From contig DXEF01000053.1 of assembly GCA_019115085.1 (NCBI GenBank), positions 1 to 48,553 of the forward strand: DNA of 48,553 nt, in the 5' to 3' direction. Positions 1-48,553 of this stretch are shown here, piece after piece (within the stretch, counting starts at the first letter, position 1; every line of letters starts with the position of its first letter). This DNA comes from Candidatus Agathobaculum pullicola. Lineage in GTDB: Bacteria; Bacillota; Clostridia; Oscillospirales; Butyricicoccaceae. A program made the translations under genes and the position numbers. The notes below the pieces were generated by a model. That model was not told the DNA's origin. It did not search any database and was given only the letters and a program-made list of their open reading frames with translations.

Positions 1-74
1 ACAATGGTCTTATCCATCTTATCGCTGACCACGACCCCGACGCGGACCTTACGGTTTCCTCTGACTTCAGACAT
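1..74 (-). CDS. rpsQ: 30S ribosomal protein S17 (N-terminal part)
   Basis: Only the first 25 codons lie in the window; the gene runs off the left edge. The protein starts MSEVRGNRKVRVGVVVSDKM and continues DKTIV, the usual S17 opening in which the DKM-DKT segment begins the OB-fold. S17 binds 16S rRNA early in 30S assembly. The ATG follows an AAAGGAG site by eight bases. It lies 26 bp after rpmC, in the standard S10-operon order, so it is surely cotranscribed. Identity rests on this short piece plus position. Confidence 0.93.
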   Translation of the reverse strand, partial: MSEVRGNRKVRVGVVVSDKMDKTI

Positions 75-100
75 TGAGGTTTCTCCTTTCCGTTTCGTGA

Positions 101-301
101 TCAGGCCTGCGCCTTGATCTGACGATCACGCAGAATAGTCTTGACCCGAGCGATGTTTCGCTTCGTCTCGCGGATCATCATGGGATTCTGAAGCTGGCCG
201 GTGGCCAGTTGAAAGCGAAGGTTGAAGAGCTCCGACTTGAGCTCTGCCAGCTGCTGGTCCAGCTCCGTATCCGTCATATCAAAGTACTTGTTCGCTTTCA
301 T
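101..301 (-). CDS. rpmC: 50S ribosomal protein L29
   Basis: A 66-residue protein of normal L29 length, starting [20 protein letters not shown] and rich in helix-forming, charged residues. The L29 signature is the helix pair with [17 protein letters not shown] (about residues 24-40) and the [17 protein letters not shown] segment near the end. L29 lies by the peptide exit tunnel on 23S rRNA and contacts trigger factor and SRP. The start codon overlaps the rplP stop (ATGA), so translation is probably coupled to L16. Confidence 0.97.
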
Positions 302-732
302 TCTTCTTCACCACCCTGCACTTTGTCGGCCTTAGCGACGATCTTGGTCTTCAGCGGCAGCTTGTGGGCAGCCAGGCGCAGCGCCTCGCGCGCGGACTCC
401 TCCGGAACGCCTGCGATCTCAAACAGCACGCGGCCGGGCTTGACCACCGCAACCCAGTATTCGGGCGAGCCCTTACCGGAACCCATTCGGGTCTCGGCCG
501 GCTTCTCGGTAATCGGCTTATCGGGGAAAATCTTGATCCAAACCTGACCGCCACGCTTGGTGTAACGGGTCATGGCGATACGAGCGGCCTCAATCTGGTT
601 CGAGGTGATCCAGCAGGGCTCGGTAGCCTGCAGGCCGAAATCGCCGTTGGATACGAAGTTGCCGCGCATGGCCTTGCCCTTGAGGCGGCCACGATGCACG
701 CGACGGTACTTAACTCTCTTGGGGAGCAGCAT
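298..732 (-). CDS. rplP: 50S ribosomal protein L16
   Basis: A 144-residue protein, the usual L16 size, starting [20 protein letters not shown]. The [18 protein letters not shown] segment and the [18 protein letters not shown] motif (about residues 86-105) are diagnostic; the latter sits near the tRNA-binding region of the large subunit. The ATG overlaps the rpsC stop (TAATG) and has a GGAGG site nine bases upstream. The last four bases overlap rpmC. It has a short acidic C-terminal tail (GGEEE). Confidence 0.98.
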
Positions 733-1517
733 TAGCGGTTGCCTCCTTCCTGACGGGGTGCGCGACGCTCGCCATTGCCACGGTTGAAGTCGCGACGGCC
801 GCCACGGCGGTCATCACGGCCACCGCGACGCTCGCGGCGCTCGAAAGCGGGCTTGGGAGCCTCGATGGAACGGCCCAGACGCGGACCGCCGTGGAGAACC
901 TCACCCTTGTAGATCCAAACCTTAACGCCGATGCGGCCATAGGTGGTCGCGGCCTCGGCAAAGCCATAGTCGATATCCGCGCGCAGGGTCTGCAGCGGGA
1001 TAGTGCCCTCATGATAGTGCTCGGTGCGGGCGATTTCCGCGCCGCCCAGACGGCCGCTGCAGGAAACCTTGATGCCCTTGGCGCCCATGCGCATTGCACG
1101 GCCCATGGACTGCTTCATGGCACGACGGAAGCCGATGCGCTTCTCAAGCTGCGCGGCAATGTTTTCCGCAACCAGCGTTGCATTGGTGTCCGGGTTCTTG
1201 ATCTCGATGATAGAGCAGCGAACCTTCTTGCCATACTTGCGGGTCAGCTCTTCCTCGAGCTTCTTGATGTCCTCGCCGCCGCGGCCGACAACCATGCCGG
1301 GACGCGCGCACTGGATCATGATTTTGATTTCGTCGTTCTTGCGCTCGATTTCGATTGCCGGAACGCCTGCGTCGTACAGACGCTTTTTCAGTTCCTTACG
1401 GATGTTGTAGTCTTCCACGAGGAGGTCGCCGAACACATTGTCCTTTGCGAACCAACGGGAATCCCAATTCTTGATAACGCCGACACGGAGACCGTTCGGA
1501 TTTACTTTCTGGCCCAT
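732..1517 (-). CDS. rpsC: 30S ribosomal protein S3 with Arg/Gly-rich tail
   Basis: A 261-residue S3 beginning [20 protein letters not shown]. The KH domain carries the [14 protein letters not shown] motif (about residues 79-92), and the C-terminal S3 domain has [21 protein letters not shown]3 forms part of the mRNA entry tunnel. The family is usually about 210-235 residues. Here roughly 40 extra residues form an Arg/Gly-rich tail ([19 protein letters not shown] and onward) that resembles an RGG RNA-binding tail and is probably disordered. The start follows AGGGAGG by seven bases. Function is certain; the role of the tail is unknown. Confidence 0.98.
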
Positions 1518-1530
1518 TGATTACCCTCCC

Positions 1531-1866
1531 TTATTCTCTCTCGCCAAGAACCAGCGTGATGTGCGAGGTTCTCTTGAGGATTCTGAATGCACGGCCCTGT
1601 GCACGCGGCATAACGCGCTTCATGATCGGGCCGGGACCGACGTGTACTTCCTTGACATACAGCTTATCGGTGTTCATGCCGTGGTTGTTCTCGGCATTGG
1701 CGACAGCGCTCTTGAGGAGCTTTGCCATCGGCTCGCTGGCCGCCTTGGGGGTATTCATGATAATGGCCATCGCTTCGCCCGCATCCTTGCCGCGGATCAG
1801 ATCGCAGATCAGCTTGATCTTACGCGGGGTCATGCGCACGTTGCGTACGATTGCTCTTGCTTCCAT
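1531..1866 (-). CDS. rplV: 50S ribosomal protein L22
   Basis: A 111-residue protein starting MEARAIVRNVRMTPRKIKLI, a canonical L22 opening. The beta-hairpin that reaches into the peptide exit tunnel corresponds to the segment with YVKEVHVGPGPIMKRVMPRA (about residues 70-89), followed by the conserved QGRAFRILKRTSHITLVL end. L22 contacts all six domains of 23S rRNA, and its hairpin tip is a known site of macrolide-resistance changes in other bacteria; nothing abnormal is visible here. A GGAGG site precedes the ATG, and rpsC follows after 13 bp. Confidence 0.98.
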   Translation of the reverse strand: MEARAIVRNVRMTPRKIKLICDLIRGKDAGEAMAIIMNTPKAASEPMAKLLKSAVANAENNHGMNTDKLYVKEVHVGPGPIMKRVMPRAQGRAFRILKRTSHITLVLGERE

Positions 1867-1883
1867 GTTTCCTTAACTCCTCC

Positions 1884-2165
1884 TTACTTGCCGTTATTGG
1901 AGGTCTTGCTGCCCGCGTGACCCTTGTAGGTACGGGTGGGAGCAAACTCGCCCAGCTTGTGACCAACCATGTCCTCGGTGACATACACCGGAACATGCTT
2001 GCGGCCGTCGTGCACCGCGAAGGTATGACCGACGAACTCCGGGAAGATCGTGGAAGCGCGGGACCAGGTCTTGAGAACCTTCTTCTCGCCCTTTTCGTTC
2101 ATTTCAACGACTCTTTTGATAAGCTCAGGAGCCACAAAAGGGCCCTTCTTGACACTTCTGCCCAT
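1884..2165 (-). CDS. rpsS: 30S ribosomal protein S19
   Basis: A 93-residue S19 starting [20 protein letters not shown], with the conserved [20 protein letters not shown] block (about residues 36-55) and the [17 protein letters not shown] block near the end. S19 sits in the 30S head beside S13 and contacts the A-site finger of the large subunit. AAAGGAG lies ten bases before the ATG. It is placed normally between rplB and rplV with spacers of about 18 bp. Length and sequence are typical. Confidence 0.98.
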
Positions 2166-2183
2166 AATCGTTTAACTCCTTTC

Positions 2184-3017
2184 TTACTTGCCGTTGCGAC
2201 GACGCACGATCTGCTTATCCGTGCGGTGATTCTTCTTACGGGTCTTGTAACCCATCGCCGGCTTGCCCCACGGGGTAACCGGGCTGGGACGACCGATCGG
2301 GCTCTTGCCTTCGCCGCCGCCGTGCGGGTGATCGCACGGGTTCATAACAGAACCGCGGACGGTCGGGCGGATACCCATGTGACGGGTACGGCCGGCCTTA
2401 CCGATCTGGACGTTGGAGTGGTCGGAGTTGCCGACAACGCCGATGGTTGCCTTGCACTCCAGACGCACGTAACGCAGTTCGCCGGAGGGCAGACGAACCA
2501 TCGCCTTGCCGTTCTCCTTTGCCATCAGCTGTGCGCCGACGCCTGCGGAACGAACCAGCTGCGCGCCCTTGCCGGGGTACAGCTCAATGTTGTGAATCAT
2601 GGTACCAACCGGGATGTTCTCAACCGGCAGGCAGTTGCCCGGCTTGATGTCGGCATCCTTGGAGGATACGACCTTGTCGCCGATCTTGAGGCCTTCCGGC
2701 GCGAGGATATAAGCCTTGACGCCGTCCTCATACTGAACCAGCGCGATGTTCGCGGAGCGGTTCGGGTCGTACTCGAGCGTCAGCACGGTTGCCGGCATAT
2801 CCAGCTTCTGGCGCTTGAAGTCGATGATACGGTACTTTTTCTTGTTGCCGCCGCCAATGTGACGAACGGTGATGCGGCCGTAGCTGTTGCGGCCGGCGGT
2901 CTTCTTGACCTTTTCGAGAAGGCTCTTCTCGGGCTTCACCTTGGACAGACCCTTGTAGGAAAGCACAGTCATATTTCTGCGCGAGGGCGTCGTCGGGTTG
3001 AAAGTCTTGATAGCCAT
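2184..3017 (-). CDS. rplB: 50S ribosomal protein L2
   Basis: Reads [20 protein letters not shown], a typical L2 start, so I place the start at the ATG at 3017 rather than the in-frame TTG 12 bases upstream, which abuts the AAGGAG site. About 277 residues, as expected. The peptidyl-transferase-proximal GDKV and [20 protein letters not shown] blocks (toward the C-terminus) and [14 protein letters not shown] are intact; the His in this last block lies near the catalytic centre. L2 is needed for subunit association. It is separated from rplW by about 250 bp holding a hairpin array, whereas its other neighbours are closely packed. Confidence 0.97.
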
Positions 3018-3072
3018 TTGGATTTTCAACTCCTTAGAATCTGTTTCTTATCGGGGTGACATCCCCATACAT

Positions 3073-3263
3073 ACGCGAACCGGGTTCGCGTCATTTCATC
3101 GCCCCGCAGGAGTATTGTTTTGAGCGGGCTTTGCCCGTTCAAAACTCCACTGCTTCGGGACACGTGTCCCGAACCGCGTTTGCGTGCAAACGCGAGGGGG
3201 TTATCCGCAAAAGTTTCCATCAGGAACTTTTGCGGTATCTAAGGGGGACTGGTCCCCCTTAGA
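3073..3263. repeat. Array of six consecutive, different hairpins between rplW and rplB
   Basis: The whole rplW-rplB gap is filled by six side-by-side inverted repeats: 3073-3091 (8-bp arms, 3-nt loop); 3117-3145 (13-bp arms with one mismatch, loop ttt, and flanks 3106-3113/3144-3153 that can extend it); 3154-3173 (20-nt perfect palindrome, ttcgggacacgtgtcccgaa); 3175-3194 (9-bp arms, loop gt); 3205-3235 (11-bp arms plus an inner 2 bp past a bulge); 3238-3263 (12-bp arms, loop tg). The stems differ from one another in sequence, so these are not copies of one unit. The array ends five bases after the rplW stop and about 45 bases before the rplB site. No U-tract follows a stem, so terminators are unlikely. 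Confidence 0.9.
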
Positions 3264-3268
3264 AGATG

Positions 3269-3562
3269 TTACATCATGTTCTCAAAAAGCTCGATGCCCT
3301 TGGAGTCCGGGGTCAGGGTAACAATCGCCTTCTTGATGTCGGGGCGCTTGCCAACGTGGACGCCCATGCGCTTCCACTTGCCCGGCAGCTTGATGGTGTT
3401 GACCTTCTGCACCTTTACGCCGAAGATCTCTTCCACAGCCTTCTTGATCTCGATTTTGCCGGCGTCAGCGGCAACTTCAAAGGTGTACTTGTTGTTCTGG
3501 GAACCCATCATGGAACGCTCGGTGATGACCGGCTTCTTGATAATATCGTAAGCGAACTTCAT
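3269..3562 (-). CDS. rplW: 50S ribosomal protein L23
   Basis: A 97-residue L23 starting [20 protein letters not shown]; the KKPVITERS block is the family hallmark. The middle carries [20 protein letters not shown] and [20 protein letters not shown], and the loop with [20 protein letters not shown] follows. L23 lies at the exit tunnel and is the main docking site for trigger factor and SRP. The ATG overlaps the rplD stop (TAATG) and has GGAGG ten bases upstream. It is followed by the hairpin array rather than directly by rplB. Confidence 0.98.
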
Positions 3563-4185
3563 TATGCGTACACCTCCTGCAGCTTCTCAACCGCCGCCTT
3601 GTCGATGATGAACTTGTCGGCGTTGAGGACTTCGTAAACATTGAGGGTAGACGCGATCGTCGTGCGCACGCCCGGGATGTTGGCGGCGGACTTGACGACG
3701 TTCGTGCGAACCTCGGGAGTAACAACCAGGCTCTTGCCGGTAGCTTCCACAGACTTGAGGAAGCCGACAAAGGTCTTGGTCTTGATTTCGCTCATATCCA
3801 GACCGTCGATGACGATGATCTCGCCGGCAGCCGCCTTCGCGCTCAGCGCGGACAGCATCGCCAGACGGCGGGTCTTCTTGGTCAGGGAGTAATTGTAAGA
3901 ACGGGGCTTCGGGCCGAGGGCAATACCGCCGTGGGTCCACTGCGGAGAACGAATCGAACCCTGACGGGCGCGGCCGGTGCCCTTCTGGCGCCACGGCTTG
4001 ATGCCGCCGCCACGGACCTCAGCGCGGGTCAGCGTGGACTGGGTGCCCTGACGCTGATTTGCCAGATAGTTCTTTACTGCGGCGTGAACCACAGCCATGT
4101 TGGGCTCGATGCCGAAAACGGCCTCGTTCAGCTCCATCTCGCCGGTCTTCTTACCGGTCATATCAAAAACTGCTACTGTAGGCAT
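3562..4185 (-). CDS. rplD: 50S ribosomal protein L4
   Basis: A 207-residue L4 starting [20 protein letters not shown]. The tunnel loop includes [20 protein letters not shown] (about residues 59-78) and the [19 protein letters not shown] block. L4 lines the exit tunnel. In E. coli it also represses its own operon by binding the S10 leader; whether it does so here is unknown, but the long leader upstream of rpsJ makes the question relevant. A strong GGAGGAG site precedes the ATG. The stop overlaps the rplW start. Confidence 0.98.
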
Positions 4186-4203
4186 GAGTTGCTCCTCCTT
4201 CCC

Positions 4204-4902
4204 TTACTTTCTCGCGGAAGCCTTCTGCGGGTTCTTGCTGACGCCAGCCTCGCCCTTGGCAACCTTGTTATTCTTAACGGTGTTCTTCAGCACCACGATG
4301 CCGCCCTTCGGGCCCGGAACCGCGCCGCAAACAGCGATGAGGTTGAGCTCCGGATCCACCTTGACAACGTCGAGGTTCTGAACCGTAACCTGCTCAGCGC
4401 CCATATGGCCCGGCATCATTTTGCCCTTCATGATCTTGGAGGGGTCAGAGCACGCGCCCATGGAGCCCTGATGACGGTGCATCGGGCCGGCGCCGTGGCT
4501 CATCGGGGAACGGCCCGCGTTGAAGCGCTTGATAACGCCCGCGTAGCCCTTACCCTTGGAGGTGCCGGTCACGTCGACATAGTCGCCTGCGACGAACATG
4601 TCGGCCTTGACCACATCGCCAAGCTGGAAGGTGGAGCAGTCCGCAAAGCGGAACTCCTTGAGGTACTTCTTAAGGGAGTCGCCAGCCTTTTTCAGGTGGC
4701 CCTTCTCCGGCTTGTTGAGCTTGCGCTCCTTGATGTCCTCAAAACCGAACTGAACCGCATTGTAGCCGTCCTTTTCCTCGGTCTTGAGCTGGGTGACAAC
4801 GCAAGGGCCTGCCTCGATAACGGTGCAGGGGATCACCTTGCCGTCAGCGTTGAAGATCTGGGTCATGCCGACCTTCTTGCCGATGATTGCTTTCTGCAGC
4901 AT
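4204..4902 (-). CDS. rplC: 50S ribosomal protein L3
   Basis: A 232-residue L3 starting [20 protein letters not shown], with the [23 protein letters not shown] block (about residues 137-159) and the [20 protein letters not shown] block typical of the family. The globular part lies on the subunit surface and the extended loop reaches the peptidyl transferase centre. It is about 20 residues longer than many L3 proteins; the extra part is a lysine-rich C-terminal tail ([14 protein letters not shown]). AAGGAGG precedes the ATG. About 124 bp with small hairpins separates it from rpsJ. Confidence 0.98.
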
Positions 4903-4929
4903 AGTGTTTTTCCTCCTTAAAGGTTATTG

Positions 4930-5023
4930 GTTGACGGCATTTGGCCGCCAACATGACCTCGCCGCGCGTGTCGCGGCAGGGCTTCAAGCAGCCGGTTGTG
5001 TTAGTCCGTCTGCCTGTTGACAG
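4930..5023 (-). repeat. Hairpins in the rpsJ-rplC intercistronic gap
   Basis: Three dyads lie between rpsJ and rplC: 4930-4952 (9-bp arms), 4961-4977 (6-bp gccgcg/cgcggc arms, 5-nt loop), and 5014-5023 (ctgt/acag). In the first, the single imperfect position is A-C on the plus strand but G-U in the minus-strand mRNA, so it pairs fully only as RNA of the transcribed strand. None is followed by a U-run, so they are not simple terminators. They may be processing or stability elements. Confidence 0.6.
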
Positions 5024-5026
5024 AAA

Positions 5027-5338
5027 TTAGAGTTTCACCTCGAACTCGACGCCAGCCGGCAGGTCGAGGGTGGTCAGCGCCTCGATGGTGGCCTGATTCG
5101 GGTTGATAATGTCGATCAGGCGCTTGTGGGTGCGGCGCTCGAACTGCTCGCGGGAATCCTTGTACTTGTGTACCGCGCGCAGGATGGTGACGATCTGCTT
5201 CTCGGTCGGCAGCGGGATCGGGCCGGAAACCTTTGCGCCGTTGCGCTTTGCGGTCTCGATGATCTTCTCCGCGCTCTGGTCGATCAGCTCGTGGTCATAC
5301 GCCTTGAGGCGAATGCGAATCTTCTGTGCGTTTGCCAT
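5027..5338 (-). CDS. rpsJ: 30S ribosomal protein S10
   Basis: A 103-residue S10 reading [20 protein letters not shown] from the ATG at 5338. That start has AGGAGG ten bases upstream, so I prefer it to the longer frame opening at 5368. The conserved [16 protein letters not shown] (about residues 40-55) and [15 protein letters not shown] (about 63-77) segments are present. S10 is in the 30S head and, as NusE, is also a transcription antitermination factor. First gene of the operon, preceded by a long folded leader and a strong promoter. Confidence 0.98.
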
Positions 5339-5349
5339 GGTGGTTTTTC

Positions 5350-5696
5350 CTCCTCGTATGTGTGCCATACATTAAATAATGTTTTGACTCGCTACGGAGA
5401 GAAACTGCAACCCCGCCGTGTGTATCACGCGCGGGCATGAAAATAACCGGGCACACTGATAGTGTAACGATCCGGTCACAATAAGAAACACAAGTGGTTC
5501 GGACTATCGGCTTTACGGCGCACGCGCCGCGAGTCCCGAATTTACGCGCGAACATTGCATTTTTGCCAAAAGGCAAGCAGCCTTTGGCTGATAGCAGTTA
5601 TCTCAACCGCCCGATTGTCGGACCTACTCCGCCGAAGTTACCTGCGCATGGCAGCAATCTCCGGCATCATCGCGTTTCACCCGCTTTCGCAGGTGC
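5350..5696 (-). promoter_or_regulatory. Structured leader RNA of the S10 operon
   Basis: This 347-nt untranslated leader runs between the promoter and the rpsJ ribosome-binding site. It has a very regular 5' stem (5678-5695, 7 bp closed by a GAAA tetraloop in the transcript), then a longer hairpin (5631-5665, 7-bp GCCGGAG/CUUCGGC base plus inner pairs), a small CCGA/UCGG hairpin near 5611-5621, and a stem near 5563-5588 (GCCAAAGGC/GCCUUUUGGC). No long reading frame with a ribosome-binding site was found. I cannot match it to a named leader family from memory. By analogy with other S10 operons it may bind a ribosomal protein; that is inference. Confidence 0.6.
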
Positions 5697-5702
5697 CTTT
5701 AT

Positions 5703-5731
5703 AGATTACTACAAGCATTTCCCAAAGTCAA
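5703..5731 (-). promoter_or_regulatory. Sigma-A promoter of the S10 operon
   Basis: On the minus strand TTGACT (5726-5731) is followed after 17 bases by TAATCT (5703-5708). Immediately upstream (about 5735-5765) lies an A/T-rich stretch with A and T runs that resembles an UP element. The predicted start is near 5696, just before the tetraloop hairpin of the leader. Confidence 0.8.
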
Positions 5732-5790
5732 GCGTTTACACAAATTTTTTGCAATTTTTTTGTGAAACCCTCCGAAATTTCCGCGGTGCA

Positions 5791-5825
5791 GAAAAGCGGT
5801 TCGGAAGCGATGCCTTCCAAACCGC
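5791..5825 (-). terminator. Terminator after the anti-sigma gene
   Basis: On the minus strand a 12-bp stem (5814-5825 with 5796-5807, one G-U pair, 6-nt loop) is followed by CTTTTC. It lies 16 bases after the anti-sigma stop and just upstream of the S10 promoter, so it separates the two transcription units. Confidence 0.8.
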
Positions 5826-5840
5826 CTTTATCTGTGTTTT

Positions 5841-6839
5841 TTACGATACTGTTTGAACAATCAGCAGCCACGAAGTCGCCTTGCTGTCGATGGTCAGGCC
5901 CACGTTCTCGTATGCCGAAACCGTAAAGCCGGCATCCTCGAACTGCGCGAGCGTGTCCTGCAAAGTAGACATGGTGTTATCCAGCAAAAACCACGAAATC
6001 CCATCTATCGTGGCAACCAATTGCCCATTGATATCCGGTATCTCTTTTCCGCCGCCGGCAAAATAGCAATGCGCCACACTGGTACCGCTCAGAGAACCGG
6101 GCAGTTTGAGTATCGGCTGCGCTTCGGCCAGCGCGATATTCTCCCGCGGCTCGACTGTCTCCGCGCCATCGCCCGCTGCATTCTTTGTGTTAGGCTGAAG
6201 TTCATCCCAAGCCTCGCCGTCGGCTGGCGCGGCCGGTACGCTCCCGCCTGTCGCCCGTTCCGGCGCGCTTTCCGCGCTGTCGCTCGGTACGGAAGCATCG
6301 CTCTCCGGCACGCTGTTGCGCGGCTGCACGGCCTGACCACCCTCAGGTGGCACAGCCTGTGCGCCTACGTTTTGCTGACTACCTGCTGTCAGTCCTGCGT
6401 CCTCCGCGGCGTCCGCCACCGCCTGACCGGCCGCCGCATCGGCGGCTGCGACCCCGTCCGATCCCGCGGACGTATTGGTGTTGCCGCTGCCGTCCACCGT
6501 ACTAAACGCAGGCATCAGCCCACCGCCGAGCACCACCAGCACCACAACGGCAGCGGCCGCCACCATTGTAAACACCGGCATGCGGCGCGCCGGCTTTTCC
6601 GGCTGCACCACGCGCAGCTTGGTTTCCTGCTCCAGCCGCTGCATGATGCCCTCGTGCAGACCTTCGGGCAGCTCGGTCTCTTCGGTAAGCCATGCCCGCA
6701 TCTGCTCCAAATCCTGTTTCAGCGCGGCGCACGAGGGGCACTCCGCCAGATGCTCTTCCAGCTTTTCCCGCTCGGAATCGGTCAGCGTGCCGTCCAGACT
6801 GTTGGACACCAACTGCTCAAAATATTCTTCATCGCTCAT
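5841..6839 (-). CDS. Anti-sigma factor with zinc-finger (RsiW-like)
   Basis: 332 residues. The N-terminal cytoplasmic part (about 1-55) has the anti-sigma zinc motif H-x3-C-x2-C in EHLAECPSCAALKQ. A single membrane segment follows (MVAAAAVVVLVVLGGGLM, about residues 91-108). The external part begins with a long Ala/Gly/Ser/Glu-rich low-complexity linker (about 115-220) and ends in a folded domain of unknown type. Its first four bases overlap the sigma gene, so the pair is almost certainly a cognate sigma/anti-sigma couple. The zinc-finger domain would hold the sigma factor at the membrane until a signal triggers proteolysis. The signal is unknown. Family assignment is firm; the name RsiW is only by type. 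Confidence 0.85.
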   Translation of the reverse strand: MSDEEYFEQLVSNSLDGTLTDSEREKLEEHLAECPSCAALKQDLEQMRAWLTEETELPEGLHEGIMQRLEQETKLRVVQPEKPARRMPVFTMVAAAAVVVLVVLGGGLMPAFSTVDGSGNTNTSAGSDGVAAADAAAGQAVADAAEDAGLTAGSQQNVGAQAVPPEGGQAVQPRNSVPESDASVPSDSAESAPERATGGSVPAAPADGEAWDELQPNTKNAAGDGAETVEPRENIALAEAQPILKLPGSLSGTSVAHCYFAGGGKEIPDINGQLVATIDGISWFLLDNTMSTLQDTLAQFEDAGFTVSAYENVGLTIDSKATSWLLIVQTVS

Positions 6840-7438
6840 GCGTCCCCGCCTCCTTTCGATAGGTTAGACGCGACAGACAGAAAAAGGTTCCCTCTGCGCA
6901 GCAAAACCTTGCGCAGCGCAATGCGTGCGCGAGAGAGTCGGGACTTGACCGTGCCTTCGCTGATCTCCAGCACCTCCGCGATCTCGGTATAGCTCATGCC
7001 GGACACATCGCGCAACAGTATAATGCGGCGATGCTCCTCGCTGATTTCCTCCAAAGCCGCCGCCAGTTCGCGCCCCAACTCGCGGTTTTCCAGATGCTCC
7101 TCGGGTGTCGGTGCGGGATCCGGCATCGGGCGCTCATTTTCCTCCTCGTCCACAATGGACTGCGTTTGCGGCTGGGTATGCTTGTGACGGGCAAAATCCA
7201 CACACATATTCATCGTGATGCGAAACAGCCAGGTGGAAAAGCCGCTGTCCCCGCGGAAAGACTCGATTGACCGCCATGCACGCAGAAATACCTCCTGCAC
7301 AATGTCGGCGGCATCCTCCGGACTGCCGGACGAGCGCAGCGCAACCGCGTATACCCGCTTCTCATACCGGCGCACCAGCTCTTCAAAGGCATCCAGCTCA
7401 CCGCGCTTGGCCCGCGCCAGAATATGCTTTTCGTCCAC
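6836..7438 (-). CDS. ECF-type RNA polymerase sigma factor (SigW-like)
   Basis: 200 residues, starting at a GTG (MDEKHILARAKRGELDAFEE) with AAGGAGG eight bases upstream. Region 2 contains FEELVRRYEKRVYAVALR and DIVQEVFLRAWRSIESFRG with the WLFRITMNMCVDFARH stretch. Region 4 (about residues 120-185) has RRIILLRDVSGMSYTEIAEV and ISEGTVKSRLSRAR, the -35 recognition helix. An acidic linker (DEEENERPMPDPAPTPEEHL) joins the two. It overlaps its anti-sigma partner and lies 33 bp after dus, too close for a full promoter in between, so it is either cotranscribed with dus or read from a promoter inside dus. Confidence 0.92.
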   Translation of the reverse strand: MDEKHILARAKRGELDAFEELVRRYEKRVYAVALRSSGSPEDAADIVQEVFLRAWRSIESFRGDSGFSTWLFRITMNMCVDFARHKHTQPQTQSIVDEEENERPMPDPAPTPEEHLENRELGRELAAALEEISEEHRRIILLRDVSGMSYTEIAEVLEISEGTVKSRLSRARIALRKVLLRRGNLFLSVASNLSKGGGDA

Positions 7439-7470
7439 AGCTTCCGCCTCCTTCTGATGTCAAATATCCT

Positions 7471-8442
7471 TCAGCAACCGGCAGCGCGCTTCATCTCCTC
7501 GGCCAAAGGATAAAGCTGCTCGAGCCGTTCGAGTGCACAGATACGCATTTTGAATGTCTTCAGACCGCTCTGGCCCTTGAGATACCAGTTAACATGGCGG
7601 CGCGCCTCCAGCATCGCCACACGCTCACCCTTTTGCTCTGCCGCCAGTTCGATTTGCCGGACTGCCGTGTCAATCCGCTCGGCGAAGGGCGGCAGCGGCG
7701 GGCATACGCCGGTCTCCAGCAGCGCGTTTGCCCGCTCGAAAATCCACGGGTCGCCCAACGCCCCGCGCCCAATCATCACCGCGTCCGCGCCGGTATGCTC
7801 CAAGATGCGCGCCACGTCCTCCGGCACGGCCACGTCGCCGTTTGCGATCACCGGAATGGATACCGCCTGCTTGACCGCGCGGATTGCGTCCCAGTCCGCG
7901 ATACCGCTGTACTGCTGCGCGCGCGTGCGGCCATGCAGCGCAACTGCCGCCGCACCAGCCTGCTCGGCCATGCGCGCAAATGCCACAAAGTTGACGCTTT
8001 TCTCATCCCAGCCCTTGCGGAATTTGACCGTCACCGGCACATCCACCGCACGGCTGACCGCCTCAATCACCCGCGCGGCAAGCGCCGGGTCGCGCATGAG
8101 CGCTGAGCCGTCGCCGTTATTGACAATCTTAGGCGCAGGACACCCCATATTGATGTCAATGATGTCGCAGCCGGACACCGCGCGCGCAATCTTTGCGCCT
8201 TCCGCCATGGTTTCCGGCTCGTGGCCGAAAATCTGCGCCGCTGCGGGATGCTCGTTTTCCGCCAGCGCCAGCAAACCCGGCGTTTTTTTATCCCCATAGG
8301 TCAGCGCTTTGGTGGAGACCATTTCGGTCACCGTCAGCGCCGCGCCGTGCTCGCGGCAAATCTGCCGAAAGGCACGGTCGGTCACGCCGGCCATCGGCGC
8401 GAGCACCATCCGTCCGGCAAGCGTTACGTTCCCGATTTGCAT
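7471..8442 (-). CDS. dus: tRNA-dihydrouridine synthase
   Basis: The start is taken at the ATG at 8442 (MQIGNVTLAGRMVLAPMAGV), which follows AGGGGGAG; a longer frame exists but lacks such a site. About 323 residues. The FMN-dependent TIM barrel shows APMAGVTDRAFR at the start, the substrate-loop Cys in INMGCPAPKI (about residue 100), VTVKFRKGWDEKSVN, ALHGRTRAQQYSG and the phosphate-binding IGRGALGDPWIF. The enzyme reduces uridines in the D-loop of tRNA with NADPH. DusB-like by order of motifs, but the exact site specificity cannot be read. It has its own sigma-A promoter, and the sigma factor pair follows. Confidence 0.93.
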   Translation of the reverse strand: MQIGNVTLAGRMVLAPMAGVTDRAFRQICREHGAALTVTEMVSTKALTYGDKKTPGLLALAENEHPAAAQIFGHEPETMAEGAKIARAVSGCDIIDINMGCPAPKIVNNGDGSALMRDPALAARVIEAVSRAVDVPVTVKFRKGWDEKSVNFVAFARMAEQAGAAAVALHGRTRAQQYSGIADWDAIRAVKQAVSIPVIANGDVAVPEDVARILEHTGADAVMIGRGALGDPWIFERANALLETGVCPPLPPFAERIDTAVRQIELAAEQKGERVAMLEARRHVNWYLKGQSGLKTFKMRICALERLEQLYPLAEEMKRAAGC

Positions 8443-8477
8443 CAATCTCCCCCTCTGCGCATAATTTAACGCTGTAT

Positions 8478-8506
8478 ATTGTAACATACAGCCCTACTGA
8501 TTGCAA
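8478..8506 (-). promoter_or_regulatory. Sigma-A promoter of dus
   Basis: On the minus strand TTGCAA (8501-8506) and TACAAT (8478-8483) are separated by exactly 17 bases. The start would be near 8471, about 30 bases before the dus ATG. Confidence 0.7.
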
Positions 8507-8546
8507 CTTGCAAAGTGGTGACAAAATCACATCGCGCCCGAAACGC

Positions 8547-8573
8547 GAAAAGCTCCCTTACGGGAGCTTTTTA
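8547..8573 (-). terminator. Terminator at the end of the DedA gene
   Basis: A palindrome aaaagctcccttacgggagc continuing with ttttt; the stem AAGCTCCC/GGGAGCTT has T-runs on both sides, so it could work in both directions. It overlaps the stop codon of the DedA gene and separates it from the dus promoter. Confidence 0.75.
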
Positions 8574-9080
8574 TAACACCATGGTCAATATTTTTTCACT
8601 GAAGAAATAGCCAAACGAAATCAGCACGGTATTCCACGCCGCAATGCCGAGCGCCGACCAGCCGACAAACCACTTGACCGGCATGCGGATCAGTCCCGCC
8701 GGGATGGATACAATCGTGCGCAGAACCGGAATAATGCGGCACAGCGCCAGTCCGCGACCATGCTGCGCATCGATATACGCATGGCAGCGTGTGACAAACG
8801 AGCGGAATTTTTCGCTTTTGCCGAACAGCTTTTCCATAATGGGCTCACCGCCCCAATAGCACAGACCGTAGATCACCAGACTGCCCAGCACGCCGAACAC
8901 CACGCTCAGTACAAGCGTCAGCACGAGCGACAGCTCACTCTGCGCAATCAGCACGCCGATAGACGGCATGATCACGCCCGCCGGAAAGCCCGGCAGATTC
9001 ATATATTCGCAGAAAATCACCGCACAGACCAGAATCAAGCCATACTGGTGAAACAACTGAAAAAATAATTCGGCGGTCAT
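8571..9080 (-). CDS. DedA-family membrane protein
   Basis: 169 residues from the ATG at 9080 (MTAELFFQLFHQYGLILVCA), which has AGAGGTGG upstream. Hydrophobic segments lie near residues 8-25, 35-75 and at the C-terminus. The family motifs are visible: FCEYMNLPGFPAGVIMPSIG near the front, then the GKSEKFRSFVTRCHAYIDAQ region and the GRGLALCRIIPVLRTIVSIP-AGLIRMPVKW block, the F/C-x-R-x-x-P-x-x-R-T pattern typical of DedA/SNARE-associated proteins. Members are linked to phospholipid flipping and envelope homeostasis. It is shorter than E. coli DedA (about 220 residues). Substrate unknown. It has its own promoter and terminator. Confidence 0.88.
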   Translation of the reverse strand: MTAELFFQLFHQYGLILVCAVIFCEYMNLPGFPAGVIMPSIGVLIAQSELSLVLTLVLSVVFGVLGSLVIYGLCYWGGEPIMEKLFGKSEKFRSFVTRCHAYIDAQHGRGLALCRIIPVLRTIVSIPAGLIRMPVKWFVGWSALGIAAWNTVLISFGYFFSEKILTMVL

Positions 9081-9144
9081 ACGCCAAGCCACCTCTACCG
9101 TTTTCAGACTGCGCCCGGTTTGGCGCGTCTTACTGTTTGCCTTT

Positions 9145-9173
9145 AGTATAACAAGCCCACCGCGACAAAACAA
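9145..9173 (-). promoter_or_regulatory. Sigma-A promoter of the DedA gene
   Basis: On the minus strand TTGTTT (9168-9173) and TATACT (9145-9150) have a 17-base spacer. The start is predicted near 9138, about 58 bases before the ATG. Confidence 0.6.
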
Positions 9174-9205
9174 GGGCGCGCGCCCGCAATTTGCAATCTG
9201 TTCAC

Positions 9206-9237
9206 AAAAAGGGGCCGCTTATACAGCGACCCCCTTT
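9206..9237 (-). terminator. Terminator after rubredoxin
   Basis: On the minus strand AAAGGGGG and CCCCTTTTT pair around an inner CGCT/AGCG stem, ending in five T. It lies 13 bases after the rubredoxin stop. Confidence 0.75.
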
Positions 9238-9250
9238 GTTATCCTTGCAG

Positions 9251-9409
9251 TTACGCCGGCTCAAACTCGTCCTTGCCGACTGCGCACAGCGGGCAAAGCC
9301 AATCCTCCGGCAGGTTTTCAAACGCCGTTCCGGGCGCGACACCGTTATCCGGATCTCCTTGCGCAGGATCATAAATATAACCGCAAACCTTGCATACATA
9401 CTGGCTCAT
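9251..9409 (-). CDS. Rubredoxin
   Basis: A 52-residue protein: [20 protein letters not shown], then [20 protein letters not shown] and [12 protein letters not shown]. The two CxxC-type knuckles (CKVCGY at residues 6-11 and CPLCAVGK at about 39-46) give the four cysteine ligands of a single iron atom. The aromatic residues Y11, Y13, F30 and W37 around the site are the usual ones. It acts as a soluble one-electron carrier, in anaerobes often for detoxifying oxygen or peroxide. AAGGAG lies eight bases before the ATG. Monocistronic, with a terminator after it and an unusual 19-bp dyad in its 5' region. Confidence 0.96.
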
Positions 9410-9428
9410 TTGGCTATCTCCTTTTATT

Positions 9429-9447
9429 ATTAATATTTGATATTAAT
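9429..9447 (-). promoter_or_regulatory. AT-rich dyad upstream of rubredoxin, possible operator
   Basis: attaatat-ttg-atattaat is a perfect inverted repeat with 8-bp arms and a 3-base spacer, 20 bases before the rubredoxin start codon. It stands out in GC-rich DNA. Its size and AT composition recall the operators of Fur/PerR-type repressors, but the sequence is not an exact match to any consensus I can state. It could also be part of the promoter, which I could not place securely. Confidence 0.45.
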
Positions 9448-9515
9448 ATACCGTATTTATCATTTAATTTCTATCGGAATACTATACAATATTGTCGCGG
9501 CTTTTTCGCTCTTTT

Positions 9516-9773
9516 TCAGACGAGCAGCCAAAGCACAGCCCAAATCCCGCTTGCCGCCACCGCGCCGAGCGCGAATGCAATCGCCGGACGCAGCCATGAC
9601 GAGCGCCTGCGGGAGCCGCGCCCCACCAGATAGCGGTTTGCAATGCGGCAAGCCTCACGCACCGCGTCGCTGCGCGGCACGGTGCAGTCCCGCACCAGAA
9701 AAATCGCCTGCTCAAATACCCCGTGCTCATCCGGCCGCACCACCACCACACGACGGCTGATTCCTTTTACCAT
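9516..9773 (-). CDS. Small membrane protein downstream of spoIIE
   Basis: 85 residues. A soluble N-terminal part reads MVKGISRRVVVVRPDEHGVF and continues EQAIFLVRDC (about 1-52). A basic stretch (RGSRRRSSW) leads into one C-terminal membrane helix (about residues 62-85, rich in Ala, Gly and Trp). The pattern MVKG-SRR-VVV followed by FEQAIFLVR recalls a small conserved protein often found in Clostridia; this is from memory and no function is known to me. GGGAGG lies eight bases before the ATG, but that site is locked in a perfect 15-bp stem whose other arm follows the spoIIE stop. Probably cotranscribed with spoIIE. Confidence 0.75.
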   Translation of the reverse strand: MVKGISRRVVVVRPDEHGVFEQAIFLVRDCTVPRSDAVREACRIANRYLVGRGSRRRSSWLRPAIAFALGAVAASGIWAVLWLLV

Positions 9774-9776
9774 AGC

Positions 9777-9822
9777 AAATCCCTCCCTTTTGCAGCAAGT
9801 ATTGCCAAAAAGGGAGGGATTT
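9777..9822 (-). promoter_or_regulatory. Stem-loop hiding the ribosome-binding site of the small membrane protein
   Basis: A perfect 15-bp inverted repeat (9777-9791 with 9808-9822, 16-nt loop) fills the gap between spoIIE and the 85-residue gene. In the transcript the 3' arm AAAAGGGAGGGATTT contains the GGGAGG ribosome-binding site, and the 5' arm is a perfect anti-Shine-Dalgarno sequence. The 3' side lacks a proper U-tract, so a terminator is less likely. Confidence 0.7.
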
Positions 9823-9824
9823 AA

Positions 9825-12173
9825 TCATCGCATTTTCTCAACGCGCATCACCAGCGCCGTGCGGTCGTCATCATGCCCACGGCCCACCGCGCCCGTGACC
9901 AAACGCATCGCCAGCTCCTTGGGGCTGTCCTCCGCATGCGCAAGCAGGGTCTCCCGCACCCAGCCGTCATCCATGCCGTCCGAAATACCGTCGGACAGCA
10001 GAATACACAGGTCGCCGTCTCCAAAACGCAGCGGCACCGGCGCACCCAGTGCGTCCTCCTCGGCCAAGCCGATGGGCAGCGCCTTGCTGGTCAGCATCTT
10101 CCACTGGCCGCCCATGCGCAGGTAGGAGGGCGCTGCGCCGCACTTGAGGCTTTCCGCCTGTCCTGTAAACAGGTCGAGCGTAAGCGCGTCGAGCGTGGTA
10201 AACCGCGTCCCGTCCGAGCGCAGCCGCAGCGCGGGAGACACCGCTTTCAGCGCATCCGCGATCGTGATGCCCGCGCGCAGGAAACGCTCGAGCGAGGTGA
10301 TCAGCATGCGGCTGTCCTGCTGCGCGGCCGTACCCGACCCCATGCCGTCGGACAGCAGCAGGCAGGCAATGCCCGCATCGGTCAGGAAGTAACAGCCGCT
10401 GTCGCCGGAGACCGCGGATTCCTCCTTCTGCTGTCGGCCGATGCCGACAATCGCGCGAAAAGGCGCGCGCTCACGCATTTCCACATGCGGACCAAGCTCG
10501 TCCTCCACCCGTTTGGGAGCAGTCAGCGTCACACCGAGCAACGCGCTCAGCCCCGCGGAAAAGCCCTCGCCCTGCCGCAGCACATCCTCGATGCCCTCGC
10601 CATACAGCTCGATTGCCAGTCGGCCTTGCGCGTCCCGCACCGCGCACACGCGGTCAATCCAGCCGAACGCCGCCGCATACCGCCGAATCTGCCGCTCCAT
10701 CATGGGCTGGGCGGTCACATCCTTCGTCGCCTCCGCGCCCAGTTGACGAAGAATATCCGTAATGCCCGCATATTGGCGCGCAAGCAGGCTCTGGTTTTCC
10801 TCCTGCTGTCGCCGAAGGCTTTGGCGCTCGCGCAGCGCAAACAACGCGCTGTTGATGGCGCGCATCAGCTCGGGCAGATGCACACAGCGCGAGGCAAAGT
10901 GATAGGGAAAGTCGGAAAGCTCCGCCCGTCCGCGTTTGAGCATGGGCTGAGTCACATCGTTGAGCGCGGCCAGCGTCGTCACATAGTCGCGCTGCCAGCA
11001 CTGGGAGCACAGCACGCAGTTTTTGCACACCCGGTCGCTCGCGCGGTCGAACACCGCACGCACATTCTGGTCGCCCGCCGCCTTGCCCTCGCTGATGCCA
11101 TTGAGCATCGCCAGATACAGCTCGTAAAACGCCTGCGCCGCTTCGGTGGCGCACTTGCTCGCCGTCTGCCGCACCGTGCGGTGCGCCGCCTCGCCCATGA
11201 GCGTGTCAGGCAGAAAGCTGTGGCGCATCGCATCCCATACCAGCGGCGGCATGACGGCGAACCCCGCTACCGCACAGATGAGTTCGAGAATCATCGGCAC
11301 AAACAGCACATGCTCCACGCCCAGCATCGCCGCGCACAGTCCGGAGCCCAGCGCGCACAGCGCAAACCAGCCGCGTCCGCTGTCCCGGAACAGACCCGCG
11401 ACCAGCGCGCACAAGCCGTAACAGCAGGTAAACAGCGCACCGTAGCCGCAGGCGATATCCATCGCGGCGCCCAGCGCCACGCCGGTCGCCGCGCCGGGTG
11501 CCGCCCCGCCGAGATAGGCTGCCGCAAGCGTCAGCAGGAGCGCTGCCACACGGGCAGGCGAGAGCAGAGCAAACAGGCTCAGGTCGGACAGCGACAGCAG
11601 CACAGTGGCCACCAGCACCAGCAGTGTCGCCGGTCGCCGCCAGTCATTTTCGTCCCGCGGCGGCGAGAGGGCCGCGCCATAGACGCGGCATGCCCCGAGC
11701 GTCAGCAGCTGCACGGCGGCAAACGGGAGCAGCGCCGAAAGGGTAAGCGCCGCGCCCGACGGCAGGAACACGAAGGTACACGCCGCCCCTGAAAGCGCCG
11801 CTACGACCGGCGCAAACCATGCCGTGCGCACAATGCGTAGGCCTGCGCACACGCTCATCACGCACAGAACCAGCAGCACCGCCGCAATGTACACGCCGCT
11901 TTTCATTCCACCGCCCAGCAGCATCAGCCCGCAGACCACGCCGCCAACCGCACTCAGTCCCGCACCGCGCGCCATCAGCGCCGCCGCCATCGCAAGCCCG
12001 AACGGCGCATAGCCGCCAAACACCGTGCCGCGCGCGAGCACCGCGCACAGAATAAACCGCTGCACACCGGTGATTAAGATGTGCAGATGCTCTTCGTTCC
12101 ACAGCCGCGCCAGCCATGCCGCCGCGCGGCCCAGCACAAGCGGCGCAGCCCGCTTTGTTTTTTGCTTGTCCAT
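9825..12173 (-). CDS. spoIIE: Stage II sporulation protein E (SpoIIE), PP2C phosphatase
   Basis: 782 residues from the ATG at 12173, which has GGGAGG ten bases upstream; a longer frame exists but its front has no such site. The N-terminal third is a stack of about ten hydrophobic segments, as in SpoIIE. A middle regulatory part with a Cys cluster (CKNCVLCSQCWQ) follows. The C-terminal PP2C domain shows the metal-binding Asp in LLLSDGMGSGTAA, LCILLSDGISDG, and GHDDDRTALVMR near the end. In Bacillus SpoIIE sits at the asymmetric septum and dephosphorylates SpoIIAA to release sigma-F in the forespore. This marks the organism as a likely spore former. Separated from the cobalamin operon by a strong terminator. 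Confidence 0.94.
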   Translation of the reverse strand: MDKQKTKRAAPLVLGRAAAWLARLWNEEHLHILITGVQRFILCAVLARGTVFGGYAPFGLAMAAALMARGAGLSAVGGVVCGLMLLGGGMKSGVYIAAVLLVLCVMSVCAGLRIVRTAWFAPVVAALSGAACTFVFLPSGAALTLSALLPFAAVQLLTLGACRVYGAALSPPRDENDWRRPATLLVLVATVLLSLSDLSLFALLSPARVAALLLTLAAAYLGGAAPGAATGVALGAAMDIACGYGALFTCCYGLCALVAGLFRDSGRGWFALCALGSGLCAAMLGVEHVLFVPMILELICAVAGFAVMPPLVWDAMRHSFLPDTLMGEAAHRTVRQTASKCATEAAQAFYELYLAMLNGISEGKAAGDQNVRAVFDRASDRVCKNCVLCSQCWQRDYVTTLAALNDVTQPMLKRGRAELSDFPYHFASRCVHLPELMRAINSALFALRERQSLRRQQEENQSLLARQYAGITDILRQLGAEATKDVTAQPMMERQIRRYAAAFGWIDRVCAVRDAQGRLAIELYGEGIEDVLRQGEGFSAGLSALLGVTLTAPKRVEDELGPHVEMRERAPFRAIVGIGRQQKEESAVSGDSGCYFLTDAGIACLLLSDGMGSGTAAQQDSRMLITSLERFLRAGITIADALKAVSPALRLRSDGTRFTTLDALTLDLFTGQAESLKCGAAPSYLRMGGQWKMLTSKALPIGLAEEDALGAPVPLRFGDGDLCILLSDGISDGMDDGWVRETLLAHAEDSPKELAMRLVTGAVGRGHDDDRTALVMRVEKMR

Positions 12174-12290
12174 TTTCGCTCTGCCTCCCTTGTTTTCCCA
12201 GTATAGCCCAAAGAATTTGCGGGCTTTGCCGGAAAATAAGGGCGGGAATAGAGCTTTTACAGTTTTTCTATGCGTCGCCTCGGTTATGAC

Positions 12291-12328
12291 AAAAAAACAC
12301 AGCGGGGTGAGTGCATCCACCCCGCTGT
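12291..12328 (-). terminator. Terminator of the cobalamin operon
   Basis: An 11-bp perfect GC-rich stem (12318-12328 with 12299-12309, 8-nt loop) is followed on the minus strand by GTG and seven T. It lies 20 bases after cbiK and closes the operon that begins with cbiM. Confidence 0.93.
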
Positions 12329-12347
12329 ATTTTGAAGGCAATGTAAG

Positions 12348-13127
12348 CTATAGCGTCTCCGCGGCGCGGCAATGGTCGGCGAAAATATCGCCGACGGCAT
12401 CCATCTCGCCAAGCCCGCGCAGACAGGTTTCCACCGTATACCCCTCGCTCTCCAGACGGCTCTTCCAGCTATCCTCTTCTTCACCGGCAAGGTCGTTGTG
12501 CGCATGGTCGCCCGCCACAATCATCAGCGGCGCAAGGTGCACATGCGTGACCGCATGCGCGTCCAGCCGCGCGAGCACATAATCGAGATGTGGAAAGCCC
12601 TCGACCGTGCCGACATACACCCGCTCGGCACGGTGATATCGGAAGCAGTTCTCGACCAGCGCGTATGCGGCGTTTGCCGGATGCTCGGTGCCGTGCCCCA
12701 TGAACACATAGGCTTCATCCTGCGCAAGCCGCGGCATTTCGGCCAAAAGCGACCGTGTCAGCCGCAGGTAATCCTCGGTATCCCACAAAAGCGGCCTGCC
12801 GATGAGCAGCCGCGCAAACCGACCGCGATACGGACGCAGCTGCGCCAGCAGCTTTTCGTATTCCTGCCCGAAGATAACATGCAGGCTCTGGCAGCGCACC
12901 TCCTCATACCCTTGCTCTGCCAGCCGCTCCATCAGCTCCTCCGGCGCAGGGATGTACACACCCTCCTCCCGCTCGATTTTGCGGGCGACCATGCGCGAGG
13001 TAAAGGCGCGGAAAAAGTCATAATCCGGGAACGCCTTGTGCAGCCGCTGCTCGATTTTCTCGATTGCGCTCCGCGCCTGCGGCATGCTGGTGCCAAAGCT
13101 GACCACCATCAGCGCTTTTTTGCCCAT
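12348..13127 (-). CDS. cbiK: Sirohydrochlorin cobaltochelatase
   Basis: 259 residues from the ATG at 13127 (MGKKALMVVSFGTSMPQARS), preceded by GGGAGG. The catalytic residues known from Salmonella CbiK are conserved at nearly the same numbers: Glu89 in FGQEY, His145 in MGHGTEHP and a His at 208 in AGDHAHNDL. The enzyme puts Co2+ into sirohydrochlorin, the first committed step of the anaerobic route. No signal peptide, so cytoplasmic. Last gene of the operon. As no dedicated ferrochelatase for siroheme is seen nearby, it may also insert iron, as CbiK can in vitro; this is inference. Confidence 0.95.
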   Translation of the reverse strand: MGKKALMVVSFGTSMPQARSAIEKIEQRLHKAFPDYDFFRAFTSRMVARKIEREEGVYIPAPEELMERLAEQGYEEVRCQSLHVIFGQEYEKLLAQLRPYRGRFARLLIGRPLLWDTEDYLRLTRSLLAEMPRLAQDEAYVFMGHGTEHPANAAYALVENCFRYHRAERVYVGTVEGFPHLDYVLARLDAHAVTHVHLAPLMIVAGDHAHNDLAGEEEDSWKSRLESEGYTVETCLRGLGEMDAVGDIFADHCRAAETL

Positions 13128-13128
13128 A

Positions 13129-13767
13129 TCAAAATCCCTCCCGTTTGACCATCTGATACAGCAGCGCATTGACAATTGCCGCCGCCACGTTCGAGCCGCC
13201 CTTTCGTCCGCGCGCGATGATATACGGCGTATTCCCACCGAGAAACAGCGCCTTGGCCTCGACCACATTGACAAATCCGACCGGCACGCCGATGACGAGC
13301 GCGGGCTGCACCGCGCCCTCCCCTATCAGCTCATGCAGACGGATGAGCGCAGTAGGCGCATTGCCGATGGCAAAAATCAGCGGCCCTTCCAGCTTTGCCG
13401 CGTGCTCCATGGAAACCGTCGCGCGCGTCACGCTACGCGCTTTGGCTTCGCGTGCAACCTGCTCGTCCGCCATCAGGCAGAGCGCGCGTCCGCCGAGCTT
13501 TGCCAGCGTCGCCTTGCTGATGCCCGCCAGCGCCATATTGGTATCGGTCACGACGGTTGCGCCCGCAGCAAGCGCCGCCTTTGCCCGCTCGATAACGGTT
13601 TCGGAGAAACACAGATTGTCCGCGTAGTCAAAGTCCGCCGTCGTGTGGATGACGCGTTTGACCACTTCGGCCACACCCGGCGCGAAGGTTCGTTCGCCGA
13701 GTTCGGCGGTGATCATCTCAAAGCTGCGCTTTTCTATCTCGGCAGGCGCCATGCGTCCGTTTACCAT
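13129..13767 (-). CDS. cbiC: Cobalt-precorrin-8 methylmutase
   Basis: 212 residues. The active-site histidine is in VVKRVIHTTADFDYADN (His41). The middle has GATVVTDTNMALAGISK and the C-terminal part has GVPVGFVNVVEAK and RGRKGGSNVAAAIVNALL, all typical of CbiC/CobH. It moves a methyl group from C11 to C12 of the ring, giving cobyrinate. The start overlaps the cobO stop by seven bases and has a GGGAGGG site inside the cobO end. CbiK follows immediately. Confidence 0.95.
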   Translation of the reverse strand: MVNGRMAPAEIEKRSFEMITAELGERTFAPGVAEVVKRVIHTTADFDYADNLCFSETVIERAKAALAAGATVVTDTNMALAGISKATLAKLGGRALCLMADEQVAREAKARSVTRATVSMEHAAKLEGPLIFAIGNAPTALIRLHELIGEGAVQPALVIGVPVGFVNVVEAKALFLGGNTPYIIARGRKGGSNVAAAIVNALLYQMVKREGF

Positions 13768-14291
13768 TCGATGCCCTCCCTTGCGGCCACGCCATCGTCA
13801 AAGGGGTGGCGGTGTTTGACCATTTCCGTGATATAATCCGCGCGCTGCTGTAGGGCTTCGGACGGGTTTCGTCCGGTCAGCACAACCTCGAGTGTGTCCG
13901 GTCGACCATCCAGAAAATCGAGCACCGCTTGCTCGTCCAGAAAGCCGCAGGAAATGGCCGCGCACACCTCGTCCAGGATAAGCAGCCCCGCGCCCTCGCG
14001 CACCGCGTAGCCGGTTGCGGCAGTAAAGGTACGCTGTATCGCGTCCGCTGTTTGCTTTTTCTCGTCGTCTGTCATCTGGAAAGAGAATTTGCGCACCGGA
14101 TTGGCCGCGAGCATGGTCACCGTTTCGAGCTTTGCCAGCGCGCGGCACTCGCCTGAAGTACCGTCCTTCAAAAACTGCGCCAGCACCACCTTGCCGCCGC
14201 GTCCCGCAAACCGCACCGCCAGACCGACCGCCGCGGTCGTTTTTCCCTTACTGTCGCCGCAGTATAAATGCACACAAGCTTTATTATTCAT
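13761..14291 (-). CDS. cobO: Cob(I)yrinic acid a,c-diamide adenosyltransferase
   Basis: 176 residues starting MNNKACVHLYCGDSKGKTTA. The P-loop variant GDSKGKTT (12-19) binds ATP, and GRGGKVVLAQFLKDGTSGE follows. LLILDEVCAAISCGFLDE (near residues 105-122) and the VVLTGRNPSEALQQRADYI block complete the CobA/CobO family pattern. It transfers adenosyl to Co(I), forming the Co-C bond. It overlaps cbiP (ATGA) and cbiC. No cobalt reductase is visible in the window; a general flavoprotein may supply Co(I). Also called btuR or cobA in other species. Confidence 0.95.
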   Translation of the reverse strand: MNNKACVHLYCGDSKGKTTAAVGLAVRFAGRGGKVVLAQFLKDGTSGECRALAKLETVTMLAANPVRKFSFQMTDDEKKQTADAIQRTFTAATGYAVREGAGLLILDEVCAAISCGFLDEQAVLDFLDGRPDTLEVVLTGRNPSEALQQRADYITEMVKHRHPFDDGVAAREGIEW

Positions 14292-15790
14292 GCGTTTCCC
14301 TCCAAAATTCGGTAAATCAAATCCATATCGAGCGCCCGCCGGACGGTATCCGCCAGACGGTCATATTCCTGTTCCTTGTATCCCGCGATATCCAGCGCCG
14401 TGTCCTCCAGCGAAACACCCTTGCGCCCGGCAAGCGCCTGCGCCAGCCCCAGCGCGACCCCCGGCGCGTCAAACACGCCGTGCAGATAGGTACCATAGGC
14501 GTTTTCCGCCTGACAGCCATCCGAAATCGCTGTGCCGTCCACACGGGTAAGCATGGCAAACGGCAACGCCTCCGCGTCTCGCCTCGTTTCGCCCATGTGG
14601 ATTTCGTATCCCTCGACTGCTGCGCCCGACAGCTGCGTCAGCACACCGGATAAATGCCCCACCGTGCCGTGCGCCTGCGTTGTGGTCTTGCGCGGGCGAA
14701 ACACCGTGTCCACGGGCAGCAGCTCAAGGCCGCGCAGGCTGCCGCCGCCCTCGGTGTTTTCCGGGTCGGACACTGTGCGTCCCAGCATCTGATACCCCCC
14801 GCACACGCCGAACACGGGTGTACCCGCCGCGTGCTGCTTGCGCATCTGCGCCTCCATGCCGCTCTCGCGCAGCCATTTCAGGTCGGACAGCGTCGCTTTC
14901 GTGCCGGGCAGGATCATCATATCCGCCCCTTCCAGCTGCGCAGGCTTGTCCGCGTAATAGACGCCCACGCCCGGTACACGGCCCAGCGCGGCAAAGTCCG
15001 TGAAATTGGACAGCCGCGGCAGCCGTACAACCGCGATCCGCACCGCCGCGCCGCGCGCATCACCATCCAGTTGTTCGGATAAGCTGTCCTCGTCATCGAT
15101 ATCAAACCGTCCGTATGGCACCACGCCCGCGACCGGCTTGCCGGTCAGTTCTTCGAGCTGCGCCAAACCGGGACGCAAAATCTCCACATCGCCGCGGAAT
15201 TTGTTGATGATGAGCGCACGGATGCGCGCCTGCTCGTCCGCGTCGAGCAGCTTTACCGTTCCGTAAAGCGAGGCGAACACGCCGCCGCGGTCGATATCAC
15301 CCACCAGCAGCACGGGCGCGTCCACCAGCTTCGCCAGCCCCATATTGACGATATCGTCCTGCTTCAAATTGATTTCCGCCGGACTGCCCGCGCCCTCGAT
15401 AACAATAATGTCATACTCGGCCGCTAAGCTGTCATATGCCCGCTTAACGACCGGCAGCAGCGCTTTTTTATCGCCCCAGTATTCGCGGGCGGTGCGGTTG
15501 CCGCGCGCCCGACCCATCACAATCACCTGCGAGCCGACATCACTTGTTGGCTTGAGCAAAATCGGGTTCATACGCACGTCGGGCGCGATGCCCGCCGCCT
15601 CGGCCTGCACGACCTGTGCGCGGCCCATCTCGCCGCCGTCAGCTGTGATAAACGAGTTGAGCGCCATATTCTGCGCTTTAAACGGCGCGACACGCCAGCC
15701 GTCCTGTCGCAAAATACGGCAGAGTGCCGCGCACAGCAGGCTTTTGCCCGCGTTTGAGCAGGTGCCCTGCACCATAATGCACCGCGCCAT
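14288..15790 (-). CDS. cbiP: Cobyric acid synthase
   Basis: 500 residues from the ATG at 15790 (MARCIMVQGTCSNAGKSLLC). The N-terminal amidotransferase ATPase domain has the GTCSNAGKS P-loop-like motif (9-17), IEGAGSPAEINL and LVGDIDRGGVFASLYG. The C-terminal class I glutaminase has the nucleophile Cys330 in FGVCGGYQMLG. It adds four amide groups (b, d, e, g) to the adenosylated ring. The start is in the cobD stop (ATGA) and its end overlaps cobO. Named cbiP/cobQ. Length matches the family. Confidence 0.96.
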   Translation of the reverse strand: MARCIMVQGTCSNAGKSLLCAALCRILRQDGWRVAPFKAQNMALNSFITADGGEMGRAQVVQAEAAGIAPDVRMNPILLKPTSDVGSQVIVMGRARGNRTAREYWGDKKALLPVVKRAYDSLAAEYDIIVIEGAGSPAEINLKQDDIVNMGLAKLVDAPVLLVGDIDRGGVFASLYGTVKLLDADEQARIRALIINKFRGDVEILRPGLAQLEELTGKPVAGVVPYGRFDIDDEDSLSEQLDGDARGAAVRIAVVRLPRLSNFTDFAALGRVPGVGVYYADKPAQLEGADMMILPGTKATLSDLKWLRESGMEAQMRKQHAAGTPVFGVCGGYQMLGRTVSDPENTEGGGSLRGLELLPVDTVFRPRKTTTQAHGTVGHLSGVLTQLSGAAVEGYEIHMGETRRDAEALPFAMLTRVDGTAISDGCQAENAYGTYLHGVFDAPGVALGLAQALAGRKGVSLEDTALDIAGYKEQEYDRLADTVRRALDMDLIYRILEGNA

Positions 15791-16851
15791 CAGCCTTCCT
15801 CCTTCTGCACCGCATCGAGCGCCGCAAGCAGCGCGTCGCTCTCTTTCCGCGTCTTGACCGCCGTGCGGTAGTATCCTCGTGTTAAACCGCGGTAATTGGA
15901 GCAGTCTCGTATCAGAATACCGCGCCGCGCGAGTTTGTCCTGCAAGTCGACATCCTGTGCGCGAAACAGCAGGAAATTTGCTTCTCCCGCACAAACCCAC
16001 AGCCCACGCGCGGCAAGCTGCGCCGCCAGATACGCGCGCTCACACGCGATTCGCGCGGTGCTCTCCTGTGCAAAATTACGCTCACGCGCGCATGCCACCG
16101 CGCATGCCTGCGCCACCACCGACACGTTCCATGGCTGCCCCACGCGGTACAGGCCCTCTATCAGCGCTGCGTCCGCCGTCATGCACCAGCCGAAGCGCAC
16201 GCCCGGCACAGCGTACATCTTGGTATATGCCCGCAGCAACACAAGCGTCGGAAATTCGTCCAACAGCGGCACAAGCGTGCGCTGCGCACCGTCTGCCACA
16301 AAATCGAGAAAACACTCGTCCACAATCAGCCGCGCGCCTACTTGTGCGCACCGCACGGCAATCTCGCGCAGCAGCGCGGGAGTAATCGTGCGTCCGGTCG
16401 GGTTGTTGGGGTGGCACAGATAGACCGCGTCCAGTTCGGGCGTGATATCGTCCAGAATCCGCTCGGTAACGGCAAAAGCCTCGTCCGCGCGCAGCATATG
16501 AAAACATAGCCGCGCATCCGTGAGCGTGCGCTCGTATTCCGCGAAGGTCGGCGCGAGCAGCAGCGCGGTTTTGGGGCGCAAAACCGTCGCCAGCCGGTCG
16601 AGCACGTCCGCCGCCCCGCTGCCGCAATAGATGCGATCGGGGTCGACGCCCTCCGCCGCGCCGATCGCCTGCCGCGCCGCGCGGCAAAACGGGTCTGGGT
16701 ACTGTGTGCAGGCGTCGACCGCGTCCAGCATTGCCTGTTTGACGCGCTCCGGGATGCCATAAGGGTTGATATTGGCCGATAAGTCCACCGGCGCGCCGCC
16801 AAAGCGCGCGGCAAACGTATACACATCGCCGCCGTGTACATATGCGGGCAT
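15790..16851 (-). CDS. cobD: L-threonine-O-3-phosphate decarboxylase
   Basis: 353 residues from the ATG at 16851 (MPAYVHGGDVYTFAARFGGA), with AAGGAGG six bases upstream. It is a class I/II PLP fold related to histidinol-phosphate aminotransferase. The PLP lysine is K211 in AYTKMYAVPGVRFGW. NINPYG (27-32) and CHPNNPTGR (146-154) are the other family marks. The product, (R)-1-aminopropan-2-ol phosphate, is joined to cobyric acid by CbiB. The gene neighbours cbiB and cbiP, which supports CobD over HisC. A threonine kinase to supply the substrate is not seen. Confidence 0.93.
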   Translation of the reverse strand: MPAYVHGGDVYTFAARFGGAPVDLSANINPYGIPERVKQAMLDAVDACTQYPDPFCRAARQAIGAAEGVDPDRIYCGSGAADVLDRLATVLRPKTALLLAPTFAEYERTLTDARLCFHMLRADEAFAVTERILDDITPELDAVYLCHPNNPTGRTITPALLREIAVRCAQVGARLIVDECFLDFVADGAQRTLVPLLDEFPTLVLLRAYTKMYAVPGVRFGWCMTADAALIEGLYRVGQPWNVSVVAQACAVACARERNFAQESTARIACERAYLAAQLAARGLWVCAGEANFLLFRAQDVDLQDKLARRGILIRDCSNYRGLTRGYYRTAVKTRKESDALLAALDAVQKEEG

Positions 16852-16865
16852 GGGATTCCTCCTTT

Positions 16866-17834
16866 TTATCCAAGCGGCGGCCATGCAAAAAGGAGCCGCA
16901 GCATCGCGCACAGCACAAGCGCGAGCGCGCTCGCCATGCTCATCAGGTCGCAGGTCTGTAAGATATCCGTGCGCCGCACCACACGGTCGGGGTCGCCGAA
17001 CGACGCTTTTTTGACCGTTTTCCCAAAATAGCTTGCATCCCCGCCAAGCCGGATATGCAGCGCGCCCGCGCAAGCGGACTCGGTCTGTCCGGCGTTCGGG
17101 CTTTTATGTCCGTTCCGGTCGCGCCGGCAAATGCGCAGCGCGTTGCGGTTGTCGAGTCCCAGCATACCCGCCGCCGCAATCAGGCAGACAGCAGCCAAAC
17201 GCGCGGGGACAAAATTAAAAACATCGTCCATGCGTGCGGAAAACTTGCCGAAATACTCATATTTGTCGTTGTGGTAGCCGACCATCGAATCGAGCGTGTT
17301 GACCGCCTTGTACAGCAGCCCCAGCGGCGCGCCGCCAATGAGCAGGAAGATGAGCGGCGCGACTACGCCGTCTGTCGTGTTCTCCGCGACCGTCTCGACC
17401 GCCGCCTTAATAACGCCCGCCTCATCGAGCTGACCGGTATCGCGGCCGACATACATTGCAACCGCCTTGCGTCCGTCCTCGAGCGACTGTCCCAACGCGC
17501 GGTATACCTGTTTTCCTGCATCGGCAAGGCATTTTCGCGCCAGAATCAGCCAGCAAAGCAGCGTTTCGGCTGCAAAACCCAGCCAGAAATTCACCCCGCG
17601 CAGCCAGCGCAGCGCGAAAAACGGCGCGGCAAAGCTGATGCCGCACACAATCAGCCACAGCAGCACGCCTGCGGCTGTTTCACCGCGGCGGGTTTTGGGA
17701 AACAGCCGCCGCAGGATTTTTTCGGTCAACGACACCAGCCGCCCAATGAGGCACGCAGGGTGCAGCGCAGTGTTCGGGTCGCCCAGCACAGTGTCCAACA
17801 AAAAGCCGAGCAGCACGGCACAGGTCAGGTACAT
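16866..17834 (-). CDS. cbiB: Adenosylcobinamide-phosphate synthase (membrane protein)
   Basis: 322 residues starting MYLTCAVLLGFLLDTVLGDP with four or more membrane segments. The GDPNTALHPACLIGRLV motif near the N-terminus, VETVAENTTDGVVAPLI in the middle and DSMVGYHNDKYEYFGKFSAR with DDVFNFVPARL after it are characteristic of CbiB/CobD-type synthases. It couples the aminopropanol arm to cobyric acid at the membrane. The start overlaps the end of the mini cobU by ten bases and has GGAG upstream. Confidence 0.95.
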   Translation of the reverse strand: MYLTCAVLLGFLLDTVLGDPNTALHPACLIGRLVSLTEKILRRLFPKTRRGETAAGVLLWLIVCGISFAAPFFALRWLRGVNFWLGFAAETLLCWLILARKCLADAGKQVYRALGQSLEDGRKAVAMYVGRDTGQLDEAGVIKAAVETVAENTTDGVVAPLIFLLIGGAPLGLLYKAVNTLDSMVGYHNDKYEYFGKFSARMDDVFNFVPARLAAVCLIAAAGMLGLDNRNALRICRRDRNGHKSPNAGQTESACAGALHIRLGGDASYFGKTVKKASFGDPDRVVRRTDILQTCDLMSMASALALVLCAMLRLLFAWPPLG

Positions 17835-18160
17835 GGTTTGTCTCCTTTAATGTATTGCGGGATGCCCGCCGTCACACGCACGACCGCGTCCGCCTCGTCC
17901 GCCAGTGCGCAGCACAGCCGCCCGACCGCCTCGCGGTAGGCTTCGTCCATGCGGTCGATCGGCACCACACCGCAGCCGACTTCGTCGCAGGTGACCGCAT
18001 GGCCGCGTAAAGCGTCCAGCAGCGCCATCGGGTCGCGGCCTGCCGCAAGCGCCTCCCGCACGCGAAGGTGCAGATTTTCCGCAAGCGGCAGCGCGGGATA
18101 CAGTGCACGCGCAAGCGCGGCCTTGCCTTGATGCGCCCCGCCAATAATGAGCACGGTCAT
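17825..18160 (-). CDS. Miniature CobU-like P-loop protein
   Basis: 111 residues from the ATG at 18160 (MTVLIIGGAHQGKAALARAL); the stop of cobS overlaps it. It has the CobU-type P-loop GGAHQGK and a C-terminal half close to CobU (CDEVGCGVVPIDRM and VTAGIPQYIKG). It lacks the middle of CobU, including the histidine-bearing region that carries GMP in the bifunctional enzyme (HR-x-x-R near residue 49 of the full-length CobU nearby). At about 60% of the normal length it could be a kinase-only enzyme, a regulatory partner, or a decaying copy; the clean overlaps argue for function. A full CobU lies just upstream of cobS. Confidence 0.8.
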   Translation of the reverse strand: MTVLIIGGAHQGKAALARALYPALPLAENLHLRVREALAAGRDPMALLDALRGHAVTCDEVGCGVVPIDRMDEAYREAVGRLCCALADEADAVVRVTAGIPQYIKGDKPCT

Positions 18161-18945
18161 ATTATCATTCCTCCCAACGCGGCGCACGCGATCGCCAAAA
18201 GCTCGGATACCGAAATGAAAAATCCGGCCAGGTCGCCCGTGATGCCGCCGAAGACACGGCGGGTCATCTGTTCATGCACGCCGTACCACATCAGCAGCAC
18301 GATAATGAGCACCGTACCTGCCGTCAAACCGTGCGGCACGGCATACAGCAGCAGTCCGGCTGCGGTCAGATAGAGCACAAACTCCAGCAGCAGCGCGATG
18401 GCAACCGTTTTTTTGTCGCTGTTTTCCGCAAACAGGTGGGCAAGGCCGGAATCCTTCGCGCAAGGCGTAAGTACGACCTTGCAGCCGCCCAGTGTGCGCG
18501 CGAGTGCAAATCCGGCAAGCACCAGCGGCAGCAGCGTGGGCGCGTGGTAAACCTGCGCAAAGCAGCCGACCTCGGCCAGCAGAAAAGCCATCAGCCACAT
18601 CGGGCCAAATGCCCCGACGTGCGGGTCCTTCAAAATCGCCAGCCGTTTTTCCCGGTCGCCGTAGGAGCAGAGCGCATCACAGGTGTCGCACAGGCCGTCC
18701 AGATGGATGCCGCCCGACACAAAAAGCGGGATAAGCGCCGCTCCGACCGCATAAAACAGCCCGTCGGCAGCAAAGTGCGTGCAGAATATGAACCAGAGCC
18801 ACTCGAGCGCACCAATCAGCACGCCGACCAGCGGCAAAAAGCCGAGCGCCCAGCGCATCGTCCGCTTTTCCCACCGCACCTGCGGCACAGGCACGACCGA
18901 ATACATGGAAAACGCGACCAGCAGGCCGCTCCACGCGCTTTTCAT
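18157..18945 (-). CDS. cobS: Adenosylcobinamide-GDP ribazoletransferase (cobalamin synthase)
   Basis: 262 residues from the ATG at 18945 (MKSAWSGLLVAFSMYSVVPV); the start lies in the cobU stop (ATGA). A polytopic membrane protein with LPLVGVLIGALEWLWF, GGIHLDGLCDTCDALCSYGD (the acidic active-site block, near residues 80-99) and KDPHVGAFGPMWLMAFLL. It joins adenosylcobinamide-GDP to alpha-ribazole (phosphate) to make the final corrinoid. The aspartates of GLCDTCDAL are the conserved metal ligands. Ends with an ATGA overlap into the mini cobU. Confidence 0.95.
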   Translation of the reverse strand: MKSAWSGLLVAFSMYSVVPVPQVRWEKRTMRWALGFLPLVGVLIGALEWLWFIFCTHFAADGLFYAVGAALIPLFVSGGIHLDGLCDTCDALCSYGDREKRLAILKDPHVGAFGPMWLMAFLLAEVGCFAQVYHAPTLLPLVLAGFALARTLGGCKVVLTPCAKDSGLAHLFAENSDKKTVAIALLLEFVLYLTAAGLLLYAVPHGLTAGTVLIIVLLMWYGVHEQMTRRVFGGITGDLAGFFISVSELLAIACAALGGMII

Positions 18946-19472
18946 GGCTCTTTCGCTCCTTTCAGCGGCAGTAAAATGCCGCATACCGACTCATATACCG
19001 CCTCCGCCCGCGCCGCCAGCGCGCGGTTCAGCGCCGCAAGGTCGCGGATATACCGTTCCGTCTCAGGGGGATAGCCTACGCCGTCGGAAAAGATTTCGTC
19101 CGTCACCGCGACCAGCGTTTCGCAGCAGTCTTGCAAATGCGCTATTCCTGCAAGGATGCTGCCGAACGCCGCGTCGCCCGCGCCTTCGGGCGCAAAAATT
19201 TCATTTGCCAGCAGATTGCCCAAATCCTCAAGCAAAATCCCGTCATATCGTCGGGCAAGCGGTAGATTTTGCAGCCCCAGCGGACACTCGACCGTCTCAA
19301 AGCCTTTACCCCGCCGCAGCGCGCGGTGCCGCGCGATGCGCGCCTGCGCCGCCGCACCAAAGGGCTGCATGGTTGCCAGATACAACCGGGAGGACGGCGC
19401 AGCTTCGCACAACAGGCGCTCCGCATGTGCGGATTTTCCGCTTGCCGCGCCGCCGGTGACCAAAATCAGCAT
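18942..19472 (-). CDS. cobU: Adenosylcobinamide kinase / phosphate guanylyltransferase
   Basis: 176 residues, normal CobU length, starting MLILVTGGAASGKSAHAERL. The P-loop GGAASGKS is at 7-14. RIARHRALR (45-53) holds the histidine expected to carry GMP. LLEDLGNLLANEIF, VAVTDEIFSDGVGYPPETER and LNRALAARAEAVYESVCG complete the pattern. It phosphorylates adenosylcobinamide and transfers GMP to give adenosylcobinamide-GDP. The usual EVG-x-GIVP segment is altered here to EIFSDGVGYPP, while the mini copy keeps the canonical form. AAGGAAGG precedes the ATG. Confidence 0.92.
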   Translation of the reverse strand: MLILVTGGAASGKSAHAERLLCEAAPSSRLYLATMQPFGAAAQARIARHRALRRGKGFETVECPLGLQNLPLARRYDGILLEDLGNLLANEIFAPEGAGDAAFGSILAGIAHLQDCCETLVAVTDEIFSDGVGYPPETERYIRDLAALNRALAARAEAVYESVCGILLPLKGAKEP

Positions 19473-19494
19473 ATGCTCGTCCTTCCTTCTGTGT

Positions 19495-20553
19495 TTATGT
19501 TAGCGGCTGATATGCCTCGACCCCTGCCTCGGCAAAGCTCGGCATGCCGTCATAGGCTGCAAACACCAAATCGAGCAGGCTGACCGCCGCAACCGCGCCC
19601 GTTCCCTCGCCCAGCCGCATGCCCGCCGTGATAAACGGCTGAAGTTCCAGTTCGCGCAGCAGCAAAGCGCCCGCGGGCTCCTCCGAGCGGTGTCCCGCGA
19701 GCAGATACCCGCGCACGGTGGGACACAGCCGCACCGCAACCAGCGCCGCCGTGCACGAAATCACGCCGTCGAGCACGACAGGCAGTCCGCAGGCCGCCGC
19801 GCCTAGATACAGTCCGGCCAGCCCCGCGATATCCAGCCCGCCAACCTTGTGCAGCACGTCGAGCGGGTCACTCGGGTCAGGTCGGTGCAATGCCAGTGCG
19901 GTTTGAATTGCGCGTACTTTGCGTTCCAGCCCTTCCGAGGAAAGACCCGCGCCGCGGCCGGTCACGGTTTGCACGTCCGCGCCGGTCAGCGCAGCGGTCA
20001 CGGCGGCGCTTGTCGTCGTGTTGCCGATGCCCATTTCGCCGCCGCACAGCAGGTCGTACTCCTGCGCGGCACACCACTGCGCCAGTTCCATCCCCGTTTC
20101 AACCGCCCGCACGGCCTCTGCCCGCGTCATAGCGGCCTGTTTTGTCATATCCGCCGTACCGTATCGAATTTTGCGATGCAAAATCCTTTCGCCCTGCACG
20201 TCGCGCGCCACGCCGATATCCACCGGGAAGCTGTCCATGCCGATATGCCGCGCCATCAGACAGACCGCCGACCGGCCGCGTCCCATATTTTCGGTCACGG
20301 TCGCGGTAACCTCCTGTCCGCACTGGGTCACGCCCTCGGCGACCACGCCGTTGTCCGCGCAAAACATCACAACCGCGCGCTTGGCAATCGAGGGGCGCGG
20401 CGTGCGCCGGATGGCGGCAATCTGCGCCACTGCGTCCTGCAACAGCCCCAGACTGCCCAGCGGCATCGCAATATCGGAAAACCGCTGTGCCGCCTGCACG
20501 CGGCTCTTCTCGCAAGGCGGGCGCACCGCCGCAATTCCCTGCTGCAAATCCAT
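19495..20553 (-). CDS. cobT: Nicotinate-nucleotide dimethylbenzimidazole phosphoribosyltransferase
   Basis: 352 residues starting MDLQQGIAAVRPPCEKSRVQ, with AAAGGATGA upstream. The CobT marks are MPLGSLGLLQDA (30-41), CADNGVVAEGVT (65-76), GGEMGIGNTTTSAAV (171-185), GGLDIAGLAGLYLGAA and the catalytic glutamate E316 in RLGEGTGA. It makes alpha-ribotide from nicotinate mononucleotide and a lower-ligand base. The true base cannot be read from the sequence: no bluB or bza genes are in the window. It lies between cbiA and cobU. Confidence 0.96.
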   Translation of the reverse strand: MDLQQGIAAVRPPCEKSRVQAAQRFSDIAMPLGSLGLLQDAVAQIAAIRRTPRPSIAKRAVVMFCADNGVVAEGVTQCGQEVTATVTENMGRGRSAVCLMARHIGMDSFPVDIGVARDVQGERILHRKIRYGTADMTKQAAMTRAEAVRAVETGMELAQWCAAQEYDLLCGGEMGIGNTTTSAAVTAALTGADVQTVTGRGAGLSSEGLERKVRAIQTALALHRPDPSDPLDVLHKVGGLDIAGLAGLYLGAAACGLPVVLDGVISCTAALVAVRLCPTVRGYLLAGHRSEEPAGALLLRELELQPFITAGMRLGEGTGAVAAVSLLDLVFAAYDGMPSFAEAGVEAYQPLT

Positions 20554-20559
20554 GGTGTG

Positions 20560-21900
20560 TCATCCTTTCTGCGCACAGCGGCGCACAAACTGCGCGGCAA
20601 ACGTCGGGTTTGCACGAAAATACAGGTGCGGGAATCCCGCATACAGCGTATCGCTTGCGTGAATACACGCCCACGCGCGGCCGTTCGGCTTGCATGCGTC
20701 AAAATCCGCGCCCTCGTCGCTCGACACCGCATAATGAAACGCGTGCGCGCGAATAGACTCCCCTGCGCGGCACAGCAGATTATCCCGCCGTGCGGTCAGC
20801 GTCACATAGCCGAAGGGCTGTAGCTTTTTGGTCAAATGCGCGTCTCCATCGAACACGCCCGCCATTGCCGCGCCGTCCAGCGTGTAGTGCAAGTAGAGGA
20901 AGCCGCCACATTCCGCAATCGTCGGCAGACCGCCGCACACGGCAGCACGGATGCTGTCGCGCATGGTGCGGTTTGCCGCCAGCCGCGCCGCGTGCAGCTC
21001 AGGATATCCCCCGCCAAGATACAGGCCGTTCACGCCGTCCGGCAGTTTTTCGTCTGCAAGCGGAGAAAACGGTACCAGCTCCGCGCCGAGCGCGCGCAGC
21101 ACGTCAAAGTTATCCGCATAGTAAAAGCAGAACGCGCGGTCCTGCGCCACCGCAATACGCACCGGCTTATCTACCGCCGGTATCAGCGGCGCGATTTCGT
21201 CCGCAAGCGGCGGCGCGGTACGCGAAAGCGCCAGCAGACCGTCAAGGTCGAGTCCCTGCGCCGCCGCGTCGGCCAGCCGGTCGAGCTTGTCCGATAGATC
21301 CCGAATCTCGGCCGCAGTCACAAGACCGAGGTGGCGGTCGGGGATTTCCGCGTCCGGAATGGGCGGCAAAAAGCCATAAACCGGCAAGCCCGCTTTTTCC
21401 GCGATTGCCCGATAAAACGGGTACATTGCCGCGGTTACACCGTTGAGAATCACGCCGGCAAGCGTATTCGGTGCAAAATCCCGAAACCCTTGTATCTCCG
21501 CCGCAAGCGACAGCGACTGCCCGCGCGGACGGACGATCAGCACAGCGGGGGTATGCGTCGCGCGGGCCAGATGCGCCGCCGAAGCGGTGTCGGTCATACC
21601 GGAAACACCGTCATAAAAGCCCATCACGCCCTCGATGATGCCCACGCCATCCGTCGGAATGTGGCGCGCCAGCTGCCCGCGCACCTCGCCTTCGTCCACG
21701 AAAAACAAATCGAGGTTGCGGCTTGGAATGCCGAGCGCCTCGGTGTGGAACATCGGGTCGATGTAGTCCGGCCCACACTTGAAGGCCGCAAGCGGCACGC
21801 CGCGACGCTGCAAGGCGCGCAGCAGCGCGGTCGTCACCGTCGTTTTGCCGCAGCCTGAGCCGGTGCCCGCCAGCAGCAGGCGGGGTGCGTTATTCTGCAT
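20560..21900 (-). CDS. cbiA: Cobyrinate a,c-diamide synthase
   Basis: 446 residues starting MQNNAPRLLLAGTGSGCGKT, with the P-loop GTGSGCGKT at 12-20. FKCGPDYIDPMFHTEALG (40-57) and GFYDGVSGM (94-102) are CbiA marks. The C-terminal glutaminase has LYLGGGYPELHA and nucleophile Cys331 in IAECGGFLYLHY. It amidates the a and c side chains of cobyrinate using glutamine and ATP. The start overlaps the cbiE-cbiT end by eleven bases; GGGAGG lies upstream inside that gene. Confidence 0.96.
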   Translation of the reverse strand: MQNNAPRLLLAGTGSGCGKTTVTTALLRALQRRGVPLAAFKCGPDYIDPMFHTEALGIPSRNLDLFFVDEGEVRGQLARHIPTDGVGIIEGVMGFYDGVSGMTDTASAAHLARATHTPAVLIVRPRGQSLSLAAEIQGFRDFAPNTLAGVILNGVTAAMYPFYRAIAEKAGLPVYGFLPPIPDAEIPDRHLGLVTAAEIRDLSDKLDRLADAAAQGLDLDGLLALSRTAPPLADEIAPLIPAVDKPVRIAVAQDRAFCFYYADNFDVLRALGAELVPFSPLADEKLPDGVNGLYLGGGYPELHAARLAANRTMRDSIRAAVCGGLPTIAECGGFLYLHYTLDGAAMAGVFDGDAHLTKKLQPFGYVTLTARRDNLLCRAGESIRAHAFHYAVSSDEGADFDACKPNGRAWACIHASDTLYAGFPHLYFRANPTFAAQFVRRCAQKG

Positions 21901-23083
21901 CTTTTCCGCCTCCCGACAGGATAAAAACCGGATTGAGCGCAGTCATCATGGTATACGGCCCGATCGCACGACCGCGCGCGGCGGCCAGCTGCGAAACCTC
22001 AATATTCGCAAAACCCAGTTCCACCAGCGCATGCCGTGTTTCCTCCAGCGTTTCCAGCGCAATCGCGGTGACCACCACGCGCACAGAGGCATTTTTCTCC
22101 TGCGCAATTTCCAAAATGCGCCGCATCGCGCCGCCGCTGCCGCCGACGAACACACAGTCCGGTGCGGGCAGCGTCTCCAGCGCTTGGGGCGCACGCCCCG
22201 CTATGATTTGCACGTTATATCCGCCCAGCTTGCGTCGGTTTTCTTCCAGCAGTGCCAGCGCGTCCGCGTCACGCTCGACCGCGTATACCTTGCCCTCGCA
22301 CGCGCGGCGCGCCAGTTCGAGCGTCATCGCGCCCGTACCCGCGCCCACATCCCAAACTGTGTCGCCCGGCTGCACCGCCAGCCGTCCGCACGCTGTCCAG
22401 CGCACTTCCTCCTTGGTCATGGGGACGTTCCCGCGCGTGAACATGCTGTCGCGCAAGGGTTCGGCCGCATTGACCGCGTCCGGATGCACAATCAGCAGCA
22501 CAGCGAGGTCGCCGCAAGGCTGCGCGGCAAGTACTTCTGCCGTCGCAGTCTGCACACGCTCGGTTTCCATGCCGAGATTTTCCCCCAGATGGACGGTCAG
22601 CCCGCCGAGACCCGCATCCGCAAGCGTTCGGCATACGGTCTGTGCGTTCTGCGCTCCACCGGTCAGCACAAACACCTTTTTGTGATAGCTGACCGCGCCG
22701 AGGATGCTGCCCGCGCGCCCATGCAGACTGCGCACGCAAACGTCATCATAGGAAACGCCCAGCTTTGCGCAGAAATATTGCAGGCTGGACAGGCCGCACA
22801 CCAGCCGCACGTCCCCGTGCGGTGCAAGCTGCTCCCGCAGCCGCGCCGCCGCGCTGAAAAAGCCCACGTCGCCCGAAACCAGCACCGCGACCGTTTGCCC
22901 ATTTGCATCCACCGCGCGCGCGGCCAGTTCGGTAAACGGGCAAATCTCCGTCTCTGGCCCGATGGAAGCAAGCCGATGCGTGGCGAGCACGGCGTCCGCC
23001 GTACTCAGCACACGGCGGGCTTCACCAGTCAGCGTGTCCGACGTACCCATTCCCGCGCCGATGATATAAAATATACGGGCCAT
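21890..23083 (-). CDS. cbiET: CbiE-CbiT fusion (cobalt-precorrin-7 methyltransferase/decarboxylase)
   Basis: 397 residues from the ATG at 23083 (MARIFYIIGAGMGTSDTLTG). Residues 1-205 are a CbiE-type SAM methyltransferase (IIGAGMG, VLVSGDVGFFS 68-78). Residues 210-397 are CbiT, opening with RGNVPMTKEEVRW and carrying the SAM motif VWDVGAGTGAM (243-253) and VFVGGSGGAMRRIL. Together they methylate C5 and C15 and decarboxylate C12. In the aerobic pathway the fused form is CobL. The fused order E-T is common, but Salmonella has separate proteins. AAGGGGAAGG precedes the ATG. It follows hemL after a gap of 124 bp with hairpins. Confidence 0.95.
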   Translation of the reverse strand: MARIFYIIGAGMGTSDTLTGEARRVLSTADAVLATHRLASIGPETEICPFTELAARAVDANGQTVAVLVSGDVGFFSAAARLREQLAPHGDVRLVCGLSSLQYFCAKLGVSYDDVCVRSLHGRAGSILGAVSYHKKVFVLTGGAQNAQTVCRTLADAGLGGLTVHLGENLGMETERVQTATAEVLAAQPCGDLAVLLIVHPDAVNAAEPLRDSMFTRGNVPMTKEEVRWTACGRLAVQPGDTVWDVGAGTGAMTLELARRACEGKVYAVERDADALALLEENRRKLGGYNVQIIAGRAPQALETLPAPDCVFVGGSGGAMRRILEIAQEKNASVRVVVTAIALETLEETRHALVELGFANIEVSQLAAARGRAIGPYTMMTALNPVFILSGGGKDAE

Positions 23084-23127
23084 ATCCTTCCCCTTTCTTA
23101 ACATTTGCGGCATCTCTCGCCCACTTG

Positions 23128-23175
23128 TCCGACTGCGGCGCGCAGCCGAACCGTTCCCGCCGTCCGCAGACGGCG
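23128..23175 (-). repeat. Two hairpins in the hemL-cbiET gap
   Basis: 23128-23150 has 10-bp arms with a 3-nt loop. On the plus strand two positions mismatch (A-C), but on the minus-strand RNA both become G-U wobbles, so the stem is fully paired in the transcript. 23158-23175 has 7-bp cgccgtc/gacggcg arms and a 4-nt loop. No U-tract follows. This is the only substantial gap in the operon downstream of cbiM-cbiN-cbiD; the other junctions overlap or have spacers under about 25 bp. Confidence 0.6.
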
Positions 23176-23207
23176 TCTCCCCTCTTCAAAAGGCATGTTG
23201 GTATCCC

Positions 23208-24488
23208 TTACATCAGCGCCAGCGTCTCCTCAGCCGCCTGCACCGTGAACGCCAAGTCCTTCTGCGTGTGCGCGGACGAGACAAACATCGCCTCAAACTG
23301 GCTGGGCGCAAGATATACGCCGCGCAATAACATTTCGTTAAAATACTTTGCGTATTGCTTTGTATCGCTCGTTTTGGCAGCGGCAAAGCAGTCTACCGGC
23401 GTATCCGTAAAGTACGGACACAGGAGCGAGCCGACCTGATTGACCTGCATCTTGATCCCGTGCTTTTCCGCGCTTGCGCGCAGATGATTGGCCAGATACT
23501 GCGCCGAAGTTTCCATGACAGCGTAAATCTCCGGATGGTCGGTCAGAATTTGCAGCTGCGCCAGTCCCGCCGCCATGGCAACCGGATTGCCCGACAGCGT
23601 GCCCGCCTGATAGACCGGCCCGCACGGCGCGACCTGCTCCATGAGCACGCGACTACCCGCATACGCGCCGACCGGCATACCGCCGCCGATGATTTTACCG
23701 AAAGTGACAAGGTCGGCGCGTACGCCGAAATATGCCTGCGCACCGCCCGCCGCCAGACGGAAGCCCGTGATGACCTCGTCAAAAATCAGCAGCACACCGT
23801 GCTTATCGCACAAATCGCGCAGCCCCTGCAAAAAGCCGTCCTTTGGCGGCACAACGCCCATATTCGCCGCGACCGGCTCGACGATAACCGCCGCAACCTC
23901 GCCCGGGTTCGCGTCCAGCAGGCGCTCGACCGAGGCAAGGTCGTTATACTGCGCCATCAGCGTATCCTGCGCCGCGCCACGGGTCACCCCCTTGGAATCC
24001 GGCTCGCCCTGTGTCAGCGCCCCGCTGCCCGCGCCGACCAGCATGGCATCCGAATGGCCGTGATAACAGCCCTCAAACTTGATGATTTTGTCGCGTCCGG
24101 TCGCGCCGCGCGCCAAACGCAGCGCGCTCATCACCGCCTCGGTGCCGCTGTTCACCATGCGCACCATTTCGACATGCGGCACCATAGCGACCATCTTTTC
24201 CGCCATTTCGACCTCGAGTGCGGTCGGCGCGCCGAACGACAGGCCGTTCACCATACGGTCATACACGGCTTTCAGGATATCGGGATGGCTGTGACCGAGC
24301 ACCATCGGCCCCCACGAGCCAACGTAGTCAATGTATTCCAGTCCGTCCTCGTCGAGGATGTGGCTGCCCAGTCCCTTGACGATAAAACGCGGTGTACCGC
24401 CCACCGCGCGAAACGCGCGCACCGGCGAGTTGACGCCGCCCGGCAGCACCTTTTTGGCGCGCTCGAACAGCTGCTCCGACCTCGTCAT
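23208..24488 (-). CDS. hemL: Glutamate-1-semialdehyde 2,1-aminomutase
   Basis: 426 residues, the standard size, starting MTRSEQLFERAKKVLPGGVN and SPVRAFRAVGG. The PLP lysine is K265 in VTFGKIIGGGMPVGAYAG. DYVGSWGPMVLGH, NSGTEAVMSALRLAR and EGCYHGHSDAMLV are GSA-aminomutase marks that separate it from other class III aminotransferases. It makes 5-aminolevulinate from the product of HemA. The start shares one base with the hemB stop (TGATG). Lying in the cobalamin operon, it ties precursor supply to corrinoid demand. Confidence 0.97.
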   Translation of the reverse strand: MTRSEQLFERAKKVLPGGVNSPVRAFRAVGGTPRFIVKGLGSHILDEDGLEYIDYVGSWGPMVLGHSHPDILKAVYDRMVNGLSFGAPTALEVEMAEKMVAMVPHVEMVRMVNSGTEAVMSALRLARGATGRDKIIKFEGCYHGHSDAMLVGAGSGALTQGEPDSKGVTRGAAQDTLMAQYNDLASVERLLDANPGEVAAVIVEPVAANMGVVPPKDGFLQGLRDLCDKHGVLLIFDEVITGFRLAAGGAQAYFGVRADLVTFGKIIGGGMPVGAYAGSRVLMEQVAPCGPVYQAGTLSGNPVAMAAGLAQLQILTDHPEIYAVMETSAQYLANHLRASAEKHGIKMQVNQVGSLLCPYFTDTPVDCFAAAKTSDTKQYAKYFNEMLLRGVYLAPSQFEAMFVSSAHTQKDLAFTVQAAEETLALM

Positions 24489-25474
24489 CAGCCGATATCC
24501 CCCTTCCGGATCGCGTCCGCAAGCTCACAGGCGTAGTAAGTAATCAAGATATCCGCGCCCGCACGGAAAATCGACACCGCACTCTCGCACATCACGCCGT
24601 ATTCGTCAATCAGCCCCGCTTTTGCCGCAGCCTTTATCATCGCGTACTCACCCGAAACCGCGTATGCTGCAACCGGCAATTCAAATCGCTGCTTGCACTG
24701 ATACACAAGATCAAGATAGCTCATCGCGGGCTTAATCATCAGGATATCCGCGCCCTCGGCAACATCGAGCGCGCACTCGCGCATCGCCTCTCTGCTGTTG
24801 TGCCAGTCCATCTGATAGGAGCGGCGGTCACCGAAGGAAGGCGCAGAGCCTGCCGCGTCGCGGAACGGGCCGTAAAAGGAGGAGGCGTACTTCGCGGCAT
24901 AGGACATAATCGGCACACCCGTAAACCCGTTCTGGTCGAGCGCACCGCGGATGGCCGCAACACGGCCGTCCATCATATCGCTTGGCGCAACCATATCCGC
25001 ACCCGCCGCCGCATGCGACACCGCAATCTGCGCCAGCCGTACAATCGTCTGGTCGTTATCGACGTCGCAGCCGCACAGGATGCCGCAATGTCCGTGGCTG
25101 GTGTATTCGCACATGCAAACATCGGTGATGACGTACATCTCTGGGGCCAGTTCCTTAATTTTACGGATGCCTTGCTGCACGATACCGTCCTCTGCCCACG
25201 CGCCCGAGCCGATTTCATCCTTTTCCTTCGGCAGGCCGAACAGGATGACACGGCTCACGCCGTGCGCGCGGGCGCGCTCGACCATGCGGTACAACTGGTC
25301 AGGGGAATAGTGATACTGACCGGGCAGCGAGGGAATCTCCTCGTAGATACCCTCGCCCTCCATGACGAAAATCGGCCAAATCAGGCTTTCAGGCGAAAGG
25401 CGCGTCTCGCGTACCATACGGCGCAGGCCGTCCGATGTGCGCAGGCGGCGCGGGCGAATGCTGTCATTAAACAT
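24488..25474 (-). CDS. hemB: Delta-aminolevulinic acid dehydratase (porphobilinogen synthase)
   Basis: 328 residues starting MFNDSIRPRRLRTSDGLRRM. Active-site zinc cysteines are C120, C122 and C130 (DVCMCEYTSHGHCG). The Schiff-base lysines are K195 in SYAAKYASSFYGPFRDA and K248 in ILMIKPAMSYLD. It therefore looks like the zinc-dependent class. It condenses two 5-aminolevulinates into porphobilinogen. The start lies directly after the cobA-hemD stop (TAAATG) with AAGGAGGAG upstream. hemL follows. Confidence 0.97.
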   Translation of the reverse strand: MFNDSIRPRRLRTSDGLRRMVRETRLSPESLIWPIFVMEGEGIYEEIPSLPGQYHYSPDQLYRMVERARAHGVSRVILFGLPKEKDEIGSGAWAEDGIVQQGIRKIKELAPEMYVITDVCMCEYTSHGHCGILCGCDVDNDQTIVRLAQIAVSHAAAGADMVAPSDMMDGRVAAIRGALDQNGFTGVPIMSYAAKYASSFYGPFRDAAGSAPSFGDRRSYQMDWHNSREAMRECALDVAEGADILMIKPAMSYLDLVYQCKQRFELPVAAYAVSGEYAMIKAAAKAGLIDEYGVMCESAVSIFRAGADILITYYACELADAIRKGDIG

Positions 25475-26959
25475 TTATATCTCCTCCTTGATGCAGGCGA
25501 CCAAGTCGTCTATGGTTGCGTTTTTTGCGATTTTCACGTTGTTATAGTGCTGTTTTGCGGCATCAGCAGTTTGTTTGCCGATGCAGAACGCGGTAACATC
25601 GGTACAGTCCGCGCCGATGGCCTCGGCAAAGCCCTCGACCGTTGAGACGCTGGTGAACGTCACTCCGTCCACCTTGCCTGCGGTGAGCAGGCTTCGCAGC
25701 GCGTCCGCCTTGTCGCAGCGGTGCACGGTGTCGTAGAGCGGCACATCGGTCACGCGGATACCCGCGGCGGACAGCTTTTCGGGTAACATCTGTCCGCCCT
25801 GTGCCGCGCGCAGCAGCAGGGCCGAACCGCCCTGTGGCATCGCGTCAATGAGCGCGTCCGCGAGGTGTTCCCCGTCGTACTGCGCGGGAAGCAGGTCAGC
25901 GGTCAGACCGCAAGCCGCCAGCGCATCCGCTGTGCCTTTCCCGATGGCCGCGAGTTTCATACCGTACAGCGCGCGCAGGTCGCGGCCGAGCCGCCGCAGC
26001 GCGTCCACCGCTGCGGGCACACCCGCAGGACTCGTGAACACCGCCCAGTCATGCGATTGCTCCAGTGCCGCCGCCAGCGGCTGCGTGTCCTCGCGCTCGA
26101 TGGTTTCAATACATGGCGCTTCGATGACGTTTGCACCCAGCGCACGCAGCCGCGCCGCGAGCGTACCCGCCCGCGCTTTCGGTCGGGTCACGACGATGGT
26201 TTTGCCGTGCAGCGGCAAGGGGGTAAACCAGTCGAGCGCGTCGCTCAAACCGCACACCCGACCGACAACGATCAGCGCCGGGCTTTGCAGCCCCGCTTGG
26301 CGCACCGCGCCCGCAAGATCGGCAAGCTTTGTCACCACCTTGCGCTGCGTGCCCCGCGCGCCGTTTTCGATGACGGCGGCGGACATATCGGGCTGCATCC
26401 CCGCGTGCAGCAGGCCGTCCGTCACCTGCTCCAAAGCGGTCAGTCCCATCAGAAACACCAGCGTGCCGTCCAGCCGAACAAGGCTGTCAAAGTCGATTTT
26501 GAGCGACTTTCCCGCGCGCGCATGCGCCGTGATGATGTGCACCGACGAGGTGAAATCCCGATGCGTCACCGGGATGCCCGCAAACGCAGGCGCCGCCAGC
26601 GCGCTCGTCACGCCCGGAATGACGCGAAACGGCACGTTGTTTGCCAGCAGGTGCTCACACTCCTCGCCGCCGCGCCCGAACAGGAAGCAGTCCCCACCCT
26701 TGAGACGCACGACATTTTTCCCTTCGCATGCCAGCCGCACCAGAATGTCGTTTATCTGCTCCTGCGGCACGGGATGGTGATTATTTTCTTTGCCCACCGG
26801 CACACGCTCGGCCCCCGATGGGATAAGGTCGAGGATATCCTCTCCCACCAGCCGGTCATATACTACCGCGTCCGCCCGCGCAATCGCCTGTGCGCCCGCT
26901 GTTGTCAGCAAGCCTTTATCGCCCGGCCCTGCGCCGACCAGCGTTACCGTTCCTGTCAT
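25475..26959 (-). CDS. cobA-hemD: CobA-HemD fusion: uroporphyrinogen-III methyltransferase / uroporphyrinogen-III synthase
   Basis: 494 residues from the ATG at 26959 (MTGTVTLVGAGPGDKGLLTT), with GGAGG upstream. The N-terminal half (about 1-245) is SUMT: VGAGPGD, VVYDRLV, RLKGGDCFLFGRGGEE, VIPGVTSALAAPAFAGIPVTHR (given in part) and ALIVVGRVCGL. The C-terminal half (about 250-494) is HemD: KTIVVTRPKARAGTLAARL, VFTSPAGVPAAVDAL, IGKGTADALAACG and VTFTSVSTVEGFAEAIG. HemD closes the tetrapyrrole ring and CobA methylates it at C2 and C7 to precorrin-2. Such fusions are common in Clostridia. Four-base overlap with hemC. Confidence 0.96.
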   Translation of the reverse strand: MTGTVTLVGAGPGDKGLLTTAGAQAIARADAVVYDRLVGEDILDLIPSGAERVPVGKENNHHPVPQEQINDILVRLACEGKNVVRLKGGDCFLFGRGGEECEHLLANNVPFRVIPGVTSALAAPAFAGIPVTHRDFTSSVHIITAHARAGKSLKIDFDSLVRLDGTLVFLMGLTALEQVTDGLLHAGMQPDMSAAVIENGARGTQRKVVTKLADLAGAVRQAGLQSPALIVVGRVCGLSDALDWFTPLPLHGKTIVVTRPKARAGTLAARLRALGANVIEAPCIETIEREDTQPLAAALEQSHDWAVFTSPAGVPAAVDALRRLGRDLRALYGMKLAAIGKGTADALAACGLTADLLPAQYDGEHLADALIDAMPQGGSALLLRAAQGGQMLPEKLSAAGIRVTDVPLYDTVHRCDKADALRSLLTAGKVDGVTFTSVSTVEGFAEAIGADCTDVTAFCIGKQTADAAKQHYNNVKIAKNATIDDLVACIKEEI

Positions 26960-27819
26960 AGTTTTCCCTCCGCCTGATGTTTGAGTTGCAGCGCGAGCGT
27001 GCGGCCAAGGGCGGTAGCTTCCGCCCGCCGTCCGGTGACCGCGCCGCGCGCCATATGCTGCTCGTCGGCCGACACATACAGTCCGCGCAGATGCAGCGTA
27101 TCGCCCTGCACTTCGGCATACGCTGCGACCGGCGCAAAGCACCCACCGCCGAGCGTGCGGATAAACGACCGCTCGGCCGCCGCGCAGTCGCGCGCATCCG
27201 TATCATCGACCAGCTGCACCACATCTTTCCATTCTCCCGCGCGGCCCTGCACGGCAAGAATCCCTTGCCCCGCCGCCGGGATGATTTCATCGGGTGAAAA
27301 ATACCGACGGATGCGCTCCTGCAACCCCAAGCGGTGCAGCCCGGCTGCCGCCAGCACCAGCGCACCATATGCGCCGCTGTCGAGCTTTTTAAGCCGCGTC
27401 TGCACGTTGCCGCGCACGGGCTGCACGTCGATATCAGGAAACAGCGCTTTCAGCTGCACCCGCCGCCGGGCAGAAGAACAGCCAATCGGCTTTGCTTTAT
27501 CCCACGCGCCGCCTTCCGGCAGCACCAGCGCGTCGCGCGCGTCCTCGCGCTTGGTAAACGCCACGAGCGGCAGACCATCCGGCTGCTCCATTGGCACATC
27601 TTTCAAACTGTGCACGGTCAAATCCACCCGCCCGTCGGCCAGCGCGCGGTCAAGCTCCTTGACAAACAGCCCCTTGCCGCCGACTTTATCGAGCGTTTTA
27701 TCCAGAATCCTGTCGCCCGTGGTTTTCATGGTGATGAGTTCACAGTCGCCCAGCGCGCGGCAGACCTCCTCGGCCTGCACGACCGCCAGACGGCTGTCTC
27801 TGCTGCCCACTCGAATCAT
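26956..27819 (-). CDS. hemC: Porphobilinogen deaminase (hydroxymethylbilane synthase)
   Basis: 287 residues from the ATG at 27819 (MIRVGSRDSRLAVVQAEEVC), with GGAGG seven bases upstream. The dipyrromethane cofactor cysteine is C227 in TLGGGCFAPVAAYAEV. GGKGLFVKELDRAL, DLTVHSLKDVPM (with catalytic Asp74), GCSSARRRVQL and RGNVQTRLKKLD match the family. Slightly shorter than E. coli HemC (313) because of a short C-terminal domain. It polymerises four porphobilinogens. It overlaps cbiJ-sirC by four bases. Confidence 0.96.
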   Translation of the reverse strand: MIRVGSRDSRLAVVQAEEVCRALGDCELITMKTTGDRILDKTLDKVGGKGLFVKELDRALADGRVDLTVHSLKDVPMEQPDGLPLVAFTKREDARDALVLPEGGAWDKAKPIGCSSARRRVQLKALFPDIDVQPVRGNVQTRLKKLDSGAYGALVLAAAGLHRLGLQERIRRYFSPDEIIPAAGQGILAVQGRAGEWKDVVQLVDDTDARDCAAAERSFIRTLGGGCFAPVAAYAEVQGDTLHLRGLYVSADEQHMARGAVTGRRAEATALGRTLALQLKHQAEGKL

Positions 27820-29021
27820 GTCGTTTCCTCCAATACCGCACGGATGCGCTTTGCCGCCGTCGCCGTTTTGCCATGCGCCGTGCCGTCCGACACCACGCCT
27901 GCGATGAGTCCCCCGCCCTCGCACACGGCGGGAAAGAAAAAGGTCGATTCCGCCGCGCAGTCGGCCACACTGCACGGAATGTGCAAATCCGCGCAGTCCG
28001 CCGCGATACGGTGATTGACCAGCCGGTCATTCGTCGCCGCGACTGCCAGAAAAGCCCCCGAAAGATCGCTTTTCTCATAGCCGCGAACGACATCGACCGC
28101 GATATTCGCCGGGCTTTCCGGTGCAACCACCGTCACCGCCGCGCCAAACCGCCGCAAAACGCCGACGCGCCGCGCGGCGATTGCTCCCGCGCCGAACACG
28201 ACGCACGTTTGGCCCGCAAGCGAGACAAACAGCGGAAAACGCGGCGCAGGTTTGCACCGTTCCTGTACCGGTGCCGTCCAGCCGAAGCGCGTCGCGAGAA
28301 ACGCCTGCACTTCTGCCAGCATTTTCCCCTTTTCCTCACGCGGGCGGGCAATCATCAGCACAGTCGCACCTGTTTCACGCGCCGCCGACAGCTTTTCTGC
28401 AAAGCCGCCCGCTTTCCCGGTGTCCTTGGTGACCAGAATGTCCGCGCGCGTCTGACGCAGCAAAGCGACGTTCATTTCCTGCGAGAACGGCCCTTGCATC
28501 GCAACAATCTGCGCGCCCGCAAAACCAAGCGACGCGCACTGCTCGAGCACGGAGACGCTCGGCAGCACCCGCGCGACCAGCCGCTCGCGCCAGCCCTCCA
28601 CCGCCGTAAACGCCTCCAGCTCTTTGCTGCCGGTTGTCAGCAGCGCCCGGCCGGGATGCGCGTTCAACCAGCGCACCGCAGCGGCGGTATCGGGCACGGT
28701 CATCACGCCCTCGCTGTCGAGCGCGGGGCGCAGCAGACGGACATATTCCGCGCCCGTTCGCACGCAGGCCGCGCGCAGATTATCCGAAACCAGCGCGGCA
28801 TACGGATGGGTTGCGTCGACCAGCAGGGTGTCCCCGTCCAGCACGGCCTCCATCGCGTCCGCGTCCAGCCGCCCCTCGTGCACCGTGATGCCGTGCATCG
28901 GCTCCATAACCGCCGCGCCGTAGTCGGTCGCAACATAAACATCCGCGCACCCGCCGCAGGCCGAAACAAAACGGCACAGCGCGTGTCCCTCGCTCGTACC
29001 CGAGAAAATCACGAGTTTCAT
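27816..29021 (-). CDS. Fusion of cobalt-precorrin-6A reductase (CbiJ) and precorrin-2 dehydrogenase (SirC)
   Basis: 401 residues from the ATG at 29021 (MKLVIFSGTSEGHALCRFVS). Residues 1-250 are CbiJ/CobK: FSGTSEGHAL, LLVDATHPYAALVSDN (67-82), LLTTGSKELEAF and ILVTKDTGKAGGFAEKL. Residues 262-401 resemble the NAD-binding domain of SirC/Met8/CysG: CVVFGAGAIAARRVGVLRRF, GAAVTVVAPE, AATND (328-332), SVADCAAESTFFFPA and the GLIAGVVSDGTAHGK end. The second half is about 140 residues and seems to lack the helical C-terminal domain of full Met8. CbiJ acts late and SirC acts at precorrin-2, so the two do not work in series. Both use NAD(P)H/NAD. It overlaps cbiH and hemC. Confidence 0.88.
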   Translation of the reverse strand: MKLVIFSGTSEGHALCRFVSACGGCADVYVATDYGAAVMEPMHGITVHEGRLDADAMEAVLDGDTLLVDATHPYAALVSDNLRAACVRTGAEYVRLLRPALDSEGVMTVPDTAAAVRWLNAHPGRALLTTGSKELEAFTAVEGWRERLVARVLPSVSVLEQCASLGFAGAQIVAMQGPFSQEMNVALLRQTRADILVTKDTGKAGGFAEKLSAARETGATVLMIARPREEKGKMLAEVQAFLATRFGWTAPVQERCKPAPRFPLFVSLAGQTCVVFGAGAIAARRVGVLRRFGAAVTVVAPESPANIAVDVVRGYEKSDLSGAFLAVAATNDRLVNHRIAADCADLHIPCSVADCAAESTFFFPAVCEGGGLIAGVVSDGTAHGKTATAAKRIRAVLEETT

Positions 29022-29746
29022 ACGCCGCGATACCCCCGCGGCGTCACCATGCGCCCGCCAATCACCCGTGTACAGCTGTTGCCCACAAACACGGTCGTCA
29101 GCATATCGGCCTGCGTATCGCGCAGCGCGCCGAGCGTCGTCAAAGTATATGTTTCGCCTGCGCGGCCGATATTGCGCACCATGCCGCACACCGTCTCAGC
29201 AGGCAGCGTTTCCAGCAGGATATCGCACGCGCGCTGCAAATGGTCCACCCTTTTTTTGCTTGCCGGGTTATACAGCGCAATGCAGAAATCTCCCTGCGCC
29301 GCGCCGCGCAAGCGTTTCTCAATGACCTCCCACGGAGTAAGCAGATCGGAAAGCGACACGCAGGCGAAATCATTGGTCAGCGGTGCGCCGAGCACCGCGC
29401 CGCCCGACAGCGCCGCCGTCACGCCCGGAATGACCTCGATCTCAATTTCCGGGTCCTGCGCGCACACCTCAAACAGCAGCCCCGCCATACCGTACACACC
29501 CGCGTCGCCCGACGAGACAACCGCGACCGTATGCCCCGCCTTTGCCGCGTCGCGCGCCGCCGTACAACGGTCGACCTCGCGCGTCATACCGGTCTGGATG
29601 CGTGTTTTTCCCTCAATCAATTCTGCAATCAGGTCGAGATACAGCCCGTACCCCGCCACGCAGTCGCACTGCTCGAGGGCGCGCACCGCGCGCAGCGTCA
29701 TCTGCTCCGCGCCCCCCGGCCCGATGCCGATGCAATACAGCTTCAT
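29018..29746 (-). CDS. cbiH: Cobalt-factor III (precorrin-3B) C17-methyltransferase
   Basis: 242 residues from the ATG at 29746 (MKLYCIGIGPGGAEQMTLRA) with GGGGAG six bases upstream. A tetrapyrrole methylase fold with the GIGPGGAEQMT SAM loop and SSGDAGVYGMAGLLFE (near 88-103), IEVIPGVTAALSGGAVLGAP and DFACVSLSDLLTPWEVIEKR, the last being a CbiH/CobJ mark. It methylates C17 and drives ring contraction. Overlaps the hemA stop by four bases and the cbiJ-sirC start. Confidence 0.93.
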   Translation of the reverse strand: MKLYCIGIGPGGAEQMTLRAVRALEQCDCVAGYGLYLDLIAELIEGKTRIQTGMTREVDRCTAARDAAKAGHTVAVVSSGDAGVYGMAGLLFEVCAQDPEIEIEVIPGVTAALSGGAVLGAPLTNDFACVSLSDLLTPWEVIEKRLRGAAQGDFCIALYNPASKKRVDHLQRACDILLETLPAETVCGMVRNIGRAGETYTLTTLGALRDTQADMLTTVFVGNSCTRVIGGRMVTPRGYRGV

Positions 29747-30948
29747 CTGCCGCTCCCCTTTCTCATATGCGCAAGGCACGCCTCCAGCCTGCCCGCGTCC
29801 ACCAGTTCCTTCATGCCGCCCAGCAGCAAATCTACCGTTTTGCCGACCGCAAGCTCCATCAGTCCATCCATATCGCCGTCCCGGTACAAATCATCGTAGG
29901 CGTGATCAAAATGCAGGCGGCCCAGCGCCGTATCTTTGATTTGGGCGATCACGGGCAATGCCTGCCGGTAGGCATGCCACCGATAAAATTCCGCCTGCGC
30001 TTCGTCCAGAATACGCGCCGCCGCCTGTTTCGCCGCGGCGCTATGCGAATCATCCAAATCGCCTAAATCATCGAGGTTGTACAGCGTCACGCGCGCGTCC
30101 TCGCCCGCCGCCTGCTCAATATCGCGCGGCATGGCAAGGTCGAGCAGCAGGCGCGGGGGCTGCCGCAGCGCGGACACCTGCCGCGCGGTGAGGGTAAAGT
30201 GCGGACTGGTCGTCGCGCTGACCGCAAGATCCGCGCCCTCGAGCACCTCGCACCGCCGGTCATACGGGAATGTATCGCACCCAGCGGGGACAATCGTCTC
30301 GCCGTGATGGTAACTGCGCAGCGTGACCGTCACCGCGCAGCCCTGTGCGCGCAGCGCCTCCGCCGCGCGACGGCCCATCTCGCCGTTGCCAATGACAACC
30401 GCGCGACGGCCTTCCAGCGCACCGAAAAAATCCTGTGCTCGCCGCACACCCGCCGTCGCCGCGGACGCGGGCACCCCGGTCAGCCTGACCTCGGTGCGCA
30501 CGCGCTTGCCCGCGGTCACCGCGCGCCGAAACAGCGTGTCGAGCACGCTGTCCATGGTCTGCGCCTCTCGCGCAAGCGCAGCGGCATCGCGCACCTGCGT
30601 GAGAATCTGGTCGTCCCCGAAAATCTGGGATTCCAGCCCCGCCGCGACCGCCATCAGATGCTGTACGCACGTATCGCCCGTGCGGGTCACGCTCAGGCCC
30701 CGAAACACCGCCGCGTCAAAGCCCGCCGCGCGGGCAAGCATAGCAAGCGGGTCGAGCGATACGCCGTCCTCACCGTGCAAATATAACTCGGTGCGGTTAC
30801 AGGTCGCCAGCAACACGCAGCCTGCAACGCCCGGCATTTTGGCCAACTGCGGCAATAATGCCTGCACCTGTCCGCGCACGAACGATACGCGCTCCCGCTC
30901 CTTCAGCGGCGCATGCACAAAATCTATTCCCATCATCGTGAGGTTCAC
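29743..30948 (-). CDS. hemA: Glutamyl-tRNA reductase
   Basis: 401 residues. The start is probably the GTG at 30948 (MNLTMMGIDFVHAPLKERER), which overlaps the cbiG stop (GTGA) and has GGAGG ten bases upstream; the ATG at 30936 is an alternative. The catalytic Cys50 is in LLATCNRTELYLHGED. GLESQIFGDDQILTQVRDA, VIGNGEMGRRAAEALRAQG (NADPH-binding) and DLAMPRDIEQAAGEDARVTL follow. It reduces glutamyl-tRNA to glutamate semialdehyde, the entry step of the pathway. Being inside the riboswitch-controlled operon, the whole tetrapyrrole supply is tied to cobalamin. Confidence 0.95.
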   Translation of the reverse strand: MNLTMMGIDFVHAPLKERERVSFVRGQVQALLPQLAKMPGVAGCVLLATCNRTELYLHGEDGVSLDPLAMLARAAGFDAAVFRGLSVTRTGDTCVQHLMAVAAGLESQIFGDDQILTQVRDAAALAREAQTMDSVLDTLFRRAVTAGKRVRTEVRLTGVPASAATAGVRRAQDFFGALEGRRAVVIGNGEMGRRAAEALRAQGCAVTVTLRSYHHGETIVPAGCDTFPYDRRCEVLEGADLAVSATTSPHFTLTARQVSALRQPPRLLLDLAMPRDIEQAAGEDARVTLYNLDDLGDLDDSHSAAAKQAAARILDEAQAEFYRWHAYRQALPVIAQIKDTALGRLHFDHAYDDLYRDGDMDGLMELAVGKTVDLLLGGMKELVDAGRLEACLAHMRKGSGR

Positions 30949-31994
30949 AGCTTTTTGCCCTCCAACTGTTTTTCATCAAATTCCACGCTCCAGTCCCGCT
31001 GCGCCAGCGCTATGGTCACGCCGTTCTGCGCGGTTTTACGGCAGATCAGCCGCCCACCGGAGGCGGCGCACACCGCCGCGCGCTCGCACACGTTATCCAC
31101 GCCGACCGTGCGCGCGACAAAATCCGACGGCGTAAAGTCGCCCGGCACGTTTTGCAGCGTCTCCGCCGAAAACACGGTCAGCGGCAGGCCGTGATTTTCG
31201 CAGAACCGCAGCAGCCCCGGCTCGTTTTGCTTTACGTCAATGCTCGCAATGCCGCGCACCGCTTCCCACGGTACGCCCGCAGCATCCAACGCGGCCTGTG
31301 CAGCCGCTTCAATCGTTTGCGCGTCCGTCCCCCTACGGCAGCCGATACCGAGATACGCAATGCGCGGCACCAGATGCAGCGTATGGGCAAATGGTGCGGC
31401 TTTGGTGTCAAAGCCGACCACAAAACCGCTGTCTGCGGCGTAGTCCAAGCTCACTTGCGCGGGTAAGCGCCCGCACACCGGAAAATCCGACCGCAGGCCG
31501 ACCGTCTCGCCGCGCAGCAGCGCACCGGAAACGTATTTAATATTTTCCGGGTCAATTACTGTGCAATCATGCGCCGCCGCCCATGTATCCACCGCGAACG
31601 CTGCGCGTGCGTCGGTCGCGGTCGTGATGACCGCCTGCGCGCCAAGACCGTCCGCCAGCCGCTGCGCCAGCGCGTTCGCGCCGCCGAGATGGCCGGACAA
31701 AATCGGAATGACAAACCGCCCCGCCTCATCGATGACCAGCACCGCCGGATCGAACGCCTTGCCCGCAAGATACGGCGCGACCGCCCGCACCGCGATACCC
31801 GCCGCACCGACAAACACGATCAGGTCACAGTCCACCATCGCCTGTTGCGCAAAGCGTGAAAGCTGTGTGCCCGCAAGCGAGGGGTCCACCGTGCGGGCGT
31901 ACCGCTCGGTCAGGAAATCGGGTAATAGTGCCGCTGCTTTCTGCGCGGTCTGCGCGCCGACGGCGGTGAACGAGACAAACTTCGCGTGCTTCAT
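30945..31994 (-). CDS. cbiG: Cobalt-precorrin-5A hydrolase
   Basis: 349 residues starting MKHAKFVSFTAVGAQTAQKA. The N-terminal part has DCDLIVFVGAAGIAVRAVAP and PAVLVIDEAGRFVIPILSGH-LGGANALA (about residues 85-112). The C-terminal CbiG domain has YLGIGCRRGTDAQTIEAA and SIDVKQNEPGLLRF. It opens the lactone and removes C20 as acetaldehyde. A separate CbiG fits the anaerobic path. Start overlaps cbiF (ATGA) and the stop overlaps hemA. Confidence 0.95.
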   Translation of the reverse strand: MKHAKFVSFTAVGAQTAQKAAALLPDFLTERYARTVDPSLAGTQLSRFAQQAMVDCDLIVFVGAAGIAVRAVAPYLAGKAFDPAVLVIDEAGRFVIPILSGHLGGANALAQRLADGLGAQAVITTATDARAAFAVDTWAAAHDCTVIDPENIKYVSGALLRGETVGLRSDFPVCGRLPAQVSLDYAADSGFVVGFDTKAAPFAHTLHLVPRIAYLGIGCRRGTDAQTIEAAAQAALDAAGVPWEAVRGIASIDVKQNEPGLLRFCENHGLPLTVFSAETLQNVPGDFTPSDFVARTVGVDNVCERAAVCAASGGRLICRKTAQNGVTIALAQRDWSVEFDEKQLEGKKL

Positions 31995-32746
31995 CGGCTG
32001 GCCTCACGAAAGCCCGTGGAAAACGACGGGTCGTATAGCTTTGACCGTTCATAGTCGTCACCCAGAAAACCGCCGACCGTAATCAGCGCGGTTTTGGTCA
32101 CGCCCTCGCGCGCGGCAGCCTCGGCCAGCCCCGCCACCGTCGTGCGGATGACCTTCTCATCCGGCCACGTCGCCTTATAGACGATGGCGGCGGGCGTTTC
32201 GGGCGTGTATCCGCCTTGAATCAGCCGCGCGGACAGTGTTTCCAGCTGGCCCGCAGACAGGAAAATCACCATGGTCGCACCGTGCGCGGCAAGGGCTTCG
32301 ATTTGCTCTTTTTCCGGTACGGGTGTACGCCCCTCCATACGGGTCAGGATGACCGTCTGGCTGACGTTCGGCAGCGTATATTCAGCTTTTAAGGCCGCCG
32401 CCGCGCCGCAGAACGAAGAAACCCCCGGACAGACCTCGTATGCCAGCCCCAGCCGGTCGAGCGCGTCCATCTGTTCACGGTGCGCGCCGTACACGCACGG
32501 GTCGCCCGTGTGCAGCCGCACAACCGTCTTGCCCGCCTTGGCGGCAGGCGCCATCACCGCGATAACCTCCTCAAGCGTCATCTTGGCGCTGTCGTAGACG
32601 GCGCAGCCGTCCTTTTTATATTCCAGTAAGGCGGGATTGACCAGCGAGCCCGCGTACACAATCACGTCCGCTTGCGCAAGCAGCTTTGCGCCTCGTACGG
32701 TAATCAGGTCGGGCGCGCCCGAGCCTGCGCCGACAAAATAAATCAT
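31991..32746 (-). CDS. cbiF: Cobalt-precorrin-4 C11-methyltransferase
   Basis: 251 residues from the ATG at 32746 (MIYFVGAGSGAPDLITVRGA). SAM-loop GAGSGAPDLIT and VIVYAGSLVNPALLEY, then VRLHTGDPCVYGAHREQMDA (near residues 77-96), YEVCPGVSSFCGAAAALKAE and TVILTRMEGRTPVPEKEQIE identify CbiF/CobM. It methylates C11. Overlaps cbiL by four bases and cbiG by four. Length as expected. Confidence 0.96.
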   Translation of the reverse strand: MIYFVGAGSGAPDLITVRGAKLLAQADVIVYAGSLVNPALLEYKKDGCAVYDSAKMTLEEVIAVMAPAAKAGKTVVRLHTGDPCVYGAHREQMDALDRLGLAYEVCPGVSSFCGAAAALKAEYTLPNVSQTVILTRMEGRTPVPEKEQIEALAAHGATMVIFLSAGQLETLSARLIQGGYTPETPAAIVYKATWPDEKVIRTTVAGLAEAAAREGVTKTALITVGGFLGDDYERSKLYDPSFSTGFREASR

Positions 32747-33435
32747 GCCTGCCCCTCCTTTACCAGAATGATGGAAAAATATCCGGTCGGCTCGTCCAGT
32801 TCCGTAAGGTCGGTCACAACGCGTTGCCCTTCCATGCCGCATCGCTCGACCAGCGCCGCGTTTGCCAGTTCGCCGCGCGCGGCCAGCGTGTCGCGCACCT
32901 CGAGAGTCGACTTGCCCGCCTTCATCAGCACGCGGCTGCCGGGCAAATCGAGCGCTGCGTCCAGTCCGCCGTGTGAGGCGGGAATGATGTGCAGCATTTC
33001 GCTGTCCTCGCATAGCGCGCGACCCAGTGCGGCCGCCGCCGCGCAAAACGACGGTACGCCCGGCACGATTTCGGTCGCGTAGCCGCGCGCCTGCACGCGC
33101 CGCAGCACATACCAGCAGGTTGAATACACGGTCGGGTCGCCGAGCGTCAAAAACGCCACAGTTTTTCCCTCGTCCAGCAGCGCGCAGATATCGTCCGCCG
33201 CGCGGTCATGGCAGGCGTCGCGTTTGGCCTTGTCGCGCGTCATGGGCATGTCACAGTGCAGCACCGGCTTATCTCCCATGTGCCGCGCCGCGATTTGCAG
33301 CGCGGTCTGCTCGCCCGCGCCCGACTGCGGTACCGCGATAACGTCGCTCTCCCCCATCACGCGGATGGCCTTGGCCGTCATGAGTTCCGGGTCGCCCGGA
33401 CCCACACCCACGCCATATAGTATTCCCTTGCTCAT
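32743..33435 (-). CDS. cbiL: Cobalt-factor II (precorrin-2) C20-methyltransferase
   Basis: 230 residues from the ATG at 33435 (MSKGILYGVGVGPGDPELMT) with AAAGGAG five bases upstream. VGVGPGDPELMT is the SAM loop. VAFLTLGDPTVYSTCWYVLR (near 91-110), TEIVPGVPSFCAAAAALGRA and SRVLMKAGKSTLEVRDTL fit CbiL/CobI. It methylates C20, the carbon later lost through CbiG. Overlaps the cbiD stop (GTATGAG) and the cbiF start. Confidence 0.95.
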   Translation of the reverse strand: MSKGILYGVGVGPGDPELMTAKAIRVMGESDVIAVPQSGAGEQTALQIAARHMGDKPVLHCDMPMTRDKAKRDACHDRAADDICALLDEGKTVAFLTLGDPTVYSTCWYVLRRVQARGYATEIVPGVPSFCAAAAALGRALCEDSEMLHIIPASHGGLDAALDLPGSRVLMKAGKSTLEVRDTLAARGELANAALVERCGMEGQRVVTDLTELDEPTGYFSIILVKEGQA

Positions 33436-34562
33436 ACTGTCTCCTTTAACCGCTTGCACAATGCCCAAGCGCCGGGCGACTGTGCCAAAATCCCGTATTT
33501 TCCCGTAAAGAGGATAAATTCCGCCTGTGCTTTGCCGCGCAGCCGCAGCTGAAGCCGCTCTTCTATCGCCCTGCCGATGCGCGAGAGCACCGCCTCCCGC
33601 AGACCAGCTGTGTCCAGCAGGTCGATGCAGGCGTCGACCGAAACCGCGCCCATCAAGCCTTCGAGCGTCTCACGCCCCGCGCCGCAAAGCGCGGCGTGCG
33701 CGGTGAAAATCTCCTGCCGTCCATCCGCGACCGACGAATGGGTATTCATTACGCCCGCGGCGAGTTTGACCAGCTTACCCGCGTGTCCAATCAGCAGAAT
33801 ATCCGCAAAACCGCGGAACGCCGCGTGATCGAGCGTATCCCCGATATAATTTGAGCACTTGACCGCCCGCTCGAGGTCCAGCCCCAGCGTGTCGCGCGCA
33901 AAATCCGTACCGTAGTTGCCCGGACACAGGAACGCGATGCGCTGCCCCGCGGCATACAGGCTGTCCAGTTCCAGCCGGATGGTATCCAAAAGCGCCTTTT
34001 CGCTCGTCGGTTCGACCACGCCGCTTGTGCCGAGAATGGAAATGCCGCCCACAACGCCCAGATGTGCGTTATAGGTCTGTTTGGCCAGTTCTTCTCCATT
34101 TTCCGCCGAAACGACGACCGAAAAGCCGCCCGTGTAACCGGTTTCTCGCGCGGCGCGCTCAACCGCCGCTGTAATCTGCGCGCGCGGCGCGGGATTGATG
34201 GCAGCCTCGCCCACGGGAACCGAAAGGCCGGGGCGCGTGACGCGTCCGACGCCTGCGCCGCCTGCAATGGAAACGCCGCTTTCCGCGCGGCGCACCGCCG
34301 CCGAGATGCGCACGCCGTTTGTCACATCCGGGTCGTCGCCCGCGTCCTTGCACACGGTGCAGACCGCCGCGTCGTCCTCCCAGCGCGGCTGCTCAACCGG
34401 AAGGTGGAAGGTCAGCCCCGCCGGGGTTTGCAGCGCGATTTCAGCGGGAGCCGCGCCCGTCAGCAGCAGCATTGCCGCCGCCTGCGCCGCCGCTGCCGCA
34501 CACGAACCGGTCGTCCAGCCGCGCCGCAGCGCCCTCCCGCCCTGATAGGTCATATTCTCCAT
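33432..34562 (-). CDS. cbiD: Cobalt-precorrin-5B C1-methyltransferase
   Basis: 376 residues starting MENMTYQGGRALRRGWTTGS; the first ATG is chosen because GGGGAGGTGA lies about ten bases upstream. GWTTGSCAAAAAQAA (15-29), DAGDDPDVTNG (73-83), TRPGLSVPVGEAAINPAPR, GTSGVVEPTSE, CPGNYGTDFARDTLG and LIGHAGKLVKLAAGVMNTHS are CbiD marks. CbiD methylates C1 and has no relation to the other methyltransferases. It begins 69 bp after cbiN; that gap holds a 7-bp GGGCAGG/CCUGUCC hairpin. Confidence 0.96.
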   Translation of the reverse strand: MENMTYQGGRALRRGWTTGSCAAAAAQAAAMLLLTGAAPAEIALQTPAGLTFHLPVEQPRWEDDAAVCTVCKDAGDDPDVTNGVRISAAVRRAESGVSIAGGAGVGRVTRPGLSVPVGEAAINPAPRAQITAAVERAARETGYTGGFSVVVSAENGEELAKQTYNAHLGVVGGISILGTSGVVEPTSEKALLDTIRLELDSLYAAGQRIAFLCPGNYGTDFARDTLGLDLERAVKCSNYIGDTLDHAAFRGFADILLIGHAGKLVKLAAGVMNTHSSVADGRQEIFTAHAALCGAGRETLEGLMGAVSVDACIDLLDTAGLREAVLSRIGRAIEERLQLRLRGKAQAEFILFTGKYGILAQSPGAWALCKRLKETV

Positions 34563-34631
34563 GTTATTCCGGTCACCTCCCCGCAGAAAGCAGTGGCAGG
34601 ACAGGCCGCAAACCCGCCCTGCCCACTTTTC

Positions 34632-34964
34632 TCATGACTCCTTTTGCGCCTCGCGCACGGTTTCCTGCTTTTTCCGCTCGACGAACCGGCCGAGGAAAAA
34701 CGCAATGACACCCACGCCCACACCGGTTTGCACGCAAAACAACAGGCTTTCCAGCTCACCCGGTAATTCCCCGCCGAGCAGCTGCTCAAACACCGGCGTT
34801 GCCCAAGGCTCGTATGCCTCGCCCGTGATTTCCGCCACCTTTTCACTGCCCGCGTCGTCCGAGCCGCCAAACTCCGCGCCGCGCAACGCCAGCACGGGCG
34901 TGACAATCAGCACCGCGCAAAGCAGGAGCAGCACAATCATCAGCGTTCTGTCCTTTTTCGTCAT
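34632..34964 (-). CDS. cbiN: Cobalt ECF transporter component CbiN
   Basis: 110 residues starting MTKKDRTLMIVLLLLCAVLI, with one membrane helix at each end (about 8-27 and 78-97) and an external loop between that includes GSDDAGSEKVAEITGEAYEP-WATP. GAEFGGSDD and PLW-like WATPVFE segments match CbiN. With CbiM it forms the cobalt-binding unit of the CbiMNQO importer. It overlaps the cbiM stop (ATGA). No ATPase is downstream; cbiO and cbiQ lie upstream of the riboswitch. Confidence 0.92.
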   Translation of the reverse strand: MTKKDRTLMIVLLLLCAVLIVTPVLALRGAEFGGSDDAGSEKVAEITGEAYEPWATPVFEQLLGGELPGELESLLFCVQTGVGVGVIAFFLGRFVERKKQETVREAQKES

Positions 34965-35710
34965 GCGTTCGCCTCCTCAAATCCGACTGCACGCAGCTCG
35001 GGCTGCGCATAGGCCTCGAGCGCCATCATGATAATGACGGTCAGCACGCCTTCCAATACCGCCAGCGGCAGCTGCGTCGGCGCAAACACGCCGAGAAATT
35101 CCAGCACCGAGCCGGAAACGCCGCCCGTTGCGGACGGATACGCCACGGCCAGCTGCACACTCGTCACGCAGTAGGTAAGCAAATCGCCCAGCGCCGCCGC
35201 CAGAAACACCGACGCCTTTTTGTTCACCTTGCAGCGCAGGCACAGTCTGTAAATCCCAAACGCGACAAACGGCCCCACGACCGACATGGAGAAGGTGTTC
35301 GCACCCAGTGTAGTCAGACCGCCGTGCGCAAGCAGAATCGCCTGGAACAGCAGCACAATCACGCCCAGAATGGACACCGCCGCCGGTCCGAATAGCATCG
35401 CGCCCAGCCCTGTGCCCGTCATGTGCGAACACGAGCCGGTCACCGACGGAATTTTGAGCGGCGAGATAACAAAGATGAACGCGCCCGCCATCGCCACCAG
35501 CGTCACCGCGCGTCGGTCGCGCGCCACGGTTTTCTTGAGCGAGAAATACCCCGCCAGCAGAAACGGCAGTGCAATCACGCCCCACAGGATGCACATGGAC
35601 GGCGGCAGAAAGCCCTCCATGATGTGCATGGCGCCCGCCGTCGGCACCACACCGCACAAAAGCGCGGCACAGGCCGTCAACCGAACCAGTTTTCGTTGTT
35701 TTTGTGTCAT
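34961..35710 (-). CDS. cbiM: Cobalt ECF transporter substrate-binding component CbiM
   Basis: 249 residues from the ATG at 35710 (MTQKQRKLVRLTACAALLCG), with AAAGGAG six bases upstream. An N-terminal signal-like segment ends at TAGAMHIMEGFLPPSMCILW; in this family the Met-His at the processed end chelates the metal. Five or six further membrane segments follow with KIPSVTGSCSHMTGTGLGAM (near 103-122), another metal-site block. First gene after the cobalamin riboswitch, so cobalt uptake is under vitamin control. Confidence 0.95.
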   Translation of the reverse strand: MTQKQRKLVRLTACAALLCGVVPTAGAMHIMEGFLPPSMCILWGVIALPFLLAGYFSLKKTVARDRRAVTLVAMAGAFIFVISPLKIPSVTGSCSHMTGTGLGAMLFGPAAVSILGVIVLLFQAILLAHGGLTTLGANTFSMSVVGPFVAFGIYRLCLRCKVNKKASVFLAAALGDLLTYCVTSVQLAVAYPSATGGVSGSVLEFLGVFAPTQLPLAVLEGVLTVIIMMALEAYAQPELRAVGFEEANA

Positions 35711-35873
35711 ATTTTCTCCTTTCCCGCGAAAAACTGCGGATACAAAAATACGCCGTACCCCGATGCTTCCCACACATCAGGCCGGCGCTGAACGCCCGCC
35801 TCCCCCTTTGCCGGAGAGCCGGGCTGACGCACAACCGGCCATCGCTCGTAGCCGTATGCGCTTCCATCCCAAA
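35711..35873 (-). promoter_or_regulatory. Expression platform between riboswitch and cbiM
   Basis: 163 nt without a convincing gene. It folds strongly: about 35767-35832 forms a 12-position stem with 11 pairs (CGTCAGCCCGGC with GCCGGCCTGATG) that encloses a UCUCC/GGGGA inner stem, and a small CCGC/GCGG stem with a U-rich loop near 35724-35739 sits just before the AAAGGAG of cbiM. No stem is directly followed by a U-run; ribosome-site control or a long-range contact with the aptamer loop are possible. Confidence 0.5.
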
Positions 35874-36058
35874 AGGCAGGTATTCTGGCTTGGGCGTCCT
35901 TGCACGCAGCCGGTCTTCCCGAGCCTTCCGGCTCAGTGACGTATTCGGCGACGCGCTCTTCCCTTACAGCGGCGGGACCGCAGAGGATTTGCACCTCTTT
36001 CCCTATTCTCCTGCCGGAGAAGTGGCAGGCACCCTTTGGTATCCGGACGCAGGCGCCC
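35874..36058 (-). promoter_or_regulatory. Cobalamin riboswitch
   Basis: On the minus strand the aptamer core shows the ATAGGGAA segment, GGTGCAAATCCTCTGCGG and TCCCGCCGCTGTAAGGG, CACTGAGCCGG-AAGG-CTCGGGAAGACCGG, and the B12-box variant AGCCAGAATACCTGCC (35875-35890). A P1 closing pair (CCAAAGG with CCUUUUGG) can form at the ends. These blocks are the hallmarks of the cobalamin riboswitch. It lies 10-20 bases after a promoter and 160 bases before cbiM, and would switch off the operon when adenosylcobalamin is plentiful. Confidence 0.95.
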
Positions 36059-36073
36059 GGAAGAAGCATATTC

Positions 36074-36101
36074 ATTATATCACGCTCGGAACCGCTGTCA
36101 A
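36074..36101 (-). promoter_or_regulatory. Sigma-A promoter of the cobalamin operon
   Basis: TTGACA (36096-36101) and TATAAT (36074-36079) on the minus strand, both perfect consensus, with a 16-base spacer. The start is predicted near 36067, directly ahead of the riboswitch. It lies about 50 bases after the cbiO stop, and no terminator is seen in between. Confidence 0.85.
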
Positions 36102-36151
36102 CACAAGCGCTCCGCATTGCATCGAATTCTTCCAAAATCCGCAACATTCCC

Positions 36152-37045
36152 TCAAGGCAACACCGCATAATTTACACGCAAATCATGCTTGCTGAATGAT
36201 GCGGTATTGCCTGAATCCCGCTGATGATCCAGCAGCCGGGTAAGCTCCTCCGGCGTGCGCGGGCAAGGCGCGTCCTGCGGCACCAACTCCCGCGCGCGCA
36301 GCGCGTCCCATACCTCCAGCAGCATGGGACGGCGCAGATGCGCCTGCCGCAGCACGGCTTGATTCGCCAGCACTGTCTGCGGCGTACCGTCGGCAAGGAT
36401 ACGCCCCGCGGAAAACACCACCGCGCGCGTCGCCCATCGAAAAGCAAAATCCATGTCATGCGTGGAAATGAGCAGCGTCCTTCCCTCGTCCGACAGACGG
36501 GCAAGCACGCGCTCGAGCCGTTCCTCGCCCACAGGGTCAAGCGAAGCGGCCGGTTCGTCCAGCAGAATGATCTCGCTCTCCATCGCCAGAATGTCCGCGA
36601 TGGACACGCGCTTTTTCTCCCCACCGGACAAGTCATGCGGCGGGCGCGCGCGAAACGCCTGCAAATCCATGTAATCCAGCGCGTGGTCGACACGGCGCGC
36701 GACCTCCTGACGCGGCAAGCGCAGGTTCATCGGCCCGAAGGAGACCTCGGCCGCGACAGTAGATGCGATGATCTGGTCGTCCGCGTTCTGGAACACAATT
36801 CCGACCCGCTCGCACAGCGTTTTGCGCATTTTTTTGTCAACCGGCTTACCCTGTAGCACGATCTGACCGCTCTCCGGTGTCAGCACACCGTTCAGGCACA
36901 GGAAAAAAGTGGACTTTCCCGCTCCGTTCGGACCGAGCACCGCAATGCGTTCACCCGCATGCACATCGAGCGACACGCCGTCCAGCGCGGGCGCGCCGGA
37001 ATCATAGCAGAAACGCAGGTTCTGTGCCTGCAAAATCGGCTGCAT
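36152..37045 (-). CDS. cbiO: Cobalt ECF transporter ATPase CbiO
   Basis: 297 residues from the ATG at 37045 (MQPILQAQNLRFCYDSGAPA), with AAGGAGG upstream. Walker A GPNGAGKS (about 37-44), Q-loop VGIVFQNADDQI, signature LSGGEKKRVSIADIL, Walker B EIILLDEPAASLDP and the switch His in ISTHDMDF are intact. It powers the CbiMNQO importer. A C-terminal extension of about 20 residues (GNTASFSKHDL and on) is unlike the core family. It follows cbiQ and precedes the second promoter. The cbiO frame is followed by the riboswitch promoter rather than by cbiM. Confidence 0.94.
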   Translation of the reverse strand: MQPILQAQNLRFCYDSGAPALDGVSLDVHAGERIAVLGPNGAGKSTFFLCLNGVLTPESGQIVLQGKPVDKKMRKTLCERVGIVFQNADDQIIASTVAAEVSFGPMNLRLPRQEVARRVDHALDYMDLQAFRARPPHDLSGGEKKRVSIADILAMESEIILLDEPAASLDPVGEERLERVLARLSDEGRTLLISTHDMDFAFRWATRAVVFSAGRILADGTPQTVLANQAVLRQAHLRRPMLLEVWDALRARELVPQDAPCPRTPEELTRLLDHQRDSGNTASFSKHDLRVNYAVLP

Positions 37046-37065
37046 CTGTCTCTTCCCCTCCTTTT

Positions 37066-37848
37066 TTATATGGCAAGCGCCAACAGTATCCCCCAAAACA
37101 ACAACATTCCAGCAATCTGTCTGCCATATACCGGCTTCTCCTCTTCCAGAAAGCGCAAATCTCCGTCATAACCGCGTGCGGTCATCGCGTCCGCGTAAAC
37201 GCGCGAGCGGCGCAGCGCCAGCACCAGCAGGTTGCCCGCCGTACCGCCGAACGAACGGCACGAGCTGCGAAAATCCCGCCAGCCCAGCCGCGCGCCCGCG
37301 GCCTGCCGCATACGCCCGTACATATCCAGCAGCACAAACACAAAGCGATAAATCAGGTACATCAGTTCGCACAGCAACGGCGGCAGATGGGCGCGGCGCA
37401 GTACGTCCACCAGCTCACAAGCCGTAGTCGTCAGCGCCAGCAGATACATGGCGCTCACCGCCCCCAGCGCCTTGAGCACCAGCGCCGCAGCAAAGCGGAT
37501 GCTGTCCGCGCTTGCGCACAGGTAAAACCACGGAAGGGGCAGATTCCAGTCGCCCGCGGGCGCGGCAGAGACATCACACGCGACCGCCACGCCGCCCAGC
37601 AGCAGAAACGTGAGCGGTACAAGCAGCAGCCCAAGATAATCCTGCAGCGGCAGGCCGCCTTTGCCTTTTTGCAGCGCCGCCAGCGCAACAATGACCGCGA
37701 CAGACACCGCCGGCCGGTCGGCTGCCAGACAAAGCACCAACGTACCGACTGCCAATGTGGTCTTGAACACCGGATTCCAGCCGCCCATACCGGATTGATA
37801 TGCCAGCCGGTCGATTGACCGCGGCCCGTGCCCATGCCCATGATTCAT
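37066..37848 (-). CDS. cbiQ: Cobalt ECF transporter transmembrane component CbiQ
   Basis: 260 residues starting MNHGHGHGPRSIDRLAYQSG. The N-terminus has a short His-Gly run (HGHGHG) that could bind metal. Membrane segments fill residues 25-135 and the C-terminus. The coupling helices that touch the ATPase lie in the AGARLGWRDFRSSCRS and SRVYADAMTARGYDGDLR region (near 185-240), where the A-R-G-x motif is visible. It joins CbiO to CbiMN. GGGAGGG is upstream. First gene after its own promoter. Confidence 0.92.
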   Translation of the reverse strand: MNHGHGHGPRSIDRLAYQSGMGGWNPVFKTTLAVGTLVLCLAADRPAVSVAVIVALAALQKGKGGLPLQDYLGLLLVPLTFLLLGGVAVACDVSAAPAGDWNLPLPWFYLCASADSIRFAAALVLKALGAVSAMYLLALTTTACELVDVLRRAHLPPLLCELMYLIYRFVFVLLDMYGRMRQAAGARLGWRDFRSSCRSFGGTAGNLLVLALRRSRVYADAMTARGYDGDLRFLEEEKPVYGRQIAGMLLFWGILLALAI

Positions 37849-37878
37849 GCCTTACCCTCCCTTCTTGCAATATGTGAC

Positions 37879-37907
37879 ATTGTATCGCCCGGGCCGTAGT
37901 TTGTCAA
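37879..37907 (-). promoter_or_regulatory. Sigma-A promoter of cbiQ-cbiO
   Basis: TTGACA (37902-37907) and TACAAT (37879-37884) on the minus strand with a 17-base spacer. The predicted start near 37872 leaves a leader of only about 25 bases, so no riboswitch can precede cbiQ. Confidence 0.8.
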
Positions 37908-37952
37908 CCGAACCCATCTGCGCAAAAAATTTTGATAATTAGCGCGGATAAA

Positions 37953-37981
37953 TTGTCATCCTGCGTGAAATATCGTATAAT
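37953..37981 (+). promoter_or_regulatory. Sigma-A promoter of the siroheme reductase gene
   Basis: ttgtca (37953-37958), 17 bases, tataat (37976-37981). The start is near 37988, leaving a leader of about 75 bases that holds a short ctgt-cgc-acag stem. It is divergent from the cbiQ promoter, 45 bases away. Confidence 0.75.
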
Positions 37982-38061
37982 AAGGATAAAACGATCAGTA
38001 CCCCGCTGCATGCTGTCGCACAGGGTCGGATTTTGTTTGCAATGAAACAAGGAGGATATCC

Positions 38062-39609
38062 ATGAACACCATCAATCCCCAGAGTTGGAAAGCGGACCTG
38101 CCCGCCTTCCGTGAAAAGACTGCGGCATTTTACGCAGGTGAGATCACGCTCGGCGAATACAAAGGCTTTTCCGGCTACTACGGCAGCTACGCTCAGAAGG
38201 GCGGCAAGGCCAGCATGCTGCGCCTGCGCATGCCCGCCGGCCGCGTGACCCGCGAAAGGCTGGCGTTTGTCGCGCGGATGCTTCGCACCTATGACGTACC
38301 GCGCGCACACTTTACCACCTGCCAGACCATCCAGCTGCACGACCTCGGACCGGATACCGTGTATGCCGTCATGGAGCAGGCGCTCGACGCCGGCATCGTA
38401 ACCATGGGCGGCGGCGGCGATTTTCCGCGCAACGTCATGTGCTCTCCGCTCTCCGGCGTACAGACAGATGAATATTTTGACACGCTGCCTTGGGCGGAAG
38501 CCGCCGGCAATTACCTGATGGGCTTTATCAAGGCCGAAAAAATGCCGCGCAAGCTCAAAGTCGGCTTTTCCAACTCCCCGGCTAACCTGACGCATGCAAC
38601 CTACCGTGACCTTGGCTTTGCAGCCCGTCCGGACGGTAAATTCGATGTATACAGTGCAGGTGGTCTGGGCAACAATCCGCGCTTTGGCGTTCAGGTTGGA
38701 GAAGCGGTGGAACCCTCGCAAATTCTGTATTATATCAAGGCCATGTGGCTGACCTTCCGTGCTTACGGCAACTATGAAAACCGCGGCAAGGCCCGCACCC
38801 GCTATATGGTGGAGACGCTGGGCGGACCGGAAAACTATGCCAAGGCGTTCCGCGAAAAACTGGACGAGGTCTATGCCTCCGGCGAAGAATTAACGCTTTC
38901 GGTAAAGCCGCAAGCGGTTACCAAAACCGGAGACGGCACGACGGTCAGCGGACCGCGCATACTGCCCCAGAAGCAGCCCGGCCTATACACCGTCGTCTGG
39001 CATCCGATTGGCGGACAACCCGCGCCCGCAACGCTTTGCGCACTCAGCGACCTGCTGCAGGACATGCCGGACGCAGAAATGCGCCTTGCGCCCGACGAGG
39101 CCGCCTATATTGTCAATCTGACCGGCGCGGAGGCTCAAAAGGTGCTTGCTGCCACACCGGACAGTGCACGCACGCTGTTTGAAACCTCGGTCAGCTGCAT
39201 CGGCGGCACAACCTGTCAGGTGGGCATGCGCGACTCGCAGGGCCTGCTCGGCGCATGTGTTGCAGCGGTACGCGAGGCCGGCCTGCCGGACGGTGCGCTG
39301 CCGCAGATGCACGTTTCCGGCTGCGCCTCCTCGTGCGGTACGCATCAGACCGGCTCCATCGGTTTCCGCGGTGCGTCCAAGCTGGTGGACGGCAAGCCGC
39401 AGTCCGCTTTCACGCTGTTTGTCGGTGGGTGCGACTACCAGGGCAAGGAAGTGATGGGCCGCGAGCTGGGCGTCATTCTGGAAAGCGAAATTCCCGCTTT
39501 TCTGGTCGAACTGGGCAAGACTGTTGCCGCTTCCGGAAAGGATTTCGCCGCATGGCGTGAGACCGACCCCGAGGGCATCGACCGCATCGCCGCACCTTAT
39601 CTGGCCTGA
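38062..39609 (+). CDS. Siroheme- and 4Fe-4S-containing nitrite/sulfite reductase
   Basis: 515 residues starting MNTINPQSWKADLPAFREKT, with aaggagg eight bases upstream. The siroheme/iron-sulfur ligands are in SCIGGTTCQVGM (C379, C385) and SGCASSCGTHQTG (C421, C425), the C-x5-C ... C-x3-C pattern of the family. The N-terminal half has LRLRMPAGRVTRERL, FTTCQTIQLHDL and NVMCSPLSGVQ. It would carry out six-electron reduction of sulfite or nitrite in the cytoplasm. The electron donor and true substrate cannot be read here; no partner flavoprotein lies beside it. It depends on siroheme, which branches from the pathway encoded next door. Confidence 0.9.
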   Translation: MNTINPQSWKADLPAFREKTAAFYAGEITLGEYKGFSGYYGSYAQKGGKASMLRLRMPAGRVTRERLAFVARMLRTYDVPRAHFTTCQTIQLHDLGPDTVYAVMEQALDAGIVTMGGGGDFPRNVMCSPLSGVQTDEYFDTLPWAEAAGNYLMGFIKAEKMPRKLKVGFSNSPANLTHATYRDLGFAARPDGKFDVYSAGGLGNNPRFGVQVGEAVEPSQILYYIKAMWLTFRAYGNYENRGKARTRYMVETLGGPENYAKAFREKLDEVYASGEELTLSVKPQAVTKTGDGTTVSGPRILPQKQPGLYTVVWHPIGGQPAPATLCALSDLLQDMPDAEMRLAPDEAAYIVNLTGAEAQKVLAATPDSARTLFETSVSCIGGTTCQVGMRDSQGLLGACVAAVREAGLPDGALPQMHVSGCASSCGTHQTGSIGFRGASKLVDGKPQSAFTLFVGGCDYQGKEVMGRELGVILESEIPAFLVELGKTVAASGKDFAAWRETDPEGIDRIAAPYLA

Positions 39610-39621
39610 TTTTATCGAAAT

Positions 39622-39662
39622 AAAAAATGCGCCGCAGGGCCTGTCCCTGCGGCGCATTTTTA
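39622..39662. terminator. Bidirectional terminator between the reductase and uxuB
   Basis: A perfect 13-bp stem (39627-39639 with 39645-39657) flanked by A-run and T-run on either side. It lies 13 bases after the plus-strand reductase stop and about 30 bases past the uxuB stop on the other strand, so it can end both converging units. Confidence 0.93.
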
Positions 39663-39693
39663 TGAATTTTAGGCAGTTTGTGTCAGAAAGAAA

Positions 39694-41313
39694 TCATGAT
39701 CCGTGCAGGTATTCCCGCAGGGTGGCGCGCACCGCGCCCGGTCCGGCAATCAGCTTGCCGAACATGGTTTCGATTTTGTCGGCCAGACCGTTTTCCACCA
39801 GATCGGCGGCGAACACAGCCGTATTGGACAGAATCGGACGCAGCTTATCGCCCACACTTTCGGGCTTGCCCAGCTCGATACCGGCCAGCTGCTGCTGCAA
39901 GGTTTCCAGCATCGGGTCGGCGGAAACCTCCATCCTCTCGCCCTTATCGTCCACGCCCAGCAGGTAACGCAGCCAGCCCGCAATCGCCAGCGGGATGAAC
40001 GTCAGGCTCTTGACATCCAGCGTGTCGGACGCGATATAGCTCTTGATGGTTTCGCCAAAGCGAATCGGGATCTTCTGAGACGTGTCGGTGGCAATACGCT
40101 GCGGCGTGTCCGGAATGAACGGGTTGGGGAAACGCTGGCCCACGACCTCGGCGATAAAGTCCGCAGGCTTGATGATGCCCGGGTCGGTCACCACCGGCAT
40201 GCCCTCATCATAGCCGATGCGCTCAATCAGCCCCTTCAGCTCGGTATCCTGCATTTCCGCCGCAATGCTGGTGTAGCCCAGCAGGCAGCCGTAAACCGCC
40301 AGCGCGGTGTGCAAGGGATTGAGACAGGTCGTGACCTTCATGCGCTCGGTCTTGTTGACCGTATCGCGGTCGGTCATATACACGCCCGCCTTCTCCAGCG
40401 CGGGACGGCCGTTCGGGAAGTTGTCCTCAACCACCAGATACTGCGGAATCTCCGCATTGACAAACGGCGCAATAAAGGTGTTGCGGCTGGTGATAATCGG
40501 CTCCATATCCTCGATGCCGTCGGCCAGCAGCGCGTTTTCCACTTCCTTGGCCGGACGCGGGGTGATCTTATCGATCATGCTCCACGGAAACGCAACGCGC
40601 GTTTCATCCTGCATATACGCGACAAATCCATCCTCCACCAGACCGTTTTTCTGCCATGCCTCAACGATTTCGAGCACGCTGCCGCGCAACTTTTCACCGT
40701 TGTGCGAGCAGTTGTCCATGCTGGCCAGCGCAATCGGATACGCACCGGCCTTATAACGCTCATACATCAGCGCCGCGACCATGCTCATCGCGTGACGCGC
40801 GCCCGACGGGCCGGCCTTCATATCCTCGGCAACCACCGGCATCAGCTCACCCTGAATGTTGCGCAATGCGTAGCCCTTTTCGGTAATCGTGAAGCTGACC
40901 ATCTGCAGAGAGGGGCTGACAAAGATTTTACGCAGCTTTTCCATCTCAGCCGCGTCCGTGCTGTCCGCACAAACGCTGTCCGCGATGGATGCCACGATTT
41001 CACGCTCGGTCGTGCCGTCCGGCTTGAGGCCAACCATCATGGTCAGTTCGTCGTGCGGCTTGTAAATCTTCTTGATAATGTCGTAATCGAAGGTGTCGCC
41101 CGCAATGATGCCGCAGGTCGCCTCCCCCTTGTTGAGCAGCTCCTGCTGCAGCATCGCCACAAAGCCGCGGAAAATGTTGCCCGCGCCGAAATGTACCCAA
41201 ACCGGGGTTTCCGCGGTCTGCGCACGCATTTTCTGCACGTCAAACTGCGGCAGCTTGACGCCGACCGCCTGCCAGCCTTCCTTGTCCTGCAACGCTTCCA
41301 GACAGAGTTTCAT
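39694..41313 (-). CDS. uxuB: Fructuronate reductase (mannitol dehydrogenase family)
   Basis: 539 residues from the ATG at 41313 (MKLCLEALQDKEGWQAVGVK), with AAAGGA upstream. The NAD-binding VHFGAGNIFRGF motif (about 40-51) replaces the more usual GxGxFHR. IALASMDNCSHNGEKLRGSV, FPWSMIDKITPRP, LVVEDNFPNGRP and KVTTCLNPLHTALAVYGCLL (the last with the catalytic Lys and its neighbours) fit the uronate-type reductases. It reduces D-fructuronate to D-mannonate, the substrate of UxuA nearby. Tagaturonate reductase or mannitol dehydrogenase are alternatives; uxaC and uxuA in the same operon favour UxuB. Confidence 0.87.
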   Translation of the reverse strand: MKLCLEALQDKEGWQAVGVKLPQFDVQKMRAQTAETPVWVHFGAGNIFRGFVAMLQQELLNKGEATCGIIAGDTFDYDIIKKIYKPHDELTMMVGLKPDGTTEREIVASIADSVCADSTDAAEMEKLRKIFVSPSLQMVSFTITEKGYALRNIQGELMPVVAEDMKAGPSGARHAMSMVAALMYERYKAGAYPIALASMDNCSHNGEKLRGSVLEIVEAWQKNGLVEDGFVAYMQDETRVAFPWSMIDKITPRPAKEVENALLADGIEDMEPIITSRNTFIAPFVNAEIPQYLVVEDNFPNGRPALEKAGVYMTDRDTVNKTERMKVTTCLNPLHTALAVYGCLLGYTSIAAEMQDTELKGLIERIGYDEGMPVVTDPGIIKPADFIAEVVGQRFPNPFIPDTPQRIATDTSQKIPIRFGETIKSYIASDTLDVKSLTFIPLAIAGWLRYLLGVDDKGERMEVSADPMLETLQQQLAGIELGKPESVGDKLRPILSNTAVFAADLVENGLADKIETMFGKLIAGPGAVRATLREYLHGS

Positions 41314-41359
41314 ACTACCATTCCTTTCGCAACTATCAGATGGTTTTGCAACGGTACCC

Positions 41360-41392
41360 GCGGCTATCCTGCCCGTGACGCAGGATAGCCGC
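41360..41392 (-). repeat. Hairpin between the TRAP genes and uxuB
   Basis: A perfect 12-bp stem (gcggctatcctg with caggatagccgc, 9-nt loop) in the gap of about 105 bp between the large TRAP gene and uxuB. No U-run follows, so it may be a processing or stability element within the operon rather than a terminator. Confidence 0.65.
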
Positions 41393-41418
41393 AGCATACC
41401 AATCGTTTGTATTTTGTC

Positions 41419-42720
41419 TTAAATCAGTCCGGCCGCCATCGGCAACCCAAGGCTGACTACCGGCACATAGGTGACCAGCAGCAGGCCTAACAAAATCGCC
41501 ACATAATACCAGAGCATATACGGCATGACCTTGGATAGGCTTGATCGCCCGACCTTGATGGCAACAAACAGCGTATTGCCGACCGGCGGGGTGATGTTAC
41601 CGATGCACAGGTTATACACCAGAATCAGGCCGAACTGCACGGGGTCCATGCCGAACGTCTTAACGACAGGCAGGAACAGGGGCGTGAAAATGAGAATCGC
41701 GGGGGTAACGTCCATAAACGTACCCGCAATCAGCAGGATCACGTTCATAATGAGCAAAATAATGATGGGATTCTGGGTCAGACCGAGCAGTGCCTCGGAA
41801 ATCGCCTGCGGAATCTGCGTGAACGCCATCACCCAGCCGAGGATGTTGGACACGCCAATCAGGAACACGACCATGCCGCTCATCTTGGCGCTTTCCACGA
41901 CAATGTTCCAGAAGGACTTGAGCGTAATATTCCGATAGCAAATGCCCAGAATCAGCGCGTAGACCACCGCAATGGCCGAGCCTTCGGTGGCGGTGAAGAT
42001 GCCGCCGATGATGCCGCCGATGACAACAACAATCAGGGACAGGGACGGAATCGCCTTCAAGGTGCACACGCCGAGGTTTTTCCAATCAAATTTGCCGGGC
42101 ATGCCCTTGTAACCCTTTTTCTTGGCAATGATAATCGCCACCGCCATACAGCACAGCGCCCAGATGATGCCGGGAATATAGCCGGCCATGAACAGCGCCG
42201 CAACCGACGTACCGCCCGCTGCGAGCGAGTAGGTAATCAGCGCGTTGGAGGGCGGGATCAGCAGACCGGACGGGGCGGATGCGCCGTTGGTTGCCGCACA
42301 GAGCGCCTTGTCATAGCCTTGCTCTTCTTCGCCCTTTTCCACCATGCTGCCGACCGCGGCGGCCGCGGCGGAAGCCGAACCGGAAATCGCGCCGAACAGC
42401 GCGTTTGCGCCGATGTTGGTCACCAGCAGCGCGCCGGGCAGCTTGCCCAGAATCGCCATGACAAAACCGACCAGCCGCTTGGCGATACCGCCCTGATTCA
42501 TCAGGTTGCCCGCAAGAATAAAGAACGGGATGGCGGTCAGGCTGAACTTGCTCATGCCCACAAAGATACGCTGCGCGCCGGTTATGACCGAGACATCCAG
42601 CGAAACCGTCTGCAAAATCGCAATCAGCGAAGAAATGCCAATCGAATACGAGATCGGCACGCCGATGACCAGCAAAACGGCCAGCACGCCAATGATAATC
42701 AGCAAAGACTGCATTGCCAT
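41419..42720 (-). CDS. TRAP transporter large permease (DctM-type)
   Basis: 433 residues starting MAMQSLLIIIGVLAVLLVIG with about a dozen membrane segments. PFFILAGNLMNQGGIAKRL, GANALFGAISGSASAAAAAVG, LCAATNGASAPSGLLIPPS and CIGNITPPVGNTLFVAIKVG are standard DctM/TRAP-M motifs. With the Q and P subunits it imports an organic acid with a sodium gradient. The setting of uxaC, uxuA and uxuB makes a hexuronate the likely substrate. GGAGG lies upstream, inside the gap of a few bases after the Q gene. Confidence 0.94.
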   Translation of the reverse strand: MAMQSLLIIIGVLAVLLVIGVPISYSIGISSLIAILQTVSLDVSVITGAQRIFVGMSKFSLTAIPFFILAGNLMNQGGIAKRLVGFVMAILGKLPGALLVTNIGANALFGAISGSASAAAAAVGSMVEKGEEEQGYDKALCAATNGASAPSGLLIPPSNALITYSLAAGGTSVAALFMAGYIPGIIWALCCMAVAIIIAKKKGYKGMPGKFDWKNLGVCTLKAIPSLSLIVVVIGGIIGGIFTATEGSAIAVVYALILGICYRNITLKSFWNIVVESAKMSGMVVFLIGVSNILGWVMAFTQIPQAISEALLGLTQNPIIILLIMNVILLIAGTFMDVTPAILIFTPLFLPVVKTFGMDPVQFGLILVYNLCIGNITPPVGNTLFVAIKVGRSSLSKVMPYMLWYYVAILLGLLLVTYVPVVSLGLPMAAGLI

Positions 42721-42723
42721 ATA

Positions 42724-43218
42724 TTACACCCCCTCCTTCTTTGCGTCCAAGCCGGTACCCTTGCAGATATCCGCGATATTCAGGACGGTATAAATCATGT
42801 TCAGCACACCGCACAGCGGCATGACGACATAGAATACGCCGACCGCAACGCCCAGCGAAGACGTCATCTGGCCCATCGCAAGCTGCGAAATCCGCACGCC
42901 GCCGTACACCAGAATAATCAGGGAAAACGCAAAGGCAATCAGCTCCCCGAAAATGCCCAGCGCTTTCTGCATCGCAGGCTTCATCTTCTCTACCAGAATC
43001 GGGATGTTCATGTGTCCACGCTCACCGGTGACCAGAGACGCGCCCAGCAGACTTGCCCATGCAAACAGGTAGGAAACCAGCTCCTCCGACCAGGAGGACG
43101 GGTTTTTCAGAACGTAACGCGTGAATACCTGCCAGCAGGTCAGTACAACCATGGCGATAAAGCTCACGCCGGCCAGCACATTGAGCAGCTTGGTCAGAGC
43201 GTTTCTGAGTGTTTTCAT
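42724..43218 (-). CDS. TRAP transporter small permease (DctQ-type)
   Basis: 164 residues starting MKTLRNALTKLLNVLAGVSF with four membrane segments (about 15-35, 50-70, 92-112, 128-150). The conserved LTCWQVFTRYVLKNPSSWSE-ELVSYLFAWASLLGAS block (shown in part) is the DctQ hallmark. It joins the M subunit and receives the P subunit. Spaced by 15 bp from the P gene and three bases from the M gene, so all three are cotranscribed. Confidence 0.93.
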   Translation of the reverse strand: MKTLRNALTKLLNVLAGVSFIAMVVLTCWQVFTRYVLKNPSSWSEELVSYLFAWASLLGASLVTGERGHMNIPILVEKMKPAMQKALGIFGELIAFAFSLIILVYGGVRISQLAMGQMTSSLGVAVGVFYVVMPLCGVLNMIYTVLNIADICKGTGLDAKKEGV

Positions 43219-43233
43219 TTGTTACGCACCTCC

Positions 43234-44262
43234 TCAGGATTCGGTCGACGGATACTGCTCGTTGTACACCTGAATCGCGTCGTAAATCGGCGCAAGATTC
43301 GGATACTGCGCGAGCATGTCCTCGTGCATTGGTGCGCAAGCCTCTTGGAACGGCTTGGTGTCGGGGTACAGGAACTGTACGCCCTGCTCGTTGGCCGCGC
43401 GGTCCTTCGCTGCCGCTACTGCGTCCGTCCACTCGGTCCGCTGCACCTGATTGACCAGCTGGAAGCCCTCTTCAAAAATCGCGCGCTCCTCCTCGCTCAA
43501 AGCGTCAAGGAAGGCGATGTTGCCGATTAAGATGTCCGGAATCATCTGGTGCATGTCGTAGGAGTAATATTTGCACACGTCGCCATGTCCGTTATCGGTC
43601 AGGGCCAGCTCATTGTTTTCCGCGCCGTCGATAATCTTGCTCTGCAGCGCGGTATATACGTCGCCGAAGCCCATCGGCGTGGCCGAACCGCCCAGCAGAC
43701 TCATCATCTGCACGTTGGTCGGCGACTGCTGCACACGAATCTTGAGACCCTTGAGGTCGGCGGGTGTCTCAATCGGGGTGCTGACCGTATAGAAGTTGCG
43801 GGTACCGGCATCCAGCCATGTGACTGCCTCAAAGCCCGCCTCCTTGGTGGACGCAAAAATCGGGCCGGTGATGGACTCATCATCCATTGAGGCGTGATAT
43901 GCCTCCGCGCTGGCGAACAGATACGGCAGGTTAAACAAGGTGTAATTCGTGCTGAAGGTTTCCAGCAGCGAGTTGGATGCTACGCAGAAATTGATGGCGC
44001 CGGTCTGTGTCAGCTGCACCATCTCGTTCTGCGAACCGAGCAGCTCGCTCGGGAACACCTCAACGTCATACTTGTCGCCGAGCTTGCTTTCAATAAATTC
44101 TTCAAATGCTGCCAGTGCAATATGGGTGGGGTGATTGGTCGACTGGTTATGCCCGATTCGGATGATCGTTCTCCCATCCGATCCCTGACCGCAGCCGGTC
44201 AGTACCGCCGCTGACATCACCGTTGCCAGCGCGAGCGCCAGCACTTTTTTGAAGGTTTTCAT
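43234..44262 (-). CDS. TRAP transporter solute-binding lipoprotein (DctP-type)
   Basis: 342 residues from the ATG at 44262 (MKTFKKVLALALATVMSAAV) with AGGAGG upstream. A lipobox LTGCG at about residue 22-26 marks a lipoprotein. IRIGHNQSTNHPTHIALAAF, LKGLKIRVQQSPTNVQMMSL and MGFGDVYTALQSKIIDGAEN are the DctP signature; the Arg in KIRVQQS normally forms the salt bridge to the acid group of the substrate. It captures the solute outside the cell for the QM permease. Probable hexuronate specificity comes from context. Confidence 0.93.
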   Translation of the reverse strand: MKTFKKVLALALATVMSAAVLTGCGQGSDGRTIIRIGHNQSTNHPTHIALAAFEEFIESKLGDKYDVEVFPSELLGSQNEMVQLTQTGAINFCVASNSLLETFSTNYTLFNLPYLFASAEAYHASMDDESITGPIFASTKEAGFEAVTWLDAGTRNFYTVSTPIETPADLKGLKIRVQQSPTNVQMMSLLGGSATPMGFGDVYTALQSKIIDGAENNELALTDNGHGDVCKYYSYDMHQMIPDILIGNIAFLDALSEEERAIFEEGFQLVNQVQRTEWTDAVAAAKDRAANEQGVQFLYPDTKPFQEACAPMHEDMLAQYPNLAPIYDAIQVYNEQYPSTES

Positions 44263-44312
44263 CGTGCAGACGTTCCTCCTGTCCATTCTCTTTTACGCTT
44301 TCACTTTCTCTC

Positions 44313-44336
44313 CGCTGTCCGCTTACTTGGACAGCG
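44313..44336 (-). repeat. Hairpin over the uxuA stop codon
   Basis: cgctgtcc-gcttactt-ggacagcg is a perfect 8-bp stem with an 8-nt loop that includes the uxuA stop codon (44323). It is at the uxuA/dctP junction, where the following gene codes for the abundant binding protein. No U-tract follows. Confidence 0.6.
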
Positions 44337-45372
44337 CCTTTTCACAGGCCTCAAACAGGCCGTTGAGGTATGTCGCGCCCAGCGCACGGTCATACAGGCC
44401 GTAGCCCGGCTTGCCGGTCTCGCCCCAGATCATGCGGCCGTGGTCGGGACGGACATAGCCATCAAACCCGGTCTCGACGAGTGCCTTGACAATCTCATAC
44501 ATATCCAGACTGCCGCAGCCGGACAGGTGCGCGCGCTCCTCAAACGAGCCGTCCTCCATGATTTTGACGTTGCGCATGTGCATAAAGCCGATGCGGTTCA
44601 TGGCAGAATACTTGCGTACCATCGCCGGGATGTCATTGAACTTCGCGCAGCCCAGCGAGCCGGTGCACAGGCACAGCGTATTGGCCGGCGAATCGACAAT
44701 GGACAGGTACCGGTCGAGGTTCTTCTCGCAGGTGATGACGCGCGGCAGGCCGAAAATCGGATACGGGGGATCGTCCGGATGCAGCGCCATCACAACGCCG
44801 CACTCCTCGGCCACCGGAATGACCTTCTTGAGGAAGATCTCAATATTCTTCCACAGGCCTTCCTCACCCAGCTCGCCATATGCACGAATCAGGTCGCGCA
44901 CCTCATTCTGCGTGTAGCTGGCATCCCAGCCCGGCAGGTTGATGTCGTCCGTCAGCGGATCGAGGCCCTTCATCTGCTCCCAATACATAACCAGACTGGT
45001 CGAGCCGTCCGGCGCCTTTTTATCCAACTGGGTACGCGTCCAGTCAAAGACCGGCATGAAATTATAGGTCACGCACTTGACGCCGTATTTCGCGCAGCGG
45101 CGGATGTTCTCGCAGTACACATCAATGTGTGCGTCGCGCTTGTCCGTGCCGAGCTTGATATCCTCGGATACCGGGATGGATTCCACCACATCAAAAATCA
45201 GGCCGTTTTCTTCACACTGGGCCTTCATCTTGGCAAGGCTCTCCTCCGGCCACACTTCGCCGGGCTTTACGTCATATACCGCCGAAACAATCGAGCGCAT
45301 GCCCGGAATCTGCCGGATGTACTCCAGCGAAACCGGATCGGATTCTCCATACCAACGGAACGATAGCTTCAT
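44323..45372 (-). CDS. uxuA: Mannonate dehydratase
   Basis: 349 residues from the ATG at 45372 ([20 protein letters not shown]), with AGGAGG seven bases upstream. A TIM barrel of the xylose-isomerase-like kind with [36 protein letters not shown] (near 205-224), [17 protein letters not shown] and [12 protein letters not shown] that place metal and substrate ligands as in UxuA. It turns D-mannonate to 2-keto-3-deoxygluconate. kdgK and kdgA, the next steps, are not in the window. Follows uxaC by 20 bp. Confidence 0.95.
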
Positions 45373-45392
45373 ATTGATTCCTCCTGAAAAAA

Positions 45393-46799
45393 TTACGGGT
45401 TTAAGCCAATGAATGTTTCCACGTTGCGGAAACAAATATCCTCAATCATGCCGCCGAGCAGGGTATAATCGGCGGGCGCCATGCCGTCTGCAACCCAACT
45501 GCCCACCAGATTGCACAGAATCCGACGAAAATATTCGTGACGGGGGTAGGACAGGAACGAACGGGAGTCGGTCAGCATACCGATAAAGCGGCTGAGCACA
45601 CCGATGTTGGCCAAGCTCTTCATCTGCGCAATCATGCCGTCATAGTGGTCGTTAAACCACCATGCCGAGCCAAACTGAATCTTTCCGGCAGCCGTTGCAT
45701 CCTGGAAGCAGCCCGCTGCGGCAATCAGTTTATCGTTATCCGCCGCGTTGAGCGTATACAGTACGGTCTTGGGCAGCTTGTCCCGCACCGCCAAGCGGTC
45801 CAGCAGCGCTGCCAGCGAAGCGGCGGCAATCGGGTCGCCGATGGCGTCGCCGCCGACATCCGCGCCGAGTGCACGGTACAGCTTGGTATTCAGGTTGCGA
45901 ATCGCGCCCATATGCAGCTGCATTGCCCAGCCGCGGTCCGCGTACTGTTCGCCCAGGAAGTCCATCATCAGCGACTGGTAGGCCGCAACCTCATAATCCA
46001 GCAGCGACTCGCCCGCCAGCGCCTTGCGCATGGCCTCTTCCGCCGCGCTTTCGTCCCAAACCGTAAAGTCCGGTGAGCCGAAGGAGTGGTCGGACAGTCG
46101 GCAGCCGACCTGCGCGAAATATTCCACGCGCTGCGCCAGCGCCTGCTTGATGTCGTCAATCGTGCGGATCAGAATATTGGCCGCCGCGCCCAACTTCTGC
46201 AAATACACCGGATAGCCGGGGTCGACGATGTTGAGCGCCTTTTCCGGTCGAAAGGTCGGCAGCACCTTGACCGCAAAGCCCGTATCCGCCGCCAGCTTTT
46301 TGTGCCACTGCAAATCGTCAATCGGGTCGTCCGTGGTGCAGAGCGCGCGCACATTGCTCTGAGTAATCAGCGAACGAGAAGAGCCGGCCGGGCTTTGCAG
46401 TTTAGCGTTAGCTTTCTCCCAAATCGCGTCCGCCGTGGTCGGGTCAAGCAAATCGTCGATCCCGAAAAACCGAACAAGCTCCAAATGCGACCAGTGGTAA
46501 ATCGGATTGCCGATCAGGCGGGGCATCACCTCGGCATAACAGTCAAACTTTTCACGGCCGGGCGCGTCGCCGGTGATGCAGCGATCGGGAACCGCATTGG
46601 CGCGCATCACACGCCATTTATAGTGGTCGCCGCCCAGCCACGCATGGGCCAAATCGTCAAAACGGACATCCTCGTAAATCTCCTGCGGATTGAGATGGCA
46701 GTGATAATCAAAAATCGGCATTTTTTCTGCATGCTCATGATAGAGAATGCGCGCCGCTTCGCTGTTCAGCAAAAAGTCGTCGCCAATAAATGTTTTCAT
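45393..46799 (-). CDS. uxaC: Glucuronate isomerase
   Basis: 468 residues starting [20 protein letters not shown]. The amidohydrolase-type fold shows [16 protein letters not shown] (near residues 29-44), [52 protein letters not shown] and [17 protein letters not shown], all characteristic of UxaC. It converts D-glucuronate to D-fructuronate (and galacturonate to tagaturonate). First gene of the operon; AAAGGAG-type site upstream. I could not place a clear promoter, but the 186-bp divergent gap to the AraC gene is its likely site. Confidence 0.96.
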
Positions 46800-46893
46800 A
46801 TTCCTTTCTCCTTTGCTGATTCAGATGAGCAAAATGGACGAAAATACATTCCACTTTTTTTCGTTTCTCTGTATCTGGTTTTAGTCTACAGTA

Positions 46894-46973
46894 AATATTG
46901 CGCTATATCTTGGTGTTTCATGCTTGAAATGTAGTAAAAGTTGCTATATAATAAAAATGTGCATAATATTGCG
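46894..46973. promoter_or_regulatory. Direct repeats in the divergent uxaC/araC control region
   Basis: The 7-mer gctatat occurs at 46902-46908 and 46943-46949 (41 bases apart, about four helical turns). The 9-mer aatattgcg occurs at 46894-46902 and 46965-46973. A tttca-tgct-tgaaa dyad (46916-46929) overlaps the -35 box of the regulator. AraC-family proteins often bind direct repeats, so these are candidate operator half-sites. Confidence 0.4.
46924..46952 (+). promoter_or_regulatory. Sigma-A promoter of the AraC-type regulator
   Basis: ttgaaa (46924-46929), 17 bases, tataat (46947-46952). The start is near 46959, so a start codon at 46941 is excluded; the TTG at 46986 is used instead. Confidence 0.75.
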
Positions 46974-46985
46974 AGGTTGATCTTA

Positions 46986-47846
46986 TTGAATGTAGACAAA
47001 GAAGAATTTACGCTGCGGCAGTTCATGGAAGAAAAAGATTTTGAGTTTCATCACTACCTTGACCACATTCCACCGAATGTGGAATTTCACGAGCATCCGT
47101 TTTACGAAATCTTCTTTTTCCTCTCTGGAAACGTCAATTACATCATTGAAGGACGCACCTATCAGCTGCGTCCGGGCGACATTCTGCTGACCAGCAGCCG
47201 TGATATTCACCGTCCGGTCATCACGCCCGGCAAGCCGTATGAGCGTTATGTGATTTGGATGGCGGATGATTTTTTCGCGCGTTTTCAGGACTGGGGCGAT
47301 GACCTTTCCGCCTGCTTTAACGACACAGCCCGCAAGAAATACCAGCTGATCCGACCGGACAGCCATTTGCTTGCCCGTCTCAAGCAGCACGGCGCCTATA
47401 TGGCGCAGATCAAGGCCGAGCGTCATTTTGGCAGCCGGACCTTGCTGTATGCCTGCCTGCTGGAATTTCTGGTCTACCTCAACCGCGCGTATTTCGACAC
47501 ACCGGACTCCATCCGGCATGATATTACGGAAAACGAAAAAATCAATCAGATTGTGGCTTATATCAACGACAATTTGACCGAAAACCTGTCGCTTGACCAC
47601 CTTGCGAGCGTCTTTTATATCAGCAAATATTATCTGAGCAATCAATTCAAGCAATATACCGGCTTGACGCTCTATCAATTCATTATAAAAAAACGTCTGA
47701 CCGTTGCACGCAATATGCTGCGCACCGGCGTGCCTGTCACCGATGCGTGCCTGCGCTGCGGTTTTAACGATTATTCCAACTTTCTCAAAGCCTTTAAGCG
47801 CGAGTTCGGACATAATCCAAGCGACTATATCAAGCATCTGCAATAA
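46986..47846 (+). CDS. AraC-family transcriptional regulator of the glucuronate genes
   Basis: 286 residues starting at a TTG (46986), which has gcgagg nine bases upstream and lies after the promoter. The N-terminal cupin (about 1-130) reads EFHEHPFYEIFFFLSGNVNY and YQLRPGDILLTSSRDIHRP. The C-terminal double helix-turn-helix (about residues 185-286) reads INQIVAYINDNLTENLSLDH, YYLSNQFKQYTGLTLYQFII and the second helix pattern ACLRCGFNDYSNFLKAFKRE, with FGHNPSDYIKHL at the end. It is divergent from uxaC and probably activates that operon when it binds a hexuronate or its product; the inducer is inferred. Confidence 0.9.
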   Translation: MNVDKEEFTLRQFMEEKDFEFHHYLDHIPPNVEFHEHPFYEIFFFLSGNVNYIIEGRTYQLRPGDILLTSSRDIHRPVITPGKPYERYVIWMADDFFARFQDWGDDLSACFNDTARKKYQLIRPDSHLLARLKQHGAYMAQIKAERHFGSRTLLYACLLEFLVYLNRAYFDTPDSIRHDITENEKINQIVAYINDNLTENLSLDHLASVFYISKYYLSNQFKQYTGLTLYQFIIKKRLTVARNMLRTGVPVTDACLRCGFNDYSNFLKAFKREFGHNPSDYIKHLQ

Positions 47847-48096
47847 GAACCCGAGCGTAGAACAATCTGCCTGTAAACCAAGCAGCATCCGAAGTGTGCA
47901 TGTGACCCACATTTTGCAACATAGCCACCGGACATCCGGCGTCAAATTGTTGGCTATGAGAGCATCTACAGCCAACCGGAGTTTGTCATGTCCGCTCTGC
48001 GCGGCTCATCATCCAAAAGCAGAATATTTTTCAAAAAAGACTGGTTTATATCACATCGACGAGGCTGTTCTTTCTGTTATTATGGCTTCGTAAAAT

Positions 48097-48138
48097 AGCC
48101 GATATTGCGTCCTTTGGACAGCAATATCGGCTGTTTTT
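48097..48138 (+). terminator. Terminator downstream of the AraC-type regulator
   Basis: A perfect 12-bp stem (agccgatattgc at 48097-48108 with gcaatatcggct at 48121-48132) with an inner gtcc/ggac helix, followed by gtttttct on the plus strand. It lies about 250 bases after the regulator stop. Confidence 0.8.
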
Positions 48139-48366
48139 CTGTTTATCTGGCGGCAGAGTACCACGGAAAGAGATCGTCGCCATAAAGAGATCGCCACAAA
48201 ATGCAAACCCCTTGGAAACCTTAACAAAAATGCCCATCATTGCCACATAGTTTAGAGAGAACGCAACAAAGTAGATGGTTCAGCCTTCCGTAGAATCGGT
48301 GATATTCAAGGGCACTTTTTACCTTACTCATATCCAGATCAATTCCCTAAAGGTAAATCAACAAGC

Positions 48367-48408
48367 AGAACCGGCGCCTGCATCCCGAAGGATACAGGCG
48401 CCGGTTCT
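48367..48408 (-). terminator. Terminator-like stem after the S-layer-homology gene
   Basis: A 14-bp stem (48367-48380 with 48395-48408) extended by an inner ATCC/GGAT helix with a CGAA loop. It starts 27 bases after the stop of the following minus-strand gene. The U-tract is weak on either side, so it may instead block RNA decay. Confidence 0.55.
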
Positions 48409-48434
48409 ATATTTGTTCTGAAAAACGTTCGCTT

Positions 48435-48553
48435 TTATGCGTTGTCGATAAACCGAGCCAGAATCGTTGCTACCTGTGCTCTGGTTGCCTGACCCTGCGG
48501 ATCAAGCAGGTTATTTCCTACACCGGAAATCAAACCTTGCTCGACTGCCCAAG
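48435..48553 (-). CDS. S-layer homology (SLH) domain protein, C-terminal end
   Basis: Only the last 38 codons are in the window; the gene continues past the right edge. They read WAVEQGLISGVGNNLLDPQG then QATRAQVATILARFIDNA and stop. This is the last part of an SLH repeat (W-A-x-x-x-G-L-I-x-G, then P-x-x-x-x-T-R-A-Q-x-A-x-x-L-x-R-F). SLH modules anchor secreted proteins to pyruvylated wall polymers. What the rest of the protein does is not visible. Confidence 0.85.
   Translation of the reverse strand, partial: WAVEQGLISGVGNNLLDPQGQATRAQVATILARFIDNA

Follow-up and report, generated by a model that had tools for sequence, protein, structure and literature searches.

A hairpin array between rplW and rplB

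The window, a 48,553-nucleotide stretch of Candidatus Agathobaculum pullicola (genome G000), carries rplW and rplB of the S10 operon on its minus strand. Six different hairpins lie between these two genes at 3073-3263, all of which were confirmed in the window sequence. The features of the junction are listed below, with type names (A, B, C) and helix names that were coined in this analysis; percentages refer to 59 dispersed type A copies of the element.

2184..3017, minus strand: rplB (L2), the downstream gene, with its ATG at 3017-3015 as read from the sequence
3048..3072, minus strand: conserved rplB leader motif TATGGGGATGTCACCCCGATAA, candidate L2 leader
3073..3091, minus strand: resident hairpin with 9-bp arms before the rplB leader motif, outside the element; an equivalent hairpin is present in element-free relatives
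3102..3263, minus strand (operon sense, 3263->3102): the element, a type A copy of 162 nt, supported by homologues at the same junction and by a match of 172.6 bits to covariance model R1 (see below), whose training set also includes this copy
3102..3112, minus strand: 3' arms of possible closing helices P3/P6, with partners at 3145-3153 and about 3196-3199, weakly supported
3117..3145, minus strand: P7, an interrupted hairpin of 7+5 bp, 94.6% paired
3154..3173, minus strand: P5, a hairpin formed by a 20-base perfect palindrome that tends to vary blockwise among copies
3175..3194, minus strand: P4, a hairpin with 9-bp arms, 97.3% paired
3205..3235, minus strand: P2, a hairpin with 11-bp arms, a variable outer stem and a conserved inner GTTCC...GAAAC, 98.9% paired
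3238..3263, minus strand: P1, the hairpin at the 5' end of the element, with 12-bp arms, 96.9% paired
3269..3562, minus strand: rplW (L23), the upstream gene

The sequence-only reading had described six hairpins packed side by side, and their number is far beyond chance, as five perfect hairpins with arms of at least 8 bp and loops of at most 10 were present in 204 bp, whereas 2000 dinucleotide shuffles averaged 0.035 and never exceeded 2. The entire 48.5-kb window has 20 hairpins of this kind, these five included. RNA folding of the array gave -115.9 kcal/mol (z -10.0) on the plus strand and, for a slightly different stretch, -111.4 kcal/mol (z -8.2) on the minus strand. The other junctions of the operon were likewise as first described, short except for rpsJ-rplC, since by ORF coordinates they overlap or are 13-18 nt apart while rpsJ and rplC are separated by 124 nt. 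The hairpins had been judged not to be terminators, in agreement with our finding no intrinsic terminator (a GC stem followed by a T-run) in 2950-3350. An Rfam scan of window positions 2000-5000 at E<=5 gave no match, and a scan of 20 loci at the gathering score gave four matches, none of them to the hairpin element. Arrays homologous to that of the window occupy the same junction in the isolates A. massiliense, A. desmolans ATCC 43058 and A. butyriciproducens as well as in MAGs, which makes an assembly artefact, a concern raised with the original description, unlikely.

Five of the six hairpins form the element at 3102-3263, with P1 starting 5 nt past the rplW stop codon (3269-3271). A multi-branched closure of the element through P3 and P6 is possible in the modelled rplW-rplB copies and is weakly supported in dispersed copies, where helices 3, 6 and 7 are 78-86% paired in the same 59 copies. 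The sixth hairpin, at 3073-3091, had been counted as part of the array, and we take it instead as resident because element-free relatives keep a hairpin and TATGGGGAT..ACCCCGATAA in its place. In element-free G018 (loci L009/L094), G005 (L010/L095) and G019 (L090), a small hairpin of other sequence lies at this position and is followed by TATGGGGAT..ACCCCGATAA. The rplB leader motif is common to Agathobaculum, Butyricicoccus, Gemmiger, Ruthenibacterium and Fournierella loci, and a hairpin with TATGGGGAT..ACCCCGATAA was observed directly 5' of rplB in several Oscillospirales genera (window 3048-3091, minus strand; L054, L060, L064, L077, L082). This combination of hairpin and motif is a candidate L2 leader; the L2 leader given in Table 1 of PMC7247131 is alphaproteobacterial. 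Like the S10-Clostridia leader and the alphaproteobacterial L2 leader, the element is a structured sequence within the S10 operon, but unlike ribosomal protein leaders it is missing from sister species, occurs at many non-ribosomal junctions and has no Rfam match.

A dispersed family of copies

Spacers between rplW and rplB were taken from 80 loci of named genomes and 30 loci of relatives, with many genomes represented twice; in this survey L034 was without rplW, and the weak-match loci L004-L008 contained neither rplW nor rplB. The covariance model R1, with 161 positions and 62 pairs, was built from eight rplW-rplB copies, two of which were truncated. BLAST of the window's own genome had produced only weak matches of 14-24 nt elsewhere, and the weak match that was read, L004, held no copy of the element. 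The idea that the element is unique to the S10 operon was abandoned when R1, the kind of structure-aware search of own and related genomes that the first description had called for, found dispersed copies.

At E<=0.1, R1 matched all 25 genomes of the Agathobaculum-type genus with 2-29 matches each, a count that includes antisense overlaps and may miss divergent copies. The 11 matches in the window's own genome comprise eight separate clear places, two other-strand overlaps of the window copy and one match of 19 bits. The seven clear copies other than that of the window are of type B, which is shorter and has a different middle domain, and they are located at pheS-pheT, SRP RNA-dnaX, nusG-rplK, 5' of rpsM, 3' of serC, before a sodium-pump decarboxylase subunit, and beside genes without a family match. 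Wider searches, run with stricter filters under which weak matches are lost, gave R1 matches in 32 of 87 genomes of the family at E<=0.01, in 24 of 394 genomes sampled evenly across the order at E<=1e-4 (12 of these in the genus), and, in a class-wide sample of 391 genomes that serves as a false-positive control, only in the window's own genome at E<=1e-4. In another family of the order, copies are present in groES-groEL (L312 and L323, in two genera) and in atpG-atpD (L313), and further sites of these repeats include infB-rbfA and frr.

A second hairpin-array element, type C, was observed between duplicated terminator hairpins in G003 (L236, L240, L244), and modules similar to it, in reverse, were recognised by eye beside type A in the right half of the rplW-rplB spacer of L092 and L096.

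Position and orientation

Gene context was determined with a simple codon-usage gene finder for 101 copies, and 11 copies of the G010 subfamily were set apart, leaving 90. An upstream gene was called for 87 of these, and it was co-oriented with the element in 79 and opposite in 8. Among the 79 co-oriented copies, P1 starts within 7 nt of the stop codon in 60 and within 15 nt in 70. Where both flanking genes were called (84 copies), 83 copies lie between co-directional genes, one between convergent genes and none between divergent genes. Grouping of the 87 copies by site gave 36 clusters, the largest of which are rplW-rplB (13 copies) and infB-rbfA (11 copies; infB was recognised by eye and rbfA by family match). 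The median distance to the stop codon is at most 15 nt in 28 of the 34 clusters with co-oriented copies, and an inverted copy is present in five clusters. Four copies have stop-codon distances above 300 nt: L151 starts 22 nt behind an SRP RNA gene, L143 and L213 have the same upstream flank as L151, and L155 lies 3' of a terminator-like hairpin.

Short operon spacers alone may force part of this adjacency to stop codons, since an insertion has to leave the ribosome-binding site of the next gene intact. The bias in orientation (79 vs 8) is harder to explain in this way and, together with the repeated occurrence of copies at particular operon junctions, could be a sign of function.

Turnover between sister species

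Among the 18 genomes of the genus in which rplW was found, the element is present at rplW-rplB in 12 (in altered form in G012 and G021), inverted in one (G008) and absent from five, a count that includes G016 with its probably misbinned S10 contig. This contig (L108, G016:C215) barely differs from its counterpart in G044, a genome of another genus. The sister of the window genome, G018, is element-free and 95.7% identical to it over rplD-rplW-rplB. In a tree of rplD+rplW+rplB, the filled site of G000 is paired with the empty site of G018, followed by the empty sites of G019 and G005 and then by the filled sites of G023 and G015. The presence or absence between relatives that had been suggested as a check is thus found between sisters, although not as a clean event, in that the empty site differs from the filled site by more than a clean insertion. 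For type A, neither a target-site duplication nor a precise 3' end was established.

Copies also differ between genomes at other sites. Sorting by eye of the region 3' of frr in the 18 of 25 loci that could be parsed (all but G001, G002, G004, G009, G010, G020 and G024) gave type A in four (G003, G015, G022, G023), type B in one (G008), other arrays in five, none in seven and one mis-parsed locus (G005). At infB-rbfA, four inverted copies belong to one close lineage (0.93-0.98 identity) and seven forward copies are diverse (0.58-0.96). Across sites, mean identity was 0.740 among same-site copies compared to 0.730 among different copies within one genome, and vertical inheritance at each site was not supported as the sole process, as same-site copies are hardly more alike than others in one genome.

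Conservation of shape and change of sequence

In the 59 dispersed type A copies, standard pairs were present in 95.0% of 3545 cells, compared to 76.4% in shuffled and 40-51% in slid controls, although the first value leans upward because the alignment was fitted to the R1 structure. Changes on both sides of a pair were found in 618 cells and in 48 of the 62 pairs, and such two-sided changes occur at 9 of the 11 pairs of P2 and at all 12 pairs of P7. Stems decaying without compensation, which had been named as the pattern that would speak against a functional element, were therefore not seen, as 95% of pairs are kept. The unpaired bases TAC/GATA and the P2 loop CC..GA are conserved, and P1 is the stem whose sequence varies least among copies.

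Ordinarily, strong covariation of stems is taken to prove that an RNA is functional. Among the single deviations in P1, P2, P4, P5 and P7 of the 59 copies, however, 48 were GU+UG and 43 AC+CA, while a control of seven tRNAs from the same loci gave 10 GU and 0 AC. The GU:AC counts by stem were 3:11 for P1, 4:3 for P2, 5:6 for P4, 13:0 for P5 and 23:23 for P7, with four recurrent columns supplying about half of the five-stem totals of both kinds. In P1 and P2 of 105 copies parsed from 113, gapless and hence partly out of register, the counts were 64 GU and 107 AC. The five-stem count leaves out P3/P6 and the outermost P4 pair, which is U-G in 56 of 59 copies; with these included, all 62 modelled pairs gave 167 GU and 58 AC, and the G-U result is dependent on the choice of helices. 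Because GU does not exceed AC in the five main stems, the 95% pairing alone is no proof of RNA function.

Comparison of the sisters G010 and G024 at orthologous loci revealed exact hairpin inversions in four hairpins. An inverted P4 loop accounts for three of the four differences in 161 nt between their rplW-rplB copies, and in two other copies P1, a 5' hairpin and a neighbouring terminator are inverted. In the pair L220/L233 from these genomes, the host terminator hairpin beside the element has its loop inverted, with AAAC in one and GTTT in the other. Differences in P5 between same-site copies were bimodal, with 0-1 of the 8 pairs differing in 48 comparisons, 6-7 in 47 and 2-5 in 19. When same-site hairpins that differ but are equally long were compared, 32 of 415 comparisons were nearer to the reverse complement (0 of 50 for P2), and several of the closest of these involve one copy, L123; inversion as the main source of change was not supported, since only these 32 comparisons fit it.

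Replication template switching is reported to generate hairpins and also to mend them (PMC8794818). The missing five-stem G-U excess, the exact inversions between G010 and G024 and the bimodal changes in P5 argue for a DNA-level cause of the covariation, and suggest that the stems are DNA palindromes renewed by template switching, although the weaker helices are rich in G-U pairs. The multi-base compensatory changes in single events and the stem mending that Monttinen and Loytynoja 2022 describe in PMC8794818 are shared with the element, but the hairpins treated there lie in RNA genes, whereas those of the element are part of a repeat dispersed among intergenic sites.

Comparison with known mobile elements

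REP palindromes have a conserved core sequence. BIMEs have been proposed as non-autonomous transposable elements (PMC2817692), and the element resembles REP/BIME in consisting of dispersed extragenic palindromes in composite arrays. In contrast to REP/BIME, which exceed about 100 copies per genome, share a palindrome sequence and have a cognate RAYT/Y1 transposase flanked by palindromes, the element gives 2-29 R1 matches per genome (divergent copies may be missed), each of its hairpins has its own stem sequence, which varies among copies, and such a transposase was not consistently found with it. Y1_Tnp scored above the cut-off in only 4 of the 25 genus genomes and not in G000, and the surroundings of 12 of the 19 Y1 loci held only one weak R1 match (20.2 bits, L328), on which grounds a Y1 transposase was rejected as the general partner. 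Shared palindrome, copy number and Y1 partner having each been looked for and not found, the element is not classed as REP.

A different resemblance was found in the G010 subfamily, which consists of 12 near-identical copies with ends up to 225 nt apart and imperfect terminal inverted repeats AGCGTGTCGACAAAG / AGACTGTAGACAAAG. By eye, 8 of the 12 copies have the element between two copies of a host terminator hairpin, while the second copy is missing from L210, L220 and L223, and the 5' hairpin from L222. The different hairpin element of G003 likewise lies between two terminator-hairpin copies (L236, L240, L244). IS1182 elements in G007 have the ends GGCGCTGTTGACAAAGTC and GGGGCTGTCGCAC, similar to those of the G010 subfamily. 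IS1182 transposase matches, mostly fragments, were found in 15 of the 25 genus genomes and above the cut-off in one, with no match in G010 itself. The likeness to the IS1182 family and its MITEs (IS1272/TnSha1), in terminator-hairpin targets and similar terminal repeats, is seen in the G010 and G003 elements. The window copy differs in that no IS1182-like ends were found in 3018-3271 with up to three mismatches, and in that it has no duplicated hairpin and no terminator target, and thus does not show insertion at a hairpin. An IS1182-type MITE was therefore ruled out for the window copy by its missing ends, and kept for the G010 and G003 elements.

Interpretation

We favor, at somewhat better than even, the reading that the array represents a noncoding palindrome cassette of modular build, which occurs in dispersed copies and behaves as a REP/BIME-like non-autonomous mobile element at junctions within operons, immediately 3' of the upstream stop codon. 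The cassette is dispersed, lies at stop codons with a biased orientation, turns over between sister species and keeps its shape while its sequence changes; its function and its mobiliser we infer. A host or transposon enzyme would copy the cassette into new junctions, and the hairpins would be kept perfect mainly at the DNA level through template switching and hairpin exchange, as suggested by main stems without an overall G-U excess and by some hairpin centers that flip between sisters. Once transcribed, the hairpin chain would leave hardly any single-stranded untranslated RNA in the wake of the terminating ribosome, and would neither terminate transcription nor open a Rho or RNase entry site. 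The cassette may be tolerated in essential operons because of these properties, namely a gap-free fold from the stop codon, no termination and no entry for Rho or RNase. Among the suggestions of the sequence-only reading, the mobile noncoding cassette fits best, given the dispersed copies, the presence or absence between sisters and the occurrence of both orientations at the same junction, while the genome-wide spread of the family and the resident nature of the sixth hairpin had been missed. Its remark that no named element has this form also stands, as there was no match in Rfam 15 and none was found in a literature search of partial coverage; within that coverage, the hairpin repeat family itself stands as undescribed. 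It is a more tentative proposal, and one we think will probably not hold, that the cassette stands for a novel class of operon element, mobile and anchored at stop codons, with a heritable identity that would lie in the chain of palindromes and not in the sequence. Template switching at replication would exchange and invert whole hairpins, the cassette would move into further junctions of essential operons, and the gap-free fold would serve as an anti-polarity spacer that allows it to persist there.

The main rival, which we consider clearly less likely than the favored reading, is a cis-acting mRNA element between cistrons that is under selection where it stands, with a hairpin 3' of the stop codon and further stems that set stability, processing or the ratio of the flanking cistrons in highly expressed operons. 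Such an element would account for the co-orientation of 79 of 87 copies, their adjacency to stop codons and their recurrence at rplW-rplB (13), infB-rbfA (11), groES-groEL and atpG-atpD, and it draws further support from the conserved unpaired TAC/GATA, the P2 loop CC..GA and the G-U excess in P5 and the weaker helices. It is harder to reconcile with absence from close sisters, inverted copies at five site clusters, the lack of a G-U excess in P1, P2, P4, P5 and P7 taken together, and a similarity among same-site copies that hardly exceeds that among others. As a general account, an IS1182-type MITE directed at terminator hairpins is improbable, and it explains one subfamily at most. The terminal repeats of the G010 subfamily, its 8 of 12 copies between terminator-hairpin copies, the similar G003 element and the G007 IS1182 ends all point to it, as does the insertion of IS1272, a member of the IS1182 family, into terminator hairpins; yet part of the IS1272 target is deleted and not duplicated (PMC4923244), unlike the G010 pattern. 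G010 is itself without an IS1182 match, the window copy has neither such ends nor a duplicated hairpin, and most copies adjoin stop codons. Finally, a spacer that gathers unrelated hairpins by local duplication and template switching, with no element involved, would produce template-switch signatures and rapid divergence of same-site copies, but it is very improbable, being largely refuted by dispersed copies with the same ordered modules at 36 site clusters, and no other genome in the 391-genome class sample matches at E<=1e-4.

Within the best conserved operon of bacteria, noncoding inserts are here seen to turn over in the time that separates sister species. The family also constitutes a natural data set in which covariation coexists with flips, block changes and the lack of a main-stem G-U excess, and in which the part played by template switching in creating covariation is directly testable.

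Two tandem arrangements were observed in relatives. In L317 and L318 (G141, from another family), shortened P1-P2-like units, e.g. GTCTAGGGGGTACCCGTACCCCCTAGATACGCGGC..., are repeated in tandem 3' of the element, and the rplW-rplB spacer of L029/L110, from another genus of the family, contains about four tandem copies of the GC-rich unit CGCAGGCCGCCTCCCCGGCGAGGGGCGCTGGC.
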